From: Segatella copri
Lineage (GTDB): Bacteria > Bacteroidota > Bacteroidia > Bacteroidales > Bacteroidaceae
Length of the DNA stretch: 64,000 nt
NCBI RefSeq assembly: GCF_019249655.2
Contig: NZ_CP137557.1
Location: forward strand, 2,079,001 to 2,143,000
Direction: 5' to 3'
Made by a program: the position numbers and the translations under genes
In this document: positions 1 through 64,000 of the stretch, in pieces
Layout: each line of letters begins with the position of its first letter
How positions within the stretch are numbered: the stretch's first letter is position 1
The notes under the pieces: model-generated
What the model saw: only the letters and a program-made list of their open reading frames with translations
Told to the model about the DNA's origin: nothing
Databases searched by the model: none

Positions 1-169
1 AATTGCTCAATTCCACCCATGGCTTGTGCTGACCGTACTCGTCAATGAGACTCGTGCGGTTGTCGGTCATCACTTCCGTGATACGGATGCTCCTGGCACC
101 TTGTCCCCAAGTGGGCAAGGATGCGATGACCAGCATGGTTATCAGAAATCCTAATTTATTCATACGCAT
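1..169 (-). CDS. Secreted lamin-tail-domain protein, 5' part only
   Basis: Only the first 56 codons lie in the window; the gene runs off the left edge. The product starts MRMNKLGFLITMLVIASL and has a hydrophobic core and a small-residue cleavage region (PTWGQG), so it should be exported. After cleavage comes a stretch reading RSIRITEVMTDNRTS then IDEYGQHKPWVELSN, typical of the start of a lamin tail domain (ITEVM...DEYG...WVEL.N) in Bacteroidota surface proteins. Two in-frame ATGs (169 and 163) are equally possible. The family has adhesin-like or nuclease-associated members, but the specific role cannot be told from this fragment. Confidence 0.6.
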   Translation of the reverse strand, partial: MRMNKLGFLITMLVIASLPTWGQGARSIRITEVMTDNRTSLIDEYGQHKPWVELSN

Positions 170-238
170 CTAACGTTTTTAGGGTTGTTTGTTTATTGTG
201 CTCAAAGGTACGAATAAATTCTGAAAAGAAAACAAAAA

Positions 239-268
239 AGGTGCACAAATTTTTATCTTTGTGCACCT
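239..268 (-). terminator. Rho-independent terminator after the AspT-like gene
   Basis: Perfect 11-bp stem (AGGTGCACAAA with TTTGTGCACCT) around an 8-nt loop. Read on the minus strand it is followed by a T-rich run. An A-rich tract on the other side makes it weakly bidirectional. Confidence 0.85.
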
Positions 269-319
269 CTTTTATAATTTATAACTATTTCCAGTTGTCT
301 TGTTAACATTTATAAGCGT

Positions 320-2014
320 TTATGCTCCGCAGAAGAACAGCACCACAATCTGGGCTGTAAAGATACGGAGGAACATACTCAATGGATATACAGTAGAGTA
401 ACCTACGGCTGGAGCCTCCTTAGAGCATGATGCGTTGGCATAAGCCAGGGCAGGAGGGTCGGTATAAGTACCGGCAAGCATACCCATGATGGTGAAGTAG
501 TTGAACTTGAACTTCAGTCGTGCGATGGTACCCACGATGAGGATAGGAATGATGGTGATGAGGAAACCGCATCCCACATATTTCAATCCGTCGCCCTGAA
601 CCACTGTGTCCCAGAATCCGGCACCCGCCTTGATTCCCACACTCGCCAGGAAGAGTACCAGTCCTATCTCTCGCAGCATCATATTGGCGGAGGTAGTGGT
701 GTAGGTAACCAGCTTCATGCGATAACCGAAACGGCCGATGAGGATGGCGATGATGAGCGGACCACCGGCGATACCCAGTTTCAGAGGCACTGGCATGCCT
801 GGGATAGCGAATGGGAGGGAACCGAAGATGATACCCACCATGATACCGATGAAGATGGTAGCAATGTTAGGCGCATCGAGGCGCTTCACAGAGTTACCCA
901 TAATCTCAGCTACACGGTTTACGTTCTCCTCAGGACCTACTACCATCACGCGGTCGCCCACGTGGAAGTGGTGGTTACGGCTTGCGAAGAGATCCATGCC
1001 CTGACGGGAAATGCGGGTTACGTTCACGCCATACACACTGGAGAAGTGCATCTTACCCAAAGTCTTACCGTTCATCTCTGGACGGGTAACGATGATTCGT
1101 CTTGATACGAAGTGCTGTACCTCATCCTTCTCGCGGTCCCACTCTGCCTCGATTTCCGGACCGATGAAAGCCTTGATGGCCTCGGCATCAGCCTCTGCGC
1201 AAACCACGAGCAGCTCGTCGCCTACCTCGAAGGTGGTCTTGCTGTTAGGAATGCTCACCTCTCCGTCGTGGAGCAGTCTTGAGCAGACGATGTCGCGGTT
1301 CAGAAACTCAGAAACCTCTCTCAAGGTTCTGCCTGCAATGTAGGCATTCTCCACACGCAAGTGCATGTTGTGAGGTTTGGCATGAGGGTTGGCAGCTTCC
1401 TCCTCGTTGAGCTGGGCTTCTTCCTCTGTCAAGTCAACACGGGTGATGTACTTGATGAGGATGGTAGCACCGATGATACCAACCACACCCAGAGGATAAG
1501 CACAGGCGTAACCGTTGGCGATGCTAGGAGCACCGTTAGGGAAGACGCTGAGCAACGCCTCGTTGGCAGCACCAAGACCCGGGGTGTTGGTAACCGCACC
1601 ATACAGTGTACCCACCATCATAGGCAGGTTATGTGGGTTGCTGGTGTCGAAGAAGAGATAATAGCATCCGAACATCACGAGGATGTTGAGCAGGATGGCT
1701 GTGGCAGAAAGCATGTTCAATGTCACGCCACCTTTCTTGAAACTCTCGAAGAAGCCAGGACCCACCTGCATACCAATCATGAAGACAAAGAGGATCAATC
1801 CGAAGTCTTGCACGAAGGTGAGGATTTCCTTAGGACCTGTAAAGCCCACGTGTCCGGCTAAGATACCTGCGAAGAGCACGAAGGTAACACCCAGCGAGAT
1901 GCCACCAATCTTGATTTTTCCCAGGTAAACACCAATCGCAATGACTATTGCGTAGAGCAGGGCGATGTGCGCCACCGACTCTGTGTTGGTGAAAAGATTA
2001 ATAATCCAATCCAT
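320..2014 (-). CDS. AspT/YidE-type putative membrane exchanger
   Basis: A 564-aa inner-membrane protein of the aspartate:alanine exchanger family (AAE; YidE/YbjL relatives). About five hydrophobic segments fill residues 1-190. A soluble middle (about 210-380) carries two RCK_C/TrkA_C-type regulatory domains, the second around [14 protein letters not shown]. Another group of about five membrane segments occupies 385-564. The length matches the family. Membrane repeats flanking paired TrkA_C domains are diagnostic, but the substrate cannot be read from sequence; dicarboxylate/amino acid exchange is known only for some members. A hairpin terminator lies just beyond the stop, and the pgk terminator separates it from the gene upstream, so it is probably transcribed alone. 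Confidence 0.85.
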
Positions 2015-2101
2015 TAAATTGCGTTAAATGGTTTTTAATATGAATAATTTTGAATAAAGGGAGTATCGTTAGATTGTTAGGGGTGGGGTATCTTATATAC
2101 T

Positions 2102-2138
2102 GAAAAATTCGAGGACATCCACTATGGGATGCCCCCGA
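2102..2138 (-). terminator. Terminator of pgk
   Basis: A 12-bp stem (2109-2120 with 2127-2138, including G-T pairs) closes a 6-nt loop. On the minus strand it is followed by ATTTTT. Confidence 0.75.
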
Positions 2139-2164
2139 ACCGCTTTATATAGATTACCTATTGA

Positions 2165-3412
2165 TTACTTCTCAATAGCTGCTACGCCTGGCAATACCTT
2201 GCCCTCGATAGCCTCGAGGAGAGCACCACCACCTGTAGAGATATAAGATACCTGGTCTGCCAAGCCGAACTTGTTGATGCAAGCTACAGAGTCACCACCA
2301 CCGATGAGTGAGAATGCACCCTCCTTAGTTGCCTCAGCGATTGCGTCAGCGATAGCCTTAGAACCACCGGCGAAGTTGTCAAACTCGAATACACCTGCAG
2401 GACCGTTCCAGAGGATAGTCTTAGCGCCCTTGATAGCTGCAGCGAATGCCTTGCGAGTCTCAGGACCTGCGTCCATACCCTCCCAACCCTCAGGGATGTC
2501 GTTAGATGGGCAAACCTGGGTGTTGCAGTCGTTCTTGAAGTCGTCACCGCAGATAGAGTCTGTGCCGAGTACGAGGTTTACACCGTTCTCCTTAGCCTTC
2601 TTGATTACGTCAAGAGCTACGTCGAGCTTGTCATCCTCGCAGATAGACATACCGATCTTGCCACCGAGAGCCTTAGAGAATGTATAAGTCATACCACCGC
2701 AGAGAATCAGGTTGTCAACCTTAGTCAACAGGTTCTCGATGATACCGATCTTGGTAGAAACCTTAGAACCACCCATGATAGCTGTGAATGGGCGCTTGAT
2801 GTTGCCGAGAACTGCGTCAACAGCCTTCACCTCTTTCTCCATCAGGAAGCCGAGCATCTTGTGATCCTTGTCGAATGAATCTGCGATAACAGCTGTAGAA
2901 GCGTGCTTGCGGTGAGCTGTACCGAATGCGTCCATTACATATACATCAGCATAAGAAGCCAACTTAGCAGCGAACTTCTTCTGGCGCTCCTTCATCTCAG
3001 CCTTAGCAGCGTCGAACTCAGGTGTACCCTTCTCTACGCCAACTGGCTTGCCTTCCTCTTCTGGATAGAAACGAAGGTTCTCGAGCAGGAGAGCCTCACC
3101 TGGCTTCAAGGCAGCAGCCTCAGCATCAGCGTTACCGCAATCCTTGGCAAACTTAACCTCTACACCGAGAGCGTCAGAAACGTTCTTTACAATCTGAGAG
3201 AGAGAAAGCTCTGGCTTAACCTTGCCCTTTGGCTTACCCATGTGGCTCATCATGATGAGCGCACCGCCGTCAGCGAGTACCTTCTTCAAAGTAGGGAGGG
3301 CACCACGGATACGAGTGTCGTCTGTTACATTACCATTTTCATCCAATGGCACGTTGAAATCAACGCGTACGATTGCCTTGTGACCGGCAAAGTTAAAATT
3401 TTCAATCTTCAT
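2165..3412 (-). CDS. pgk: Phosphoglycerate kinase
   Basis: A 415-aa cytoplasmic glycolytic enzyme converting 1,3-bisphosphoglycerate and ADP to 3-phosphoglycerate and ATP. The N-terminal half has the substrate-binding [20 protein letters not shown], the SHMGKPKG loop, LLLENLRFY and [13 protein letters not shown]. The C-terminal half has the nucleotide-binding [15 protein letters not shown] and [10 protein letters not shown]. The length fits bacterial PGK. The ATG at 3412 begins [21 protein letters not shown] and is preceded by an A-rich stretch. It has its own promoter (3570-3601), a leader of about 150 nt that contains a short ORF, and its own terminator. Confidence 0.97.
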
Positions 3413-3470
3413 TTTTCCTAAATTTTATATTAGTTATTATTATTGATTTAATTAACGATTGAAACTGAAC

Positions 3471-3551
3471 TCAGTTGATGGGGCTTTCCATTCCGCCGTC
3501 TGTGGAGCTAATCGGGCTCGGCAGGCTGAAGCGAATCTGGTAGCAGGGCAT
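3471..3551 (-). CDS. Possible 26-aa leader ORF in the pgk 5' UTR
   Basis: Starting about 12 nt after the predicted transcription start, an ATG preceded by GAAGG opens a 26-codon frame. It reads MPCYQIRFSLPSPISS then TDGGMESPIN and ends in TGA, 58 nt before pgk. There is no recognised domain. It could be a regulatory leader peptide, or an accidental frame in a structured or repeated leader. Evidence is positional only. Confidence 0.3.
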   Translation of the reverse strand: MPCYQIRFSLPSPISSTDGGMESPIN

Positions 3552-3569
3552 CCTTCGTTCAATCCGACG

Positions 3570-3601
3570 CAAAAGTAACAAAAATAATTGGTATCACCAA
3601 A
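3570..3601 (-). promoter_or_regulatory. Bacteroidota-type promoter for pgk
   Basis: On the minus strand the -33 TTTG (3598-3601) and the -7 TACTTTTG (3570-3577) are 20 nt apart, an excellent match to the primary sigma consensus of this phylum. Confidence 0.75.
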
Positions 3602-3734
3602 TCTTTGCATCATGTTTTAATGATTTTTTGTCATAGTACACATCTTTTGTAACGTGTAGATAGCAAAATACCGCCTATTTCACGACTTCTTTCCTGTTTT
3701 TGAAACAAAGTTTTTGTGTTTAGAGGGAAAAGTT

Positions 3735-3765
3735 TTTGTGATTAGAGAAAAAAGCTGTACCTTTG
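3735..3765 (+). promoter_or_regulatory. Promoter of radA
   Basis: TTTG (3735-3738) and TACCTTTG (3758-3765) are 19 nt apart. The element overlaps the longest possible reading frame of radA, so the upstream in-frame ATG at 3714 cannot be used from this promoter. Confidence 0.75.
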
Positions 3766-3782
3766 CCGAAAATTTGCGAAAG

Positions 3783-5279
3783 ATGGCTAAAGATAAAATT
3801 GCATACGTTTGCAGCAACTGCGGGCAGGAGAGTGCCAAATGGATTGGCAAATGCCCTAGCTGCGGACAATGGAATACGTTCAAGGAGATTAGAATAGCAG
3901 CCGATTCGGGGTCGCAGGCGGCTAAGAATGCCGGCATGACCATGAGGCATGGAGGTGCTGCCACCATGTTTGGAGGACAGCATTCGGATAGCGATGCCAA
4001 GCCGATGAAGTTGCGAGACATCTCCTCGATTGATGAACCTCGCATCGATATGATGGACGAGGAACTGAATCGTGTGCTGGGTGGCGGAATGGTACCCGGC
4101 AGCATCACCCTGCTGGGTGGAGAGCCGGGCATCGGAAAGAGTACGCTCACCCTGCAAACCATTCTGAACATGAGGAACAGAAGGGTGCTTTATGTAAGCG
4201 GTGAGGAGAGTGCCCATCAGATTAAGCTCCGTGCCGACAGATTGGCAAAGGGACAGGCGCTGATGAGGGCTTCGGTTGCTGCTTCGGCTGCTGGAGGTGC
4301 TTCGGCTGCTGGTGATGATTCTCCTGAAGCGGCTTTCGACCATATTACGATTCTCTGCGAAACGCAGTTGGAGAAAATATTCACTCATATTCAGCAAGTG
4401 GCTCCAGAACTGATAGTTATCGACTCTATCCAAACCATTGCTACAGAGGAAGTGGACAGCTCTCCAGGCTCTATATCGCAGGTGAGGGAATGTGCGGCGT
4501 CGCTCTTGCGGTTTGCCAAGACCAGTGGCATCCCTGTTATCCTGATAGGACATATTAATAAGGAGGGAACCCTGGCTGGACCGAAGATTCTGGAACATAT
4601 CGTGGATACCGTCATCCAGTTTGAGGGCGACCAGCACTATATGTACCGCATCCTGCGAAGCATCAAAAACCGATTTGGAAGTACTTCGGAACTGGGTATC
4701 TACGAGATGCAGCAGGGAGGACTCCGACAGGTGAGCAACCCGTCGGAACTGCTCCTTACGGAAGATCACGACGGACTCTCGGGTGTTGCCATCAGTGCTG
4801 CCATCGAAGGCGTCCGCCCGTTCCTGGTAGAGACGCAGGCACTGGTGAGCACGGCGGCATACGGAACCCCGCAGCGTTCGGCAACGGGTTTCGACCAGCG
4901 CAGACTGAACATGCTCCTGGCCGTGATGGAGAAGCGAGTGGGCTTCAAACTGATGGCGAAGGACGTGTTCCTGAACATCGCGGGCGGACTGCGAGTAACC
5001 GACCCGGCGATGGACCTGAGTGTGCTGGCAGCCGTATTGAGCAGCAATGTGGATACTCCGATAGAACAGGGGTGGTGCATGTGTGGCGAGGTGGGACTGA
5101 GCGGCGAGGTTCGTCCGGTGAGCCGCATCGAGCAGCGCATCGCTGAGGCCGAGAAGCTGGGATTCCAGCACATCATCATTCCGAAATATAACAATCATGG
5201 TTTCGACCATAAGAAGTATCAGATAGAGATTCATCCCGTAAGGAAGGTGGAGGAGGCATTCCGCTGCCTGTTCGGGTAA
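3783..5279 (+). CDS. radA: DNA repair protein RadA (Sms)
   Basis: A 498-aa RecA-like ATPase that helps process branched recombination intermediates. An N-terminal C4 zinc finger (CSNCG...CPSCG) is followed by the RecA core with Walker A GGEPGIGKST and Walker B-like ELIVIDSIQT, the RadA motif KNRFGST, and a C-terminal Lon-protease-like domain. ATG 3783 is chosen because it gives the canonical MAKDKIAYVCSNCG and lies about 18 nt after the promoter; an in-frame ATG 69 nt upstream precedes the promoter. Between Walker A and B there is an unusual Ala/Gly-rich insert (ASVAASAAGG region, about residues 163-180). Confidence 0.95.
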   Translation: MAKDKIAYVCSNCGQESAKWIGKCPSCGQWNTFKEIRIAADSGSQAAKNAGMTMRHGGAATMFGGQHSDSDAKPMKLRDISSIDEPRIDMMDEELNRVLGGGMVPGSITLLGGEPGIGKSTLTLQTILNMRNRRVLYVSGEESAHQIKLRADRLAKGQALMRASVAASAAGGASAAGDDSPEAAFDHITILCETQLEKIFTHIQQVAPELIVIDSIQTIATEEVDSSPGSISQVRECAASLLRFAKTSGIPVILIGHINKEGTLAGPKILEHIVDTVIQFEGDQHYMYRILRSIKNRFGSTSELGIYEMQQGGLRQVSNPSELLLTEDHDGLSGVAISAAIEGVRPFLVETQALVSTAAYGTPQRSATGFDQRRLNMLLAVMEKRVGFKLMAKDVFLNIAGGLRVTDPAMDLSVLAAVLSSNVDTPIEQGWCMCGEVGLSGEVRPVSRIEQRIAEAEKLGFQHIIIPKYNNHGFDHKKYQIEIHPVRKVEEAFRCLFG

Positions 5280-5287
5280 GGAACTCA

Positions 5288-5314
5288 CGCAGATTTCGCG
5301 GATTCCGCAGATTT
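5288..5314 (+). repeat. Three tandem 9-mers before queC
   Basis: CGCAGATTT, CGCGGATTC and CGCAGATTT lie in tandem in the radA-queC gap. They are followed by two copies of an AT-rich 17-mer (TCTGAATTTATAAATAT type). No riboswitch fold was recognised here. Confidence 0.5.
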
Positions 5315-5374
5315 TTGTGTATAGTCTGAATTTATAAATATAATCTGATTTTATAAATATTAAGTTCAAAGTAA

Positions 5375-6028
5375 ATGAAGGATTCAGTAATTATTGTGAG
5401 CGGCGGTATGGATAGCATCACGCTGCTTTATGACAAGAAGGACGAGATAGCCCTGGGTATCAGTTTCAATTATGGCAGTAACCACAACGAGCGAGAGATT
5501 CCTTTCGCCAAGATGCATTGTGAGCGACTGGGCATCAAGCATATCACCATCGACCTGGGATTCATGCATCAGTATTTCAAGAGTTCTCTCCTGGAGGGTG
5601 CCGATGCCATCCCAGAGGGTCACTATGCCGACGACAATATGAAATCTACCGTGGTTCCTTTCCGTAACGGCATCATGCTCAGCATCGCCATCGGCATTGC
5701 CGAGAGCAACAACCTGAAGAAGGTGCTCATCGCCAACCATGGCGGCGACCACACCATCTATCCGGACTGTCGCCCTGAATTTATCAAGGCAATCGATGAG
5801 GCTGCCGAGGCTGGCACCTTCGTGGATGTTCGCGTGGTGGCTCCGTACACCAACATCACCAAGGGCGAGATTGCGGCGATAGGCAAGAAGCTCGGCATTG
5901 ATTATGCCGAGACCTGGAGCTGCTACAAGGGTGGCGAGAAGCACTGCGGAAAGTGCGGCACCTGCGTGGAGCGCAAGGAAGCACTGGCTGCGGCGGGCAT
6001 CGAGGATACCACGGAGTATGAAGAATAA
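5375..6028 (+). CDS. queC: 7-cyano-7-deazaguanine (preQ0) synthase QueC
   Basis: A 217-aa cytoplasmic enzyme of queuosine biosynthesis. It converts 7-carboxy-7-deazaguanine to preQ0 using ATP and ammonia. It shows the PP-loop SGGMDSITLL at residues 9-18, a mid-protein VPFRNGIMLSIA motif and the C-terminal zinc-binding cysteines WSCYKGGEKHCGKCGTCVER. The length is normal. Another gene of the pathway, queA, lies 46 kb away in the same window, but queD and queE are not here. Confidence 0.96.
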   Translation: MKDSVIIVSGGMDSITLLYDKKDEIALGISFNYGSNHNEREIPFAKMHCERLGIKHITIDLGFMHQYFKSSLLEGADAIPEGHYADDNMKSTVVPFRNGIMLSIAIGIAESNNLKKVLIANHGGDHTIYPDCRPEFIKAIDEAAEAGTFVDVRVVAPYTNITKGEIAAIGKKLGIDYAETWSCYKGGEKHCGKCGTCVERKEALAAAGIEDTTEYEE

Positions 6029-6098
6029 AGAATGCCTTATATAATAAGGTATAGATAAAAGTAAATGTGGAAATATAAAAGATAAAACATAATTCAAA

Positions 6099-7208
6099 AT
6101 GAAGAAAATGATTTTTACAGCTGCTATGATGCTGGCATCTGCAGCAGCGATGGCTCAGAGCGGAACCTTTCAGATCAAGGGTAACGTAGAGGGGTTGCCT
6201 GATTCTCTGGTAGCTATGATTGGAAGAAAGACGGAAAACATCGAGGTTAAGAAAAAGAAGTTTGTGTACTCCAAGAACTTTGATAAGCCTCAATGGGTTT
6301 ATCTCTGTGACCAGAAGCTCATCAAGAGTGGAGTATTTAAAGCCTATCCAGTCTTTGCCATTCCGAGTGAGACTATTGAGATGAAGGGTAACTTCACTGG
6401 GGGTGTCGATATCAAGGGAGGTAAATTCTATCAGGAGCAGGATTTGATGAATGAGTATAGGGATCAGGCTTACAAGGATATCCAAGCGCTCTGGAAATGG
6501 TATTCTGGTAATGTGAATGATAGCAACCGCGATTCTATCAAAAAAGTTGTAGATGAGCGTATGGAACCTTTGCAGAAAAAGTATGCTGCCGACCTTCTTG
6601 CTTATGCCAAGCAGCATTCCGATCAGGAGTGTATCGCTCTTCTCATCGACGAGCTGGACGATGTCAAAGATAAGGAGACTTTGATCAGTCTGATGGCAGA
6701 TAACGTCAAGAACGGTAGAATGAAGGCATACTATGAGCCAATTATTGAACGTGCCAAGAAGCAGGCTGAGATGGAGGAGAAGGCTAAGGTGGTTCAGGCT
6801 TCCGGTGTAGAGGCTCCTGACTTCACTCTGAATGACATCAATGGCAAGCCATTCAGCCTTTCAAGTTTGCGTGGCAAATATGTTGTCATCGACTTCTGGG
6901 GTTCCTGGTGTATCTGGTGTATCAAGGGTATGCCTAAGATGAAGGAGTACTACGAGAAGTATAAGGGCAAGTTCGAGATCCTGGGTGTTGACTGCAACGA
7001 TACCGAGGCTAAGTGGAAGGCTGCCGTTGAGAAGCATCAGTTGCCATGGATTCACGTATATAATCCAAAGGGCAGCGATGTGCTCAGCAAGTATGCTATC
7101 CAGGGTTTCCCAACCAAGATTGTTGTGGGTCCTGACGGCAAGATTGTGAAGACTATCGTGGGTGAGGATCCTGCATTCTATACCTTGCTCGATGAAGTGT
7201 TGAAATAA
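6099..7208 (+). CDS. Exported TlpA/ResA-like thioredoxin-fold protein
   Basis: 369 aa with a signal peptide (MKKMIFTAAMMLASAAAMAQ). The N-terminal half (about 25-130) is a DUF4369-like beta domain, then a helical linker rich in Lys/Glu. The C-terminal part (about 235-369) is an AhpC/TSA-TlpA thioredoxin fold with FWGSWCIWCIKGMP, so the active site is CIWC, and a cis-Pro region GFPTKIVV. This family does periplasmic thiol-disulfide exchange in Bacteroidota; the partner is unknown. It follows queC by 70 nt and ends at a very strong hairpin terminator. Confidence 0.88.
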   Translation: MKKMIFTAAMMLASAAAMAQSGTFQIKGNVEGLPDSLVAMIGRKTENIEVKKKKFVYSKNFDKPQWVYLCDQKLIKSGVFKAYPVFAIPSETIEMKGNFTGGVDIKGGKFYQEQDLMNEYRDQAYKDIQALWKWYSGNVNDSNRDSIKKVVDERMEPLQKKYAADLLAYAKQHSDQECIALLIDELDDVKDKETLISLMADNVKNGRMKAYYEPIIERAKKQAEMEEKAKVVQASGVEAPDFTLNDINGKPFSLSSLRGKYVVIDFWGSWCIWCIKGMPKMKEYYEKYKGKFEILGVDCNDTEAKWKAAVEKHQLPWIHVYNPKGSDVLSKYAIQGFPTKIVVGPDGKIVKTIVGEDPAFYTLLDEVLK

Positions 7209-7228
7209 ATGTTTGGCAAATATTGCCC

Positions 7229-7288
7229 ACCATATATAATAATAAAGGCTTCTGCGGATTCGCAGAAGCCTTTATTATTATATATGGT
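7229..7288. terminator. 28-bp perfect inverted repeat, bidirectional terminator
   Basis: 7229-7256 and 7261-7288 are exactly complementary, with a 4-nt loop GATT. The core GGCTTCTGCG stem is flanked by AT-rich arms that give U-tracts in both directions. It lies between convergent genes, and the stop codon of the lytic transglycosylase lies inside the right arm. Confidence 0.92.
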
Positions 7289-8609
7289 ATTTCTTCTGAT
7301 AATTTCTCTTTGATTTCACCGGTGCCCCATGAAAGGAGTCGGTTCCTCTTCCGATGTGCGGGCCACGGCTGCCGCCACGATAGCTCTCGTGGAAGCTGGC
7401 TCCACCGCAGTACTCGCTCCAGCGGGCACGGATTCTATCCACATAATCAGCCGTCTCGGTGCCTCGCATGTAACCGTATTTCACTGCCGGGTCACAATAA
7501 TAGGCTGGTTGCGACAGTCGGAGCACATATTCCCTTACATCACCCCAATTGTGCGAGTTGCCACCGTGCTTCCGGGTCAGCGCCATCGCATCGCGGATAT
7601 GATGGAAGCCGCCGTTGTAGGCAGCAAGGGCGAAGAGTACGCGCTGCCCTGGGTCGCCCACATCGCTGAAGTGGCCCTGCAGTTCTGCCATGTATCTCGC
7701 AGCCGCAGCCACATTAGCCTCGGCATCGTGGATGGCACTCATCGGCAAGCCCAGGTGCGAGGCGGTGGATGGCATAATCTGCATCAGTCCGCAGGCACCC
7801 GCCCACGATTTGGCATTCGCATCGAAGCAACTCTCCTGGTAACACTGAGCCGCCATCAGTCGCCAGTCCATGCGAGCCGTTCCGCTGTATCTCATGAAGA
7901 GATGGTCGTAGCGTGAGATGACACCCTTCGAACGGTTCAGGAACGGAGAATACACGTGGCGGCGGATGCTGGCTGTAGATAGCAGGAAGGATTCCTCCTT
8001 CTTCACCTCGGCTATCATCTTCGGCTTGAACCATCCGTTCAGGGTATCGGCAAGACTCTTGTTGCCGCCAATCACTGCCCACTGCGTCTTTCCGCTGTCG
8101 GGAGTAACGCCGCAGAATTGCAGGTCTGCTGCATGATTCCCATCAGGAAGAGTCTTTCCACCTTTTGATATATGGCGGGGCAGTGGCACGGCGATGATGT
8201 CGCCTTCTCCCTTCTGCAGTCTCTGAATCATCTCGGTGGTATCCTTGCATTCCTCCACCCTCAGCGATACGCCAATCTGCTGGGCAAACTTCTCGCAGAG
8301 CAGATACTGCAGACCCATGCCGTGGTTGTGATAATCATAATAGGTGGTAGGACCGTTCACGGTGAGCATGATGAGCTCGCCGTTCTCCTGGATATCTTCC
8401 AGCGAGAAACCCCGCTGCCGGTTTGCCTTTCCGTTGGCATCATCCAACCCATCTCCATCGGCGTTTCCATCTTCTTCAGAACCGTCGATGCCATCCACTT
8501 CGCCCACGGGAGTACCCCAGGGCGTGAGCTCTTGCTGCGGTTTCTTGTCAGCGCAACTTGAGAGCAAAAACAGTGAATATAATGCGTATAAATATAACTT
8601 TTTCCTCAT
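7278..8609 (-). CDS. MltF-like lytic transglycosylase lipoprotein
   Basis: 443 aa. A lipoprotein signal ends in LFLLSSC (lipobox Cys at residue 19), followed by an acidic low-complexity linker. Residues about 90-240 resemble a periplasmic amino-acid-binding (SBP_bac_3) domain. Residues about 265-400 form an SLT domain with AAQCYQESCFDANAKS (catalytic Glu), GACGLMQIMPSTA and AAYNGG. The order matches MltF, a membrane-anchored lytic transglycosylase cleaving peptidoglycan glycan strands with release of 1,6-anhydromuropeptides. The start is fixed by the signal peptide and lies only about 9 nt from a TACTTTTG element, so the mRNA may be nearly leaderless. Confidence 0.9.
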   Translation of the reverse strand: MRKKLYLYALYSLFLLSSCADKKPQQELTPWGTPVGEVDGIDGSEEDGNADGDGLDDANGKANRQRGFSLEDIQENGELIMLTVNGPTTYYDYHNHGMGLQYLLCEKFAQQIGVSLRVEECKDTTEMIQRLQKGEGDIIAVPLPRHISKGGKTLPDGNHAADLQFCGVTPDSGKTQWAVIGGNKSLADTLNGWFKPKMIAEVKKEESFLLSTASIRRHVYSPFLNRSKGVISRYDHLFMRYSGTARMDWRLMAAQCYQESCFDANAKSWAGACGLMQIMPSTASHLGLPMSAIHDAEANVAAAARYMAELQGHFSDVGDPGQRVLFALAAYNGGFHHIRDAMALTRKHGGNSHNWGDVREYVLRLSQPAYYCDPAVKYGYMRGTETADYVDRIRARWSEYCGGASFHESYRGGSRGPHIGRGTDSFHGAPVKSKRNYQKKYHI

Positions 8610-8617
8610 TGCGACTG

Positions 8618-8625
8618 CAAAAGTA
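8618..8625 (-). promoter_or_regulatory. -7 element of the mltF-like gene
   Basis: Minus-strand TACTTTTG whose last G is 8 nt before the ATG. The -33 region is weak (TTTCG). Divergent from the hisG promoter. Confidence 0.5.
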
Positions 8626-8654
8626 CTAAAAAATTGAATATAAGTACGAAATTA

Positions 8655-8686
8655 TTTGCATATTCTAACAATTTTATGTACTTTTG
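8655..8686 (+). promoter_or_regulatory. Promoter of the his operon
   Basis: TTTG (8655-8658), a 20-nt spacer, then TACTTTTG (8679-8686). The hisG ATG is 28 nt downstream. No histidine-rich leader peptide or attenuator is visible. Confidence 0.75.
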
Positions 8687-8714
8687 CAATGTTTTTCAAA
8701 CAAAATACAGAAAT

Positions 8715-9566
8715 ATGTTACGAATAGCAGTACAAAGTAAGGGTCGTTTGTTCGACGACACAATGAATCTTTTAGCAGAGGCCGACATCAAGGTCAGCGC
8801 CTCAAAGCGCACCCTCTTGGTGCAGGCAAGTAATTTTCCTCTCGAAGTGCTTTACCTTCGCGATGACGATATCCCTCAGAGCGTTGCCTCTGGAGTAGCC
8901 GACATCGGTGTCGTAGGTGAGAACGAGTTCGTGGAGCGTGGCGAGAATGCCCAGATCATCGACCGGTTGGGCTTCAGCAAATGCCGCCTGAGCCTTGCCA
9001 TCCCTAAGAAGATTGATTATCCGGGATTGCAGTGGTTTAATGGCAGGAAGATTGCCACTTCTTACCCTAACATCCTGCGCAATTTCATGAAGAAGAACAA
9101 TATCAATGCCGATATCCACGTCATTACAGGTTCTGTGGAAATTAGTCCGGGCATCGGTCTGGCAGATGGTATCTTCGATATCGTCAGCTCTGGTTCTACA
9201 TTGGTAAGCAACAATCTTGCCGAAGTGGAGGTTGTGATGAAGAGCGAGGCTTTGCTCATCGGCAACTGGAAGATGGATGAGGAGAAGCATCAGATTTTGA
9301 ACGAGATGCTGTTCCGCTTCGAGGCAGTACGTTCTGCTCAGGACAAGAAGTACGTGATGATGAACGCCCCTAAGGCGAAGGTAGAGGAGATTACCCAGGT
9401 ATTGCCAGGTATCAAGAGTCCTACCGTCATCCCATTGGCCGACGAGGAGTGGTGCTCTATACACACCGTTCTCGACGAGAAGCGTTTTTGGGAAATCATC
9501 GGTAAACTGAAGGAACTCGGTGCACAGGGCATCCTTGTAACACCAATCGAGAAGATGATATTGTAA
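8715..9566 (+). CDS. hisG: ATP phosphoribosyltransferase, long form
   Basis: 283-aa first enzyme of histidine biosynthesis, joining ATP and PRPP. MLRIAVQSKGRLFDDTMNLL opens the catalytic domain. GVVGENEFVE, KIATSYPNILRNF and the PRPP-loop region IFDIVSSGSTL follow. The last ~70 residues (KYVMMNAPKAKVEEITQVLPG to the end) form the HisG_C regulatory domain, so this is the long, histidine-feedback-controlled form that needs no HisZ. ATG 8715 is chosen over upstream in-frame starts because it gives the family N-terminus and follows the promoter; the upstream extension crosses the promoter. Confidence 0.96.
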   Translation: MLRIAVQSKGRLFDDTMNLLAEADIKVSASKRTLLVQASNFPLEVLYLRDDDIPQSVASGVADIGVVGENEFVERGENAQIIDRLGFSKCRLSLAIPKKIDYPGLQWFNGRKIATSYPNILRNFMKKNNINADIHVITGSVEISPGIGLADGIFDIVSSGSTLVSNNLAEVEVVMKSEALLIGNWKMDEEKHQILNEMLFRFEAVRSAQDKKYVMMNAPKAKVEEITQVLPGIKSPTVIPLADEEWCSIHTVLDEKRFWEIIGKLKELGAQGILVTPIEKMIL

Positions 9567-9651
9567 GAAAGTTAGATATTAGGAGTAGCGACCAGCTTAT
9601 GCGCAGGTCTAGTTCTTAATTATCCATTATAAATTATTAATTAAATTTGGA

Positions 9652-10935
9652 ATGAAGGTAATAAAGTATCCTGCAAAGGAGGAATGGAGCGAGATAGTAA
9701 AACGCCCACACCTTGACGTGTCGCAGCTCAATGCTACCGTTCAGGGTGTACTCGACGATGTGAAGAACCATGGCGATGATGCCGTGAAGCGTTACGAGGA
9801 GAAGTTTGACCATGCCCATCTCGATTCTTTGGCTGTGACTGAGGCTGAAATCGATGAGGCTGAGCAACTGGTTTCTCAAGATCTGAAAGACGCTTTGCAC
9901 CTCGCCCATCATAACATTGCCGCATTCCATCAGAGCCAGAAGTTTGAGGGCAGCAAGGTGGAGACCTGCGCTGGCGTAACCTGTTGGCAGAAGAGCGTGG
10001 CGATAGAGAAGGTGGGATTGTATATCCCGGGCGGAACGGCGCCTCTCTTCAGCACCGTATTGATGCTCGCTACCCCAGCCAAGATTGCAGGCTGCAGGGA
10101 AATCGTGCTCTGTACTCCTCCTAACAAGGAGGGAAAGGTGAATCCGGCTATCCTCATGGCGGCTAAGATTGCAGGCGTGAGCAAGATCTTCAAGGCGGGC
10201 GGCGTGCAGGCCATCGGTGCGATGGCTTACGGAACGGAGAGCGTGCCTAAGGTATATAAGATATTCGGACCGGGCAACCAGTTTGTCATGGCGGCAAAAC
10301 AGCAGGTTTCCCTGCACGATGTGGCTATCGATATGCCGGCTGGACCATCAGAGGTTTGTCTTATTGCAGATGAAACTGCCAACCCTGTGTTTGCTGCTGC
10401 CGACTTGCTGTCGCAGGCTGAGCACGGCTTCGACTCGCAGGTGTTCTTCATCACTACCTCCGAAAAGGTTTTGGAAGCAGTGAAGAAGGAAGTGGAAGTG
10501 CAGTTGGAGCGATTGCCACGCAAGGAGATGGCGCAGACTTCGCTGGACAACTCCAAGTTCATCCTCGTTGAGAACGAAGAGGAGGCCATCGACCTTTGCA
10601 ACACCTACGCCCCAGAGCATCTCATCATCGCAACTGCCGATTACGGGCAGCTTGCCGAGAAGGTGGTGAATGCGGGCAGCGTGTTCCTGGGCAACTATGC
10701 GTGCGAGAGTGCCGGCGACTATGCCAGCGGTACCAACCACACCCTTCCGACCCATGGCTATGCCTTGGCATATAATGGCGTGAACCTCGACAGTTATAAT
10801 CGTAAGATCACCTTCCAGCATCTCACGGAAGAAGGTATTCGTAACATAGGCGATGCTGTGGTGACGATGGCGGAGAATGAACAGTTGGAGGCGCATGCAA
10901 ATGCCATGAGATTGAGAGTTAATAGCCTAAAATAA
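9652..10935 (+). CDS. hisD: Histidinol dehydrogenase
   Basis: 427-aa zinc enzyme doing the last two oxidations of histidine synthesis, L-histidinol to histidine with NAD+. Visible family motifs include LYIPGGTAPLFSTVLM, FGPGNQFVMAAKQ, DMPAGPSEV, LLSQAEHG, the metal-site region NYAPEHLIIA-like (NTYAPEHLII), and GNYACESAGDYASGTNHTLPT. Full length. It sits 85 nt after hisG and 9 nt before hisC, consistent with one operon. hisB, hisH, hisA and hisF are not in the window. Confidence 0.97.
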   Translation: MKVIKYPAKEEWSEIVKRPHLDVSQLNATVQGVLDDVKNHGDDAVKRYEEKFDHAHLDSLAVTEAEIDEAEQLVSQDLKDALHLAHHNIAAFHQSQKFEGSKVETCAGVTCWQKSVAIEKVGLYIPGGTAPLFSTVLMLATPAKIAGCREIVLCTPPNKEGKVNPAILMAAKIAGVSKIFKAGGVQAIGAMAYGTESVPKVYKIFGPGNQFVMAAKQQVSLHDVAIDMPAGPSEVCLIADETANPVFAAADLLSQAEHGFDSQVFFITTSEKVLEAVKKEVEVQLERLPRKEMAQTSLDNSKFILVENEEEAIDLCNTYAPEHLIIATADYGQLAEKVVNAGSVFLGNYACESAGDYASGTNHTLPTHGYALAYNGVNLDSYNRKITFQHLTEEGIRNIGDAVVTMAENEQLEAHANAMRLRVNSLK

Positions 10936-10944
10936 TTTAAAAGA

Positions 10945-11979
10945 ATGAAAGATTTAAAAGACTTGTGCCGAGAAAACATCTGGAACTTGGCACCATACAG
11001 TTGCGCTCGCACGGAATTCGCTGGCAGAAATGCCCGTGTCTTCCTCGATGCCAACGAGAATCCATATAATGACCCGTACAACCGATACCCTGATCCGCTT
11101 CAGCTGGAACTGAAGAAGCAGGTGAGCAAGATCAAGGGGGTTCCGGAAGACCAGATTTTCCTGGGCAACGGTTCGGATGAGGCCATCGACCTGGTTTATC
11201 GTGTGTTCTGCCGTCCGGGCAAGGACAATGTGGTAGCGATTGCGCCTACATACGGAATGTATGAGGTGTGTGCCGATGTGAACGACGTGGAGTATCGCTC
11301 CGTGTTGCTCGACGAGAACTATCAGATTTCTGCCGAGAAAATCATCGATGCCTGCGACGAGAATACCAAGGTGGTTTGGTTCTGCAGTCCTAACAACCCT
11401 ACGGGCAACCATATCAATCGCGAGGCGATAGTAGAGGTGCTCCGTCTGTTTGATGGCATCGTGGTGGTAGATGAGGCTTACAGCGATTTCTCTACCGAGC
11501 GAACTTTCCGTGGCGTGCTGAAGCATTTCCCTAACATGATTGTGCTCAATACGATGAGCAAGGCATGGGGTTGTGCGGCATTGCGTCTGGGTATGGCGTA
11601 TGCGAGCAAGGAGATTATTGATATCTTCAATAAGGTGAAGTATCCTTATAATGTGAATCTGCTTACCCAGCAGCAGGCGCTTGAGGTTTTGAAGGCACCG
11701 CTGAAGAAGGATGAGTGGGTGAAGAACATCCTGCAGGAGCGTTCTAAGGTGATGACAGCCTTCTTGGATTTGCCTATCACCGTGAAGATTCATCCTACGG
11801 ATGCCAACTTCTTCCTGGTTCAGGTGACGGATGCGCAGGCCATCTACGATTATCTGGTGGCTCAGGGCATCATCGTAAGAAACCGCAACAAGGTTCAACT
11901 TTGCGGCAACTGTCTGAGAATCACCATTGGTAACAAGACGGAGAACGCCGAGTTGCTTGGGGCGTTGAGACAATATTAA
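10945..11979 (+). CDS. hisC: Histidinol-phosphate aminotransferase
   Basis: 344-aa PLP-dependent class I/II aminotransferase converting imidazole acetol phosphate and glutamate to histidinol phosphate. Motifs: [51 protein letters not shown] and the PLP-lysine region [17 protein letters not shown]. The C-terminal domain ends ...[19 protein letters not shown]. Last gene of the operon; a strong terminator follows. Confidence 0.96.
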
Positions 11980-11980
11980 T

Positions 11981-12026
11981 AAAAAATCGCCGTTTATCTC
12001 ATGTTTGGGATAAACGGCGATTTTTT
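11981..12026. terminator. Bidirectional terminator between hisC and ygiQ
   Basis: 18-bp perfect stem (AAAAAATCGCCGTTTATC and its complement, 12009-12026) with a 10-nt loop. U-runs in both directions serve the two convergent transcripts. Confidence 0.92.
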
Positions 12027-12039
12027 CATTTATTTCATC

Positions 12040-14349
12040 TTATCTTCTCCTGCCTCTTCCTTCATTTCTTCCCTGGTTACCACGACCACTGCCACGCTCG
12101 TTCCTGTCGCCGCTGTTGTAGCGGTTCTTGCGGTTGTGGTTGTTGTCATCGAAATTAGGGTTGAAACTCTTTTTCTTCTTGTCCTTGAAGAAGCCGGCAC
12201 CCTGTTCTTTCTGATTTCTCAGTTCGGCTCTGGCTGCTGCCACGGCATCACGGATGTTGGCATTCGAAGGCTTACATGATTTTAGAGATTTTCCATTGTT
12301 CAGGTATTTCTCCTCATCATAGCAACCCACGTTGCCATATCCCTTTGGCGCAAAGCGGTCTTGTGCATTTCTGCCACGGCCTTTTTCGGCTTTTGGCTCT
12401 GCTGCATTTCTGCCAGCACCACGCTTGCCCTTGGCTCCTCTGCCCACGCCCGGATTATCGTAGGTAGAACCGATAGCCTTGTCGTCGTAATGGGTATTCT
12501 TACCCTTAAAGCCTCCGCCAAAGCTCTTCTTGTCGTATAGCTTATCTATCAAATCCGCTCTGCCTATGTGGCGAAGCTCGCTCTCTATGGCACGGCGCTC
12601 CTCTGGCTTGTACCAGAAGAAGAACATGCGCTGGGCCAGCTTCTCCTTCTGCGTCTTGGCACTGAACACAGGCTCCAGGGTGTATGGGTCGTATCCCGTG
12701 TACCAAGTCTCGGTGGAAATCGTCATTGGGGTAGGAGTGAAGTCCTGCACCTGCTCTAGATGGAAGTCCAAGCCCTTGGTAATTACCGCCAGCTCCGCCA
12801 TATCCTCTTCATGACAGCCCGGATGCGAACTGATGAAGTATGGAATGATCTGCTGGTTGAGACCCTCTTCCTTGTTGATCTTGTCAAAGATGCGCTTGAA
12901 CTCGTAGAACAGATCGAACGATGGCTTGCGCATGAACTTCAAGACCTCAGGACTGGTATGTTCCGGCGCCACCTTCAGTCTGCCGCTCACGTGCTTGGTA
13001 ATCAGCTCGCGGGTGTATTCCCTTGCCGCCTGGTTCACCTTCTCGTCCTTGCTCTTGTGCAGCAGCAGGTCGTAGCGAACACCACTGCCTATGAAGCTCT
13101 TCTTGATTCCCGGCAGGGCATCCACGGCATGGTAAATCTCCAGCAGCTTGCTGTGGTCGGTATTGAGGTTCGGACAAATCTGCGGGTTCACGCACGATGG
13201 GCGCTTGCACACCTCGCACGCCTTCTGGTTCTTGCCATGCATGCCATACATGTTTGCCGAAGGACCGCCCAGATCGCTCAGATATCCCTTGAAATCAGGC
13301 ATTTCTATGATTTTCTTCACCTCTTTCAAGATGCTCTCCTTGCTTCGGCAAACCACGAACTTGCCCTGGTGTGCCGAAATGGTACAGAATGAGCAGCCGC
13401 CAAAGCAGCCGCGATGCAGGTTCACGGAGAACTTGATCATCTCGTAAGCCGGAATAGTCTTGCCCTTGTACTTAGGATGAGGCAGACGGGTATAAGGCAG
13501 GTCGAAGGCAGCATCCAGTTCCTCGGTTGTCATCAGCGGGAATGGTGGATTCACCACCACATACTTGCCGTCGGTCTCCTGTATCATGCGCTGGGCATGC
13601 ATCTTGTTGGCTTCCTCCTCCAGATGGCGCACGTTCTCAGCCTGTCCCTTCTTGTTGTGAAGGCACTCCTCATGACTGTGCAGGATGATGTCATCGTCCT
13701 TGAATCCGCCCGGAATGTCCTTCTCCTTGCAGTAGAAAGCCACCTGCGGCATCTCGTGAATCTGGTCCATGGTCTTGCCTTCGGCGAAGGCGTTGGCAAG
13801 TTCCACGATAGAGCGTTCGCCCATGCCGTAGAGGATGAGGTCGGCACCCGAATCGCAGAGGATGCACTTGCGCAGTTCATCCTTCCAGTAGTCGTAGTGG
13901 CTGATGCGGCGCAACGACGCCTCGATACCGCCCAGTGCCACAGGTACGTCGGGATAGAGTTTCTTCAGTATCTGGGTATAGACGATAGACGGATAGTCGG
14001 GGCGCATGTCGTGGCGGGAGTCGGGACTGAAGGCGTCCTCGCTGCGCATACGGCGGTTTGCCGTGTAGCGGTTTACCATCGAGTCCATGGCTCCCGGCGA
14101 TACGCCGAAGAAGAGGCGAGGGCGACCCAGCTTCTTGAAGTCACGGAAGTCGCCATGCCAGTCGGGCTGGGGAACGATGGCCACGCGGTAGCCGTTCGCC
14201 TCCAGGATTCGTCCCAGGATGGCAGGTCCGAAGGATGGGTGGTCTACGTAGGCGTCGCCCGAGAAGAGGATGACATCCAGTTCGTCCCATCCCCTGAGTT
14301 CGCACTCCTTCTTGGTTGTTGGCAGGAAATCTGTTAACTTATATTCCAT
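12040..14349 (-). CDS. YgiQ-family radical SAM protein
   Basis: 769 aa. The N-terminal domain (about 1-290) begins KLTDFLPTTKKECELRGWDELD with LFSGDAYVDHPSFG, the YgiQ signature. The radical SAM core carries GCFGGCSFCTIS (the CxxxCxxC that binds the 4Fe-4S cluster). A second Cys cluster CEVCKRPSCVNPQICPN follows, then a DUF3362-type region. The C-terminal ~140 residues are low-complexity and very basic, ending in RGG-like RGSGRGNQGRNEGRGRRR, suggesting nucleic-acid contact. The biochemical reaction of YgiQ proteins is not established to my knowledge. Last gene of a three-gene minus-strand run. Confidence 0.9.
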   Translation of the reverse strand: MEYKLTDFLPTTKKECELRGWDELDVILFSGDAYVDHPSFGPAILGRILEANGYRVAIVPQPDWHGDFRDFKKLGRPRLFFGVSPGAMDSMVNRYTANRRMRSEDAFSPDSRHDMRPDYPSIVYTQILKKLYPDVPVALGGIEASLRRISHYDYWKDELRKCILCDSGADLILYGMGERSIVELANAFAEGKTMDQIHEMPQVAFYCKEKDIPGGFKDDDIILHSHEECLHNKKGQAENVRHLEEEANKMHAQRMIQETDGKYVVVNPPFPLMTTEELDAAFDLPYTRLPHPKYKGKTIPAYEMIKFSVNLHRGCFGGCSFCTISAHQGKFVVCRSKESILKEVKKIIEMPDFKGYLSDLGGPSANMYGMHGKNQKACEVCKRPSCVNPQICPNLNTDHSKLLEIYHAVDALPGIKKSFIGSGVRYDLLLHKSKDEKVNQAAREYTRELITKHVSGRLKVAPEHTSPEVLKFMRKPSFDLFYEFKRIFDKINKEEGLNQQIIPYFISSHPGCHEEDMAELAVITKGLDFHLEQVQDFTPTPMTISTETWYTGYDPYTLEPVFSAKTQKEKLAQRMFFFWYKPEERRAIESELRHIGRADLIDKLYDKKSFGGGFKGKNTHYDDKAIGSTYDNPGVGRGAKGKRGAGRNAAEPKAEKGRGRNAQDRFAPKGYGNVGCYDEEKYLNNGKSLKSCKPSNANIRDAVAAARAELRNQKEQGAGFFKDKKKKSFNPNFDDNNHNRKNRYNSGDRNERGSGRGNQGRNEGRGRRR

Positions 14350-14359
14350 TCAAAATGCT

Positions 14360-14701
14360 TTAATCATTTACTGCATCTGGCTCTGCATCAGCAGATTCCT
14401 GTGCATCCTTCTTCTCCTTCCAATCCACGTAGAGCAATACGAGGTTGTGGAGTCCCAAAGCCTTCATGTTCTGGTTGTAGATCACGTCGAGGCAGAGGTC
14501 GAGCAATTCCTTGTCCTTGATGTCGCTGCTCTCCAGGAGGGCGCGTACATTGAACTTCAACTTGTCGAGCACTTCCTCGTCGATGATGCCGTTGCTATCT
14601 ACGAGGTTGCGGAGCAACTGATACTTGTCAATAGTCTCTAAATGCTGGTCGCTCACTTCGATAGAGCGTGTGCCAGACTGGTTTGCTTGAATCTTATACA
14701 T
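14360..14701 (-). CDS. Conserved-looking small protein of unknown function
   Basis: 113 aa, soluble, mostly helical, no signal peptide or membrane segment. It begins MYKIQANQSGTRSIEVSDQH and ends in an acidic tail (DAQESADAEPDAVND). It starts 18 nt after the golvesin-domain gene and stops 10 nt before ygiQ, so it is very probably co-transcribed with both. I do not recognise a family. Confidence 0.7.
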   Translation of the reverse strand: MYKIQANQSGTRSIEVSDQHLETIDKYQLLRNLVDSNGIIDEEVLDKLKFNVRALLESSDIKDKELLDLCLDVIYNQNMKALGLHNLVLLYVDWKEKKDAQESADAEPDAVND

Positions 14702-14719
14702 ATAATTATTAATTTTAAA

Positions 14720-17464
14720 TTATTCCGTCAGGAAATTGAGGATACCCAGCATGATGCTGTGGCGGGTCTTCTCATCGCTGATGCACTCCAGCGGGATGCC
14801 CATGGTGAAGGTGCGGTAGCTGCTACTCTTGTAGGCCACAGCCGCACTGGTGCCCGATAGGTATCGCATGGCGCAGAAGGCGGTGCTGCCCACCGGCTTG
14901 AGAATCTCGGGATGAGTGGCGGCATAGTGGCGGGCGTTCAGCTGATTGTAATAGCTGAATTCCTTGCCCAGTCCCTCAATGATAGGGTCGGTGCCTACGA
15001 TGCTGTCTCGCTCGGTGATGGTGGAATCCTCGGGGTTGATGTCCTGAACGATGAATTTCGTGCCCGTTGGCTCGTAATGCACCTTCAGGATGTCGCTCAT
15101 GAAATTCTGTTCCTCTTCCGTCTGCATGTCGCTGCCGTTGTAGGAACCGCTTACCAGCAGTCTGCCGCCGTTCAGCGCGTAATATCTGATGCGCTTCTGC
15201 AGGGTTGGGGTGAAGGTCTTGAAGTACTGATGGGTGTAGCCATCGTTGCGCTCCAGTCCGTTGATGAGGTCTACCACTTGATAGTCGGTCATCTTCACCT
15301 TGCCCGATGCGATGGCTTCGCTCGAACAGCTGGCGATGCTATATTTGTTGCTCGATGCGATGGCACGGGCATGTTCCTCGGTGTAGTTGAAGTCGTTGCC
15401 TGCCACAAACTGACCTGCCATCTCGTTGCCGCAATAGCCCAGTCCGCTGGTGGTTTCCAGCCCCATCTTGTTGATGTCGAACATCAGCTGCTTGCCGCTC
15501 CAGCCTGCCGTGAGCCCGTAGCTTACGCCCGGATCCTTGTCGAAGTCGAAGCCCTGGAAGGTGTCGTTATCCACCACCTGTGGCGAAGCCAGACGATGGA
15601 AATTGTTGACCACCAATACCTTTTGCGAGGCTGATGGATTGTAGAGGGCCGAGAGGGTTTCTGATGGGAAACTCTCGCCACCCTGGTTTACGGCTGCCAC
15701 GCGGAAGTTGTAGAGCTTTCCCGGCTCCAGCTTCACGAAGTGCTGTGGCGAACGCACCAGGGTTCCGTTGTCGAATCCGCCGTTGCCCTCTGCCTTGTAA
15801 ACGATGTAGCGGGTAGGCTTGGCGCTAGGCTCCAGCTTGTCCAGTTGCGGACTCCAGGTGAGTTTGGCGTATCCGAACTCATCTATCTCCACGCTGAAGT
15901 GGTTGGGCGCCAGTGGCTGCACCACATAATCCTCGCCGTGGTTGCTGTTCACGAATCTCAGGATGGTCTTGTAGATGGAGCGGGCGATGGTAAACTTGCC
16001 CATCGGATCCTGGGCGATGAGCATATCCGGGAAGCTCTGGTGAGAGAGCATTTCGAGGATAGCCGATGGCACTTCGGGCAGTCGAGTTTCCGAATAGTTG
16101 CGGTCCCAGAGGTATCGCTTGTTGAATGCACCAAAGGTTTGCGACATGTCTTCTACCAGGTTGTCACGCAATGCTTTAGCGAAATCCTTTGAAGTGAATC
16201 TCGAAACTCCGCTATTGAGCATCCCGTCGTTGAAATCGGTGGTGCAGATGGCGAGTGCGCCCCAGGTAGATTTGCCGTCGGGGTTGAAGCCTGCGTCGCT
16301 GTGCAGGGCGAGCGAGAGTTCTATCGGCACCTTCTTTCCGCTGAGGGCAGGCATGTATACGCTGCCTCCGCCCAGCCAGTTGGTCATCAGTGAACGGGTG
16401 TTGATGTCGTCAGCATAGTCGTTCTTGCCTTGTCTGCCGCCATAGACCTTGTAGGGAGCACCTGCCCACTGGGCGTAGTATCTGGCTCCCTCCAGGCATC
16501 GTGGCAGTCCGCTCACGTCGCCGCCGCGCTCTATGTTGCCCATGCCTCCGCCGAATCGTACGGCATCGGTGGTGACAACGCCTCTTTTGGAAGCCTGGTT
16601 GGTGCACACCACCCGGTTGAACTCGTTGCATCCCTTGTCGAAGTCGAAGGTTCCTAGATACACCCAGGTTCCGCCACCCATTCGCTGGTTCACGGTAAAC
16701 TCGGTGGCCTGTCCCTTGTGGTACACGATGTATTTGGCATCGGGCACGCTCTTCGGCAGGGTCTGATAGCTTACGTATACGGCATATTTACCAGCCTCCT
16801 TGAATTTAGGCTGATAGCTGACGAGGCTATATTTCTTCTTTTTCTTAGTGGCTTTGGCTTGTCTTACTGTACCCATGGTGAATGGGTTTTCTCCATCGCT
16901 ATACAGGGTTTTGGCATTGGCGAATCCCAGGGAGTCGCAATCCTTCCATTTCTTGGAGTTATCCACTTCGATGTAAGAGATGGATCTTCTGTCGTTGTTG
17001 TCGACGATGATTTCCTGTTGCTGCCAGTCGCGTTCACGAGGTGTGAAGACGATGGCTCCTGCATTCTGGAGCATGGGGATGAGATAGGGCACCACGATGG
17101 TCTGCGTAAAGAGGTCTTCGTTAGTGCAGAACAGGTTGGGGCGCTGCCATTTCCATCCGCGCTCCGCATCCCAATATCGTCCGTGAGAAGCCCACAATGA
17201 GAGGTGTCGGTTCTGCAAGCCGGCAGTCACGAAGTAGGGGCGGGAGCTGTTGAACACCCATGGGTCGTCATCGTATTCGATGTCTTCCCAGGCGTTGCTG
17301 TTGCCCTCGTCATATCGGTTTGCATTTTTGGCGGCAGCCTTTGCAGCGGCAGTTTTCGCCTTTTTGGGCGAGACTTTTGCAGCGGCATCAGCTTGGATTC
17401 CTGCTCCAGCCGGAATAAGCAAACTGCTTATCAGACAATATTTTATAATTCTGTTTTGTTTCAC
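14720..17464 (-). CDS. Secreted golvesin-domain protein with amidase-like core and FN3 domain
   Basis: 914 aa with an N-terminal hydrophobic signal (ISSLLIPAGAGIQADA) and an Ala/Lys-rich linker. Residues about 75-150 (GLQNRHLSLWASHGRYWD...VFTPRERD) together with IELSLALHSDAGF (about 380) resemble the catalytic fold of amidase_3 N-acetylmuramoyl-L-alanine amidases. A golvesin-like beta domain sits between them (KFKEAGKYAVYVSYQTLP, GGTWVYLGTF), followed by a fibronectin type III domain (about 545-625). The C-terminal third resembles a glutamine-amidotransferase-like scaffold and is unassigned. Such proteins are often named xanthan lyase in databases, but activity on peptidoglycan or another polymer is inference. 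It is preceded by a family-1 repeat. Confidence 0.75.
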   Translation of the reverse strand: MKQNRIIKYCLISSLLIPAGAGIQADAAAKVSPKKAKTAAAKAAAKNANRYDEGNSNAWEDIEYDDDPWVFNSSRPYFVTAGLQNRHLSLWASHGRYWDAERGWKWQRPNLFCTNEDLFTQTIVVPYLIPMLQNAGAIVFTPRERDWQQQEIIVDNNDRRSISYIEVDNSKKWKDCDSLGFANAKTLYSDGENPFTMGTVRQAKATKKKKKYSLVSYQPKFKEAGKYAVYVSYQTLPKSVPDAKYIVYHKGQATEFTVNQRMGGGTWVYLGTFDFDKGCNEFNRVVCTNQASKRGVVTTDAVRFGGGMGNIERGGDVSGLPRCLEGARYYAQWAGAPYKVYGGRQGKNDYADDINTRSLMTNWLGGGSVYMPALSGKKVPIELSLALHSDAGFNPDGKSTWGALAICTTDFNDGMLNSGVSRFTSKDFAKALRDNLVEDMSQTFGAFNKRYLWDRNYSETRLPEVPSAILEMLSHQSFPDMLIAQDPMGKFTIARSIYKTILRFVNSNHGEDYVVQPLAPNHFSVEIDEFGYAKLTWSPQLDKLEPSAKPTRYIVYKAEGNGGFDNGTLVRSPQHFVKLEPGKLYNFRVAAVNQGGESFPSETLSALYNPSASQKVLVVNNFHRLASPQVVDNDTFQGFDFDKDPGVSYGLTAGWSGKQLMFDINKMGLETTSGLGYCGNEMAGQFVAGNDFNYTEEHARAIASSNKYSIASCSSEAIASGKVKMTDYQVVDLINGLERNDGYTHQYFKTFTPTLQKRIRYYALNGGRLLVSGSYNGSDMQTEEEQNFMSDILKVHYEPTGTKFIVQDINPEDSTITERDSIVGTDPIIEGLGKEFSYYNQLNARHYAATHPEILKPVGSTAFCAMRYLSGTSAAVAYKSSSYRTFTMGIPLECISDEKTRHSIMLGILNFLTE

Positions 17465-17482
17465 TTTCTTAAATCATATTTT

Positions 17483-17618
17483 AAAGCTTTTGCCCTTACA
17501 GGGCGCATTGCTAATCGCCGATTAAACCCAGGGCGCTGCCCTGGGCTAGGAGCTTCTGCCCTTTCAGGGCGTATTGCTAATCGCCAGCTGGATCCAGAGC
17601 TTTTGCCCTTTCAGGGCG
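17483..17618. repeat. Family-1 palindromic repeat copy
   Basis: Contains GCCCTTACAGGGC, CCCAGGGCGCTGCCCTGGG and two GCCCTTTCAGGGC units, spaced by GCTAATCGCC. It fills the gap between the acyltransferase and the golvesin-domain gene. Confidence 0.85.
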
Positions 17619-17624
17619 ATTCCA

Positions 17625-18182
17625 TCAGTCGATATTTCCAATTGTGAACTTCTCGGGTTTCTTTCCTTTGAAATCCTTGAAGTAGAGCTTGATTTCCTTC
17701 ATGTCCTTCTCCACATCTCCCGAAGGGATGATGACCTTGGTACACTGGATGAGCTTCTTCTCGTAATCCACACCGTAGAGGAGGATAGGGATGCCAGCCT
17801 TCAGGGCAATGAAGTAGAAACCCTTCTTCCATTCCGGATTGAGCGAACGGGTGCCCTCTGGCGTGATGCAGAGGCCGAAGGTATCTCGCTTGCGGGCAGT
17901 CTCGGCAAGATTGTCGGTCATGCTCGTATGCTTGCTTCTCCATACCGGCACACCGCCCAGCTTCCTGAAGATGGGACCCAGCGGCCAGAAGAACCACTCC
18001 TTCTTCATCAGGAAGTTGCTCTTGATGCCCTCAGCTCTGGAGAAGAGCAGGCCTATGATGAAATCCCAGTTGCTGGTGTGGGGAGCCAGGCAAATAATAA
18101 ACTTCTTGGGATGGCCTACGGTTATATCCTTCTTCCATCCCAAGTGTTTGTATAATACCCACTGACAAATGTCTTTTATCAT
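17625..18182 (-). CDS. PlsC-like 1-acylglycerol-phosphate acyltransferase
   Basis: 185 aa of the LPLAT/PlsC superfamily. Catalytic block I is APHTSNWD (H-x4-D, about residues 34-39), and block III is ITPEGTRS (about 106-113), with GGVPVWRSK as block II. It is shorter than typical PlsC (about 240 aa) and resembles the compact Bacteroidota acyltransferases. It probably esterifies an acyl chain onto a lysophospholipid or related acceptor at the inner membrane; the acceptor is not determined by sequence. The stop lies 7 nt from a family-1 repeat. Confidence 0.85.
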   Translation of the reverse strand: MIKDICQWVLYKHLGWKKDITVGHPKKFIICLAPHTSNWDFIIGLLFSRAEGIKSNFLMKKEWFFWPLGPIFRKLGGVPVWRSKHTSMTDNLAETARKRDTFGLCITPEGTRSLNPEWKKGFYFIALKAGIPILLYGVDYEKKLIQCTKVIIPSGDVEKDMKEIKLYFKDFKGKKPEKFTIGNID

Positions 18183-18258
18183 TCCTTATCGTTTGTTCTA
18201 TATATATAAAATAGGTGTATCTGCTAAAATCCTGTTATCCCAGGCTCAGCAATCCTCT

Positions 18259-18528
18259 TTATCCCAAGGTAGCAATCTGGTCGATAATCTCGCTCACCTG
18301 CTTGTTGAAGTCCTTGGTCAGGTTCTTGTAGTAATCACCCGCCTTGATGCCCGGCTCAGGATGAGACACTCTCTTGATGAAATCATCGTTCACCATGACG
18401 ATGGAAGAAAGGATTCCATCAACGTCGGCCTGCTGTGTGCCGTTGTACAAAGACGCTGCTACAGTCTCAGCGAAAAGCTCGCTGGTGATGTAGTTGATTG
18501 TTCGTTTTAAATCTCTTTTGTTAGCCAT
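18259..18528 (-). CDS. Small protein of unknown function
   Basis: 89 aa, soluble, predicted mostly alpha-helical (MANKRDLKRTINYITSELFA... to ...QVSEIIDQIATLG). There is no signal peptide, Cys motif or recognised domain. It has its own promoter and lies about 75 nt upstream of the acyltransferase on the same strand. It looks like a real gene from its codon pattern and its Met-Ala-Asn-Lys start after an A/T-rich leader. Confidence 0.7.
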   Translation of the reverse strand: MANKRDLKRTINYITSELFAETVAASLYNGTQQADVDGILSSIVMVNDDFIKRVSHPEPGIKAGDYYKNLTKDFNKQVSEIIDQIATLG

Positions 18529-18569
18529 AATTCTTTTCTCTAAATTAATAATTGGTTGAAAACAATGCT

Positions 18570-18599
18570 CAAAGATAATAAAAATCTCTGGAAAAGCAA
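18570..18599 (-). promoter_or_regulatory. Promoter of the 89-aa gene
   Basis: Minus-strand TATCTTTG (18570-18577) with TTG (18597-18599) 19 nt upstream. The ATG is about 40 nt downstream. Confidence 0.55.
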
Positions 18600-18671
18600 T
18601 AGAAAATCAAAAAAAATATCTTAATTAACGCATTTTTAGCATTTTTCTTTCCGTATCTCGTAGAAAAACCT

Positions 18672-18679
18672 TAAATTTG
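18672..18679 (+). promoter_or_regulatory. -7 element of pfp
   Basis: TAAATTTG, 45 nt before the pfp ATG. The -33 region is only TTTC-like. Confidence 0.5.
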
Positions 18680-18723
18680 CAGTGTTTTTGAAGTTTCAAC
18701 TAATTAAAATATAAAAAGGAATT

Positions 18724-20373
18724 ATGGAAAAAAGTGCATTGCAGATTGCAAGAGCGGCTTATCAGCCAAAGTTGCCAAAGGCTCTTCAGGGTCCAGTAAA
18801 GGCTGTTGAAGGTGAGGCAACACAGTCAGTAGGTAACCAGGATGAAATCAAGGCGTTGTTCCCTAACACTTACGGAATGCCTGTCATTACTTTCGAGGCT
18901 GGCGAGGCTAAGGAACTCCCTGCTTTCAACGTAGGTGTTATCCTCTCTGGCGGTCAGGCTCCTGGCGGTCACAACGTTATCTCTGGTCTCTTCGACGGCG
19001 TGAAGTCTCTCAACCCAGCTAACAAGCTCTATGGCTTCATCCTCGGTCCTGGTGGTCTCGTAGATCACAAGTATATGGAGATTACTTCTGAGATCATGGA
19101 CGAGTACCGCAACACTGGTGGTTTCGATATCATCGGTTCTGGCCGTACCAAGCTGGAGAAGGAAGACCAGTTTGAGAAGGGTATCGAGATTCTCCGTGAA
19201 CTCGGCATCAAGGCGCTCGTTATCATCGGTGGTGACGACTCTAACACCAACGCTTGCGTTCTCGCTGAGTACTATGCTGCCAAGAAGTATGGCGTTCAGG
19301 TAATCGGTTGCCCTAAGACTATCGACGGTGACTTGAAGAACGAGCAGATTGAGACATCTTTCGGTTTCGATACAGCCTGCAAGACTTACTCTGAGCTCAT
19401 CGGTAACATCGAGCGCGACTGTAACTCTGCACGCAAGTACTGGCACTTCATCAAGTTGATGGGTCGTTCAGCTTCTCACATCGCTCTTGAGTGCGCTCTC
19501 CAGACCCAGCCAAACATCTGCTTGATTTCTGAGGAGGTAGAGGCTAAGGAGATGTCTTTGGATGACGTTGTAACATACATCGCTACAGCCGTAGCTAACC
19601 GTGCTGCTGAGGGCAACAACTTCGGTACTGTTCTCATCCCAGAGGGCTTGATCGAGTTCATCCCAGCTATCAAGAAGCTCATCGCAGAGTTGAACGAGGT
19701 TCTTACAGACCCTGCAACAGGCGAGAGCCGTGAGTTTGCCAGCGCTGAGGAGCAGATTGCTTTCGTTAAGGGCGCCATCGCTAAGGACAACCTCGCTGTA
19801 TTGGAGTCATTGCCAGCAGACGTAGCTCGCCAGCTTTGCCTCGACCGTGACCCTCACGGAAACGTACAGGTATCTCTCATCGAGACAGAGAAGTTGCTCT
19901 CTCGCATGGTAGCTGAGAAGTTGGCTGCTTGGAAGAAGGAAGGCAAGTACGTAGGTAAGTTCTCTGCTCAGCACCACTTCTTCGGTTACGAGGGACGTTG
20001 CGCAGCTCCTTCTAACTACGATGCTGACTACTGCTACTCACTCGGTTTCAACGCTTCTCGCCTCATCGCTAACGGCAAGACCGGTTACATGTCAATCATC
20101 AAGAACACAACAGCTCCTGCTGCTGAGTGGATTGCCGGTGGTGTGCCTATCACTATGATGATGAACATCGAGCGTCGTAACGGTGCTAACAAGCCAGTTA
20201 TCCGCAAGGCTCTCGTAGAGCTCGACGGTGCTCCATTCAAGTTCTTCGCTTCTAAGCGTGAGCAGTGGGCTAAGGAGACAGCTTATGTATATCCAGGTCC
20301 TATCCAGTACTGGGGTCCATCTGAGGTTTGCGATCAGACCACAAAGACTCTCCAGTTGGAGCAGGCCAAGTAA
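18724..20373 (+). CDS. pfp: PPi-dependent 6-phosphofructokinase (beta-type, long form)
   Basis: 549 aa. It phosphorylates fructose 6-phosphate with pyrophosphate, a reversible glycolytic step. [18 protein letters not shown] is the donor loop. GGDDSNTNA (GGDD rather than GGDG) and [10 protein letters not shown] mark PPi over ATP use. [11 protein letters not shown] contacts the sugar phosphate. The length is that of the long PFP clade. The coding sequence strongly favours a few codons (CTC, GGT, AAG), as expected for a highly expressed gene. Confidence 0.95.
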
Positions 20374-20428
20374 TATACGATATATAAGTATATTATATAA
20401 GTAATATAAAAATACTCATATATTTTAT

Positions 20429-21331
20429 ATGTCAACAAGACGAACGGCTTCTACACAGAAAAAGGGGACTATGGCGAGGAAGAGTACATCTGCTCGGCGT
20501 GGTGGCTCTCGTGGCAGAAGGCGTTCGTCTTCTGTTTTCAGACGCTATCCCCGCTGGGCTTGGTGGATAGGCGGAACGGCAGTAGTCGTTCTCTACGTCT
20601 TCCTGTTTTATCATTTCTTCGTCAGTCCTACGGGATTCCGCTGGCGTGCGCTCTATGGCGACGAGGTTTATCCCGAGGGTTATGAGATTCATGGCATCGA
20701 CATCTCCCATTATCAGGGTGAGATTGATTGGGAGCGCTTGAAGGGTGCGATGATCAAGGGATGCCCTGTGCGCTTTGTCATCATCAAGAGCACCGAGGGT
20801 TCCAGCCGACTGGACGAGAATTTCCGGTCTAATTTCAACCAGGCGCGTGATTTCGGATTCATCCGTGGCGTATATCATTTCTGGAGCAACAAATCTTCTG
20901 CCCGCGACCAGGCGTATTATTTCCTGGATCAGGTGCATCTTACGGATGGCGACCTGCCTCCGGTGCTCGACATCGAGCATAAGCCTGATGACAAGAGTGT
21001 GGAAGATTTCCAGCGTGATGTGCTTACGTGGCTGCATATCGTGGAGGATAGGTATCATGTGAAACCTATCATCTACACCTATTATAAGTTTAAGGAGCAA
21101 TACCTGAGTGCGCCTGTTTTCGATGACTATCCTTACTGGATAGCCCACTATTACGTGGATAAGGTGCAATACAAGGGCAAGTGGAAGTTCTGGCAGCATA
21201 CCGATGCCGGAAAGCTGCCTGGCATCAAGGGCTACGTGGATTTCGACATCTACAACGGCAGCTATTACGACCTGAAACAGCTCTGCATCGGAAGCAACAA
21301 GAGCGAAAAGGTATTTGATGAGAACGAATAA
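20429..21331 (+). CDS. GH25-family lysozyme with N-terminal membrane anchor
   Basis: 300 aa. A very basic N-terminus (TRRTAS...RRGGSRGRRRSSS) is followed by one membrane segment (about 47-65, WWIGGTAVVVLYVFLFYHFF). Residues about 85-285 form a glycoside hydrolase 25 barrel. The key residues are DISHYQGEIDW, FVIIKSTEG, GVYHFW, PPVLDIEH (Asp/Glu catalytic pair) and YPYWIAHY. The product should cut the beta-1,4 bond between MurNAc and GlcNAc from the periplasmic side. The stop codon lies inside the terminator stem shared with prmA. Confidence 0.9.
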   Translation: MSTRRTASTQKKGTMARKSTSARRGGSRGRRRSSSVFRRYPRWAWWIGGTAVVVLYVFLFYHFFVSPTGFRWRALYGDEVYPEGYEIHGIDISHYQGEIDWERLKGAMIKGCPVRFVIIKSTEGSSRLDENFRSNFNQARDFGFIRGVYHFWSNKSSARDQAYYFLDQVHLTDGDLPPVLDIEHKPDDKSVEDFQRDVLTWLHIVEDRYHVKPIIYTYYKFKEQYLSAPVFDDYPYWIAHYYVDKVQYKGKWKFWQHTDAGKLPGIKGYVDFDIYNGSYYDLKQLCIGSNKSEKVFDENE

Positions 21332-21372
21332 AGGCTGATTTCCCGTAAATCCGGAAAATCAGCCTTTATTCG
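21325..21372. terminator. Terminator between convergent lysozyme and prmA genes
   Basis: Near-perfect 19-bp stem (one bulge) around AAGGCTGATTT, loop about 9 nt, followed by TTTTTTT on the plus strand. Confidence 0.85.
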
Positions 21373-21377
21373 TTTTT

Positions 21378-22247
21378 TTATCCCAGCACCAGGCAGGTCC
21401 AGTTGTTATCCACCTGTCTCGTTACTTCGTGCAGTCCCAGTTCTGCCGCCTTTTCCAGCAGCACCGGCACATCTTCCTCGTAGAAACCGCTCAGGATCAG
21501 GGTTCCGCCGATGTTCATCACGCTGCGGAAGAGGCGCATGTCGCTGAGCAGGATGTTGCGGTTGATGTTCGCCATCACCACATCGAAAACGCCGCTCACG
21601 TGGTTCAGCACATTGCAGTTGCCGAAGAGCACCTCCATGTTGTCTACGCCGTTCAGCACGGCATTGTGCTTGGCGTTCTCCACGCTCCATTCGTCGATGT
21701 CGTAGCCCACCACTTCCTTGGCACCCAGTTTGGAGGCGGTGAGTCCCAGAATGCCCGTTCCCGTGCCGCAATCCAGCACTCGCTTGGTCTTCACCGGCAT
21801 CTGCAGCAGTTGCGAGATGATCATGCGGGTGGTTTCGTGGTTGCCGGTTCCGAAGGCAAGTTTCGCTTCGATGCCTATCTCGATGATGTCGGGGCGGTTG
21901 CTGGTGTCGGGGTAGAGCTCAGGATGCTTGGCGTCGTAGATGACCACCTGGTCGGCTACGAAGATAGGGGCGAAGCCCTGCTCCTCCCATTCCTGGTTCC
22001 AGTCCTTGTCCTCGGCATCCTTGATGTCGTAGGTGATGCGGGTATCCATGATAGGGAAGTCGGCGATGTATTCGTCCAGTGCCTCCTTGTCAAAGAGGTC
22101 CTTCTGCACGTAAGCCTCCATGCCCGTTTCCGTTTCCTCGAAAGATTCGAATCCTGCCTCGGCAGCTCCGTCGGCAAGCAGGTCCTGGCAGGCTTGCATC
22201 AAGTCGGCAGTGGTCTCGATGTTGAATGTCGCTACTAAATATTTCAT
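21378..22247 (-). CDS. prmA: Ribosomal protein L11 methyltransferase
   Basis: 289-aa SAM-dependent methyltransferase modifying ribosomal protein L11. After an N-terminal substrate-recognition domain, residues about 100-289 hold EAKLAFGTGNHETTRM, VLDCGTGTGILGL (SAM loop), VVGYDIDEWSVENAKHNA and the catalytic-loop FDVVMANINRNIL (NxNR/NPPY position). The length matches PrmA. Single gene, convergent with the lysozyme. Confidence 0.94.
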   Translation of the reverse strand: MKYLVATFNIETTADLMQACQDLLADGAAEAGFESFEETETGMEAYVQKDLFDKEALDEYIADFPIMDTRITYDIKDAEDKDWNQEWEEQGFAPIFVADQVVIYDAKHPELYPDTSNRPDIIEIGIEAKLAFGTGNHETTRMIISQLLQMPVKTKRVLDCGTGTGILGLTASKLGAKEVVGYDIDEWSVENAKHNAVLNGVDNMEVLFGNCNVLNHVSGVFDVVMANINRNILLSDMRLFRSVMNIGGTLILSGFYEEDVPVLLEKAAELGLHEVTRQVDNNWTCLVLG

Positions 22248-22323
22248 GTTTAATATGTATTAATTTCTTGTCATAAAACGCCTTTGAATGTTCAAAAAAG
22301 CTAGAATTATTTTAAATCTTCTG

Positions 22324-22405
22324 CAAAATTATAAAAAAATAGGGGAAAACCTACATTATTTTAGGGAAATTCTGTATTTTTGCATAAAGATAAGCAATAT
22401 TTTTG
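22324..22405. promoter_or_regulatory. Back-to-back -7-like elements in the prmA / Trp-Tyr-rich gene gap
   Basis: Minus strand TAATTTTG (22324-22331) points to prmA. Plus strand TATTTTTG occurs twice (22375-22382, 22398-22405) pointing to the secreted-protein gene. None has a clear -33. The rest of this 290-bp gap shows no gene. Confidence 0.4.
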
Positions 22406-22539
22406 CACTAGAATTATTATATAGATAGAAAAAGGCTGTTTTTCAGCCCTCACTTGCATATATAATTCAGCAGATGATTCACGGATATGCAGGCCGTGAT
22501 GATTCGGGAAACGAAACTAAAGAATAGGAGAAATATACG

Positions 22540-23553
22540 ATGAAGAAAATGTATCTTCTGGCAGTCCTGATGGCAGCAGCCATGCCATTGACTTCGATGG
22601 CGCAGGACGACGACCTCTACTTCAACCCGAAGAAAGAGGCGAAGGAAAAAGCTGAGAAGCGAGCACGCCTCCAGCAGCAGTATGCTGCGCAGCGTGCATT
22701 TAGAGATAGCATCTACTCACTCTATTGGAGTGGGAGCGGGCGTGATGTGGATGAGTATAACCGTGGCGGACGCATCTTCAGTCATTTTGAGCATGTGGGC
22801 ACCGATTCGCTGGGCAACGACATCATCCAGTTTCATGTGGGCAAGGGGGTAAGACCCGACAGCATCTATGATGATGCGTATTTTGCCCAGAAATACATCA
22901 ACCAGGATGAGGATTTCGACTACACCCGCCGCATGAGCCGCTGGGATGGCTATTATGATCCGTGGTTCTACGGCTACTATGGCTATGGTCCGTACTACTG
23001 GCGTTCGCGCATGTGGGGATGGCACAATCCTTGGCGCTACGGCTACTATGCGGGCTGGTATGACCCATGGTTCGACCCATGGTATGATCCTTGGTATTAT
23101 GGCTATGCCGGATGGTATGGTGGCTGGTATGACCCATGGTATTACGGCTGGGGCGGCTGGTATGGTCCTTGGTACTGGGGTGGTCCGATGATAGGGCATG
23201 TAAGCTATGGCGGTTTTGCCGGCGGCAAGAGATATAACAATCCGGGTCGCATTGATGCTTCTCATGGATATGTTTATGGCGGATCCCAGGGCAACAGGAA
23301 TACCTATACCCGCAGAAGCGGTTCCAACCGCAGTTTCGGTCAGCGCCGTGACAACAATGGCTTCAACAATAATTCCAATTTCGGAACGCGCAGTAATTCC
23401 GGCTTCGGCAACAGCGGCAGCTTTGGTAATGGCGGCAGCTTCAGTGGCGGCAGCGTAGGCGGAGGTGGCAGCTTCGGTGGTGGCCATTCCGGTGGTGGCA
23501 GCTTTGGAGGCGGCGGTCGCTCTGGTGGCGGCAGCTTCGGAGGTCGCCGATAA
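22540..23553 (+). CDS. Exported Trp/Tyr/Gly-rich low-complexity protein
   Basis: 337 aa with a signal peptide (MKKMYLLAVLMAAAMPLTSMAQ). Residues about 25-130 are charged and helical (KKEAKEKAEKRARLQQQY). Residues about 135-225 are extraordinarily rich in aromatics and glycine, built from units such as WYDPWYYGY and GGWYGPWYWG. The last ~90 residues are Gly/Ser/Phe-rich (GGGSFGGGHSGGGSFGG). There is no catalytic domain. The composition suggests a structural or adhesive surface or periplasmic protein, which is inference only. Confidence 0.8.
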   Translation: MKKMYLLAVLMAAAMPLTSMAQDDDLYFNPKKEAKEKAEKRARLQQQYAAQRAFRDSIYSLYWSGSGRDVDEYNRGGRIFSHFEHVGTDSLGNDIIQFHVGKGVRPDSIYDDAYFAQKYINQDEDFDYTRRMSRWDGYYDPWFYGYYGYGPYYWRSRMWGWHNPWRYGYYAGWYDPWFDPWYDPWYYGYAGWYGGWYDPWYYGWGGWYGPWYWGGPMIGHVSYGGFAGGKRYNNPGRIDASHGYVYGGSQGNRNTYTRRSGSNRSFGQRRDNNGFNNNSNFGTRSNSGFGNSGSFGNGGSFSGGSVGGGGSFGGGHSGGGSFGGGGRSGGGSFGGRR

Positions 23554-23554
23554 A

Positions 23555-23676
23555 TACGCCCTGAAAGGATTTGCCATTTGCCAGCACGCCCTGAAAGGGC
23601 AGAAGCTCCTAGCCCAGGGCATCGCCCTGGGTTATAGTGGTTTTTATGAATACGCCCTGAAAGGGCAAAAGCTTTA
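23555..23676. repeat. Family-1 palindromic repeat, single arm plus fragments
   Basis: Three GCCCTGAAAGG-type units (the first truncated) and one AGCCCAGGGC / GCCCTGGG unit. It lies directly after the aromatic-rich gene and ends about 25 nt before the porin gene. Confidence 0.85.
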
Positions 23677-23700
23677 TAAACAATTAAAATTAGAAATAAT

Positions 23701-25332
23701 ATGAATCATTTGAAACATATACTTTTTGCCAGTGCGCTCGTGGCTTCCATGAGTGCCGCTGCGCAGGAAACCTATCAGGATACCAAGTTGGCTGCCAGCC
23801 AACTCACGGGTACCGCCCGCTATGTAGGTATGGGTGGAGCGATGGAGGCCTTGGGTGCCGACATCTCCACCATCAGCACCAACCCAGCCGGTGTGGGTCT
23901 TTTCCGCAAGAATCAGATTTCCCTCTCTGCTGGCGTCATCGCCCAGAGCGGTGCAGACAACAGTGTTTCCCTTGGCTATTCTACCATAGATATCAAGGGC
24001 AAGAAGAGTCATCCAACCTTCGACCAGGTAGGCATCGTCTGGTCTACGAAGATGAGAAACTCCAGTGCGCTCAATCTCGCATTCAATTATCATAAGAGTA
24101 CCGACTTCGGACAGCTCCTCAACGCAGCCAATACGCTCACGAAGGCTTCGCAGAACAAGTTGACTGCAGCCAAGCATGCCGAGGGTGTTGATGGATGGAG
24201 TGCCGTAGATGCAAACTTTGGCGGTTACAAGGATAATGCAGGCAATTATCAGAATGGTCTGCTCAATGTCACTTCCGATGGTGCCCTGGCTTTCGCCGAC
24301 GCCCAGTCTTATCTCTTCGGACAGTATCAGCATGGCTACATCGGCAGCTACGATTTCAATATCAGCGGTTCTATCGGCAATAGAGTATGGCTCGGTCTTA
24401 CCATCGGTTTGCATGATGTTCATTACAACAGTAATTCCCTCTATGCAGAGAATCTGGTGGATGGCAACTATAGCGATTCCTACGAGGAGATCAAGATTAC
24501 GGGTACGGGTTATGACGTGAAGGCAGGAGTCATCTTCCGTCCGGTAGAGGAGTCTCCTTTCCGCATCGGTGCCTACGTCAATTCTCCTGTGTTCTACGAT
24601 CTCTCGCTCAGCGCAGCCCACGATCTGAGTATGTATGGCGGTGAAGCACCAGCTACTTTCCAGGATAAGGATGCAGCCGGCAATATCGTCAATGTGCCTT
24701 GCTACACAAAGGGTGATAAGGGACAGACTGTGGATTACGACTTCCGCTTGAACACTCCTTGGAAGGTGGGTGTCAGCATGGGTCATACCGTGGGCAACTA
24801 TCTTGCCCTGGGTGCTACCTACGAGTATGCCTGGTACGACCACATGGACAACCGCGTGAAGGATGGCGGCTACTACGATTACTACTGGGGCGATTATTAC
24901 GAGACCAGCAGCAGCGATGATGTGATGAATGCTGATACCCGTGCCAACCTGAAGGGCGTAAGCACCTTGAAGGTGGGAGCGGAATTCAAGCCAACCTCCA
25001 TGCTTTCTCTGCGCCTGGGTTACAACTATGTATCGCCGATGTTCAGAGAGAATGCCTATCGTGATCAGTCGATTGGCAGCAATGGAGTAGATATCGCTAC
25101 TTCTACAGATTATACCAACTGGAAGGCGATGAATCGCATTACCTGCGGTGTGGGTTTCAACTACGAGAATCTGAATATTGATGTAGCTTATCAGTATACT
25201 ACCCAGAAGGGCGATTTCTATCCGTTTATGAGCTATGTGAATAAGAATGAAGCGTTGAGCAATATCCCAACTTCGTGCAAAGTGGATAACAATCGCCATC
25301 AATTGCTGATGACTGTGGGGTATAAGTTTTAA
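23701..25332 (+). CDS. FadL/OmpP1-family outer-membrane porin
   Basis: 543 aa with a signal peptide (to SMSAAAQ) and an outer-membrane beta-barrel pattern ending in Phe (LLMTVGYKF). The N-terminal hatch resembles FadL/TodX (GTARYVGMGGAMEALGADISTISTNPAGVGLFRKNQISL); the STNPAG motif is typical. These proteins carry hydrophobic compounds across the outer membrane. Bacteroidota copies are often labelled hemin receptor without proof. Single gene preceded by a family-1 repeat. Confidence 0.85.
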   Translation: MNHLKHILFASALVASMSAAAQETYQDTKLAASQLTGTARYVGMGGAMEALGADISTISTNPAGVGLFRKNQISLSAGVIAQSGADNSVSLGYSTIDIKGKKSHPTFDQVGIVWSTKMRNSSALNLAFNYHKSTDFGQLLNAANTLTKASQNKLTAAKHAEGVDGWSAVDANFGGYKDNAGNYQNGLLNVTSDGALAFADAQSYLFGQYQHGYIGSYDFNISGSIGNRVWLGLTIGLHDVHYNSNSLYAENLVDGNYSDSYEEIKITGTGYDVKAGVIFRPVEESPFRIGAYVNSPVFYDLSLSAAHDLSMYGGEAPATFQDKDAAGNIVNVPCYTKGDKGQTVDYDFRLNTPWKVGVSMGHTVGNYLALGATYEYAWYDHMDNRVKDGGYYDYYWGDYYETSSSDDVMNADTRANLKGVSTLKVGAEFKPTSMLSLRLGYNYVSPMFRENAYRDQSIGSNGVDIATSTDYTNWKAMNRITCGVGFNYENLNIDVAYQYTTQKGDFYPFMSYVNKNEALSNIPTSCKVDNNRHQLLMTVGYKF

Positions 25333-25376
25333 AATGTATTAATATACGCCACTTTCTTTTAAAAAAGTTTAGAGAA

Positions 25377-25408
25377 TTTGGTGGATTCAAATAAATTGAA
25401 TAACTTTG
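25377..25408 (+). promoter_or_regulatory. Consensus promoter with no protein gene downstream
   Basis: TTTG (25377-25380), a 20-nt spacer, TAACTTTG (25401-25408). The next plus-strand protein gene is more than 10 kb away, so it should drive a non-coding transcript. Confidence 0.65.
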
Positions 25409-25412
25409 CAAG

Positions 25413-25595
25413 TGGATTTCAGTCTATGATGGATCATAGGCATCGTTAAGCGTTAAAGAGGTGGCGTCCTCTTTGTTGTTTTGTAAGTCTAGGAGATTTT
25501 CCCTCTAGGGAAAAAAAGATATTAGTTTTTTTAGTGGTTAATTTAGTTTTAGTAAGTATGTGATAGGATCTGTTGTGAAACAGGTCCTATTTTTT
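25413..25595 (+). ncRNA. Candidate ~180-nt small RNA
   Basis: Runs from the promoter at 25377-25408 to the hairpin terminator at 25563-25595. Inside are a CTATGAT/ATCATAG dyad, an AAAGAGG/CCTCTTT stem with a 6-nt loop and a TTTTCCC/GGGAAAA stem. Its only frame from ATG is 7 codons (MMDHRHR). Family not recognised; it does not obviously fold like 6S or SRP RNA. Confidence 0.5.
25563..25595 (+). terminator. Terminator of the candidate small RNA
   Basis: 12-bp stem (ATAGGATCTGTT with AACAGGTCCTAT, one G-T pair), loop GTGA, then TTTTT. Confidence 0.8.
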
Positions 25596-25617
25596 GTATG
25601 TCCAGACGTAAGCAATA

Positions 25618-25760
25618 TGATGTGAAAAGACATCTGTTCTTGATGTGAAAAGATATCAGTTCTAGACTCAAAAAATATCTAGCCTTAAGGGAAAAAATAT
25701 CTAGCCTTAAGGCAAAATATATTTTCCCTTAAGGGTAAATATTCCTAGCCTTAAGGCTAA
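25618..25760. repeat. Two 23-bp tandem units and four CCTTAAGG palindromes
   Basis: Tandem TGATGTGAAAAGA-type units occupy 25618-25640 and 25641-25663. CCTTAAGG palindromes follow at 25683, 25705, 25727 and 25749, separated by A/T-rich AAATAT spacers. The same motif recurs at 63661-63710. Confidence 0.7.
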
Positions 25761-25767
25761 ATAAAAT

Positions 25768-25810
25768 AAGCCTTCAGGAGATGCCGCTTTCTTACGGCTC
25801 CTGAAGGCTT
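25768..25810 (-). terminator. Terminator of the first ABC-F gene
   Basis: 13-bp perfect stem AAGCCTTCAGGAG / CTCCTGAAGGCTT with a 17-nt loop, followed on the minus strand by TTATTTTATTT. Confidence 0.75.
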
Positions 25811-25852
25811 CTGATTCCTATTTCTTTACCAAATTCTGAAGTTCTCTGATTC

Positions 25853-27487
25853 CTATTTCTTCTCCAATTCCTGAAGGCTTTCCATCTTCTTCGACTCCAG
25901 GAACTCGTAGATGCCGCACAGATGTTCACGAACCCTGCCATGACCGAATTCATATACCTTGCTCACCAATCCATCCAGGAAATCACGGTCGTGACTCACC
26001 ACGATGAGCGTGCCGTCGAAATCAAGAAGCGCCTGCTTCAGCACATCCTTCGTCTTCAAGTCCAGATGATTAGTCGGCTCATCGAGAATCAGCAGATTCA
26101 CAGGCTCCAGCAGCAGCTTCAGAATGGCAAGACGGGTTCTTTCGCCACCCGACAATACCTTTACCTTCTTGGTAGAATCCTCGCCACCAAACATGAAGGC
26201 ACCCAGCAAATCGCGAATCTTGTTTCTTATCTCGCCCTTTGCCACATCATCTATGGTCTGGAACACCGTGAGCTCGCCATCCAGCAAAGAAGCCTGGTTC
26301 TGAGCAAAATAGCCTATCTGCACGTTATGCCCCAGCTCCAGCTTGCCCTCGTTCTGCAGCTGACCCATGATGCATTTCACCAGCGTAGACTTACCCTCGC
26401 CGTTTCTTCCCACGAAGGCAATCTTGTCGCCACGTTCCACGGTGAGGTTCACGCCGCTGAATATCTGCTTGTCATCAAACGACATCGCCACGTCGCTCAT
26501 CTGCACCGGATAGGCACCGCTTCTCGGACTCGGCGGGAACTTCAGTCGCAGTCGGCTGGTATCCTCTTCATCCACCTCGATGAGTTCCAGCTTTTCGAGC
26601 ATCTTCACGCGGCTCTGCACCTGGAAGGTCTTGGAGTAGGTGCCCTTGAACCGCTCGATGAAGTCCTTGGTTTCGGCTATCATCTTCTGCTGCTCCTCAT
26701 ATTTCTTCATCTGCTGCTCGCGGCGCTCCTTGCGCAGTTCCAGATACTGGCTGTAGGTGGCCTTGTAGTCGTAGATTCTGCCCATGGTCACCTCGATGGT
26801 GCGGGTGGTGATGTCGTCAACGAATTTGCGGTCGTGACTGATCACTACCACTGCCTTGGAACTGTTGATGATGAATTCTTCGAGCCATCCGATGGATTCG
26901 ATGTCGAGGTGGTTGGTAGGCTCATCGAGGAGCAATACATCAGGCGATTTCAGCAGCAGCTTTGCCAGCTCGATGCGCATGCGCCATCCTCCCGAGAACT
27001 CGCTGGTAGGGCGGTTGAAATCGGAACGCTCGAAGCCCAGTCCGAGCAGCGTCTTCTCTACATCCTCCTCGAAATGGGTCATGTCGATGGCGTAGAACTT
27101 TTCTGAAAGGGAAGAAACCTTCTCGATGAGCTGCATGTAGTCGTCGCTATCGTAGTCGGTGCGGGTGGTAAGCTCGTTGTTGATGCGGTCTATCTCCGCC
27201 TGCATCTCGTGCAGATGGGCGAAGGCCTGGCAGGTTTCCTCGAACACGGTTCTGCCGTCTTCGGTCATCAGGTGCTGAGGCAGATAGGCGATGACGCAGT
27301 CTTTCGGGGCGGATACGGTGCCACGGGTGGCATTTCTCACGCCTGCGATGATTTTGAGCAGGGTACTCTTTCCTGCGCCATTCTTGCCCATCAGGGCGAT
27401 ACGGTCCTTCTCGTTGATTTGGAAGGAAATGTCTTTGAATAGGGTGGTGCCGCCGAACTCGACGGTCAATCCATCAACTGTAATCAT
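25853..27487 (-). CDS. ABC-F family ATPase (ribosome-associated type)
   Basis: 544 aa, two ABC domains in one chain and no membrane segment. Domain 1 has GKNGAGKSTLL, signature FSGGWRMRIELAKLLL and LLLDEPTNHLD. The linker (about 240-310) is the charged helical ABC-F (P-site tRNA interaction) hairpin (LELRKERREQQMKKYEEQQ). Domain 2 has GRNGEGKSTLVK, LSGGERTRLA and LILDEPTNHLD. ABC-F proteins act on the ribosome in translation or antibiotic protection; which subclass is not certain. A partial duplication of the last codons lies just downstream. The promoter appears to be about 440 nt upstream, beyond a family-2 repeat. Confidence 0.92.
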   Translation of the reverse strand: MITVDGLTVEFGGTTLFKDISFQINEKDRIALMGKNGAGKSTLLKIIAGVRNATRGTVSAPKDCVIAYLPQHLMTEDGRTVFEETCQAFAHLHEMQAEIDRINNELTTRTDYDSDDYMQLIEKVSSLSEKFYAIDMTHFEEDVEKTLLGLGFERSDFNRPTSEFSGGWRMRIELAKLLLKSPDVLLLDEPTNHLDIESIGWLEEFIINSSKAVVVISHDRKFVDDITTRTIEVTMGRIYDYKATYSQYLELRKERREQQMKKYEEQQKMIAETKDFIERFKGTYSKTFQVQSRVKMLEKLELIEVDEEDTSRLRLKFPPSPRSGAYPVQMSDVAMSFDDKQIFSGVNLTVERGDKIAFVGRNGEGKSTLVKCIMGQLQNEGKLELGHNVQIGYFAQNQASLLDGELTVFQTIDDVAKGEIRNKIRDLLGAFMFGGEDSTKKVKVLSGGERTRLAILKLLLEPVNLLILDEPTNHLDLKTKDVLKQALLDFDGTLIVVSHDRDFLDGLVSKVYEFGHGRVREHLCGIYEFLESKKMESLQELEKK

Positions 27488-27530
27488 ATTTCTTTCTTAA
27501 ATCTTTATTTTATTATATTTTATTACTTAA

Positions 27531-27861
27531 TTCAAGTTTCGCAAGTAGCATCTACCGTCCCCGAAGGGGGCGAATGTGAATAACCGCGGGTGGAATGACC
27601 GAAGGGAATGTAACCTGCGGATAGTGACAGATACTCTCTTATCGTCCCCGAAGGGGGCGAACAGGAGCAAGACTGGATGTGGTTCGCCCCCTTTGGGGAC
27701 GCTTTCTCCCTACTATTGGTTGTCCGCAGGTTTCATGACCTTCGGTCATTCCACCAGCGGTTATTGAAAGTTGGCCCCCTTCGGGGACCGGAGGTCATTC
27801 CACCAGCGATTATTGAAAGTTGGCCCCCTTCGGGGACCGGAGGTTACTTGCGAAACTTGAA
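27531..27861. repeat. Family-2 composite palindrome, copy 1
   Basis: 331 bp bounded by 17-bp perfect terminal inverted repeats (TTCAAGTTTCGCAAGTA and its complement). Two inverted homologous arms carry CGTCCCCGAAGGGGGCGAA units and GGTGGAATGACCGAAGG. The right arm has an extra internal duplication of about 50 bp (27744-27842 region). It starts 44 nt upstream of the ABC-F ATG. Confidence 0.9.
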
Positions 27862-27927
27862 TTACTAAATTCAAAATTATTCTAGAATGAGGTATAGCAT
27901 AAGTCCATCACTCTGATTATCATTTTG

Positions 27928-27961
27928 CAAAGATACGAAAAATTATCGGATAGGAATCAAA
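27928..27961 (-). promoter_or_regulatory. Probable promoter of the first ABC-F transcript
   Basis: Minus-strand TTTG (27958-27961) and TATCTTTG (27928-27935), spacer 22 nt. The transcript would run through the family-2 repeat before the ABC-F start codon. Confidence 0.55.
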
Positions 27962-27993
27962 AAAAGGAGGAAAACTTGCGCTTTCCTCCTTTT
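27962..27993 (-). terminator. Terminator of the SusCD operon
   Basis: 12-bp stem AAAAGGAGGAAA / TTTCCTCCTTTT with an 8-nt loop and a T-rich continuation on the minus strand. Confidence 0.8.
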
Positions 27994-28014
27994 ATCTGAT
28001 GTTTTTGTTCTTTT

Positions 28015-28157
28015 CAGAGCTTCTTGAATCCCTTTTGAAAGATTTTCTTTCAGGGCTTCTTGAATCCCCTTTTGAAAGATTTTCTTTCAGGGCTTCTTGA
28101 ATCCCCTTTGAAAGATTTTCTTTCAGGGCTTCTTGAATCCCCCCTTGAAAGATTTCT
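28015..28157. repeat. Four 36-37-bp tandem repeats after the discoidin lipoprotein gene
   Basis: Units start at 28015, 28051, 28088 and 28124. Each has GGGCTTCTTGAATCCCC followed by TTTTGAAAGATTTTCTTTCA, the second half a small hairpin. There are no spacers, so it is not CRISPR. The last unit reaches the stop codon of the gene. Confidence 0.9.
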
Positions 28158-28160
28158 TCT

Positions 28161-29060
28161 TTACTTCATTGGCTCTTTCTCAGGATCGTAGATAGAACGG
28201 GTCATTTCCTTGATGCTCAGCTCGGCCATAGCAATCCACTGGCTGCCGGAATAAGCTTCGTCAATCTGCAGCCAGAGATACTTGAACTCATCTTTTTCAC
28301 TGAACAGACCAGGAGATGTATACTCAGGAGCCGTGCCTTTCGGCAGAACATCGCTACCCAATTCACCAATCTTCCATGCTTCGGCATCAGTAGGGTTGTC
28401 GGCCGCCTTGTTGCTTGCCCAGATGGTGATGTGCTTAGGGTTGTCGTTGTTGTTGTTGTTACGGCCCTTATACCAGAACGATACGCCCTTCACCTTCTTG
28501 CCCAGGTCTACACGAATGTAGTGAGGCCATGGAGTTGGAGCACTCCAGCTCATGTGGAAGTAGGTGCCGTTGTTGCCGTCGATGAGGGCTGCGATAGGAC
28601 CCTCGGATGATTCCTGGTTGTCGGTCCAGAGCTGTGCTGCGGTCAGGCTGATAGGTCCCACCTCGTAGTCCTTGATGTCGGCAGGCACGTAGCCCGCCTT
28701 GGCATTCTTGGTGAAGAGCACCTTCTCGCCGCCGTCTCTGCTCACTGCCGTGAATGTGTAGGCGAGTTCGCCATACTTGGCAAAGAGTCCGTCGATCATG
28801 AGGGAATCGGCATAGGCGCTGGCGTTGAGCACGCGGTGGCCCTTAACGGGGTCGTCGTAAGCCACCTTGATATAATAGTAGTCTGGGTGCTCTGGAGTAG
28901 TCCAGTGGAACACCACCTTGCCTGGCTGGAGGCTGTCGATGGTGACGGTCTGCTCTTTGATGTTCACTGCCGGTGCAGTCTTGTCATCATCAGAGCATGC
29001 TGCCATTGTGCCGACAAGGGCCACAGCCGCAAGCATTTTTATGATATTCTTTTTCATCAT
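28161..29060 (-). CDS. SusE/F-position surface lipoprotein with discoidin (F5/8 C) domain
   Basis: 299 aa. Lipoprotein signal peptide with VGTMAACSDDD; Ser-Asp-Asp-Asp after the Cys resembles the acidic lipoprotein export signal of Bacteroidota surface lipoproteins. Residues about 30-135 form an FN3-like domain of DUF4998/DUF4959 type. Residues about 150-295 form a discoidin-like carbohydrate-binding domain (ALIDGNNGTYFHMSWS...HYIRVDLGKKVKGVSFWYKGR). As third gene after susC-susD it probably helps bind the glycan at the cell surface. No enzyme gene follows it. Confidence 0.85.
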   Translation of the reverse strand: MMKKNIIKMLAAVALVGTMAACSDDDKTAPAVNIKEQTVTIDSLQPGKVVFHWTTPEHPDYYYIKVAYDDPVKGHRVLNASAYADSLMIDGLFAKYGELAYTFTAVSRDGGEKVLFTKNAKAGYVPADIKDYEVGPISLTAAQLWTDNQESSEGPIAALIDGNNGTYFHMSWSAPTPWPHYIRVDLGKKVKGVSFWYKGRNNNNNDNPKHITIWASNKAADNPTDAEAWKIGELGSDVLPKGTAPEYTSPGLFSEKDEFKYLWLQIDEAYSGSQWIAMAELSIKEMTRSIYDPEKEPMK

Positions 29061-29091
29061 TGTGTCTTTTTATTTGTTACAATGCTTAAAA

Positions 29092-31059
29092 TTAATAACC
29101 CGGAGTCTGTACCACGTGGTCGTTTCGGTTGATGTCGGCTGATGGGATAGGCATCAGATAGTTCATCGGCGACTGGAACTTACGCTCGAATACTACTTCT
29201 TGTACCTCGCTGAAGTCGTTGATGTTCTCGGCATCAATGTTCAGACCCTTCGCCTTCACGTTGAAGTACTTCTCGGCAAGCAGCCAGCGGCGCATATCCC
29301 AGAAGTTCTGATTCTCGAGATAGAACTCGTTCATGCGCTCGTTGCGGATGATGTCGCGCAAGCCTTCCTTGGTGGTAGCCTTGGATGGGTCCTTGCCAAA
29401 CTGCTCGTAAGCTTCCTTCACTCCTGGCAATCCGGCACGGGTGCGCACCTTGTCAAGGTAGAGGCGGGCATTGGTCAGGTCGCCAGTCTCGGCAAGACAC
29501 TCGGCGTAGCTCAGGTAAAGCTCTGCCAGTCGGATGAGCGGCCAAGGGGTATTGGTGTAGTCGGCACCTGTCTTCGACTTCACCAGGTCTGGATTGATGA
29601 ACTTCTTGTTCAGGAAGCCTGTTGGTGAATAGTTGCTGGTACGCTTAGAGTTAGCGTCTACACCACGGCTACAGTTGCCACCGAGCACGAAGTCGCAGAT
29701 AAGTCGACCGTGAGTGTTGTCTGAAGTGAGTGTGTAGTTGGCATCTTCACTATATGCACCGTTGTTGGAAGCACTCAGAATCTCGTAGTAGCCATCCTGG
29801 AAGGCAACCCAAGCATAGTAGCGTGGCTCGCGGTCGAGGTTGAACTTCTGAGTCTTGCGGCCTGGATATGCCTCGTCCTTGTGAGCCTCATCCACTTCTA
29901 CCGGATCCCAGCGGTTGGCATAGTCGAATGTCTTGTCCTGGTCGATAGGCAGACCGTTCTTGGTGTAGAAGCGGCTAAGCATGGCAATAGTAGGAGCCAC
30001 ACCATTCCAACCCCATCCACCATTGATGTACGGTATACTCTTGTTCTGCAATCCATAGTAGCCCTCACCACGTGAGTCAGCCCAGATAACCTCAGAGTTG
30101 GCACCTGCCTTCTCGTCCTCAGCCGAGTAGTCGGTGATGGTGTAGCGCAGAGCACGCACTTTTGGGTCGGCAGGATAGCCGTTCTTGTTGAGCTTGCAGT
30201 CGCTACGGTCGTAGAGGTGGTAGCCTGCAGATTCGGCAGCGGTGATGGCATCCTTGAAGGCTGCGGCAGCCTTGCTCCACTTGCTCTCATCGGGGGTAAG
30301 CGGCATGAGAGTTTTTCCCTCCTTGTCCTTGAAGTCGGAATAGAACTTGCTGTTGCCGTTGAACAGTGGGGATGCGGCATAGAGCAGCATCTTTGCCTTC
30401 ATCGCCTTGGCTGCTACGCTGGTGGCAAGACCGAACTCGCCTGCCTGTGCACCGGTGCGGGTAGCAGGCAGACCCTTGGCTGCCTCGTCAAACTTCTCGC
30501 AGATGAAGTTCACGCAGTCGTCGTAAGGCTCCTGGCCCTGATAGTCGGATGGCAGAAGCATCGGGTCTGGAGTCTGGTGAACGATGATGATAGGGCCATA
30601 GCAGCGTGAAAGCAGGAAGTGGTAGTATCCGATGAGGAAGGTAACCTGTGCCTTGTAGTCCTCGCGGTCCTTATCAGCAAGTCCGTTGAAGTTGCCGGTC
30701 TTGTTCAGCTCGTCCTGGAACATGTAGCACTGGCGGATTCCCTGATACAGGGTGTTCCAGTAGCTGATCACTGGGTTGGAGGCTGAATAGTTGCCCTTAG
30801 GGAATGCGGCGAATGTCTCATGCTCGAAGGCTGTAACCACCTCGTCTCCGGTAAGGAAGTCGAGCGATGTCGGTCCGGCGTTAGGGGTAGGCAAATATCC
30901 GTAGCAGGAGTACAGATAGTTGAGGGCTGCCTGGCGGTCCTTGGTCATGTCGGTGCCAGTGGTTGTCTCGGCAGGAATCACATCAAGATAGTCGCACGAT
31001 GTCATCGTGAAACCCGCAGCGAGCAAGCAGCCTATGAATGCTTTATTGAGTATTTTCAT
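29092..31059 (-). CDS. SusD/RagB-family glycan-binding lipoprotein
   Basis: 655 aa. Signal peptide with lipobox GFTMTSC followed by DYLDVIPAETTTGTDM, the usual SusD start. The TPR-like helical core includes NYLYSCYGYLP, GYYHFLLSRCYGPIIIVHQTP and the C-terminal RPLIRLAELYLSYAECLAETG-like segment (here WPLIRLAELYLSYAECLAET). It ends with IRNERMNEFYLENQNFWDMRRW and LMPIPSADINRN. It caps the SusC barrel and captures oligosaccharide. Larger than classic SusD (about 550 aa). Starts 7 nt after susC stops. Confidence 0.95.
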   Translation of the reverse strand: MKILNKAFIGCLLAAGFTMTSCDYLDVIPAETTTGTDMTKDRQAALNYLYSCYGYLPTPNAGPTSLDFLTGDEVVTAFEHETFAAFPKGNYSASNPVISYWNTLYQGIRQCYMFQDELNKTGNFNGLADKDREDYKAQVTFLIGYYHFLLSRCYGPIIIVHQTPDPMLLPSDYQGQEPYDDCVNFICEKFDEAAKGLPATRTGAQAGEFGLATSVAAKAMKAKMLLYAASPLFNGNSKFYSDFKDKEGKTLMPLTPDESKWSKAAAAFKDAITAAESAGYHLYDRSDCKLNKNGYPADPKVRALRYTITDYSAEDEKAGANSEVIWADSRGEGYYGLQNKSIPYINGGWGWNGVAPTIAMLSRFYTKNGLPIDQDKTFDYANRWDPVEVDEAHKDEAYPGRKTQKFNLDREPRYYAWVAFQDGYYEILSASNNGAYSEDANYTLTSDNTHGRLICDFVLGGNCSRGVDANSKRTSNYSPTGFLNKKFINPDLVKSKTGADYTNTPWPLIRLAELYLSYAECLAETGDLTNARLYLDKVRTRAGLPGVKEAYEQFGKDPSKATTKEGLRDIIRNERMNEFYLENQNFWDMRRWLLAEKYFNVKAKGLNIDAENINDFSEVQEVVFERKFQSPMNYLMPIPSADINRNDHVVQTPGY

Positions 31060-31066
31060 ATCTTCT

Positions 31067-34000
31067 TTAATTTAATGTGAGTTGGAAACCTACGTTGATT
31101 GTCATCTGTGTCGGATACTTGGTGGTGTAGTTACCACCGCCCATCTCAGGATCCCACTCCTTGAAAGGTGAGATGGTGAGCAGGTTGGTTCCGTTGACAT
31201 AGAATCGCATGTTCTTGAGCGTGTAACCGATTTCTGCGTTCTTCAGCTTCAGGAATCTACCGTTGCGCAACCAGTAGCTTGATGATACTGTGTTGTGGTT
31301 GTTGTAGTTGTCCGTGAGGCGTGGATACTTCGCATTCGGATCCTGGTTGTCCGGGCTCCAGTGGTCTTCGTCGATGAACTTCAGTACGCCACGGCGATAG
31401 GATGAACCGAATGGCTGGATATCGCTGAGCATCAGTGCTACGTTGCCGCGGCCCTGGAAGAATACGGAGAAGTCCCAGTTCTTGTAACCTACTGATGGTC
31501 CGAAACCGTAGATAATCTTCGGAACGCTTACGCCCAATGGCACCTGGTCGTCGGCTGTGATGCGGCCATCGTACTTGCCATCGCGGTCTGGCTGGTCTAC
31601 ATACTTGATGTCACCAGGAGCAATGGCGATATTACCGAGCGTAGAGGTTGGATTGTTGGCGATATCTGCCTTGTCGATGTAGAGTCCGTTGGCTACGTAA
31701 CCCCATACGGTTTTCACGTTCTTGCCCTGGCTCTTCATGGCATCGCGCTTGCCCGGAGCCTCATCGTATACGGAAATCTCGTTGTTGTTGTAGGTGAATG
31801 TGCCCTGGAACTGTACGGAGAGATCCTTGTTGATGCGCTTGCTGTAGTTCACTGCCAGATCCACACCCTTGTTGATTACCTCGGCAAGGTTACCATAGAT
31901 CTTGGTATTGGCTGTACCCAGATAGTTTGGTATGGAGAGCTTCTGCTGGAAGATGTTGCTGCGGCGCTCGCGGAACCAGTCGACGGTGATGTCGAGGGCA
32001 TTGAAGAGCTGCAGGTCGAAACCGATGTCGAGCTTATGGCCCACCTCCCATGATACGTTCTCGTTGCGCAGACGGTTCCATCCCGGACCGGAATAGGTTA
32101 CAAAGTTGCCTGGCAAACCGGTGGTGAACGAACCGTTGCCGGTGAGCGATACGTCCTCACGATAGATGAAGCGCTCGTAACCATACTGGTCGTTACCTAC
32201 GAGTCCGTAAGTACCACGAATCTTGAAGTTGGAAACGGTTTGCTTGATAGGCTCCCAGAACTTCTCCTCGCTGAGGTTGTAACCCAGACCCACAGATGGG
32301 AAGAAGCCCCACTGGTGACCCTTGGCAAACTGCTCGGAACCGTTGTAACCTGCGTTGAACTCAATCAGGTAGCGGTGCTTGTAGTCGTATGTGGCACGTG
32401 CTGCGAAACCAATCTTGCGCTGTGGCAGAGACGAGAGCACATTATCTACAAAGATATTGGAGTTATACTGGTTGATGTTCCAGAGGAGCATACCCGTAAC
32501 GGTGTGGTCGCCGAAGCTTCGGTTGTAGTCGAAGTATGCCTGAGCATAGTAGCGGCGGTCGCCGGCATTCTGACCCGAGTTGCTGAGCACAGGCTTCGAA
32601 GGGTCGCCCTTAGGAGTCTGCACGTAGGTATAGGTGCCGTCTTCGTTCTGGGTATAGTTCTTCAGCTCGTAATGGTTGTAGTTGAGCGAGCGGAAGGTGG
32701 TACTCTTAGACCAGTTCTTGAACGAGAACATCAGGTGGAAGCCCAGACCCTTGGTAATGAAGTCGAGCTTCTGGTCGAAGTTCAGGTTGGCATTGATGGT
32801 ACTTGCGAATGAATCCTGATATCCGCTCACGAGTCGTGCCATCGGGTTGGAGTTACCTCCGTTGGCAAGCTGGCGGTATCCCCAGTGAACCCACTCGTCG
32901 CCCTCATTGTTATATGAGATAGGGAAGAGCACTGGGTTGGCATTCATCATCTGCGAATAGAGGTCGTTCAGAGAACGAGAGATGTCGTTGCTGCCTGCCA
33001 GCGGACCGTGCATGTTGTCAAGTCCGGCATAGAGGTGGAGCGAAATCTTCGACGACTTCGACATGTTGAAGTCGATGTTGTTCTGGAACGCATATCGCAT
33101 GTAGTCGATATTATTGTTGTAAGAATAGTACTCCTTACTGCGGTTGCGCAGCATACCGGTTTCATGGCTCACGTTGAGGTTCATGAAGTACACGATCTTG
33201 CTGGTACCACCACGCACGTTCATGTTCGCCTTCTGGTTGTATGAAGCCGACTTGAACATCTCCTTATACCAGTTGACATCTGGGAATATCTCGCCGTTCA
33301 CGTGATTGCGTGTGTTGGCAATCTGCTCTGCCGTGTAGAGGGTGTTACCCGTACCTTCGTTGGTAACAGCCTCGTTGAAGAGCTCCATGAATCGGGCACC
33401 GTCAACAAATTTAGGTTTGGATGTAGGCATGGTTACGTTGGCCTCAACGCGGAATGAAATCTTCGGCTTGTCGAGGTCCTGACCACTCTTGGTAGTAATG
33501 ATGAGCACACCATTGGCACCGCGCGAACCATACATGGCGGTGGCTGAAGCGTCTTTCAGGATAGAGAAACTCTCGATAACGTCTGGGTCGAGGTGGTTGA
33601 GGTCGTCCTGCGAAATCTCCATACCATCCATGACGATGAGTGGCGACTTGGCACCACTGATGGTGGCGATACCACGGATGTAGAAGTCAGATCCGTTGGC
33701 ACCTGGCTGACCGCTGCTCTGGGTAGCGATGACACCCGAGAGACGTCCTGCGAAAGATGATGAAATACTAGCCGATGGCACACGCAGCGACTCTGGTCTT
33801 ACCTGCTGCACGGAACCCACCACGGTTTCCTTCTTCTGGGTGGCACCGAAGGCAGTGACTACCACGTCGCCAAGGGTCTGTGAGTCTTCCTTGAGGTGAA
33901 TGCTCAGCGGCTTGTTGCCGTTGAATCTCACTTCCTGGGTCTGGCAACCGATGTAAGAAACGACGATAACTCCACTTGTGGAATTCACGTCGAGTTTGAA

Positions 34001-34276
34001 GTTACCATCCACATCGGTTACAGTACTTTGCTTCGAGTTGTTCTTCAGAACAACCGTAGCACCAATAACAGGTTCACCTGCTTCGTCAAACACGGTACCA
34101 GTGATACGCTGGTGCTTTGCCTGCTGCGTAGCGTTGAAAACGCTTTCAGTCTTGGGTTTCAGGGAACCAGCAATGCCTGTACTTCCAACAAAGTTGTTGT
34201 CTGCTGCCAATGCTGACATTGGCAAAAGCATTGCTGCTCCAATCACACCCAGCTGCTTTCTTGCTTCTTTTTGCAT
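31067..34276 (-). CDS. SusC/RagA-family TonB-dependent outer-membrane transporter
   Basis: 1069 aa. Signal sequence (LGVIGAAMLLPMSALAA), then a carboxypeptidase-regulatory-like domain (RITGTVFDEAGEPVIGATVVLKN). A plug domain follows with the SusC signature (SGQPGANGSDFYIRGIATISG, LIVMDGMEIS, DASATAMYGSRGANGVLIITTK), then a 22-strand barrel ending in MTINVGFQLTLN. It imports oligosaccharides with energy from TonB. First gene of a three-gene operon with no nearby sigma/anti-sigma pair, hybrid sensor or glycoside hydrolase, so substrate and regulation are open. Confidence 0.96.
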   Translation of the reverse strand: MQKEARKQLGVIGAAMLLPMSALAADNNFVGSTGIAGSLKPKTESVFNATQQAKHQRITGTVFDEAGEPVIGATVVLKNNSKQSTVTDVDGNFKLDVNSTSGVIVVSYIGCQTQEVRFNGNKPLSIHLKEDSQTLGDVVVTAFGATQKKETVVGSVQQVRPESLRVPSASISSSFAGRLSGVIATQSSGQPGANGSDFYIRGIATISGAKSPLIVMDGMEISQDDLNHLDPDVIESFSILKDASATAMYGSRGANGVLIITTKSGQDLDKPKISFRVEANVTMPTSKPKFVDGARFMELFNEAVTNEGTGNTLYTAEQIANTRNHVNGEIFPDVNWYKEMFKSASYNQKANMNVRGGTSKIVYFMNLNVSHETGMLRNRSKEYYSYNNNIDYMRYAFQNNIDFNMSKSSKISLHLYAGLDNMHGPLAGSNDISRSLNDLYSQMMNANPVLFPISYNNEGDEWVHWGYRQLANGGNSNPMARLVSGYQDSFASTINANLNFDQKLDFITKGLGFHLMFSFKNWSKSTTFRSLNYNHYELKNYTQNEDGTYTYVQTPKGDPSKPVLSNSGQNAGDRRYYAQAYFDYNRSFGDHTVTGMLLWNINQYNSNIFVDNVLSSLPQRKIGFAARATYDYKHRYLIEFNAGYNGSEQFAKGHQWGFFPSVGLGYNLSEEKFWEPIKQTVSNFKIRGTYGLVGNDQYGYERFIYREDVSLTGNGSFTTGLPGNFVTYSGPGWNRLRNENVSWEVGHKLDIGFDLQLFNALDITVDWFRERRSNIFQQKLSIPNYLGTANTKIYGNLAEVINKGVDLAVNYSKRINKDLSVQFQGTFTYNNNEISVYDEAPGKRDAMKSQGKNVKTVWGYVANGLYIDKADIANNPTSTLGNIAIAPGDIKYVDQPDRDGKYDGRITADDQVPLGVSVPKIIYGFGPSVGYKNWDFSVFFQGRGNVALMLSDIQPFGSSYRRGVLKFIDEDHWSPDNQDPNAKYPRLTDNYNNHNTVSSSYWLRNGRFLKLKNAEIGYTLKNMRFYVNGTNLLTISPFKEWDPEMGGGNYTTKYPTQMTINVGFQLTLN

Positions 34277-34331
34277 AAGCTGATGTTAGATTAGAATGAA
34301 TACTATTTAGATATAAATCTCTTTTTGAGTG

Positions 34332-34339
34332 CAAATGTA
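34332..34339 (-). promoter_or_regulatory. -7 element of the susC operon
   Basis: Minus-strand TACATTTG, about 55 nt upstream of the ATG. The -33 is not clear. Confidence 0.45.
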
Positions 34340-34461
34340 GCAAAAAAATAAGTAAAAATGTAAAACCTTTAGCTTTTTTAACTAGAAATGTTTGAATATT
34401 ATAGTTATAGTCTACAAAATTCTCTTTTAAGGGTACATGTTCTGCTTCAGAATAACAGAAA

Positions 34462-34492
34462 CCCCAGTCTGCTTGAAGCTGGCAGGCTGGGG
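34462..34492 (-). terminator. Hairpin after the ModF-like gene
   Basis: 11-bp stem CCCCAGTCTGC / GCAGGCTGGGG (one G-T pair), 9-nt loop. The U-run on the minus strand is short (TTT), so it may be a weak terminator. Confidence 0.5.
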
Positions 34493-34562
34493 GGATATCT
34501 TTAGATTTTTTCTTGTCTTGATGCATGTTTATGCATATTTTATGGTAATGCATCTCTCATGT

Positions 34563-36047
34563 TTATGCATGTCTCGTCAGGAAGATGCTGTGGTCGATGC
34601 ATGCAGGTAGTTCTTCTTTGTAGTGTGTCACCATGATCATCGTCTTGTTGTTGCGCTTGCAGAACGCCTCGATGATGTCCTTCACCAGACGGCGGTTGTG
34701 ATTGTCGAGACCATGCAATGGCTCATCCAGGATGAGCAATTCCGGGTCCTTTACAAAGGCACGGGCAAGGAGAACCAGGCGCTGCTCGCCGCTTGAGAGC
34801 TTCAGGAAGCCTCTATCTTCCAATCCTTCCAGTCCGAATACCTTCATCCAGAAACGGCACTTGCCCATATCTTCCTCCTTAGGCTTTACGTAGAGACCTA
34901 CGGAATCCATCAGTCCGCTGGCTACGATGCGGATGGCTGGAAGGTCGCGCTGGTAGGAACGGTGAAGCTCTGGCGATACATAGCCGATGTGCTTCTTGAT
35001 GTCCCAGATGCTCTCGCCGCTGCCACGAGGATTGCCGAAGAGGGCGATGTCGCAGGCATAGCTCTGGGGATTGTCGGCACAGACCAGGCTCAAGAGGGTA
35101 CTCTTGCCGGCTCCGTTCTGTCCGCTCAGTGCCCATCGCTCGCCGTTGTTCACGGTCCAGTCGAGGTCTTTCAGGATGATGCGCTTGCCATACTGTATGC
35201 GAACCTTGTTCATCTTCACCACTTCCTGGCTCTTGTACTCGCGGTCGCTGTAAGGCAGGTTGATGATCTGCTGCTCCAGTTCCTGGCTCAGCATTCTGCT
35301 TGGGATAGGGGTGCGCTGGGCAAGATATTCCTCCTTGGTCAGCTTCGGCATCACCTTCATATCCTTCACTTCCACTACGTGGGTGATGAAATCAGGAATG
35401 TCGTCGCTCTTGCTCAATACGAGGATAATCTGCAGGGCATGCTCCTGGGCAAGCGTCTTGAGGAGTTCCTTCAGCTGGTCGCGGGTGTCGGCATCGAGTC
35501 CGATAAACGGATTGTCCATGATGAGGACACGTGGTTCAGAGAAGAGGGTAGATGCCAGCTTGAACTTGCGCAGCTCGCCGCTGCTCAGCAGGATGGTGTA
35601 TTTATCGAGCAGATGCTCCATGTGGAAGAGCTCGTAGATGTGCTTCTGCAATGCGCGGCGCTCGGGAGTTTCCTCGCCCGCCATGCCGTAAGCCTCTTCC
35701 AGCTTATCCTTCACAATCGGCGTATTCTCGTCTATTTCCAGCTGGTTCCATCGCTGCTGCAGGAAATAGGTGCGGTCGTTATCGCCTCCGTAGGTGTCAC
35801 GGAAGGTGATATACTTGATGTTGTCGCTCACCAGCGTCTTGGTGCTGGGCGAGAAATCATAATCCGGGTCGTGCATTAACAGAGGGTGTCTGCCGACAAT
35901 GATGTCAACAAACATCGACTTTCCACCACCGTTTGGTCCTACGATGGCGATGTGCTCGCCTTCGCAAGATTCAAAGTTCACTGGCTCGGCCATACGCCAT
36001 TCCGGCATACGAGTCACGCCATCCTTAATGCTAATAATCTTTTGCAT
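34563..36047 (-). CDS. ModF-like duplicated ABC ATPase
   Basis: 494 aa with two ABC nucleotide-binding domains and no membrane part. Domain 1: GPNGGGKSMFVD, signature LSSGELRKFKLA, VLIMDNPFIGLD. Domain 2: GQNGAGKSTLLSL, LSSGEQRLVLLARAF, LLILDEPLHGLD. The arrangement and size match ModF/PhrA-type ATPases once linked to molybdate transport or photorepair, whose function is unclear. No modABC genes are nearby. It follows ruvC by about 108 nt on the same strand. Confidence 0.82.
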   Translation of the reverse strand: MQKIISIKDGVTRMPEWRMAEPVNFESCEGEHIAIVGPNGGGKSMFVDIIVGRHPLLMHDPDYDFSPSTKTLVSDNIKYITFRDTYGGDNDRTYFLQQRWNQLEIDENTPIVKDKLEEAYGMAGEETPERRALQKHIYELFHMEHLLDKYTILLSSGELRKFKLASTLFSEPRVLIMDNPFIGLDADTRDQLKELLKTLAQEHALQIILVLSKSDDIPDFITHVVEVKDMKVMPKLTKEEYLAQRTPIPSRMLSQELEQQIINLPYSDREYKSQEVVKMNKVRIQYGKRIILKDLDWTVNNGERWALSGQNGAGKSTLLSLVCADNPQSYACDIALFGNPRGSGESIWDIKKHIGYVSPELHRSYQRDLPAIRIVASGLMDSVGLYVKPKEEDMGKCRFWMKVFGLEGLEDRGFLKLSSGEQRLVLLARAFVKDPELLILDEPLHGLDNHNRRLVKDIIEAFCKRNNKTMIMVTHYKEELPACIDHSIFLTRHA

Positions 36048-36155
36048 CTCTCTTAAAATTGTGATTTATGTGTTGTGCAATACACATATTATATATGTTA
36101 TATATGTGTTCGCAATGAATGCTACTTGTGTGCTTGAAGCGTTTTGCAACGAATG

Positions 36156-36797
36156 CTACTTGTGCGTAGTGCGGTTGATGGCAGCCAGGAGTTTGGCTTG
36201 CGGTCCGGTCATGCCGTTGCCTCCGCCTATGCGTCCCTGGTTTTTCTGGGCGAAATCCTTCCAGCTGCTGTAGTGCTTGGCACCGGTTTCGGGTCTTCCC
36301 ATCTGCAGGAAGTGGCAGTAGGCGGCACCCAGGGCATCGGTGGCATCCATGAACTTCGGCATTTCGTCTTCCTTGATGTTGAGCATGCGCTGCAGCATTG
36401 CTGCCACCTGCTCCTTGGAAGCCTGTCCCTGTCCGGTGATAGCCATCTTGATTTTCAGCGGAGCATATTCGTGGATGGGCACGTCGTGGTGGATGGCGGC
36501 AGCGATGGCAACGCCCTGGGCTCTTCCCAGCTTGAGCATCGACTGCACGTTCTTTCCGAAGAAAGGTGCCTCAATCGCCATCTCGTCGGGCAGGTAGGAG
36601 TCGATGATGCCCGTCACCCGCTCGAAGATCTTGCCCAGTCTCAGATAGGGGTCCTTCTCCTTGCGCATGTCGATGATGCCCATCACCACCAGCTCTGCCT
36701 TGTTGCCCATCACGCGAATCACGCCGTAGCCCATCACGTTGGTACCCGGGTCAATGCCCAGGATTATCTTCTCCGTATTTGTTTTCTTTTGAATCAT
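36156..36797 (-). CDS. ruvC: Holliday junction resolvase RuvC
   Basis: 213-aa endonuclease that cuts four-way junctions as a dimer. N-terminal ILGIDPGTNVMGYGVI holds the first catalytic Asp; AIEAPFFGKNVQSMLKLGRAQG holds the conserved Glu; the C-terminal DATDALGAAYCH holds the last acidic residues. Somewhat longer than E. coli RuvC (173 aa), with a C-terminal extension ending near ...GGGNGMTGPQAK, common in Bacteroidota. Starts 9 nt after the MBL-hydrolase stop. Confidence 0.95.
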   Translation of the reverse strand: MIQKKTNTEKIILGIDPGTNVMGYGVIRVMGNKAELVVMGIIDMRKEKDPYLRLGKIFERVTGIIDSYLPDEMAIEAPFFGKNVQSMLKLGRAQGVAIAAAIHHDVPIHEYAPLKIKMAITGQGQASKEQVAAMLQRMLNIKEDEMPKFMDATDALGAAYCHFLQMGRPETGAKHYSSWKDFAQKNQGRIGGGNGMTGPQAKLLAAINRTTHK

Positions 36798-36806
36798 CTT
36801 GATGGC

Positions 36807-37451
36807 TTATCGGTCCATGTATGGGTTGTGTGCCAACTCCTCGCCGATGCTGGTTGCCTCGCCGTGACCCGGAAGCACCTGGGTCTCGTCTGGGAGCAAG
36901 CCCAGATGGCGCAGGCTGTTGATGATGCGGAACATGCTGCCGCCAGGGAAGTCGGTTCTGCCGATAGAGCTCTTGAAGAGAGTGTCGCCCGTGAAGGCTA
37001 CGTGCTCTGCCTCGCAATAGAAGGTGACGGATCCGTTGCTGTGGCCTGGGGTCTCGATGATTTTGAATTCGTGATTGCCGAATTTGATGACTTCATCTTC
37101 CTCGAAGAAATGACCGATAGGAGGGAAGTCGGTGTCCAGCTGCATCTGGTAGAAGGTTTCTGCCTGGTGCTTGAGTCCCTTCATCAGTTTCTCGTCGCCC
37201 TGTGAAACTTCCGGCTTCAGTCCGAACTCCTTGTAGATGGTGTCGTTGCCGAAGTTATGGTCCAGATGGCCATGGGTAACGAGCAGATGTACTGGCTTCA
37301 GTTCGTTCTTCTGGATATAGTGAGTGATGGCGTTGCGCTCTTCTGGATAGAACGCACCGCAGTCGATGATGACGCATTCCTTGGTCTCATCGCTTACAAC
37401 ATAGCAGTTTTCCTGCAACATGTTGACTTGGAATCTTTCGATATGTAACAT
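36807..37451 (-). CDS. Metallo-beta-lactamase-fold hydrolase (glyoxalase II-like)
   Basis: 214 aa with the zinc motif THGHLDHNFG (HxHxDH), further ligands in ETPGHSNGS and FTGDTLF, and HPGHGEATS-like LPGHGEATSIGEE near the C-terminus. It resembles the small YcbL-type hydroxyacylglutathione hydrolase group; the substrate is unknown. ATG 37451 (MLHIERFQVNMLQENCYVV) is preferred. An upstream in-frame ATG at 37478 would overlap the end of rsmG and adds residues not typical of the family. Middle gene of an rsmG-MBL-ruvC operon. Confidence 0.88.
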   Translation of the reverse strand: MLHIERFQVNMLQENCYVVSDETKECVIIDCGAFYPEERNAITHYIQKNELKPVHLLVTHGHLDHNFGNDTIYKEFGLKPEVSQGDEKLMKGLKHQAETFYQMQLDTDFPPIGHFFEEDEVIKFGNHEFKIIETPGHSNGSVTFYCEAEHVAFTGDTLFKSSIGRTDFPGGSMFRIINSLRHLGLLPDETQVLPGHGEATSIGEELAHNPYMDR

Positions 37452-37464
37452 TTTTACTTTGTAT

Positions 37465-38088
37465 TTATGCTGGAACATAGATGAGTTGCTTGTCTTGCTT
37501 GAACCATTCTTCCTCGAAGAAGGTGCTGAGAGGGGTGATTTCCGCCACGTTGCGATAATCCTTGAGCTCTTCCTGCAGGTTGCCGCCTTTCAGGCAGATC
37601 AGACCGTTCGGCAGGGCGTTCTGCCCCTTCTTCTTGAAATTCTTCTTGATAATCTTCATCAGGTCGGGCAGCTGCATCACGGCACGGCTCACCACGAAGT
37701 CGTACTTTCCCTTCTCGTCCTCGCCACGCAGGTGTTCTGCCACGAGATTCTTCAGTCCGATGGCTGAGGCTACCTCGTTGCATACACGGATCTTCTTGCC
37801 GGTTCCGTCGATGAGCTTGAACTTGCACTCAGGGAAGAGGATGGCGAGCGGGATGCCAGGGAAGCCGCCACCGCAACCGAAGTCGAGAATCTCGGTGCCC
37901 GGACGGAAGTTGATGGCCTTGGCGATGGCCATGGAGTGAAGCACGTGGTGCTCGTAGAGGTTGTCGATGTCCTTGCGGCTGATGACATTGATCTTGTTGT
38001 TCCAGTCGCGGTACAGCTCGTCGAGTGCAGCGATTTGCTTCTTCTGCTCATCCGTGAGATGAGTGAAATATTTCTCTATGATGTTCAT
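37465..38088 (-). CDS. rsmG: 16S rRNA (guanine-527-N7) methyltransferase RsmG
   Basis: 207-aa SAM-dependent methyltransferase acting on 16S rRNA G527. Motifs: YRDWNNKINVISRKD, HVLHSMAIAK, ILDFGCGGGFPGIPLAILFP (SAM loop), LIDGTGKKIRVC and VVSRAV. Full length. First gene of the operon with a clear promoter 37 nt upstream. Confidence 0.95.
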   Translation of the reverse strand: MNIIEKYFTHLTDEQKKQIAALDELYRDWNNKINVISRKDIDNLYEHHVLHSMAIAKAINFRPGTEILDFGCGGGFPGIPLAILFPECKFKLIDGTGKKIRVCNEVASAIGLKNLVAEHLRGEDEKGKYDFVVSRAVMQLPDLMKIIKKNFKKKGQNALPNGLICLKGGNLQEELKDYRNVAEITPLSTFFEEEWFKQDKQLIYVPA

Positions 38089-38124
38089 TCCTGTTTAATG
38101 CTTTATATTTTATATAATAAGGTG

Positions 38125-38155
38125 CAAAGTTAACTCAAATTGGTGACAATTCAAA
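38125..38155 (-). promoter_or_regulatory. Promoter of the rsmG operon
   Basis: Minus strand TTTG (38152-38155), 19-nt spacer, TAACTTTG (38125-38132). Confidence 0.7.
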
Positions 38156-38216
38156 ATAATATAGCTTTTTTTATATATTTATTATGATTTTGGGCTCGAC
38201 TTATTAAAAAAATGTG

Positions 38217-38224
38217 TACCTTTG
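38217..38224 (+). promoter_or_regulatory. -7 element of the HAD-panB-MFS operon
   Basis: TACCTTTG with a TTTG 24 nt upstream (38189-38192), a long spacer. About 90 nt of leader precede the first ATG. Confidence 0.5.
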
Positions 38225-38315
38225 CACCCGAAAAAGATGTTGTAGAGCAGAAAAAGGCTCGAAAACGTGAACATAGATAATAATAAATATAAATAAAAAG
38301 ATAAGAAATACTATA

Positions 38316-39002
38316 ATGATAAAGGCAGCTTTATTCGATCTGGATGGCGTGGTCTTCGAGACGGAATCACAGTATTCCATCTTTTGGGGAATGATAGGAA
38401 GAGAGTATCATCCGGAAATTCCTGACTTCGAGTATAGAATCAAGGGGCAAACTCTGGTGCAAATCTACGATAAGTACTTCTCTGATGACTCAGTCTTCGC
38501 TCATATCGAAGGCTATACCGACCCGAAATCAGAACAGAACAAGATTACGGCTCGACTCAATGAGTTTGAGCAGAATATGAAGTATCCGTATATTCCGGGC
38601 GTAGAGAACTTCATCCAAGAGTTGAAGCAGAATGGCGTAAAGTGCGCTGTAGTAACGAGTAGCAATATTCAGAAGATGCTCAATGTGTATAAGCAGCACC
38701 CTGAGTTCAAGGGCTACTTCGACCGTGTGCTGACCAGCGAGGACTTCGCCAAGAGCAAGCCGGATCCAGACTGCTATCTCAAGGGTGCCGCCTGCTTCGG
38801 CGCGCAGCCATCGGAGTGCGTGGGCCTGGAAGACAGCTTCAATGGCTTGAAGGCGGTGCGTGCATCGGGAGCTTTCACCCTCGGTCTCTCTACCACCAAT
38901 TCTGCGGAATCCATCGCCCCTTACAGCGACTACGTGATTCCGGACTACGAAGGCTTCACCTTTGCCGACTTAGTGAAAATCGTTGATAATTACAAAAAAT
39001 AA
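38316..39002 (+). CDS. HAD-superfamily phosphatase (beta-phosphoglucomutase-like)
   Basis: 228 aa. HAD motif I FDLDGVVFETES (nucleophile and acid/base Asp), motif II VVTSSN, motif III around KSKPDPDCYLKGA and motif IV GLEDSFNGLKAVRASG. A helical cap lies between motif I and II, subclass I. Acts on a small phosphorylated metabolite in the cytoplasm; the substrate cannot be read off. It ends 6 nt before panB, so both are co-transcribed. Confidence 0.88.
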   Translation: MIKAALFDLDGVVFETESQYSIFWGMIGREYHPEIPDFEYRIKGQTLVQIYDKYFSDDSVFAHIEGYTDPKSEQNKITARLNEFEQNMKYPYIPGVENFIQELKQNGVKCAVVTSSNIQKMLNVYKQHPEFKGYFDRVLTSEDFAKSKPDPDCYLKGAACFGAQPSECVGLEDSFNGLKAVRASGAFTLGLSTTNSAESIAPYSDYVIPDYEGFTFADLVKIVDNYKK

Positions 39003-39008
39003 ATAATC

Positions 39009-39827
39009 ATGGGATATTTATCTACAGATAAGAAGAAGATTACAACCAAGACGTTTGCCGAGATGAAGGCGGCAGGCGAGAAGGTGACGATGCTTACAGC
39101 TTATGACTTTACTACTGCAGGCATTCTGGATGCAGCAGGCATCGATAGTATCTTGATTGGCGATTCAGCCAGCAACGTGATGGCAGGTAATGCTGATACC
39201 TTGCCTATCACCGTAGACCAGATGATTTACCATGCCCGCAGCGTGGCACGTGCCTGCAAGCATGCCTTTGTGGTATGCGATATGCCGTTTGGCAGTTATC
39301 AGATCAGCAAGGAGGAAGCATTGCGCAACGCTTGCCGCATGATGAAGGAGACGGGCGTGGATGCCCTGAAGCTCGAAGGTGGAGTGGAGATTGCTGATAC
39401 CGTCAAGGCGATGGTAGATGCCGGTATTCCGGTGCATGGTCATCTGGGGTTGACCCCACAGAGCGTCAACAAGTTTGGCGGCTACGGCATCCGTGCCAAG
39501 GAAGAGGCTGAGGCCCAGAAGCTCATCAGCGATGCCATCGCCCTGGATAAGGCAGGTGTTTTTGCCATCGTTTTGGAAAAGGTTCCTGCTAAATTAGCGG
39601 CTGAAGTAACACGTCAGGTAAAAGCCGTAACTATCGGTATTGGAGCGGGTAACGGCTGTGATGGTCAAGTGCTGGTTTATGCTGATGCGCTGGGAATGAC
39701 CCAGGGCTTCAAGCCTAAGTTCCTGCGCCACTTCGCCCAGGTAGGCGAGGAGATGCAGAAAGGCGTGAAGGCTTACATCGATGCTGTTAAGAGCACAGAA
39801 TATCCAAGTGTAGAGGAGAGTTATTAG
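39009..39827 (+). CDS. panB: 3-methyl-2-oxobutanoate hydroxymethyltransferase
   Basis: 272-aa first enzyme of pantothenate synthesis, adding a hydroxymethyl group from methylene-THF to alpha-ketoisovalerate. Motifs: MLTAYDFTTAGILDAAGID, ILIGDSASNVMAG, FVVCDMPFGSYQ, ALKLEGGVEI, GHLGLTPQSVN, and IGIGAGNGCDGQVLVY. Full length. panC and panD are not adjacent. Confidence 0.97.
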   Translation: MGYLSTDKKKITTKTFAEMKAAGEKVTMLTAYDFTTAGILDAAGIDSILIGDSASNVMAGNADTLPITVDQMIYHARSVARACKHAFVVCDMPFGSYQISKEEALRNACRMMKETGVDALKLEGGVEIADTVKAMVDAGIPVHGHLGLTPQSVNKFGGYGIRAKEEAEAQKLISDAIALDKAGVFAIVLEKVPAKLAAEVTRQVKAVTIGIGAGNGCDGQVLVYADALGMTQGFKPKFLRHFAQVGEEMQKGVKAYIDAVKSTEYPSVEESY

Positions 39828-39840
39828 TTTTAAATTGGTT

Positions 39841-41061
39841 ATGGATACACAAAATACACCCATACACGTGAATTTGTGGCATCGTGACTTCTGGCGACTC
39901 TGCTTTGCCAACCTGCTGCTGATGACGAGTGTCTATATGCTCATCCTTGGCATACCTTATTTTATGACGAAGGAAGGCTATCGCCCTTGGCAGGTTGGTG
40001 TTGTGGTGGGAGCCTACGGCTTGGGCATCTTCCTGCTCGGCGGTTTCTGTTCCTATCTGGTGCAGCGCTACCGCCGCAACAGGGTATGCCAGTTTTCCAT
40101 CTGCTGCGTAGCCGTCTGCCACGTTGTCCTCTACTATCTGGATACCTTCTGGAACATCAAGTTCGGGTTCGAGGTGCTAGTGGCGATGCGGGTGGTGCTG
40201 GGTGCCTTCCTGGGCTTGGCTCAGATGACGCTTGCCAGTACGCTGGTGATAGATACCTGCGAATCGTTTCAGCGCACGGAGGCGAACTACATCACCTCCT
40301 GGTTTGCCCGTTTCTCCATTGCTACGGGTCCCGTGCTGGAGTGGCTCATTTGCACTTTTTTTAATATGCGCCTCACCTTCCCGGTGGCTTTTCTGTTGGC
40401 GCTGGGTGCTCTGGTGCTGGTGTCCCGGGTAAAGTTTCCTTTCAAGGCTCCTGCTGATCACATGCCGCTTTTCAGTTCCGACCGCTTCTTCCTGCCTCAG
40501 GGAATCCCGCTGTTTGTCAACATCGTACTGATTATGGCAAGTGCAGGAATGTATTTCGCCATTCCGCATAATCTGACGGTTTATCTGATGTTGCTGGCAG
40601 GCTTGGTGGTGGCTGTGATTGCAGAGAAATACGTCTTTGCCGATGCCGACCTGAAGAGCCAGGTTGTCGTGGGACTGATATTGATAGGTGCGGCAGAGTT
40701 CGTGTCGCTGAACGACCAAGACTTTGCTGTAGAAGTACTTGTGCCCGTGTTGCTGGGCTTGGGAATGGGTGTCATCGGCAGCCGTTTCCTGCTTTTCTAC
40801 ATCAAGCTGGCCAAGCATTGCCAGCGCGGAACGAGCACCAGTTCCTTCTTTCTGGCATGGGAGTTGGGTATAACTCTGGGCATAGCCCTGGGCTTTGTGC
40901 TTCAGGATAGTGCTTGTCAGCATCTTCCCGGCGAGCATAGCGTCATCTTCAATTCCACCATCCACGAACTGCTTTATCCAGGCATGATACTCACAGGATT
41001 GTCGCTAATCTTGTATAATTTCTTAGTACATCCCTGGTATATGAAACATCGCAACCGCTAG
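39841..41061 (+). CDS. MFS transporter
   Basis: 406-aa inner-membrane protein with about 12 hydrophobic segments and a MFS-like loop after TM2-3 (VQRYRRNRVCQF). The ATG at 39841 (MDTQNTPIHVNLWHRDFW) is used; the frame could extend six nucleotides to a TTG. The substrate is unknown. It lies 13 nt after panB, so export or uptake linked to that pathway is conceivable but unproven. A 15-bp hairpin ends the operon. Confidence 0.82.
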   Translation: MDTQNTPIHVNLWHRDFWRLCFANLLLMTSVYMLILGIPYFMTKEGYRPWQVGVVVGAYGLGIFLLGGFCSYLVQRYRRNRVCQFSICCVAVCHVVLYYLDTFWNIKFGFEVLVAMRVVLGAFLGLAQMTLASTLVIDTCESFQRTEANYITSWFARFSIATGPVLEWLICTFFNMRLTFPVAFLLALGALVLVSRVKFPFKAPADHMPLFSSDRFFLPQGIPLFVNIVLIMASAGMYFAIPHNLTVYLMLLAGLVVAVIAEKYVFADADLKSQVVVGLILIGAAEFVSLNDQDFAVEVLVPVLLGLGMGVIGSRFLLFYIKLAKHCQRGTSTSSFFLAWELGITLGIALGFVLQDSACQHLPGEHSVIFNSTIHELLYPGMILTGLSLILYNFLVHPWYMKHRNR

Positions 41062-41080
41062 TATTTGATTTATCTTCAAC

Positions 41081-41130
41081 CATTCCCATATATGATATTT
41101 TGTTTAAGATTCATTTCATATATGGGAATG
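41081..41130 (+). terminator. Terminator of the HAD-panB-MFS operon
   Basis: 15-bp perfect stem CATTCCCATATATGA / TCATATATGGGAATG, 20-nt loop, then TTTTC. Confidence 0.75.
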
Positions 41131-41138
41131 TTTTCGAC

Positions 41139-41372
41139 CTGTACGGTTGAAATTACCCAATACGCCCTGAAAGGGCAGAAGCCCCTAGCCCAGGGCATCG
41201 CCCTGGGTAATTACGGACACAAACTTGTCGCCCTGTAAGGGCAAAAGCTTTAAAATACTGGGCTATATACAAAGCTTTTGCCCTTACAGGGCGTCTTACA
41301 GATTGCTATTATACCCAGGGCGATGCCCTGGGCTAGGAGCTTTTGGGCTTTCAGCCCGTTTTAACCGTACAG
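41139..41372. repeat. Family-1 composite palindrome, full copy
   Basis: 234 bp ending in 10-bp inverted repeats CTGTACGGTT / AACCGTACAG. Two inverted arms each carry a GCCCTGAAAGGGC-type unit (GGGCTGAAAGCCC in the right arm), an AGCCCAGGGC...GCCCTGGG unit and a CGCCCTGTAAGGGCAAAAGC unit. The remaining 41373-41512 gap shows no gene. Confidence 0.88.
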
Positions 41373-41512
41373 TTAGAATGGTTTGTTTAAAATACGGAAA
41401 GGTTTCTTTAAAAAATGAGAGTGGTTTCATTAAAAGTTTCTAAAAATAGCTTTTGTGAAACATTTTTAATATTATTTAGTTTGCTTTTTTCGCTTTTGTG
41501 CTCATAATTCAG

Positions 41513-41520
41513 TACTTTTG
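41513..41520 (+). promoter_or_regulatory. -7 element of the Bat operon
   Basis: TACTTTTG, about 85 nt before moxR; no well-spaced TTTG at -33. The leader has a small AGGGTGT / ACACCCT hairpin (41535-41554). Confidence 0.5.
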
Positions 41521-41605
41521 CGTTTGATTTAAGGTTGAGGGTGTAAAAAGACACCCTAATTTCCTGCAAAAGTTGAATTAAACGTAAAATAATATTATAA
41601 GAATT

Positions 41606-42601
41606 ATGGCAGAAGCTATTGATATCCGTGAATTGAATATCCGGATTGAACAACAGAGTCAGTTCGTTACCAACCTGGTAATGGGCATGAACAAGGTCAT
41701 CGTAGGTCAGAAGCACCTCGTTGACTGTCTCCTCATCGGTCTTCTCTCTGATGGTCACATCTTGCTCGAAGGTGTGCCGGGCTTGGCGAAGACACTCGCA
41801 ATCAAGACATTGTCACAGCTGGTCAGTGCAGACTATAGCCGCATACAGTTTACACCCGATTTGTTGCCTGCCGACGTGGTGGGAACGCAGATCTATTCGC
41901 AGAAAGACGAAGCCTTCCATGTAAAGCGTGGTCCGGTGTTCGCCAATTTCGTTTTGGCAGATGAAATCAACCGTGCGCCTGCCAAGGTGCAGAGTGCCTT
42001 GCTCGAGGCGATGCAGGAACATCAGGTTACCATCGGCGAGCAGACATTCAAATTGCCTAATCCATTCCTGGTGATGGCTACCCAGAACCCGGTGGAGCAG
42101 GAGGGAACCTATCAGTTGCCAGAGGCGCAGGTAGACCGTTTCCTTCTCAAGGTCATCATCGACTATCCTACCATCGAGGAAGAGAAGCTCATCATCCGTG
42201 AGAATATCCAGGGCGGTCTGCCAACCGTTACTCCTGTAACCACAGCAGAGGAAATCCTGAAGGCACGCAGCATCGTGAACGAGGTTTATATCGACGAGAA
42301 GATAGAGCAGTATATTGCCGACATCGTCTTCGCCACCCGTTATCCTGAGCGTTACGGCTTGGGCGACTTGAAGGATATGATTACCTTCGGCGGCAGTCCT
42401 CGTGCCAGCATCTCGCTTGCCAAGGCAGCCCGTGCCTACGCCTTCATCAAGCATCGCGGTTATGTGATTCCAGAAGATGTGCGTGCCGTGGCTCACGATG
42501 TGCTCCGCCACCGCATCGGTCTCTCTTACGAGGCAGAGGCGAGCGAAATCACCAGCGAGGAAATCGTTAGCCGCATCATCAACAAGGTGGAAGTGCCTTG
42601 A
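41606..42601 (+). CDS. MoxR-family AAA+ ATPase of the aerotolerance operon
   Basis: 331 aa. Walker A GVPGLAKTLA, Walker B VLADEINRA, sensor 1 ATQNPVEQEGTYQLPEAQVDRF, and a C-terminal lid with DLKDMITFGGSPRAS. MoxR ATPases act as chaperones for VWA-domain partners, several of which follow. First gene of the Bat operon, with a family-1 repeat directly upstream of the promoter region. Confidence 0.94.
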   Translation: MAEAIDIRELNIRIEQQSQFVTNLVMGMNKVIVGQKHLVDCLLIGLLSDGHILLEGVPGLAKTLAIKTLSQLVSADYSRIQFTPDLLPADVVGTQIYSQKDEAFHVKRGPVFANFVLADEINRAPAKVQSALLEAMQEHQVTIGEQTFKLPNPFLVMATQNPVEQEGTYQLPEAQVDRFLLKVIIDYPTIEEEKLIIRENIQGGLPTVTPVTTAEEILKARSIVNEVYIDEKIEQYIADIVFATRYPERYGLGDLKDMITFGGSPRASISLAKAARAYAFIKHRGYVIPEDVRAVAHDVLRHRIGLSYEAEASEITSEEIVSRIINKVEVP

Positions 42602-42642
42602 TTGGGTAATAATTTATAGTTAATAGTTAATAGATTAGGATT

Positions 42643-43512
42643 TTGGATACACAAGATATCTTAAAGAAGGTTCGGAAGATTGAGATCAAGACTCGCGGAT
42701 TGAGCCAGAATATCTTCGCAGGCCAGTATCACTCAGCCTTCAAGGGCAGGGGAATGGCCTTTGCCGAGGTGCGCGAATACCAGTATGGCGACGACGTGAG
42801 AGACATCGACTGGAACGTGACAGCCCGTTTCCATCGCCCTTTCGTCAAGGTGTTCGAAGAGGAACGAGAGCTCACCGTCATGTTGCTCGTGGATGTGAGT
42901 GGCTCGCTCGACTTCGGTACGATGCGCCAGATGAAGCGCGACTTGGCAACCGAGATAGCTGCCACCTTGGCCTTCAGTGCCATTCAGAACAACGACAAGA
43001 TAGGTGTCATCTTCTTTTCCGACAGAATTGAGAAGTATATCCCGCCCAAGAAGGGAAGAAAGCATATCCTCTATATCATCCGGGAGATGCTCGACTTCCA
43101 TCCTCAGAGCCAGCGCACCGACATAGGCTGCGCCTTGGAATACTTCACCCGCGTGATGAAGCGCCACTGCACCGCCTTCCTCATCAGCGACTTCTACGAC
43201 CAGAAGGATTACCAGCATGCCCTGCAGATTGCCAACCAGAAGCATGATGTGGTGGGCATCCAGGTATACGACCCTCGTGGAAAGCAGTTGCCCGATGTGG
43301 GATTGATCAAGGTGATGGATGCTGAGACGGGACACGAGATGTATATCGATACCAGTTCGAAGAAGCTGAGAATAGCGCATGCCCAGAACTGGCTGCGACG
43401 CCAGGACCAGCTGCGCCAGCTCTTTGCCAAGAGTAAGGTAGACTGGACTTCGATAGCGACCAACGAGGATTTCTCCAAGTCGCTCCTGACACTGTTCAAA
43501 CAAAGAGGATAA
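42643..43512 (+). CDS. DUF58-domain protein of the Bat operon
   Basis: 289 aa, cytoplasmic. DUF58 signature GRGMAFAEVREYQYGDDVRDIDWNVTAR (about 37-64) and a VWA-like MIDAS motif LLVDVSGSLDFG. Translation appears to start at TTG (42643), 7 nt after an AGGA; no ATG gives a full N-terminus. Works with MoxR and the Bat VWA proteins by operon context. Confidence 0.92.
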   Translation: MDTQDILKKVRKIEIKTRGLSQNIFAGQYHSAFKGRGMAFAEVREYQYGDDVRDIDWNVTARFHRPFVKVFEEERELTVMLLVDVSGSLDFGTMRQMKRDLATEIAATLAFSAIQNNDKIGVIFFSDRIEKYIPPKKGRKHILYIIREMLDFHPQSQRTDIGCALEYFTRVMKRHCTAFLISDFYDQKDYQHALQIANQKHDVVGIQVYDPRGKQLPDVGLIKVMDAETGHEMYIDTSSKKLRIAHAQNWLRRQDQLRQLFAKSKVDWTSIATNEDFSKSLLTLFKQRG

Positions 43513-43588
43513 ATTGAGTGAAGAGTGAAGAATGAAGAATTCTACGGCTTTACTAATCATAAAGCTCAAAGTTCAAAGTAAAGCAACA

Positions 43589-44665
43589 ATGTTGAAAATA
43601 AGAAATATTATATTGACGATGGTGCTGATGGGCTGCTCGGGACTGGCTTTCGGTCAGACCGTGGAGCAGCGCATCGACTCCTTGCAGATGCTCATCGGAC
43701 AGCAGACCATCCTGCACCTCAAGGCTACTGCCCGAAAAGGTGCCAAGGTGGTGATGCCATCCTTCAAGCCGCAAGACCAGATTATTCCTGGCATCGAGGT
43801 GGTGGAGCAGAAGGGGGATACATCGCAGGTGGGCGACGACCAGATGGTGGTGAGCCGCGACTATACCATCACCTCCTTTGATGAGAAGGTGTATGCCATC
43901 CCGGCACTCAATGTGAAGATAGACGGCAAAAGCTTCCACGGCAATCCCCTGGCGCTGAAGGTGCTCACGGTGCCCGTGGATACGGTGCATCCCAACCAGT
44001 TCTATCCTCCCAAGACGGTGCAGGATAACCCATTCCTTTGGAGTGAGTGGAGCTTCGCCTTCTGGTTGAGTCTTCTGATGATAATCATCTGTGGCGCAAT
44101 GCTCTATCTGCGCAACCGACTGAAGAAGAACAAGCCTATCATCACCCGCATCCGCATCATCAAGCGGGTTCCTGCCCACGAGAAGGCACTGAAGGAAATC
44201 AACGACATCAAGCAGCATCACACCACATCCAACCAGGAAACCCAGAAGGAGTACTACACCCATCTTACCAATACGCTGCGCGCATATATCGTGAGCCGAT
44301 TCGGATTCAATGCGATGGAGATGACCAGTTCTGAGATTATCGACAACCTGCGTGCTTCGGGCGACCAGAAGATGATAGACGAGTTGAGAATGCTCTTCTC
44401 CACCGCCGACCTCGTGAAGTTTGCCAAGTATGAGATTCCGATGAACGAGAACGATGCCAACCTGGTGAACGCCATCAACTTCATCGACCAGACGAAGACC
44501 GATGAGCAGCCTAAGGAAGAGAAGATAGTTCCTACGCTCAGCAGCGAAGACCAGAAGAGTCAGCAGCAGCGTCGCCTCATCAAGACCCTGCTCTGGGTGG
44601 GAGGCTTCAGCGTAGTCGGCATCCTGGGCTATATCATCTACCAGGTAGTCATGCTCGTGATGTAA
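43589..44665 (+). CDS. Membrane protein of the Bat operon, unknown role
   Basis: 358 aa with signal peptide (MLKIRNIILTMVLMGCSGLAFG), an extracytoplasmic beta-rich domain (about 25-150), one membrane segment (WSFAFWLSLLMIIICGAMLYL), a cytoplasmic helical region, and a second C-terminal membrane segment (LLWVGGFSVVGILGYIIYQVV). It occupies the place of the BatD-like/DUF4381 member often found between DUF58 and batA. ATG 43589 gives a clean signal peptide; an in-frame ATG at 43532 would add an unlikely N-terminus. Confidence 0.75.
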   Translation: MLKIRNIILTMVLMGCSGLAFGQTVEQRIDSLQMLIGQQTILHLKATARKGAKVVMPSFKPQDQIIPGIEVVEQKGDTSQVGDDQMVVSRDYTITSFDEKVYAIPALNVKIDGKSFHGNPLALKVLTVPVDTVHPNQFYPPKTVQDNPFLWSEWSFAFWLSLLMIIICGAMLYLRNRLKKNKPIITRIRIIKRVPAHEKALKEINDIKQHHTTSNQETQKEYYTHLTNTLRAYIVSRFGFNAMEMTSSEIIDNLRASGDQKMIDELRMLFSTADLVKFAKYEIPMNENDANLVNAINFIDQTKTDEQPKEEKIVPTLSSEDQKSQQQRRLIKTLLWVGGFSVVGILGYIIYQVVMLVM

Positions 44666-44673
44666 TTTTGTTC

Positions 44674-44918
44674 AAGTTTCGTAAGTATGCTCCACACGCC
44701 CTGAAAGGGCAGAAGCTCCTAGCCCAGGGCAAGCGCCCTGGGTATACAAGCAATCAGCAAGGCGCCCTGTAAGGGCAAAAGCTTTGTATATTGCCTGGTA
44801 CTTGAAGGCTTTTGCCCTTACAGGGCGACAGGCTTGCATCCATCATTACCCAGGGCGTTGCCTTGGGCTAGGGGCTTCTGCCCTTTCAGGGCGTGTTGGT
44901 GAGATACTTGCGAAAGTT
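44674..44918. repeat. Family-1 composite palindrome inside the Bat operon
   Basis: Ends AAGTTTCGTAAGTAT and ATACTTGCGAAAGTT (13 of 15 complementary), the terminal sequence otherwise seen in family 2. The arms carry GCCCTGAAAGGGC, AGCCCAGGGC...GCCCTGGG and GCCCTGTAAGGGC units in inverted order. It separates the 358-aa gene from batA. Confidence 0.88.
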
Positions 44919-44945
44919 CAGTAACTTTATTAAATAAAAAGAAAA

Positions 44946-45944
44946 ATGGAATTTGCAAGTAAAGCATATTTTCTGCTGCTCCTGCTGCTGATACCTTATA
45001 TATTATGGTATTTCCTGAGCAGGAAGAAGAGCGAGCCAACGATGCGCATGAGCGATACAAGAATGTATCAGTTTGCGCCCAAGAGCCTGCGCGTGCGACT
45101 CATCCATCTGCCGATGGTGCTGAGATGCATCGCCTTCGTGCTCATCGTTTGCGCCATGGCCCGTCCGCAGACGCATTATTCTTGGGACAACAAGACGGTG
45201 GAGGGCATCGATATCATGCTTGCCATGGACGTTTCTACCTCCATGCTTGCCGAGGATCTGAAGCCTAACCGCATGGAGGCGGCGAAGGATGTGGCCAACG
45301 AGTTTATCTCGGGCCGTCCTACCGACAACATCGGATTGACCATCTTTGCGGGCGAGGCGTTCACCCAGTGCCCGATGACCACCGACCACGCCAGTCTCCT
45401 GCGCCTGTTGCAGGATACAAGAACCGATATTGCCGCCCGCGGACTCATCGACGACGGTACCGCAGTGGGCATGGGTCTGGCGAATGCCGTGAGCCGACTG
45501 AAGGACTCCAAGTCGAAGAGCAAGGTGGTAATCCTGCTCACGGATGGAAGTAACAACATGGGCGACATTTCGCCGATGACTGCAGCCGAAATAGCCAAGA
45601 GCTATGGCATCCGAGTCTACACCATCGGCGTGGGCACCAACAAGGTGGCACCTTATCCGATGCCGGTGGCAGGAGGCGTGCAGTATGTCAACATCCCTGT
45701 GGAGATTGATACGCAGACGCTTAGCGACATAGCGCAGACCACCGACGGAAACTTCTACCGTGCTACCAACAATGCCGAACTGAAGAAGATTTATCGGGAT
45801 ATTGATAAACTGGAGAAATCGAAGTTCAATGTGAAGCATTTCGCCAAGCGCTATGAGGCGTATCAGCCTTTCGCCCTTGCCGCTCTGCTGATATTGCTGG
45901 TAGAGATTCTGCTCCGCATCACCTGGCTCCGCCGCATCCCTTAA
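44946..45944 (+). CDS. batA: BatA, VWA-domain aerotolerance protein
   Basis: 332 aa. N-terminal membrane segments (AYFLLLLLLIPYILWYF and LRCIAFVLIVCAMA), a VWA domain with the MIDAS motif AMDVSTSMLAEDL (about 93-105) and VILLTDGSNNMGD, and a C-terminal membrane helix (FALAALLILLVEILLRI). Known family: Bat proteins, first linked to oxygen tolerance in Bacteroides fragilis; they are thought to form a membrane complex. About 100 nt before batB. Confidence 0.93.
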   Translation: MEFASKAYFLLLLLLIPYILWYFLSRKKSEPTMRMSDTRMYQFAPKSLRVRLIHLPMVLRCIAFVLIVCAMARPQTHYSWDNKTVEGIDIMLAMDVSTSMLAEDLKPNRMEAAKDVANEFISGRPTDNIGLTIFAGEAFTQCPMTTDHASLLRLLQDTRTDIAARGLIDDGTAVGMGLANAVSRLKDSKSKSKVVILLTDGSNNMGDISPMTAAEIAKSYGIRVYTIGVGTNKVAPYPMPVAGGVQYVNIPVEIDTQTLSDIAQTTDGNFYRATNNAELKKIYRDIDKLEKSKFNVKHFAKRYEAYQPFALAALLILLVEILLRITWLRRIP

Positions 45945-46043
45945 AAGGAGAAGATTTCTCAACGAAGAGAAAGACTTCCTGGTATCGATAAGATTTACAG
46001 GGTGTTGACTTGATGGAATTAAAGAAATAATATAAATATAACC

Positions 46044-47084
46044 ATGTTAAGATTTGAAGATCCCGCATTTCTCTGGCTGTTGTGGGTGATACCGGCACTG
46101 GTGCTGGTTCGCCTGATAGGTTGGAGAAGGAGAAGGGCAAAGCTCAGAAAGTTGGGTGACCCCGAGTTGCTCAAGCAGCTGATGCCCCACATATCTAAAT
46201 ACCGCCCCACGGTGAAGTTCGTGCTGATGCTCGCAGCCTTGGCATTGCTCATCGTGATGGTGGCACGCCCGCAGATGGGCAGCAAGATTTCTAACGAGAA
46301 GCGAAATGGCATCGAAACCATGATCTGTCTCGATATCTCCAATTCCATGCTTGCCGAAGATGTGGCTCCGTCACGTCTCGACAAGAGCAAGATGCTGATA
46401 GAGAATCTGGTTGATAACTTCACCAACGACAAGATTGGTCTCATCGTCTTCGCAGGCGATGCCTTCGTGCAGTTGCCTATCACCAGCGACTACGTTTCTG
46501 CCAAGATGTTCCTGCAGAACATTTCCCCTGGTCTCATCCAGACTCAGGGCACCAACATCGGACAGGCCATAAGCCTCGCCACCAAGAGCTTCACCCAGCA
46601 AGACAACGTGGGCAGGGCCATCATCGTGATTACCGATGGCGAAAACCACGAAGAGGGTGCACAGGAGGCTGCGCAGATGGCCAACAAGAAGGGCATCAAC
46701 GTGTTTATCCTGGGTATAGGTAATGCCAAGGGAGCACCCATCCCGATGGGCGACGGCTCTTATCTGAAAGATAACGCCGGCAACACGGTGATGACTGCCC
46801 TGAACGAGCAGATGTGCCGCCAGCTGGCACAGGCTGGCAAGGGTCAGTATATCCACGTGGATAATACCAGCGATGCAGAGAAGGCGCTGAACAACGAGCT
46901 CACCAAGTTGCAGAAGGGCGAAATGACCAGTGTAATCTACAGCGCCTACGATGAGCAGTTCCAGGCTGTAGGCATCCTGGTTATCCTCCTCCTCATCATC
47001 GAGGTATGCATGATGGAAGTAAGGAATCCGTTGCTCAGGAACGTTAAGTTCTTCAAGAAAACGCCATTCAAGAAAATGCCCTGA
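46044..47084 (+). CDS. batB: BatB, VWA-domain aerotolerance protein
   Basis: 346 aa. Same plan as BatA: two N-terminal membrane helices, VWA domain with CLDISNSMLAEDVAPSRLDK (MIDAS) and IVITDGENHEEGA, and one C-terminal helix. The last codons and the TGA stop lie in a family-1 repeat unit (GCCCTGAAAGGGC), so the tail ...FKKMP is probably altered by repeat insertion. Confidence 0.93.
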   Translation: MLRFEDPAFLWLLWVIPALVLVRLIGWRRRRAKLRKLGDPELLKQLMPHISKYRPTVKFVLMLAALALLIVMVARPQMGSKISNEKRNGIETMICLDISNSMLAEDVAPSRLDKSKMLIENLVDNFTNDKIGLIVFAGDAFVQLPITSDYVSAKMFLQNISPGLIQTQGTNIGQAISLATKSFTQQDNVGRAIIVITDGENHEEGAQEAAQMANKKGINVFILGIGNAKGAPIPMGDGSYLKDNAGNTVMTALNEQMCRQLAQAGKGQYIHVDNTSDAEKALNNELTKLQKGEMTSVIYSAYDEQFQAVGILVILLLIIEVCMMEVRNPLLRNVKFFKKTPFKKMP

Positions 47085-47096
47085 AAGGGCAAAAGC
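47078..47096. repeat. Solo family-1 unit over the batB stop codon
   Basis: GCCCTGAAAGGGCAAAAGC; its TGA (47082-47084) is the stop codon of batB. Confidence 0.75.
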
Positions 47097-47111
47097 ATAA
47101 AATGTTTTAAA

Positions 47112-47885
47112 ATGAACACGATACATTATATCATAGTAACTGTGGCTTTCCTGTTGGCCGGTGCGACAAATGCTGCCGCACAGACCGACCGCAACTTGAT
47201 TCGTCAGGGAAACAGGGCGTTCAAGACCCAGAAATGGGCAGCTGCCGAGACCCAATATCGCAAGGCTATCTCCAAGAACCAGAAGAATCCGCAGGCGATA
47301 TACAACCTGGGGTGTGCCTTGCTGATGCAGCAGAAAGACTCGCTGGCGATGGTGCAGTTTGGCAATGCCGCGCAGCTGGAGAACAACCTCTTCCGCCGCT
47401 CCAAGAGCTATCACAACATGGGAGTGGTGATGCAGAACCACCGCGAGTACGCACAGGCCATCGAATACTACAAGATGGCGCTGAGATGCAATCCGCAGGA
47501 CAATGAAACCCGTTATAATCTTGCCCTCTGCAAGAAACTGCTCAAGAACAACCCGCAGAATCAGAACAACAAGGACAAGAAGAACAAGGACAAGAACAAT
47601 AAAGACAAGAACAAGAACGATAAGAACAAGGATAAAGACAAGAACAAGGATAAGAACAAAGACGATCAGAACAAGAACGATCAGAACAAGAATAATAAGG
47701 ATAAGAATAAAGACAAGAATAAAAACAAGAATTCGAATCCGAACCAGCAGAATCAGGACAAGATGAGCCGCGACAACGCCGAACAGCTCCTCAATGCCGC
47801 GATTCAGCAGGAACAGGCCACCAAGCGAAAGCTCCAGAAGGCGATGAGCCAGCCTCGCAGAAAGGCCTACGACAAGAATTGGTAA
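47112..47885 (+). CDS. batC: BatC, TPR protein with Lys/Asn/Asp tract
   Basis: 257 aa. Signal peptide (TVAFLLAGATNAAA), TPR repeats at about 30-145 (AIYNLGCALLMQQ, YHNMGVVMQNHREYAQAIEYY), then a ~65-residue tract of NKDK/DKNK repeats (about 153-222) and a helical C-terminus (DNAEQLLNAAIQQEQATKRK). The TPR part is a protein-protein interaction scaffold for the periplasmic Bat complex. The tract length is likely variable between strains. Confidence 0.9.
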   Translation: MNTIHYIIVTVAFLLAGATNAAAQTDRNLIRQGNRAFKTQKWAAAETQYRKAISKNQKNPQAIYNLGCALLMQQKDSLAMVQFGNAAQLENNLFRRSKSYHNMGVVMQNHREYAQAIEYYKMALRCNPQDNETRYNLALCKKLLKNNPQNQNNKDKKNKDKNNKDKNKNDKNKDKDKNKDKNKDDQNKNDQNKNNKDKNKDKNKNKNSNPNQQNQDKMSRDNAEQLLNAAIQQEQATKRKLQKAMSQPRRKAYDKNW

Positions 47886-47993
47886 AAAGCGTAACCGCTT
47901 CCCTTCACAAAACAGGGATTCTTGCCTATATATATAATAAGGTGTACTTACGTTTTAAAAATTGGAACAAATATAAGATAAAAGAAAGTTGAT

Positions 47994-50591
47994 ATGAAAA
48001 AAATAGGTTGGTATATCATATTGCTCCTGATGATGTTGGGCTACCATGTGCATGTAGATGCCCAGCATATCTCAGTGTCGGCTCCGTCGCACGTCGCGGC
48101 TGGAGAGAACTTCCGTGTTGCCTATACCATCAACACCAGTGATGTGGAGGAATTCCGAATGGGTGGGGTGCAGGATGGACTGGAAGTGATTGCAGGACCG
48201 TATACTTCCTCGCAGTCCAGTTACCAGATGATCAACGGGCATACCTCGTCCTCATCATCCGTAACCATCACTTACACCCTCTATGCCGCCAAGAACGGCA
48301 GCTTCACCATCGGGGCTTCGCACGCCCTGGTGGGAGGAAAACGACTGTCTTCACGCCCCGTGAAGATTCAGGTGTCGGGACATGCACAGCGCACCAACGG
48401 CGCTCCCAACATGCACGGACAGGACAGCTACGACCAACCTCGTATGCGCTCTGCCGGATCTGCCATCTCGGGCAGCGACCTCTTCATCAAGGTCTCTGCC
48501 AGCAAGAAGAGAGTTCACGAGCAGGAACCTATCCTCCTTACCTATAAGGTATATACACAGGTGGACCTCACGCAGCTGGAAGGCAAGATGCCAGACCTGA
48601 AGGGATTCCACACCCAGGAAGTGCCGCTGCCACAGCAGAAAACCTTCCACACGGAAACCGTGAATGGCCGACCATACAAGTGCGTCACCTGGAGCCAGTA
48701 CGTGATGTACCCTCAGATGACGGGTAGGCTGGAGATTCCATCCATCACCTTCAAGGGCATCGTGGTTCAGCAGAACCGCAACGTAGACCCGATGGAGGCG
48801 TTCTTCAACGGCGGTTCTGGCTACGTAGAAGTAAAGAAGGATATCAAGGCACCGGGCATCACCCTGCAGGTGGATCCGCTGCCACAGCGCCCAGCCAACT
48901 TCTCTGGCGGCGTGGGCAAGTTCAATATCTCTGCTTCGCTCGATAAAAAGGAAGTGAAGGCAGGCGAACCTATCACCCTGAGAGTAGTGGTGGGCGGCAT
49001 CGGCAACCTGAAACTGCTGAAGCAGCCGGTGGTCAACTTCCCTAAGGATTTCGACAAGTATGATGCCAAGGTAACCGACAAGACCCGCCTCACCGCCAAC
49101 GGCGTAGAGGGCAACATGGTCTACGATTTCCTTGCCGTGCCTCGCAACCAGGGCAGCTATACCATCCCATCGGTGGAGCTCACTTATTATGATACGAGCA
49201 AGAATGCCTACAAGACTATCAAGACCCAGCCGTTCAAGGTAGAGGTGGAGAAGGGCGATGGCACATCGGCAGAGTCTGAGGATTTCGCCAGCCAGGATAA
49301 GGATATCCACACCATCAAGTTGGGCAAGGTGGTGCAGCACAAGGCCGACGAGATGTTCTTCGGCAGCTTCGGCTACTGGATCAGTCTCCTCATGCCGCTC
49401 ATCGCCTTCGTGGTATTGCTCATCGTGTTCCGCCGCCGTGCCATCGAGAATGCCGACATCGTGAAGAAGCGTTCCAACAGGGCGGGCAAGATAGCCACCA
49501 AGCGTCTGCGCCTTGCCAACAAGCTGATGCTCCAGGGTAAGCAGGGCGAGTTCTACGATGAGGTGATGCGAGCACTCTGGGGCTACATGAGCTACAAGCT
49601 CAATATGCCAGCCGAGAAGCTCAACCGCGACAACATCCGTGAAACCCTGGGTCGCCACTTCGTGGATGATGCAACAATAGAGAAGTTTACCACGGCTCTG
49701 GATGAGTGCGAGTTCGAGCGTTATGCGCCAGGCGATGCCGCCGGCAACATGAACCGCACATTCGAGTCGGCTATGACAGCGATTATGGATATAGAAAATG
49801 CAATCAATGAGGCTCGCAAGAACCAGAAGAAGCATCCGGCAGGCTACTCCTTCGTATGGCTGCTTCTGGTAATGATCTGCTTCGGCGGCACCTCTGCCAA
49901 GGCGGTGACCAAGAACAATGCCGATACGGAGTACCAGAAGGGCAACTATCAGCAGGCCATCCGCGACTACGAGGAGATTCTGAAGAATGGCGAATCTGCC
50001 GAGATTTATTTCAATCTCGGCAACGCCTACTATCGCACGGACAATATCACCAAGGCGGTGCTCAACTACGAGCGTGCCCACCTCCTTTCGCCGGGCGATG
50101 ACGATATCAACTTCAACCTGCAGTTTGCCCGCAGCAAGACCATCGACAAGATTACCCCGCAGAGCGAGATGTTTTTCATCACCTGGTATAAGTCGCTGGT
50201 GAATTTCACGAGCGTTGACAACTGGGCGAAGACCGGCATCCTCTGCATTGTGATGGCGCTGCTGCTGGTATTGCTCTATCTCTTCGGTCCGCAGCTCATG
50301 CTCCGCAAGATAGGTTTCTTCGGCGGACTTGCCTTCTTCGTGATATTCCTGTTGAGCAATCTCTTCGCCTTCCAGCAGAAGCAGGCGCTCGACAACAGAA
50401 CCGGTGCCATCATCATTTCTCCATCGGTGAACATCAAGAAGACGCCTGCCAAGAACAGCACCGACCAGTTTGTGCTCCACGAGGGAACCCGTGTTGATAT
50501 CATTGACAAGGGCATGACCGACTGGCGCTGCATCCGCGTAGGAGATGGCCGCGAAGGCTGGATAGAGACCAAGGCAATAGAGGAGATTTAA
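47994..50591 (+). CDS. BatD-BatE fusion protein
   Basis: 865 aa. Residues 1-~600 are BatD: signal peptide (IGWYIILLLMMLGYHVHVDA), several Ig-like beta domains (GVGKFNISASLDKKEVKAGE), one membrane helix (about 455-478) and a cytoplasmic helical domain. At about 615 a second signal-peptide-like segment (YSFVWLLLVMICFGGTSAKA) introduces a BatE-like part. That part has TPRs (EYQKGNYQQAIRDYEEILKNGESAEIYFNLGNAYY), two membrane helices and a C-terminal SH3 domain (INIKKTPAKNS-like, HEGTRVDIIDKGMTDWRCIRV). Separate batD and batE genes are the usual layout; here the frame is continuous. Confidence 0.9.
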   Translation: MKKIGWYIILLLMMLGYHVHVDAQHISVSAPSHVAAGENFRVAYTINTSDVEEFRMGGVQDGLEVIAGPYTSSQSSYQMINGHTSSSSSVTITYTLYAAKNGSFTIGASHALVGGKRLSSRPVKIQVSGHAQRTNGAPNMHGQDSYDQPRMRSAGSAISGSDLFIKVSASKKRVHEQEPILLTYKVYTQVDLTQLEGKMPDLKGFHTQEVPLPQQKTFHTETVNGRPYKCVTWSQYVMYPQMTGRLEIPSITFKGIVVQQNRNVDPMEAFFNGGSGYVEVKKDIKAPGITLQVDPLPQRPANFSGGVGKFNISASLDKKEVKAGEPITLRVVVGGIGNLKLLKQPVVNFPKDFDKYDAKVTDKTRLTANGVEGNMVYDFLAVPRNQGSYTIPSVELTYYDTSKNAYKTIKTQPFKVEVEKGDGTSAESEDFASQDKDIHTIKLGKVVQHKADEMFFGSFGYWISLLMPLIAFVVLLIVFRRRAIENADIVKKRSNRAGKIATKRLRLANKLMLQGKQGEFYDEVMRALWGYMSYKLNMPAEKLNRDNIRETLGRHFVDDATIEKFTTALDECEFERYAPGDAAGNMNRTFESAMTAIMDIENAINEARKNQKKHPAGYSFVWLLLVMICFGGTSAKAVTKNNADTEYQKGNYQQAIRDYEEILKNGESAEIYFNLGNAYYRTDNITKAVLNYERAHLLSPGDDDINFNLQFARSKTIDKITPQSEMFFITWYKSLVNFTSVDNWAKTGILCIVMALLLVLLYLFGPQLMLRKIGFFGGLAFFVIFLLSNLFAFQQKQALDNRTGAIIISPSVNIKKTPAKNSTDQFVLHEGTRVDIIDKGMTDWRCIRVGDGREGWIETKAIEEI

Positions 50592-50612
50592 TGAAGTTCA
50601 AAGTAGATAGTA

Positions 50613-51317
50613 ATGGATTTTAGTACGATACAAAACATAGATTTTCAGGTGCTGCAGTGGTTCAACGGCAGCAACAATGTGATTCTCGACCAGTTGGCGG
50701 TGGTGCTGACATCGGGCGTTACATGGATACCACTCTATGTGGTATTGTTTATCGTCGTGATGCGCAACAACGAAACCATGTCGCAGATAGCACTCGTGGT
50801 GGGATCCGCCTTCCTCTGCATCCTCTTTGCTGACGGATTCGCCGACGGCATCATCAAGCCACTGGCTGAAAGATGGCGACCATCCAACGACCCGCTGGTG
50901 AAATACTCCGTGCAGGTGGTAGACAACCTGCGCATGAAGGACTACAGTTTCTGTTCAGCCCATGCCGCCAACACCATGTCGTTAGCCGTGTTCTTTTCGC
51001 TCCTCATCAGGAGCAGGATGATAACCATCACCATGGTCATCTGGTCACTGGTCAACTGCTGGACGCGCCTCTATCTGGGCGTCCACTATCCGCTCGATGT
51101 GCTGACGGGCATTCTCCTCGGCTGCGTGGTAGGTTTTCTGGTCTATCTCTTCTACCATCGCATGTATCGCCGCATCTCTCCGGAAATCAAGTATATCTCC
51201 AACCAGTATACCAGCACGGGCTACGACCACGACGACATCGACATGATCATGACCGTAGTGATGGTGGTATTGGTCTATGTAGTCATCCGTGCCCTCTGCA
51301 TGATGACGGCAGTTTAA
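50613..51317 (+). CDS. PAP2-superfamily membrane phosphatase
   Basis: 234 aa with about six membrane helices. Phosphatase motifs: C1 KPLAERWRPSND (KX6RP), C2 FCSAHAANT (SAHA in place of PSGH) and C3 TRLYLGVHYPLDVLTG (RX5HX3D). Likely an undecaprenyl-diphosphate or lipid-phosphate phosphatase at the inner membrane. It lies 21 nt after batDE and could be co-transcribed with the Bat genes or queA. Confidence 0.88.
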   Translation: MDFSTIQNIDFQVLQWFNGSNNVILDQLAVVLTSGVTWIPLYVVLFIVVMRNNETMSQIALVVGSAFLCILFADGFADGIIKPLAERWRPSNDPLVKYSVQVVDNLRMKDYSFCSAHAANTMSLAVFFSLLIRSRMITITMVIWSLVNCWTRLYLGVHYPLDVLTGILLGCVVGFLVYLFYHRMYRRISPEIKYISNQYTSTGYDHDDIDMIMTVVMVVLVYVVIRALCMMTAV

Positions 51318-51338
51318 TAAAATTTATAAAGTAGAATA

Positions 51339-52613
51339 ATGGAAACAAAACATATTAAGATTAGCGATTATAATTACGAGTTACCCGATGAACGCATTGC
51401 CAAATTCCCTATCGCCCAGCGCGACCACAGCAAACTGCTGGTCTACAAGCACGGCGAGGTGAGCGACGATGTGTTCTATCATCTTCCTGAATATCTGCCT
51501 AAGGGCGCCATGATGGTGTTCAACAACACCAAGGTAATCCAGGCACGCATGCACTTCCGCAAGGAGACGGGCGCACTCATCGAGGTGTTCCTCATGGAGC
51601 CTGCCGCACCAACCGACTATGAGTTGATGTTCCAGACTTCGGGTCACTGCTCTTGGCTCTGCATGATTGGAAACCTGAAGAAGTGGAAGGAGGGCAGCCT
51701 GAAGCGTGACTTCGAAATCAAGGGTCATCAGCTTACCCTTTCTGCCACCATGCGCCGTGGCGATGCCCTCAGCGCAGAAGCATCAGAAATGGTAGCCAAG
51801 GGCGGCGGCACCAACTATTGGGTGGATTTCGACTGGGACAACGAGCACGTTTCCTTTGCCGAAATCCTCGAGGCAGTGGGCGAGTTGCCTATCCCTCCAT
51901 ATCTGAACCGCAAGACCGAGGAGAGCGACAAGACTACCTATCAGACTGTTTATTCAAAGATAAAGGGTAGTGTGGCAGCCCCAACAGCCGGTCTGCATTT
52001 CACCGATGCCGTGCTCAAGGATCTGGATGCCCATGGCATCGACCGTGAGGAAGTAACCCTGCACGTGGGTGCCGGCACCTTCAAGCCTGTGAAGAGTCTA
52101 GAGATTGAGGGCCATCAGATGCACACCGAGTATATCGTGGTTCACCGCCGCAGCTTGGAAAAGCTGATCAAGCACGATTGCCAGGTCATCGCCGTGGGTA
52201 CCACCAGCGTGCGCACCATCGAGAGCCTTTACTACATGGGCGTGCATCTTATCAGGCACCCTGAGGCAAGCGAGGAAGATTTGCATGTTAAGCAGTGGGA
52301 CCCATACGAGCAGTCGGCAGATGGCAACCTGGTGGATGGCATCACCCCGATGCAGGCCATCCAGGCGATTATCGATTACCTCGACCGCAACGGATTGGAA
52401 GCCCTTCACTCCAGCACGCAGATCATCATTGCTCCGGGCTACACCTATAAGATAGTGAAGATGCTGGTAACCAATTTCCATCAGCCACAGAGCACCCTGC
52501 TGCTTCTGGTGAGTGCCTTCCTGCATGGCGACTGGAAGAAGGTATATGATTACGCCCTCTCTCACGATTTCCGCTTCCTGAGCTACGGCGATTCATCCCT
52601 GCTCATTCCGTAA
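51339..52613 (+). CDS. queA: tRNA preQ1 S-adenosylmethionine ribosyltransferase-isomerase
   Basis: 424 aa. Makes epoxyqueuosine on tRNA by transferring ribose from SAM to preQ1. Motifs: YELPDERIAKFPIAQRDHSKLL, MMVFNNTKVIQARM, GELPIPPYLNR, YQTVYSKIKGSVAAPTAGLHF, LHVGAGTFKPVKS and TNFHQPQSTLLLLVSAF. Longer than E. coli QueA (356 aa) because of central insertions (about 165-185 and 290-330), as in Bacteroidota homologues. Confidence 0.95.
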   Translation: METKHIKISDYNYELPDERIAKFPIAQRDHSKLLVYKHGEVSDDVFYHLPEYLPKGAMMVFNNTKVIQARMHFRKETGALIEVFLMEPAAPTDYELMFQTSGHCSWLCMIGNLKKWKEGSLKRDFEIKGHQLTLSATMRRGDALSAEASEMVAKGGGTNYWVDFDWDNEHVSFAEILEAVGELPIPPYLNRKTEESDKTTYQTVYSKIKGSVAAPTAGLHFTDAVLKDLDAHGIDREEVTLHVGAGTFKPVKSLEIEGHQMHTEYIVVHRRSLEKLIKHDCQVIAVGTTSVRTIESLYYMGVHLIRHPEASEEDLHVKQWDPYEQSADGNLVDGITPMQAIQAIIDYLDRNGLEALHSSTQIIIAPGYTYKIVKMLVTNFHQPQSTLLLLVSAFLHGDWKKVYDYALSHDFRFLSYGDSSLLIP

Positions 52614-52620
52614 GGAGATA

Positions 52621-52692
52621 CTCTTTCATAGGAAGAAACTCTTTCATAGGAAGAAACTCTTTCGTAGGAAGAAACTCTTTCGTAGGAAGAAA
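52621..52692. repeat. Four 18-bp tandem repeats after queA
   Basis: CTCTTTCATAGGAAGAAA repeated at 52621, 52639, 52657 and 52675; the last two have CGTAGG. Confidence 0.9.
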
Positions 52693-52723
52693 GAAATAAG
52701 TAGTTAGGCAAACTATAAACTAC

Positions 52724-53005
52724 TGAAGTTTCGCAAGTAGCATTCTACCGTCCCCGAAGGGGGCGAATGTGAATAACCGCGGGTGGAATGACCGAAGGGA
52801 ATGGAACCTGCGGATAGTGACAGATACTCTCTTACCGTCCCCGAAGGGGGCGAACAGGAGCAAGACTGGATGAGGTTCGCCCCCTTTGGGGACGCTTTCT
52901 CCCTACTATTAGTTTGTCCGCAGGTTCCATGACCTTCGGTCATTCCACCAGCGGTTATTGAAAGTTGGCCCCCTTCGGGGACCGGAGGTTACTTGTGAAA
53001 CTTCA
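52724..53005. repeat. Family-2 composite palindrome, copy 2
   Basis: 282 bp with terminal inverted repeats TGAAGTTTCGCAAGTA / TACTTGTGAAACTTCA (15 of 16). Arms as in copy 1, without the internal duplication. It lies 55 nt upstream of the second ABC-F gene. Confidence 0.92.
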
Positions 53006-53059
53006 ATAAACTATAAATTGTAAACTATAAATTGTAAACTATAAACTATATAAAATAGT

Positions 53060-55084
53060 ATGATTTCAGTAGAAGGACTGAAAGTAGAGTTTGGCGTAAA
53101 GCCACTCTTCCATGATGTAAGCTTCGTCATTAACGACCGCGACCGCATTGCCCTGGTGGGTAAGAACGGCGCCGGCAAATCTACGATGCTCAAGATACTC
53201 TGCGGATTGCAGAAACCTACGGATGGCGTGGTGGCTATCCCTAACGAAACCACCATCGGCTACCTGCCACAGGTGATGAAACTGCAGGATGATACCACCG
53301 TGAAGGAGGAAACCCGAAAGGCTTTCGCCCACAATACCGAGATGAAGGCCCGACTCGACAAGATGCAGCAGGAGATGGCCGACCGCACTGATTACGAGAG
53401 CGAAAGCTATGCCCAGCTGGTGGAGAAGTTCACTCAGGAGCACGAGCGCTACATGATGATGGGCGGCGAAAACTACGAGGCTGAGATAGAGCGAACCCTG
53501 AGCGGACTCGGTTTCACCCGCGAGGATTTCGAGCGACCTACACGTGAGTTCTCCGGAGGATGGCGCATGCGTATCGAGCTGGCGAAAATCCTGCTTCAGA
53601 AGCCGGATGTGCTCTTGCTCGATGAGCCTACCAACCACCTCGACATCGAGAGTATCCAGTGGCTGGAGCAATTTCTGGCGCAGAGTGCCAAGGCTGTGGT
53701 GCTGGTGAGTCACGACCGTGCCTTTATTAATAATGTAACCAACCGCACGCTGGAGATTACCTGCGGCAGGGTAGAGGATTACAGGGTGAAATATGATGAG
53801 TACATTGTGCTCCGTGCCGAGCGCCGTGAGCAGCAGTTGCGTGCCTACGAGAACCAGCAGAAGGAAATAGCTGATATCAAGGACTTTATAGAGCGATTCC
53901 GCTATAAGCCAACCAAGGCTGTGCAGGTGCAGAGCCGCATCAAGCAGTTGGAGAAAATCGTTCCTATCGAGGTGGATGAGGTGGATAACAAGCAGATGCA
54001 TCTCAAGTTCCCTCCTTGCCTCAGAAGCGGCGACTATCCGGTTATCTGCGATGAGGTGCGGAAGGATTACGGCTCGCATACCGTGTTCGACCACGTGAAC
54101 CTTACCATCAAGCGTGGCGAGAAGGTGGCGTTCGTGGGCAAGAACGGCGAGGGTAAATCTACCCTGGTGAAATGTATCATGGGCGAGATTCCGTTTACGG
54201 GCAATCTGAAGATAGGACATAATGTTCAGATAGGCTACTTTGCACAGAACCAGGCACAGCTGCTGGATGAGAACCTTACCATCTTCCAGACCATCGACAA
54301 TGTGGCTACGGGCGAGATGCGTCTCAAGGTAAACGACCTGCTGGGTGCCTTCATGTTTGGCGGCGAGACATCAGAAAAGTATGTCAAGGTGCTGAGCGGT
54401 GGTGAGCGCAGCCGATTGGCGATGATCAAGCTGCTGCTTGAGCCGGTGAATCTGCTCATTCTCGATGAGCCTACCAACCACCTGGATATGCAGTCGAAGG
54501 ATGTGCTGAAGGAAGCTATCAAGGCATTCGACGGCACCGCCATCATCGTGAGCCACGACCGTGAGTTCCTCGATGGCTTGGTAGATAAGGTATATGAGTT
54601 TGGTGGCGGCAAGGTTCGTGAGCACCTGGGCGGCATCTATGATTACCTGCGTGCCCACAATGCCGAGAGCATCAACCAGGCACTCGCCAATCAGGGTGGC
54701 AAGGGCATGGCATCAGCCGGATCTCCATCGGGTTCATCCGCTTCGGCAGGTTCATCAGGTTCATCCTCATCGGGTTCATCCTCTTCATCCGCCTCATCAT
54801 CCTCTTCCTCTTCCGAGTCATCTTCCGGCAAAATCAGTTATGCCGAGCACAAGGAGCAGCAGAAGAAGATTCGCAAGGCAGAAAAAGCAGTGAAGGAATG
54901 CGAGGCGAAGATTGAGAAGCTGGAAGCCCGAAAAGCCGAAATCGATGCCCTGCTGATGAAGCCGGAGAACGCCACCAACATGGAGCTGGTTACGGAATAC
55001 ACCAATCTGATGAAGACCCTCGATGAGGAAAACGACCGCTGGATGATTCTCTCAGAAGAACTGGAGGAAGTGAAGAATTCATAA
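53060..55084 (+). CDS. ABC-F family ATPase with polyserine linker and coiled-coil tail
   Basis: 674 aa. Two ABC domains: GKNGAGKSTMLK, FSGGWRMRIELAKILL, LLLDEPTNHLD, then GKNGEGKSTLVK, LSGGERSRLAMIK, LILDEPTNHLD, joined by the ABC-F linker helix pair (VLRAERREQQLRAYENQQKE). After residue ~548 a Gly/Ala/Ser tract dominated by serine runs for about 40 residues (SGSSSSGSSSSS type) and leads to an Uup-like C-terminal coiled coil (EHKEQQKKIRKAEKAVKECE). Similar in both domains to the ABC-F protein at 25.8 kb. Acts on ribosomes by family analogy. Confidence 0.92.
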   Translation: MISVEGLKVEFGVKPLFHDVSFVINDRDRIALVGKNGAGKSTMLKILCGLQKPTDGVVAIPNETTIGYLPQVMKLQDDTTVKEETRKAFAHNTEMKARLDKMQQEMADRTDYESESYAQLVEKFTQEHERYMMMGGENYEAEIERTLSGLGFTREDFERPTREFSGGWRMRIELAKILLQKPDVLLLDEPTNHLDIESIQWLEQFLAQSAKAVVLVSHDRAFINNVTNRTLEITCGRVEDYRVKYDEYIVLRAERREQQLRAYENQQKEIADIKDFIERFRYKPTKAVQVQSRIKQLEKIVPIEVDEVDNKQMHLKFPPCLRSGDYPVICDEVRKDYGSHTVFDHVNLTIKRGEKVAFVGKNGEGKSTLVKCIMGEIPFTGNLKIGHNVQIGYFAQNQAQLLDENLTIFQTIDNVATGEMRLKVNDLLGAFMFGGETSEKYVKVLSGGERSRLAMIKLLLEPVNLLILDEPTNHLDMQSKDVLKEAIKAFDGTAIIVSHDREFLDGLVDKVYEFGGGKVREHLGGIYDYLRAHNAESINQALANQGGKGMASAGSPSGSSASAGSSGSSSSGSSSSSASSSSSSSESSSGKISYAEHKEQQKKIRKAEKAVKECEAKIEKLEARKAEIDALLMKPENATNMELVTEYTNLMKTLDEENDRWMILSEELEEVKNS

Positions 55085-55144
55085 ATTTCCAGGAGTCAGA
55101 AGAATCAACCAGAGGGGAATCCATGGTGTTGAATTATAATTTAC

Positions 55145-55423
55145 TGAAGTTTCGCAAGTAGCATTCTACCGTCCCCGAAGGGGGCGAATGTGAATAACCG
55201 CGGGTGGAATGACCGAAGGGAATGGAACCTGCGGATATTGACAGATACTCTCTTGTCGTCCCCGAAGGGGGCGAACAGGAGCAAGACTGGATGCGGTTCG
55301 CCCCCTTTGGGGACGCTTTCTCCCTACTATTGGTTGTCCGCAGGTTCCATGACCTTCGGTCATTCCACCAGCGGTTATTGAAAGTTGGCCCCCTTCGGGG
55401 ACCGGAGGTTACTTGCGAAACTT
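55145..55423. repeat. Family-2 composite palindrome, copy 3
   Basis: Terminal inverted repeats AAGTTTCGCAAGTA / TACTTGCGAAACTT. Nearly identical to copy 2 over its whole length. It lies 35 nt upstream of the M13 peptidase gene. Confidence 0.92.
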
Positions 55424-55457
55424 GAATTCATAATTAAATCAATAAAATAACGAGAAA

Positions 55458-57491
55458 ATGAAAATGAAGTACATTCTTCCGATGATGATGCTCGCTGCCA
55501 TGCCTTTGGCTGCTGACGCTCAGAACAAATCGGGACTTGTCATGAGCAATCTTGACAAGACAGCCAAGCCGGCTGATGATTTCTACCAGTTTGCCACAGG
55601 CGGATGGCAGAAGAGCCACCCACTGCCTGCTGCCTACAGCCGATATGGCAGTTTCGACAAGCTCACAGAAGACAACAACAAACGTATCAACTCAATCCTT
55701 GCAGAACTCGAGAAGAAGACCTACAAGGAAGGAACCATCGAGAGAAAACTCTCTGATTTCTACAAGATGGCCCTCGATGCCGACCGCCGCAACAAGGAAG
55801 GCATCGCCCCAGTGAAGCCTCTGCTCGCAGAACTCGCTGCAGCACAGACTAAGGCTGATTTGCAGAAACTGCAAATCAAGTATGCTGCCCTGGGTCTCGG
55901 CGTGGATTACGGTTCTTACTTCGCAGCCGACGAGAAGAACGTAACCATGAACATCTTCAATGTGCTCCAGGGCGGCTTGACCCTCGGTGCCAAGGATTAT
56001 TATCTCAACAACGATGCTGCCACAGTAGCTATCCGTGAGGCATACAAGAAGTACATCGCCCAGATGTTCCAGCTCTACGGATTCTCTGCTGCCGATGCTC
56101 AGAAGAAGGCTGAGAAGGTATTCCTCCACGAAACCAATCTCGCCCTCATCTCAAAGAGCCGCACCGAACTGCGCGACCCTCAGGCAAACTATAACAAGAT
56201 GACCCTGAAGGAGTTCAAGGAGAACTATCCTAACATTCCGCTGGAGGCACTTGCCAACGCTGAGGGCATCAAGAGCGAGTATATCCAGCAGATGGTGGTA
56301 GGTCAGCCTGCTTTCCTCGCCGGATACGATAAGATTTCTGCTGCCGAAAACGCCGAGACCTTGAAGGCGTTGATGGAGTGGGGCGTTATCTGCAATTCAT
56401 GCTCATACCTGAGCGACGATATCCGCATGGCAAACTTCGATTTCTTCGGCAAGACCATGAGCGGCCGTCAGGAGGATCACCCATTGTGGAAGCGTGCCAC
56501 AGCGCAGGTAGAGGCTCAGATGGGCGAGGCACTCGGAAGAATCTACTGCAAGAAATTCTTCCCTGAGAGTTCTAAGAAGATGATGGAGACGCTGGTGAAG
56601 AACCTGCAGATTAGTCTCGGTCAGCGCATCGACGCTCAGAAATGGATGAGCGCTGAAACCAAGGCTGCAGCCCACGACAAGCTCAGCAAGTTCTACGTGA
56701 AGATTGGTTATCCAAAGCAGTGGACCGACTACAGCAAGCTGACCATCGACCCATCCAAGAGTTTCTACGAGAACGTATTGGTGTGCCGTAAGTTCCGTGC
56801 CGACAAGATGATAGCCGAGAAGGCAGGTAAGCCAGTGGATAAGGAAGAGTGGTTCATGACTCCTCAGACCGTGAACGCATATTACAACCCAACCACCAAC
56901 GAAATCTGCTTCCCAGCCGGTATTCTTCAGTATCCATTCTTTGATGCCAAGGCCGACGAGGCATTCAACTATGGTGCCATCGGTGTGGTAATCGGTCATG
57001 AGATGACCCACGGCTTCGACGATCAGGGTCGCCAGTATGATGCCAGCGGTAACCTGAAGGATTGGTGGACGCCAGCTGATGCCGAGGGTTTCAACAAGCG
57101 TGCGGATATGTATGCTGATTTCTTCAGCAACATCAAGGTATTGCCTGATTTGAATGCCAACGGGCGTTTCACTCTGGGTGAGAACCTTGCCGACCACGGC
57201 GGTTTGATGGTATCCTTCAATGCCTTCAAGAATGCGACAGCCAAGAAGCCATTGAAGAACAAGGACGGTTTCACAGCCGACCAGCGTTTCTTCCTCGCCT
57301 ATGCCGGTGTTTGGGGTCAGAACATCACCGAAAAGGAGATTCGCAACCGTGTGAAGAACGATCCTCATGCCCTTGGTAAGTGGCGTGTTAACGGAGCTCT
57401 CCCTCACATCGATGCCTGGTATGAGGCATTCGGCGTAAAGCAGGGCGACAAGATGTTCATTCCAAAGAACAATCGTTTGGAGCTTTGGTAA
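55458..57491 (+). CDS. pepO: M13-family (neprilysin/PepO) metallopeptidase, exported
   Basis: 677 aa. Signal peptide (YILPMMMLAAMPLAADAQ), N-terminal M13 domain (PADDFYQFATGGWQKSHPLP onwards) and the catalytic domain with zinc motif VIGHEMTHGFDD (HExxH), NAYYNPTTNEICFPAGILQ substrate loop and third ligand ENLADHGGL (ExxxD). The C-terminus ends in FIPKNNRLELW, close to the usual family Trp end. Cleaves oligopeptides in the periplasm or at the surface. A family-2 repeat begins right after the stop codon. Confidence 0.94.
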   Translation: MKMKYILPMMMLAAMPLAADAQNKSGLVMSNLDKTAKPADDFYQFATGGWQKSHPLPAAYSRYGSFDKLTEDNNKRINSILAELEKKTYKEGTIERKLSDFYKMALDADRRNKEGIAPVKPLLAELAAAQTKADLQKLQIKYAALGLGVDYGSYFAADEKNVTMNIFNVLQGGLTLGAKDYYLNNDAATVAIREAYKKYIAQMFQLYGFSAADAQKKAEKVFLHETNLALISKSRTELRDPQANYNKMTLKEFKENYPNIPLEALANAEGIKSEYIQQMVVGQPAFLAGYDKISAAENAETLKALMEWGVICNSCSYLSDDIRMANFDFFGKTMSGRQEDHPLWKRATAQVEAQMGEALGRIYCKKFFPESSKKMMETLVKNLQISLGQRIDAQKWMSAETKAAAHDKLSKFYVKIGYPKQWTDYSKLTIDPSKSFYENVLVCRKFRADKMIAEKAGKPVDKEEWFMTPQTVNAYYNPTTNEICFPAGILQYPFFDAKADEAFNYGAIGVVIGHEMTHGFDDQGRQYDASGNLKDWWTPADAEGFNKRADMYADFFSNIKVLPDLNANGRFTLGENLADHGGLMVSFNAFKNATAKKPLKNKDGFTADQRFFLAYAGVWGQNITEKEIRNRVKNDPHALGKWRVNGALPHIDAWYEAFGVKQGDKMFIPKNNRLELW

Positions 57492-57495
57492 TTCC

Positions 57496-57632
57496 GTCCC
57501 CGAAGGGGGCGAACTTCCAATAACCGCTGGTGGAATGACCGAAGGGAATGAAACCTGCGGATAGCAAACTCATCCACTCAATCGTCCCCGAAGGGGGCGA
57601 ACAGGAGTAAGATAGGTATTGTTCGCCCCCCC
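57496..57632. repeat. Family-2 copy 4, left part, interrupted by the IS
   Basis: GTCCCCGAAGGGGGCGAA, ACCGCTGGTGGAATGACCG and a second GTCCCCGAAGGGGGCGAA, then GTTCGCCCCC where the insertion sequence begins. The outer terminal repeat is missing on this side. Confidence 0.85.
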
Positions 57633-59660
57633 AGCCCGTCCGAGAACGGCCGTTTTGGGGTGTATCATAGAGGGCAGAACCGCTATCACGACTCCACCTA
57701 AGTCCCTCTAAGGGCATATCTTTTTTCATCTTAAAATTTTAGTTTATGTTAAACAATTCGTCATAAGGGCTTAAAATGGCCGATATGAACACTAATAGAG
57801 CGTGTTTTTCGATGGTATTGATCCCTACAGGTCATTATCCAAGAGAAGCAATCAAAGCAGGTACACCTTTGAGAGATATGGCACGACGAAGGTTATAAGA
57901 TAGGCAAAAGAGACCCATCTCAGCAGTTACTTTCAGTTTGCCTTTCAGTAAAAAGTAGTATTGCCCAAGTGCTCGCTTCATGGTTCCAAAAGGATGCTCG
58001 GAGAGGCATTTGCGATTGTCCATCTTGTTCTGATCTAGATGTAAAACGTAACGGACAACCTTCTTCACGATCTTCATTCTTGGAGGTTTTGGCTTGTCCT
58101 TATTCTCTTCTTTGAGTTGCTTGCGTTTTGCTTCGGTTGCCTTTATCAAGGTGTCTTTGTTGAAGTCTGCCTCCTTGAACTTCTGGATGGTACACTTGCA
58201 CTTGCATTTTTTACATGCAAGCTTGTTGCAATAGCGGATCATACCGTTTCTTTTGATAGACTTTTGCCTCAGGATTTCTCCTTGCGGACAATAGACAAGA
58301 TTGCGTTCGGCATCCCTCACGAAGTATCCTTCAAGAGCCTTGGCACGCATCTGCCCGGGAGTCATCTTCAGTACAGCAGACTCTGCTACATCAGAAGTGT
58401 ACTCCTTGACCTCTACAATCTGTGCATCGGTTAAAAAATCCTTGTAGGCTTCCGGTATGACTGCAGCTTCAAGACATGCCTTCAAATCTTCTGGATTAGT
58501 ACTTGACTTTTGTTCGTCAGTTATGGTAGCTTCGTTATAGTCAAACTGAACCTGCTCCGTGCAGCTGCCATCACGTTGGATGACATTTGGTACGATACCA
58601 TTAGCCAATGCATCTGCATGATCCTCGGGACACTCGTACCCCTTGTCTGCAGTTGATTCAAGAACGTCAACACCATAATCGGCTTTCACCTCAGATGCTA
58701 CGCTTGTAAGCTGACCATGGTCTGTTGGACTGTTGGTTACCAGGAAGCCTGCTATCATATGGCTCTCCGCATCAACTGCAGTTTGCACATTATAACCGAC
58801 ACAAAAGCCTTCGTTGGCTTTCATTAGTCGGGAATCAGGATCGGTTAAGGAAATCTGGCTTTCACCACTTTTCTCAAGTGTATCACGGTATCCCTCATAG
58901 CGTTCCTTGCGCTCCTTGCAAACATCAAGCTTACGTTGCAACTCATCTTTAGAGAGCCTGCGTCCTTCCTCATGATCGTATGCTTCAAGTTCTTCCATAT
59001 AGATTGAAATATGTTCATCAAGACGCTTGATTCGGTCATCGAGTTTGCTTAGAGTAAGGTTGTTGTCTTTAGCATTTACAGCCTTAAACTTGCTTCCATC
59101 AATAGAGATGTACGACTTGGAAAAGAGCTTCAGTCCCATACAAAACTTGTTGAACTCTTTAAAAACTTTAGTAATAGCCTTCTTGTTGTCCTTGCGGAAA
59201 TCGGAGATTGTACGAAAGTCAGGAGTCAGCTTGTTGAGCAGCCACATTACCTCTACGTTACACTTGCACTCACGAGCAAGTTTGCGAGAGGAACGTACCT
59301 GATAGAAGTAACCATAAATATAGAGTTTGAGGAGATCGCGAGGATCATATCCAGGAGTACCTGTCTCTGCAGGAGTACTGCGGACGAATCCCAGTTCATC
59401 CATTTTGAGATTATCGACAAAAGCATCAAACAAGCGAACAGGGGCGTCAGCCTCTACATACTCGTCAATGCAATCAGGGAAAAGAACCCTCTGTCGTCTA
59501 TCTTGTCCTTTTTTATATGCCATATCTTTCTTGTTTTTTACTACAAAGATACATAAAATAATTGAGAATCAAGAAGATACGAAGTTAATTAACTATAAAG
59601 AGCAAAAGAAAAATGCCCAATTCAGTTGTTTGCTTCCCTAATTAAGTTTTCGGACGGCCT
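57633..59660. mobile_element. IS1182-like insertion sequence (~2.03 kb)
   Basis: Ends are imperfect inverted repeats AGCCCGTCCGAGAAC (57633-57647) and GTTTTCGGACGGCCT (59646-59660), 13 of 15 complementary. One transposase gene lies on the minus strand. Flanking C-runs (57626-57632 and 59661-59665) could be a short target duplication, but homopolymers make its length uncertain. It looks intact. Confidence 0.8.
57835..59523 (-). CDS. IS1182-family transposase
   Basis: 562-aa DDE transposase. The N-terminal domain (VLFPDCIDEYVEADAPVRLFDAFVD) leads into the DUF772-type region (YDPRDLLKLYIYGYFYQVRSSRKLARECKCNVEVMWL). A DDE core follows with SYISIDGSKFKAVNAKDN (first Asp), YNVQTAVDAESHMI, ADKGYECPEDHADAL (second Asp) and a Cys cluster CNKLACKKCKCKC. 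The C-terminal LSEHPFGTMKRALGQYYFLLKGKLKVTAEMGL has the conserved Glu region. Full-length with no frameshift, so the element may be active. Confidence 0.92.
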   Translation of the reverse strand: MAYKKGQDRRQRVLFPDCIDEYVEADAPVRLFDAFVDNLKMDELGFVRSTPAETGTPGYDPRDLLKLYIYGYFYQVRSSRKLARECKCNVEVMWLLNKLTPDFRTISDFRKDNKKAITKVFKEFNKFCMGLKLFSKSYISIDGSKFKAVNAKDNNLTLSKLDDRIKRLDEHISIYMEELEAYDHEEGRRLSKDELQRKLDVCKERKERYEGYRDTLEKSGESQISLTDPDSRLMKANEGFCVGYNVQTAVDAESHMIAGFLVTNSPTDHGQLTSVASEVKADYGVDVLESTADKGYECPEDHADALANGIVPNVIQRDGSCTEQVQFDYNEATITDEQKSSTNPEDLKACLEAAVIPEAYKDFLTDAQIVEVKEYTSDVAESAVLKMTPGQMRAKALEGYFVRDAERNLVYCPQGEILRQKSIKRNGMIRYCNKLACKKCKCKCTIQKFKEADFNKDTLIKATEAKRKQLKEENKDKPKPPRMKIVKKVVRYVLHLDQNKMDNRKCLSEHPFGTMKRALGQYYFLLKGKLKVTAEMGLFCLSYNLRRAISLKGVPALIASLG

Positions 59661-59778
59661 CCCCCTTGGGGACGCATTCTCTCTCGATACTTGTCCGCAG
59701 GTTTCATTCCCTTCGGTCATTCCACCTGCGGTTATTGAGAGTTGGCCCCCTTCGGGGACCGTAAGTAACAAGTAAAAC
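59661..59778. repeat. Family-2 copy 4, right part
   Basis: Continues with CCCCCTTGGGGACGC, TGTCCGCAGGTTTCATTCC, CGGTCATTCCACC and GTTGGCCCCCTTCGGGGACC. The outer end (AGTAACAAGTAAAACT) is a degraded version of the usual terminal repeat. Confidence 0.85.
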
Positions 59779-59817
59779 TAGATTCAGATATTTTTCTAGA
59801 AAAAAGTTTCCGAAAAA

Positions 59818-59849
59818 TTTGGTAGTTTCAAAAAAAAGCAGTACCTTTG
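59818..59849 (+). promoter_or_regulatory. Promoter of tRNA-Arg
   Basis: TTTG (59818-59821), 20-nt spacer, TACCTTTG (59842-59849). The tRNA begins 28 nt downstream. Confidence 0.75.
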
Positions 59850-59876
59850 CACTCGCTTAACAAAATTAGCAAGGAT

Positions 59877-59951
59877 GGTTCCGTAGCTCAGTTGGATTAG
59901 AGCAACAGCCTTCTAAGCTGTGGGTCTTGGGTTCGAACCCCAACGGAATCA
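59877..59951 (+). tRNA. tRNA-Arg (anticodon UCU)
   Basis: 75 nt. Acceptor GGTTCCG/CGGAATC (one G-T pair), D-arm GCTC/GAGC, anticodon stem ACAGC/GCTGT with loop CTTCTAA (anticodon TCT), T-arm TTGGG/CCCAA with TTCGAAC. Discriminator A; CCA is not encoded. Reads AGA. Confidence 0.96.
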
Positions 59952-59953
59952 CG

Positions 59954-59994
59954 AAAAAAGGTGGACTAGTCATAACGACCAGTCCACCTTTTTT
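59954..59994 (+). terminator. Terminator of tRNA-Arg
   Basis: 18-bp stem (one mismatch) AAAAAAGGTGGACTAGTC / GACCAGTCCACCTTTTTT, loop 5 nt, then more T. It probably also ends minus-strand transcription from the smalltalk/HU genes. Confidence 0.9.
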
Positions 59995-60017
59995 TTCTAC
60001 ATATCCATCTATCCGTT

Positions 60018-60110
60018 TCACATGCAGCTCGTTACGCCCAGCGTGGCGCCGATGGCTGTGAGAAGCGAAATCAAAACCTTAAGTACAAGTTTCCAGTTTT
60101 CTTTCGACAT
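60018..60110 (-). CDS. Smalltalk-type 30-aa hydrophobic small protein
   Basis: Minus-strand frame of 30 codons: MSKENWKLVLKVLISLLTA followed by IGATLGVTSCM, stop TGA at 60018. The start with a basic/Trp segment, one hydrophobic stretch and the ending GVTSCM match the Bacteroidota smalltalk family of very small proteins that sit next to HU-like genes. It lies 76 nt downstream of the HU-like gene on the same strand. A membrane peptide or lipopeptide-like role is suggested by the terminal Cys; function unknown. Confidence 0.85.
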   Translation of the reverse strand: MSKENWKLVLKVLISLLTAIGATLGVTSCM

Positions 60111-60186
60111 AGGCTTTTCCGTTTAGTGATTGATAATTACGTGAATAGAACAGGAGAGAGGAGCCCCCGCTCTGGGGGGCTGTCTT

Positions 60187-60795
60187 CTAGATGGTTACAT
60201 CCGCAGAGTCGCCATTACCCTCGTCCTTGCCGGTCTGCGAACCGCCGCCAGTGGTATCCCCGGTAGTGCCGCCAGTAGTGCCGCCAGTGGTGCCGCCTGC
60301 TGTGTCACCAGTAGTGCCGCCGTTCTCCTTACCGTCGCCCTCAGTATCCTCCACATCATTCGAATCCTTGGAAGATACGTTCTTCACAATCTTGCCGTTG
60401 CGGTCGTAGCAGGTGATGCTGATGCTCGTGTTGGCAAGCTCCTGCTTAATCTCCACACTCGGGGTGAAAATCACGCGGCGCAGGGTGATGAGCTTGCTGC
60501 TCACCTCATCCACCGACTTCACCGCGTCGGCACGCAGACCGAAACGCATGGTGCCCAACCCCGGGATAGCCACCGAGTGACCCTCTGTGGCCCATGCCTT
60601 CAGCACCTCGCTCAAGGCTGAGTAGGCCACCTTCATCACGGCGGTGGTCAGTCCGCCACGGATGGCAGCCTCCTGAATCACCTTCTCCGGGGTGAGCTTG
60701 TTGTAGAACATAGGCTGCATCACGTACATGTACACATCCTTCTCCTTACTCAAATAAGCGATCTTGCGCTCCACTGCTTTTACATTAATTCCCAT
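60187..60795 (-). CDS. HU-like DNA-binding protein with Gly/Thr-repeat tail
   Basis: 202 aa. Residues about 1-125 resemble the Bacteroidota HU-like (HU-HIG/HU-CCDC81 type) domain (MQPMFYNKLTPEKVIQEAAIRGGLT, AIPGLGTMRFGLRADAVKSVDEVSS). An acidic linker (SKDSNDVEDTEGDGKENGG) follows, then a tail of GGTT/GDTT repeats (about 163-187) encoded by 12-bp imperfect repeats. Probably binds DNA; the tail length may vary by slippage. Same strand as the smalltalk gene and the Rep-like gene. Confidence 0.85.
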   Translation of the reverse strand: MGINVKAVERKIAYLSKEKDVYMYVMQPMFYNKLTPEKVIQEAAIRGGLTTAVMKVAYSALSEVLKAWATEGHSVAIPGLGTMRFGLRADAVKSVDEVSSKLITLRRVIFTPSVEIKQELANTSISITCYDRNGKIVKNVSSKDSNDVEDTEGDGKENGGTTGDTAGGTTGGTTGGTTGDTTGGGSQTGKDEGNGDSADVTI

Positions 60796-60949
60796 AACAT
60801 TTTAAGTTTTTAGTTCAATAAAATTGCAGATTCCTTTGTATCTCTGCAAGCCGTTGTGTTTCAACGACAATGCAAAGATACAAAATTTGGAGCCCAAAAA
60901 CAAGGAATGTTCGCCAGTTCATCAGAAAAACATGAATATCAAGCGTAGA

Positions 60950-62011
60950 TTATTTCTTCTTCAGTAGATTATCCAGACATTTCACGATATAGGCCGGAGG
61001 CGTATCCACCTGATGCTTCGCCATCGCCCTATAGGCTGCTTTGAAACACTGATTCACGGGGTCCCTGTCTTCCAGAGTGAGGCGTTCGCTCAAGTCATAC
61101 GCCACTTTGGAGTTTACATTCCAGGGAGCTTCGGTAAGTACTTTTCTGAGCTTAAATTTCATGAATACCAACTCCTGCCTATCTGCAGGCTTCAGCGCAT
61201 TCTCATCCTCGTTGCGAAACTTGATTTCAAATATCACAAGACTCCCATAAGTTCCAACCACCTGGTTGCGGCAGGTGGCTATCGTATGAATGACAATGTA
61301 ATCAAGAAGATTATAATTGTAAGCATTCTTGATTTCCTCCTCAGCCACGGACAACTGGAAATACTCCAGATTCCCCGTGCCTCGATACACCGTTTTGCTG
61401 GTGAGCAGAGACAGAATCTCGGCAGGACGAAACTTCACGTAACCCTGCTTCAGGCGACTCTCGCTCAGAAGATAAAGACAGCGGGCCGACTGGTGGCGGA
61501 ACGACTCATAAACCTGAGGCAACACCTTGAAATAACCCAAATCCAAGGCGAAATAATACTTCGCCACCTCTATCGGCATCTCCAGAATAACTCTCTTCTC
61601 CTGACCCACCTTGTGATCCCTCACGTAGCGCAGAAGATAGGCAAACTCCCTGTAACACAGGGTAGGAGAGGAACCCGAAGAGTCGGTATAAGGGATGCTC
61701 ACCGGCTTCTTGCCGATGTCCTTCAACGCCTTCTCCAGGTTGCGGTAATGCGACTTGCAAGGCTCCAATGCCTTGTAAGGAACTTCCAGGCGCAGCATGT
61801 TGTCAATGCGCTCAAAAGCGCTGAAATCCATTTCGCCATGGTGAGCCTTCTGGCTGATAGCCAGCCTGATCTCCTTCTGGTCAAACACATCAAGTCTGAA
61901 CAGATACTTCTGTTCTTGCGGGCTGTAGCTGTGGTGCAGGGCGCAATGAGTACCAAGCTCTGTGGCTTCGGTAATAGTAAAATAGTTGTCTATTCTTTTC
62001 ATTGTCCTCAT
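60950..62011 (-). CDS. Rep_3/RepB-like winged-helix replication initiator (putative)
   Basis: 353 aa, no signal peptide. The layout resembles plasmid initiators with two winged-helix domains: an N-terminal region (QKYLFRLDVFDQKEIRLAIS, FERIDNMLRLEVPYKAL, LEKALKDIGKKPVSI) and a middle block (YFKVLPQVYESFRHQSARCLYLLSESR, KFRPAEILSLL, EYFQLSVAEEEIKNAY) typical of the RLYelL-type helix of Rep_3. The family call is from pattern recognition without a search. In-frame ATGs at 62011 and 62002 are both possible. Upstream lie large dyads and iteron-like repeats. Confidence 0.6.
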   Translation of the reverse strand: MRTMKRIDNYFTITEATELGTHCALHHSYSPQEQKYLFRLDVFDQKEIRLAISQKAHHGEMDFSAFERIDNMLRLEVPYKALEPCKSHYRNLEKALKDIGKKPVSIPYTDSSGSSPTLCYREFAYLLRYVRDHKVGQEKRVILEMPIEVAKYYFALDLGYFKVLPQVYESFRHQSARCLYLLSESRLKQGYVKFRPAEILSLLTSKTVYRGTGNLEYFQLSVAEEEIKNAYNYNLLDYIVIHTIATCRNQVVGTYGSLVIFEIKFRNEDENALKPADRQELVFMKFKLRKVLTEAPWNVNSKVAYDLSERLTLEDRDPVNQCFKAAYRAMAKHQVDTPPAYIVKCLDNLLKKK

Positions 62012-62055
62012 AATTAGGATAGTTTATATAAAGTGGGGGTGGCAATGAAAAAAAT

Positions 62056-62259
62056 CATGGGGATACGACGAGCGAAAGTATGCACCAGTGTTATTCGGCA
62101 TTTTTTTTCTGGTACTTATCCAAAAATCGTCGAATCAGACCAGAAATCTTCGCTTGTCGCACCCCCATGTCATATCATGAGTTTGCGCACGAATGCTCTA
62201 GTCTGAATTTGATTTTTGGATACCCTAGGATAAGGAATTATTGCCGAACCTTTTCCTAG
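62056..62259. repeat. Nested inverted repeats upstream of the Rep-like gene
   Basis: 62056-62076 pairs with 62149-62169 (about 18 of 21). Inside, TTTCTGGT (62107-62114) pairs with ACCAGAAA (62139-62146). ATCCAAAAATC (62119-62129) is complementary to GATTTTTGGAT (62212-62222). CTAGGATAAGG (62225-62235) pairs with CCTTTTCCTAG (62249-62259, one mismatch). No coding frame is evident here; the stretch between 62260 and 62549 shows no clear feature. Confidence 0.65.
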
Positions 62260-62549
62260 AGGCTTTTGCTTCAAATTCAGAGATAAACTCTGCAACGTTG
62301 GCAGCCTATTGATAGCCTGCCCTATGTCTGCCAATGGTCTTTTACAACCAAAGTGCGCTGCAAAGATAAATATTTATTTTGAAACAAACAAGTTTTTACC
62401 AGTTTTTTTTCATTTTTACCGAAAAAAACTTCGAAACCGTCATGACCATCTTTCTCTCTTTTTTCTCTATATATCATATAATCATAATTCTAGAAGCGCA
62501 ATTTTCGCTGATAACCGTCTGATTGATAGGTAGATATATTTTTCTCCTC

Positions 62550-62716
62550 ATATCAGATGTAACAGTCCCTCCCGGGAATCTGATCAAAGGTAAGGGTTTC
62601 CACTGTCGGCAGGTAATACTTTTTCCGCTTTTCTTATCCGGGGTAACTATCCATAAATTTCTCTTATCAGATGTAACCAGCTTAGGAAAATCTTCAACTC
62701 TCTTATCAAAAGCAAC
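62550..62716 (+). repeat. Five iteron-like 14-bp direct repeats
   Basis: Pattern TTATCnnnnGTAAC with variants: ATATCAGATGTAAC (62550), TGATCAAAGGTAAG (62581), TTATCCGGGGTAAC (62634), TTATCAGATGTAAC (62664), TTATCAAAAGCAAC (62703). The last two extend into CAGcTtAGGAAA. They lie between the Rep-like gene and the amidase promoter. Confidence 0.55.
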
Positions 62717-62803
62717 CAGTTAAGGAAACGTAAAAAACAAGCCCCGCTTGCGGAAATCGTCGGGAACCGCCGCATAGCGTCAGTTCTTCAAAAACGGATT
62801 TTG

Positions 62804-62811
62804 TAACTTTG
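62804..62811 (+). promoter_or_regulatory. -7 element of the amidase gene
   Basis: TAACTTTG, 53 nt before the ATG; no good -33. Confidence 0.5.
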
Positions 62812-62863
62812 CAGTGTTCAAACCAATGGACATCGTAGATTATTAACTTTAAAATGCAAGATT

Positions 62864-63304
62864 ATGGCTAGATTGATTACAATGATTGTGGTTCACTGCA
62901 GCGCTACCCGCTGCAACCAACCTTACCCAGTGCAGCAACTCTTTCACGACCATGTGGAGGTGAACCACTGGCGCTACATCGGCTACCACTTCTACATCAC
63001 CAGAAGTGGCAGAGTGGAGACCACCCGACCTCTGGAGAGAACGGGCGCACATGCCAAGGGGCACAATGCCCACAGCATCGGCATCTGCTACGAGGGAGGA
63101 CTCGACGAGCAGGGACAGATAGCCGACACCCGCACCGAGGAGCAGAAGAAGGCGATGGCGAAACTCATCGTGCAACTGAAGCAGCAGTTTCCTACCATCC
63201 ACAAGGTGCTGGGCCATCGCGACCTGCCAGGTGTGCAGAAAGCATGCCCATGCTTCGATGCCACCACGCTTCAGCCACTGTTACATCTGAAATGTAAATC
63301 TTAA
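62864..63304 (+). CDS. N-acetylmuramoyl-L-alanine amidase (Amidase_2 family)
   Basis: 146 aa, a single T7-lysozyme-like/PGRP catalytic domain. Zinc ligands appear in IVVHCSAT (His about 10), the mid region YHFYITRSGRVETTRPLERTGAHAKGHN, and VLGHRDLPGVQKACPCFDA (His and Cys near 122-137). It cleaves the amide bond between MurNAc and L-Ala of peptidoglycan. It has no signal peptide, so export would need another route, as for phage endolysins. The gene recurs with HU-like and smalltalk genes in Bacteroidota. Confidence 0.9.
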   Translation: MARLITMIVVHCSATRCNQPYPVQQLFHDHVEVNHWRYIGYHFYITRSGRVETTRPLERTGAHAKGHNAHSIGICYEGGLDEQGQIADTRTEEQKKAMAKLIVQLKQQFPTIHKVLGHRDLPGVQKACPCFDATTLQPLLHLKCKS

Positions 63305-63316
63305 AGAATGTATCTT

Positions 63317-63351
63317 TTTGATACAAGTAACGGAATTTTTATGTAACTTTG
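63317..63351 (+). promoter_or_regulatory. Promoter of the DUF4248 gene
   Basis: TTTG (63317-63320) and TAACTTTG (63344-63351), spacer 23 nt, slightly long. The TTTG is the loop end of a small TGTATC/GATACA hairpin. Confidence 0.5.
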
Positions 63352-63389
63352 CCATCAGAACAGAATCAATAACTAAAAACTTAAACTAG

Positions 63390-63638
63390 ATGAGTGTTAC
63401 AAAACAACATTTCGTAGAACGTAGAATGATGGGCAAGCAGGAGCTTGCTCATCTCTACTTCCCCCACAGCAAGCAGAATGGGCATGCGGCAAGGGATAAG
63501 TTCATGGATTGGGTAAAGGGATGTCATCCGCTTTATGCCAAACTGCTGGAACTGGGCTACACGCCATCGGTTCATGATTTCTCGCCCAAGATGGTGGATT
63601 ACATCTTCTACTATCTGGGGGAGCCCGACGGGGTATGA
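63390..63638 (+). CDS. DUF4248-type small protein
   Basis: 82 aa: KQHFVERRMMGKQELAHLYFPHSK...ARDKFMDWVKGCHPLYAKLLELGYTPSVHDFSPKMVDYIFYYLGEP. The MxKxELAxxYFP start with the following A..KFM.WI-like segment and the late FSPKMV..I..YLGEP match DUF4248, known only from Bacteroidota, where it resembles a small helix-turn-helix-like protein. Function unknown. It has its own promoter between the amidase and DUF5675 genes. Confidence 0.82.
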   Translation: MSVTKQHFVERRMMGKQELAHLYFPHSKQNGHAARDKFMDWVKGCHPLYAKLLELGYTPSVHDFSPKMVDYIFYYLGEPDGV

Positions 63639-63660
63639 TTCCCCCTTTCTTGAAGGCTAA

Positions 63661-63710
63661 GAATATTTATCCTTAAGGCAAAAAATATTTTCCCTTAAGG
63701 CTAAATATTT
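63661..63710. repeat. CCTTAAGG palindrome repeats, second site
   Basis: CCTTAAGG at 63671 and 63693, each followed or preceded by AAATATTT, as in the cluster at 25671-25760, 38 kb away. Confidence 0.65.
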
Positions 63711-63744
63711 CATTCGTACTGAAAACAATTAAAAGAGTAAGATC

Positions 63745-64000
63745 ATGGAGATTAAAATCATTCGTTTTGGTAGATATCATCATGCCGTAAGTGGCAGGTT
63801 GCTGATAGATGGTCAGCACGTTTGCGATACCTTGGAGCAGGATACCGGCAGTCTGCCCGAGGGGGAGTATGTCATGTGCCGCAACAAGGCATCGGCATTA
63901 CCTTATTATATATATAGTGGAAAGGAGGATATAGGCAGCGGTTTGGAGCAGAAAGCAGATTGTGCTAAGGAGCAGAAATCAGATTGTGTTCCGGAGGAGA
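63745..64000 (+). CDS. DUF5675-like protein, 5' part
   Basis: First 85 codons; the gene runs off the right edge. MEIKIIRFGRYHHAVSGRLLIDGQHVCDTLEQDTGSLPEGEY resembles the N-terminus of DUF5675 (G.L.ID....C.TLE....IP.G.Y), a small domain often coded next to amidases in Bacteroidota accessory regions. After residue 66 the product has a repeated GLEQKADCAKEQKSDC-like stretch not expected in the family, which may be a tandem duplication within the gene. No signal peptide. Confidence 0.6.
   Translation, partial: MEIKIIRFGRYHHAVSGRLLIDGQHVCDTLEQDTGSLPEGEYVMCRNKASALPYYIYSGKEDIGSGLEQKADCAKEQKSDCVPEE

Follow-up and report, generated by a model that had tools for sequence, protein, structure and literature searches.

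Intergenic 22-bp arrays upstream of HU-HIG genes and a recurring HU-HIG, smalltalk and amidase gene set in Bacteroidales

We report that intergenic arrays with a 22-bp period often lie upstream of HU-HIG genes, and that the HU-HIG gene near the end of the 64,000-nucleotide stretch of Segatella copri DNA analysed here (the window) belongs to a gene set that recurs beyond chance co-location. We give a probability of roughly 45% to the reading that this set is a resident Bacteroidales module of HU-HIG, smalltalk, an endolysin-type hydrolase, DUF4248 and a swappable replication gene, that its HU protein recognises phased arrays and that it was formerly mobile. This reading builds on what was observed: the identity of the genes, their recurrence, their shared synteny with S. 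copri Indica and low dN/dS, the HU-linked arrays, and arrays of the same unit elsewhere in the same genome.

The cassette and its proteins

The features of the locus, together with one distal array in the same window, are:

59877..59952, + strand: tRNA-Arg (TCT); a neighbour, judged to lie outside the module
60018..60110, − strand: smalltalk/DUF6486, a 30-aa hydrophobic peptide ending in VTSCM (lipobox-like); NF033879, E 4e-12; PF20096, E 3e-9
60187..60795, − strand: HU-HIG DNA-binding protein, 202 aa, C terminus rich in Gly and Thr; PF18291, E 2.6e-13
60950..62011, − strand: divergent Rep_3 replication initiator, 353 aa, assigned through its relatives and a profile-profile match
62012..62863, no strand: divergent gap between Rep and amidase, 852 bp, with GTAAC boxes at 62559, 62643, 62673 and 62803
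62864..63304, + strand: single-domain Amidase_2 of endolysin type, 146 aa; PF01510, E 5e-17; phrog_822 lysis amidase, 6e-49
63390..63638, + strand: DUF4248, 82 aa, predicted all-helical; PF14053, E 2.8e-22
63643..63708, no strand: 22-bp tandem array with core palindrome CCTTAAGG; cores at 63671 and 63693, degenerate copy at 63649
63745..64000, + strand: DUF5675 gene, truncated by the window end; 24.1 bits, under the cut-off
25669..25778, no strand: distal 22-bp array with the core CCTTAAGG, as in the cassette; cores at 25683, 25705, 25727 and 25749

Profile searches of the window confirmed all six genes named in an earlier note on this DNA. Curated cut-offs are exceeded by smalltalk (NF033879, 45.7 against 24.7 bits), HU-HIG (PF18291, 50.6 against 26.2 bits), the amidase and DUF4248, and the DUF5675 fragment stays below its cut-off of 26.7 bits, which the S. 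copri Indica ortholog (L002:11046-11462) passes with 33.8 bits. Apart from the tRNA, nothing between positions 57000 and 64000 scored over the Rfam gathering score. PF18291 is not exclusive to HU-HIG, as ordinary HU proteins of E. coli and others also exceed its cut-off, and the NCBIfam model HU_rel matches the window protein with a score below cut-off. The 24 PF18291 matches of S. copri Indica include a few short or broken HU genes.

Matched directly to PF01051, the window Rep gives a weak hit (E 0.027, 15.3 bits against a cut-off of 22.4). It has 27 relatives at E ≤ 0.001, and an hhalign profile-profile comparison joined it to Rep_3 relatives (99.7%, 329 columns, E 3e-26), 11 of 12 of which match PF01051 and 9 of 12 PF21205; by these alignments the protein shows homology to the WH1/WH2 region of Rep_3 initiators. 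It had no match in phage records or viral contigs, nor in a first scan of genome contigs, and its structure model was unusable (pLDDT 63 and, at E ≤ 0.001, no matching fold). A winged-helix fold, which we also considered for DUF4248, gained no backing: the model is all-helical (pLDDT 79.5) and found no PDB match at E ≤ 0.001.

The amidase carries no signal peptide evident by eye and matches 1497 of 50,697 phage records at E ≤ 1e-15, and an Amidase_2 domain in such a protein suggests a phage-type endolysin. Every one of 76 smalltalk ORFs (one of them, from locus L008, may be false) has a Cys in its last ten residues, preceded by S, A, G, D or C, so that the Cys following the hydrophobic signal stretch forms a putative lipobox. 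The module has in common with phage holin-endolysin cassettes a single-domain amidase without evident signal peptide, mostly adjoining a tiny hydrophobic peptide; it differs in the terminal lipobox-like Cys predicted for smalltalk, in the absence of any smalltalk match in a PHROGs search and in having an HU gene within the unit.

The earlier note had described large non-coding spaces full of repeats, and this was borne out in part, by the GTAAC boxes of the 852-bp gap: their count of four was equalled in 1 of 1000 shuffles, and the corresponding gap of S. copri Indica holds six on the same strand (0 of 1000 shuffles). A candidate window iteron, CTTATCAGATGTAAC, gave five matches, a count equalled in 3 of 100 shuffles, and was set aside as weak. 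The 22-bp palindromic array at 63643-63708 had gone unmentioned.

Recurrence of the gene set

The same set recurs in other Bacteroidales. In the best 80 of at least 559 confirmed amidase loci, HU-HIG lies near the amidase in 67, smalltalk in 60, DUF4248 in 48 and a replication gene (VapE, DUF3987, AAA_25/DUF6371 or Rep_3) in 54, and the order HU, smalltalk, amidase on a single strand is kept in 54; loci ending at a contig edge score as misses. VapE and DUF3987 proteins have a BT4734-like domain in common, so mixed labels may stand for one gene, and the labels M13 peptidase, valS, MazG, C11, GYF, DUF1016, Rpn and HigBA were assigned by eye. Three loci (L003, L256 and L262) represent the canonical Rep_3 subtype, of which the window copy is a rearranged form with the amidase parted from smalltalk. 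Across 100 genomes of the genus, counted regardless of kinship, 30 have both DUF4248 and this amidase, 6 DUF4248 only, 12 the amidase only and 52 neither, with one of the 36 DUF4248 genomes under the cut-off.

The suggestion that the genes belong together thus holds, and a mobile, lysis-bearing origin is plausible because the recurring unit combines interchangeable replication genes with an endolysin-type hydrolase. Viral contigs supplied 70 loci with a related amidase, and profile searches found no HU in 61 of these and no smalltalk in 69, so a phage origin of the HU-smalltalk-amidase trio is unsupported. The alternative of a defence module gained nothing from PADLOC, which matched none of the six proteins of the cassette (DUF5675 being represented by its S. 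copri Indica ortholog).

The cassette of S. copri Indica (genome G001, locus L002) occupies the same place as that of the window, with an identical gene order. Pairwise dN/dS between the two is 0.09-0.30 for the six genes (DUF5675 partial), and cassette dS resembles that of the flanks. In 20 other genomes of the genus, the 0.4 to 14 kb inspected next to the left-flank gene held no cassette gene, and the cassette therefore seems not to be fixed in the whole genus; in one genome (G017) the two flanks lie ~142 kb apart. The earlier note had held that a fixed block in all relatives, with no empty sites, would speak against an accessory unit: the cassette does not look like such a genus-wide block, and no clean empty site came to light.

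Arrays with a 22-bp period

Within a set thinned at 85% identity, a lag-22 period marks 28 of 86 HU-HIG upstream kilobases against 4 of 175 control pieces, with harmonics at 44 and 66, and a stricter test over lags 21-23 gave 19 of 86 against 5 of 175. Four genomes showed arrays at 22 of 53 long HU genes, at none of six short ones and in 1 of 46 background pieces; this set holds 21 of 24 matches of S. copri Indica, 11 of 11 of G025, 5 of 7 of G017 and 22 of 30 of G004, and one of the three Indica matches left aside, L003, carries an array. The remaining 31 of 53 long genes have no array, and G025 has none at nine. Arrays cluster 0-1 kb upstream of HU, in a set that holds some duplicate places, and they also precede HU-HIG genes that have no replication-profile match nearby and whose neighbours, where scanned, have metabolic or housekeeping roles. 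G004 has arrays upstream of HU yet no DUF4248 match.

The unit sequence of the arrays varies from locus to locus. Co-divergence of HU and array sequence was considered and rejected: in a set that holds duplicates of some places, unit similarity is near chance below 50% HU identity (10.2-10.9 of 22, random 10.4), 10.5-12.7 between 50 and 80%, and it reaches about 17 only where identity exceeds 80%.

Iterons are repeats of about 17-22 bp beside a rep gene. The canonical modules share with iteron (Rep_3) plasmids both Rep_3 homology and 22-bp direct repeats, which in L003, L256 and L262 occupy the HU/Rep gap (TRF scores 136, 121 and 100; 0 of 100 shuffles each). Unlike these plasmids, the window module is chromosomal, arrays also lie beside non-Rep_3 modules, and the Rep gap, in the window as in S. 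copri Indica, contains no 22-bp array. That iterons are confined to Rep_3 loci was suggested by a comparison with the upstream kilobase of three VapE loci, which was the wrong place to look; we reject this idea because closer to HU these VapE loci do have arrays and because, where the replication gene is not Rep_3, 27 of 50 loci carry 18-24 bp arrays. A Rep_3 protein homologous to the window Rep is encoded on the second chromosome of Prevotella intermedia, near whose gene the available part of PMC4755523 reports no iteron-like repeats.

The window HU has no 22-bp period directly upstream, and the upstream region of its Indica ortholog is below threshold; the window array sits ~2.9 kb upstream of HU, between DUF4248 and DUF5675. 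A scan for pairs of CCTTAAGG sites found 34 in S. copri Indica and, among 199 other genomes of the genus, one each in G073 and G098 and none in 197. The correlation rests on a single lineage, that of S. copri Indica and the window. Eight of 37 distal arrays match an HU-linked or cassette unit of their own genome, none of the 37 a unit of the other genome and none did so in shuffles; the matches are 5 of 29 in G004 and 3 of 8 in S. copri Indica, all three to the cassette unit. Units are known for 12 Indica arrays, counting L003 and the cassette, and for 15 of 22 HU loci of G004, and with HU-linked units incompletely known in both genomes, some partnerless arrays among the other 29 of 37 are expected.

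HU-HIG proteins were reportedly named in a 2017 paper by Burroughs and colleagues. The window protein resembles the HU-HIG proteins of Bacteroidetes (PF18291) in its domain and in occurring in multiple copies, and differs by the linked 22-bp arrays and the same-unit distal arrays. Our literature search found no report of either kind of array, and we know of none.

Possible function and alternatives

In the mechanism we propose for the resident module, HU-HIG would assemble on a palindromic array in helical phase (here CCTTAAGG) within its own cassette and on distant arrays, and would there bend or bridge the DNA. Rep_3 may work from the repeat-bearing gap upstream of the rep gene, and smalltalk, lipidated at its terminal Cys and placed in the inner membrane, could aid the cytoplasmic amidase in reaching the wall. 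HU-HIG binding and lysis are the parts that we infer. Its combination of replication and lysis genes suggests a formerly mobile replicon, now probably inherited vertically at this locus.

The arrays could instead serve a different protein (Rep_3, primase or DUF4248) as operators or iterons, or lineage-specific REP-type repeats that are denser near HU-HIG. This is somewhat unlikely: it would suit the window array next to DUF4248, the HU/Rep-gap arrays of the canonical modules, the distal arrays without a matching unit and the 29 distal arrays that G004 holds within 385 kb, but it fits poorly with the concentration in the first kilobase upstream of HU, with HU-HIG genes preceded by arrays among metabolic or housekeeping neighbours, with the arrays of a genome lacking a DUF4248 match and with the many positive non-Rep_3 loci. 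We regard as unlikely an active phage satellite or plasmid in which Rep_3 or a primase amplifies local DNA and smalltalk and the amidase break the cell open to set that DNA free. Swappable replication genes do adjoin an endolysin-type gene, 4 of 21 additional HU loci have an M15 peptidase close to HU, and HU-smalltalk-amidase is present on records labelled as plasmids; yet the six genes include no integrase, capsid or mobilisation gene, one profile found no tyrosine recombinase in the window (the sole such gene type searched for outside the cassette), amidase and smalltalk are separated in the window, the Rep is unmatched in phage records and viral contigs, and the comparison with S. copri Indica shows vertical synteny with flank-like dS.

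A capsule-locus regulator, in which HU-HIG and DUF4248 govern surface polysaccharide genes and the remaining genes are passengers, is decidedly doubtful. Polysaccharide genes lie near 35 of the best 80 amidase loci, the module being sometimes embedded in such a cluster, but the other 45 have none within reach and capsule-type profiles went unmatched in the window; in P. gingivalis the HU protein PG0121 lies beside the capsule operon and supports it, yet the accessible portion of PMC3969353 finds it highly similar to the HU of E. coli and does not describe it as HU-HIG. A reduced island integrated at the tRNA-Arg gene, as the earlier note proposed from the adjoining position of that gene, is very improbable: the syntenic Indica cassette has no tRNA-Arg beside it (the ortholog is at G001:C1:172192), and, of the integrase and repeated tRNA end that mark such an island, the 64-kb window holds no second copy of the tRNA 3' end and, by the one profile, no tyrosine recombinase. 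Chance co-location of accessory genes, whose sole point is the unusual gene order of the window, is scarcely credible given that set and order recur across the best 80 amidase loci, that S. copri Indica has the same order and that DUF4248 and the amidase co-occur across genus genomes.

The usual teaching is that HU packs DNA in general and with hardly any specificity. Going beyond the resident module, and with less assurance, we propose that Bacteroidales chromosomes may carry parallel site-specific HU systems, in which each HU-HIG paralog would recognise its own 22-bp-phased palindrome, near its gene or cassette and dispersed between genes, with the period conserved and the sequence turning over; some pairs would be joined to replication initiators and endolysin-smalltalk, and the site of S. 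copri and its kin would be CCTTAAGG. The nucleoid sites of parS/ParB and MatP/matS likewise combine a single chromosomal gene for a DNA-binding protein with scattered palindromes that this protein recognises, and HU-HIG, if it binds, would act alike, though with tandem arrays of 22-bp period and several HU paralogs per genome. If true, HU relatives with their own phased palindromic arrays would be a new way of marking or organising gut-bacterial chromosomes, the unexplained multiplication of HU-HIG genes would become testable, and smalltalk, DUF4248 and the cytoplasmic endolysin, orphans in annotation, would gain a role or at least a partner.

Window cassette and its counterpart in S. copri Indica

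The cassette runs leftward through smalltalk (a DUF6486 hydrophobic peptide), HU-HIG (an HU-type DNA-binding gene, PF18291) and a Rep_3-like gene and, after an 852-bp gap, rightward through the amidase, DUF4248 and DUF5675, the last truncated by the window end. The gene calls of the earlier note all stand, with repairs needed for the Rep_3-like gene and DUF5675. In a direct Pfam search the Rep_3-like gene fell below the cut-off; its family profile matched Rep_3 initiators over 329 columns, and 11/12 of the initiator relatives so matched carry PF01051. Among 200 genus genomes, Indica alone gave a strong match to the window Rep (E 6e-198), with weaker ones in 17 others (E 1e-5 to 2e-17), and the sole match in a plasmid collection was a "replication initiation protein" from a 568-kb Prevotella nigrescens record (23%, E 9e-5).

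The Indica counterpart (L002) adjoins the same left-flank genes and has the same gene order as the window cassette, which differs from the canonical Rep_3 module (amidase, smalltalk and HU leftward, a gap, then Rep and DUF4248 rightward; loci L256, L262 and, mirrored, L003) in that amidase and Rep are swapped. By labels assigned by eye, the IS1182 element and tRNA-Arg are present in the window only, and a nuclease-like gene and about 7 kb extra in Indica only; the Indica tRNA-Arg ortholog lies elsewhere in that genome. Between HU and Rep of the Indica cassette lie about 7 kb (L002 1441-8149) whose genes look, by eye, like nucleases (Rpn-type) and toxin-antitoxin pairs. No cassette genes were found beside the flanking peptidase gene in 20 other genus genomes, within the fetched stretch, which ran down to 0.4 kb at contig ends.

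Synonymous divergence between the two cassettes is 0.74-1.42 (2.5 for smalltalk, over 30 codons), of the same order as the 0.87 of the only flank gene measured, and dN/dS is 0.09-0.30. Given this flank-like divergence and these ratios, the cassette fits better as an old resident under selection than as a recent arrival.

Arrays, other repeats and the transposase gene in the window
25683-25749: positions of the palindromic core CCTTAAGG in one array
27744-27844: tandem repeat, 49-bp period, looking similar in sequence to the 66-bp inverted repeat
28012-28155: 36-bp tandem repeat, about 4 copies, 95% matches
57496-57561 and 59694-59759: 66-bp inverted repeat, 94%, on both sides of the transposase gene
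57835-59523: IS1182-type transposase gene
63671-63693: positions of CCTTAAGG in the other array

Since the IS1182-flanking repeat resembles the 49-bp tandem repeat, the window may hold a REP-like family.

A recurring module at amidase loci

An amidase alignment, used to scan genome contigs, showed that the module recurs across amidase loci. Among the best 80 of 559 confirmed loci, HU-HIG lay within 3.5 kb at 67, smalltalk within 1.5 kb at 60 and DUF4248 within 5 kb at 48, and HU, smalltalk and amidase followed in this order on a single strand at 54. A replication gene was near 54 of these 80 and was not found near the other 26; by identities taken from cluster representatives, the 54 comprise VapE (19), AAA_25 with DUF6371 (18), DUF3987 (10), Rep_3 (2) and mixed or single labels (5). 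Polysaccharide genes were near 35 of the 80. At L009, L031 and L069, capsule-type genes stand on the opposite strand at both sides of the module.

DUF4248 occurs in 36 of 100 genus genomes (35 above cut-off), the amidase in 42 and both in 30 (Fisher p 4e-10, not corrected for kinship). Indica holds 7 amidases, 7 DUF4248 genes and 24 PF18291 matches. An M15 peptidase was near HU at 4 of 21 further HU loci, three of which show the order M15, HU, smalltalk.

The amidase consists of one Amidase_2 domain that starts near its first conserved motif, and phage lysis proteins are among its relatives. In each of the 76 smalltalk ORFs a Cys lies within the final ten residues, in most cases directly after Ser or Ala, and for this reason the terminal Cys reads as a putative lipobox; mature smalltalk would then comprise the lipidated Cys and no more than a few further residues. 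Amidase and smalltalk could act jointly on the wall.

An open-literature search found no paper on the module neighbourhood or the 22-bp arrays. In a 2017 paper on the HU superfamily, Burroughs et al. reportedly named HU-HIG and discussed its neighbourhoods, and that paper may already describe this one in part. For DUF4248, the one functional hint in the literature searched comes from P. gingivalis, where deletion of PG_RS02100 alters pigmentation and oxidative tolerance (PMC6231650). An iron-response study lists DUF4248 and smalltalk genes in its tables (PMC10434189), and an HU gene flanks a capsule operon (PMC3969353).

22-bp arrays and their relation to HU-HIG

Arrays cluster in the first 1 kb upstream of HU-HIG, with 64 array rows of 19-24 bp in 100 kb of such sequence, against 0 to 14 per 100 kb in the remaining 500-bp bins. 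Lag analysis of 86 thinned HU genes peaked at exactly 22, with harmonics at 44 and 66; lag 22 was found at 28/86 HU genes versus 4/175 control pieces, and lags 21-23 under a stricter setting at 19/86 versus 5/175. Across four genomes, an array stood at 22/53 long HU genes, 0/6 short ones and 1/46 background pieces; one of the four, G025, had none (0/9). Dyad symmetry of the array units exceeds that of shuffled units (5.93 versus 5.34 pairs of 9; SE 0.13, 44 units), and unit similarity is near chance where HU genes share <50% identity. The period is conserved and the unit sequence is not. A reading of the repeats as Rep_3 iterons was dropped, as a control showed that they accompany the module in general.

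All six copies of the exact palindrome CCTTAAGG in the window lie inside its two arrays at exact 22-bp steps, and L002 carries this core in the equivalent gap. Pairs at 22-bp spacing number 34 in the whole Indica genome, one each in two of the other 199 genus genomes and none in 197; a reversed control pattern gave no matches in the genus-genome search. In the stretches compared, 400 kb from Indica and 385 kb from the genus genome G004, 8/37 distal arrays share a unit with an HU-linked or cassette array of their own genome (G004 5/29; Indica 3/8, all three with the cassette unit), compared with 0/37 for such arrays of the other genome and 0 for shuffled units. On contig C18 of G004, TRF gave 34 period-22 rows, a few of which overlap, and no other period between 15 and 30 had more than two rows. 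Over 345 kb of this contig (L362-L379) the period-22 rows are almost all intergenic and mostly without a nearby HU-HIG gene, and their units are widely divergent. Indica also has a second dispersed 22-bp family with core CGCACAACAGCTG (G001:C1 181789, 385735); no HU-linked unit among those compared in Indica and G004 matched it above threshold.

The main rival explanation takes the arrays for REP-type repeats or operators. Against a role of HU-HIG at the arrays, the cassette array of the window adjoins DUF4248, 31/53 long HU genes in the four genomes lack an array, many distal arrays have no known partner and the CCTTAAGG correlation is confined to a single lineage. The linkage to HU-HIG persists even where DUF4248 and replication genes were not found, the period is kept without sequence conservation, and distal arrays share units with HU-linked or cassette arrays of their own genome. 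The simplest account of these three observations is that HU-HIG proteins would be architectural proteins that bind the arrays, each with sites of its own.
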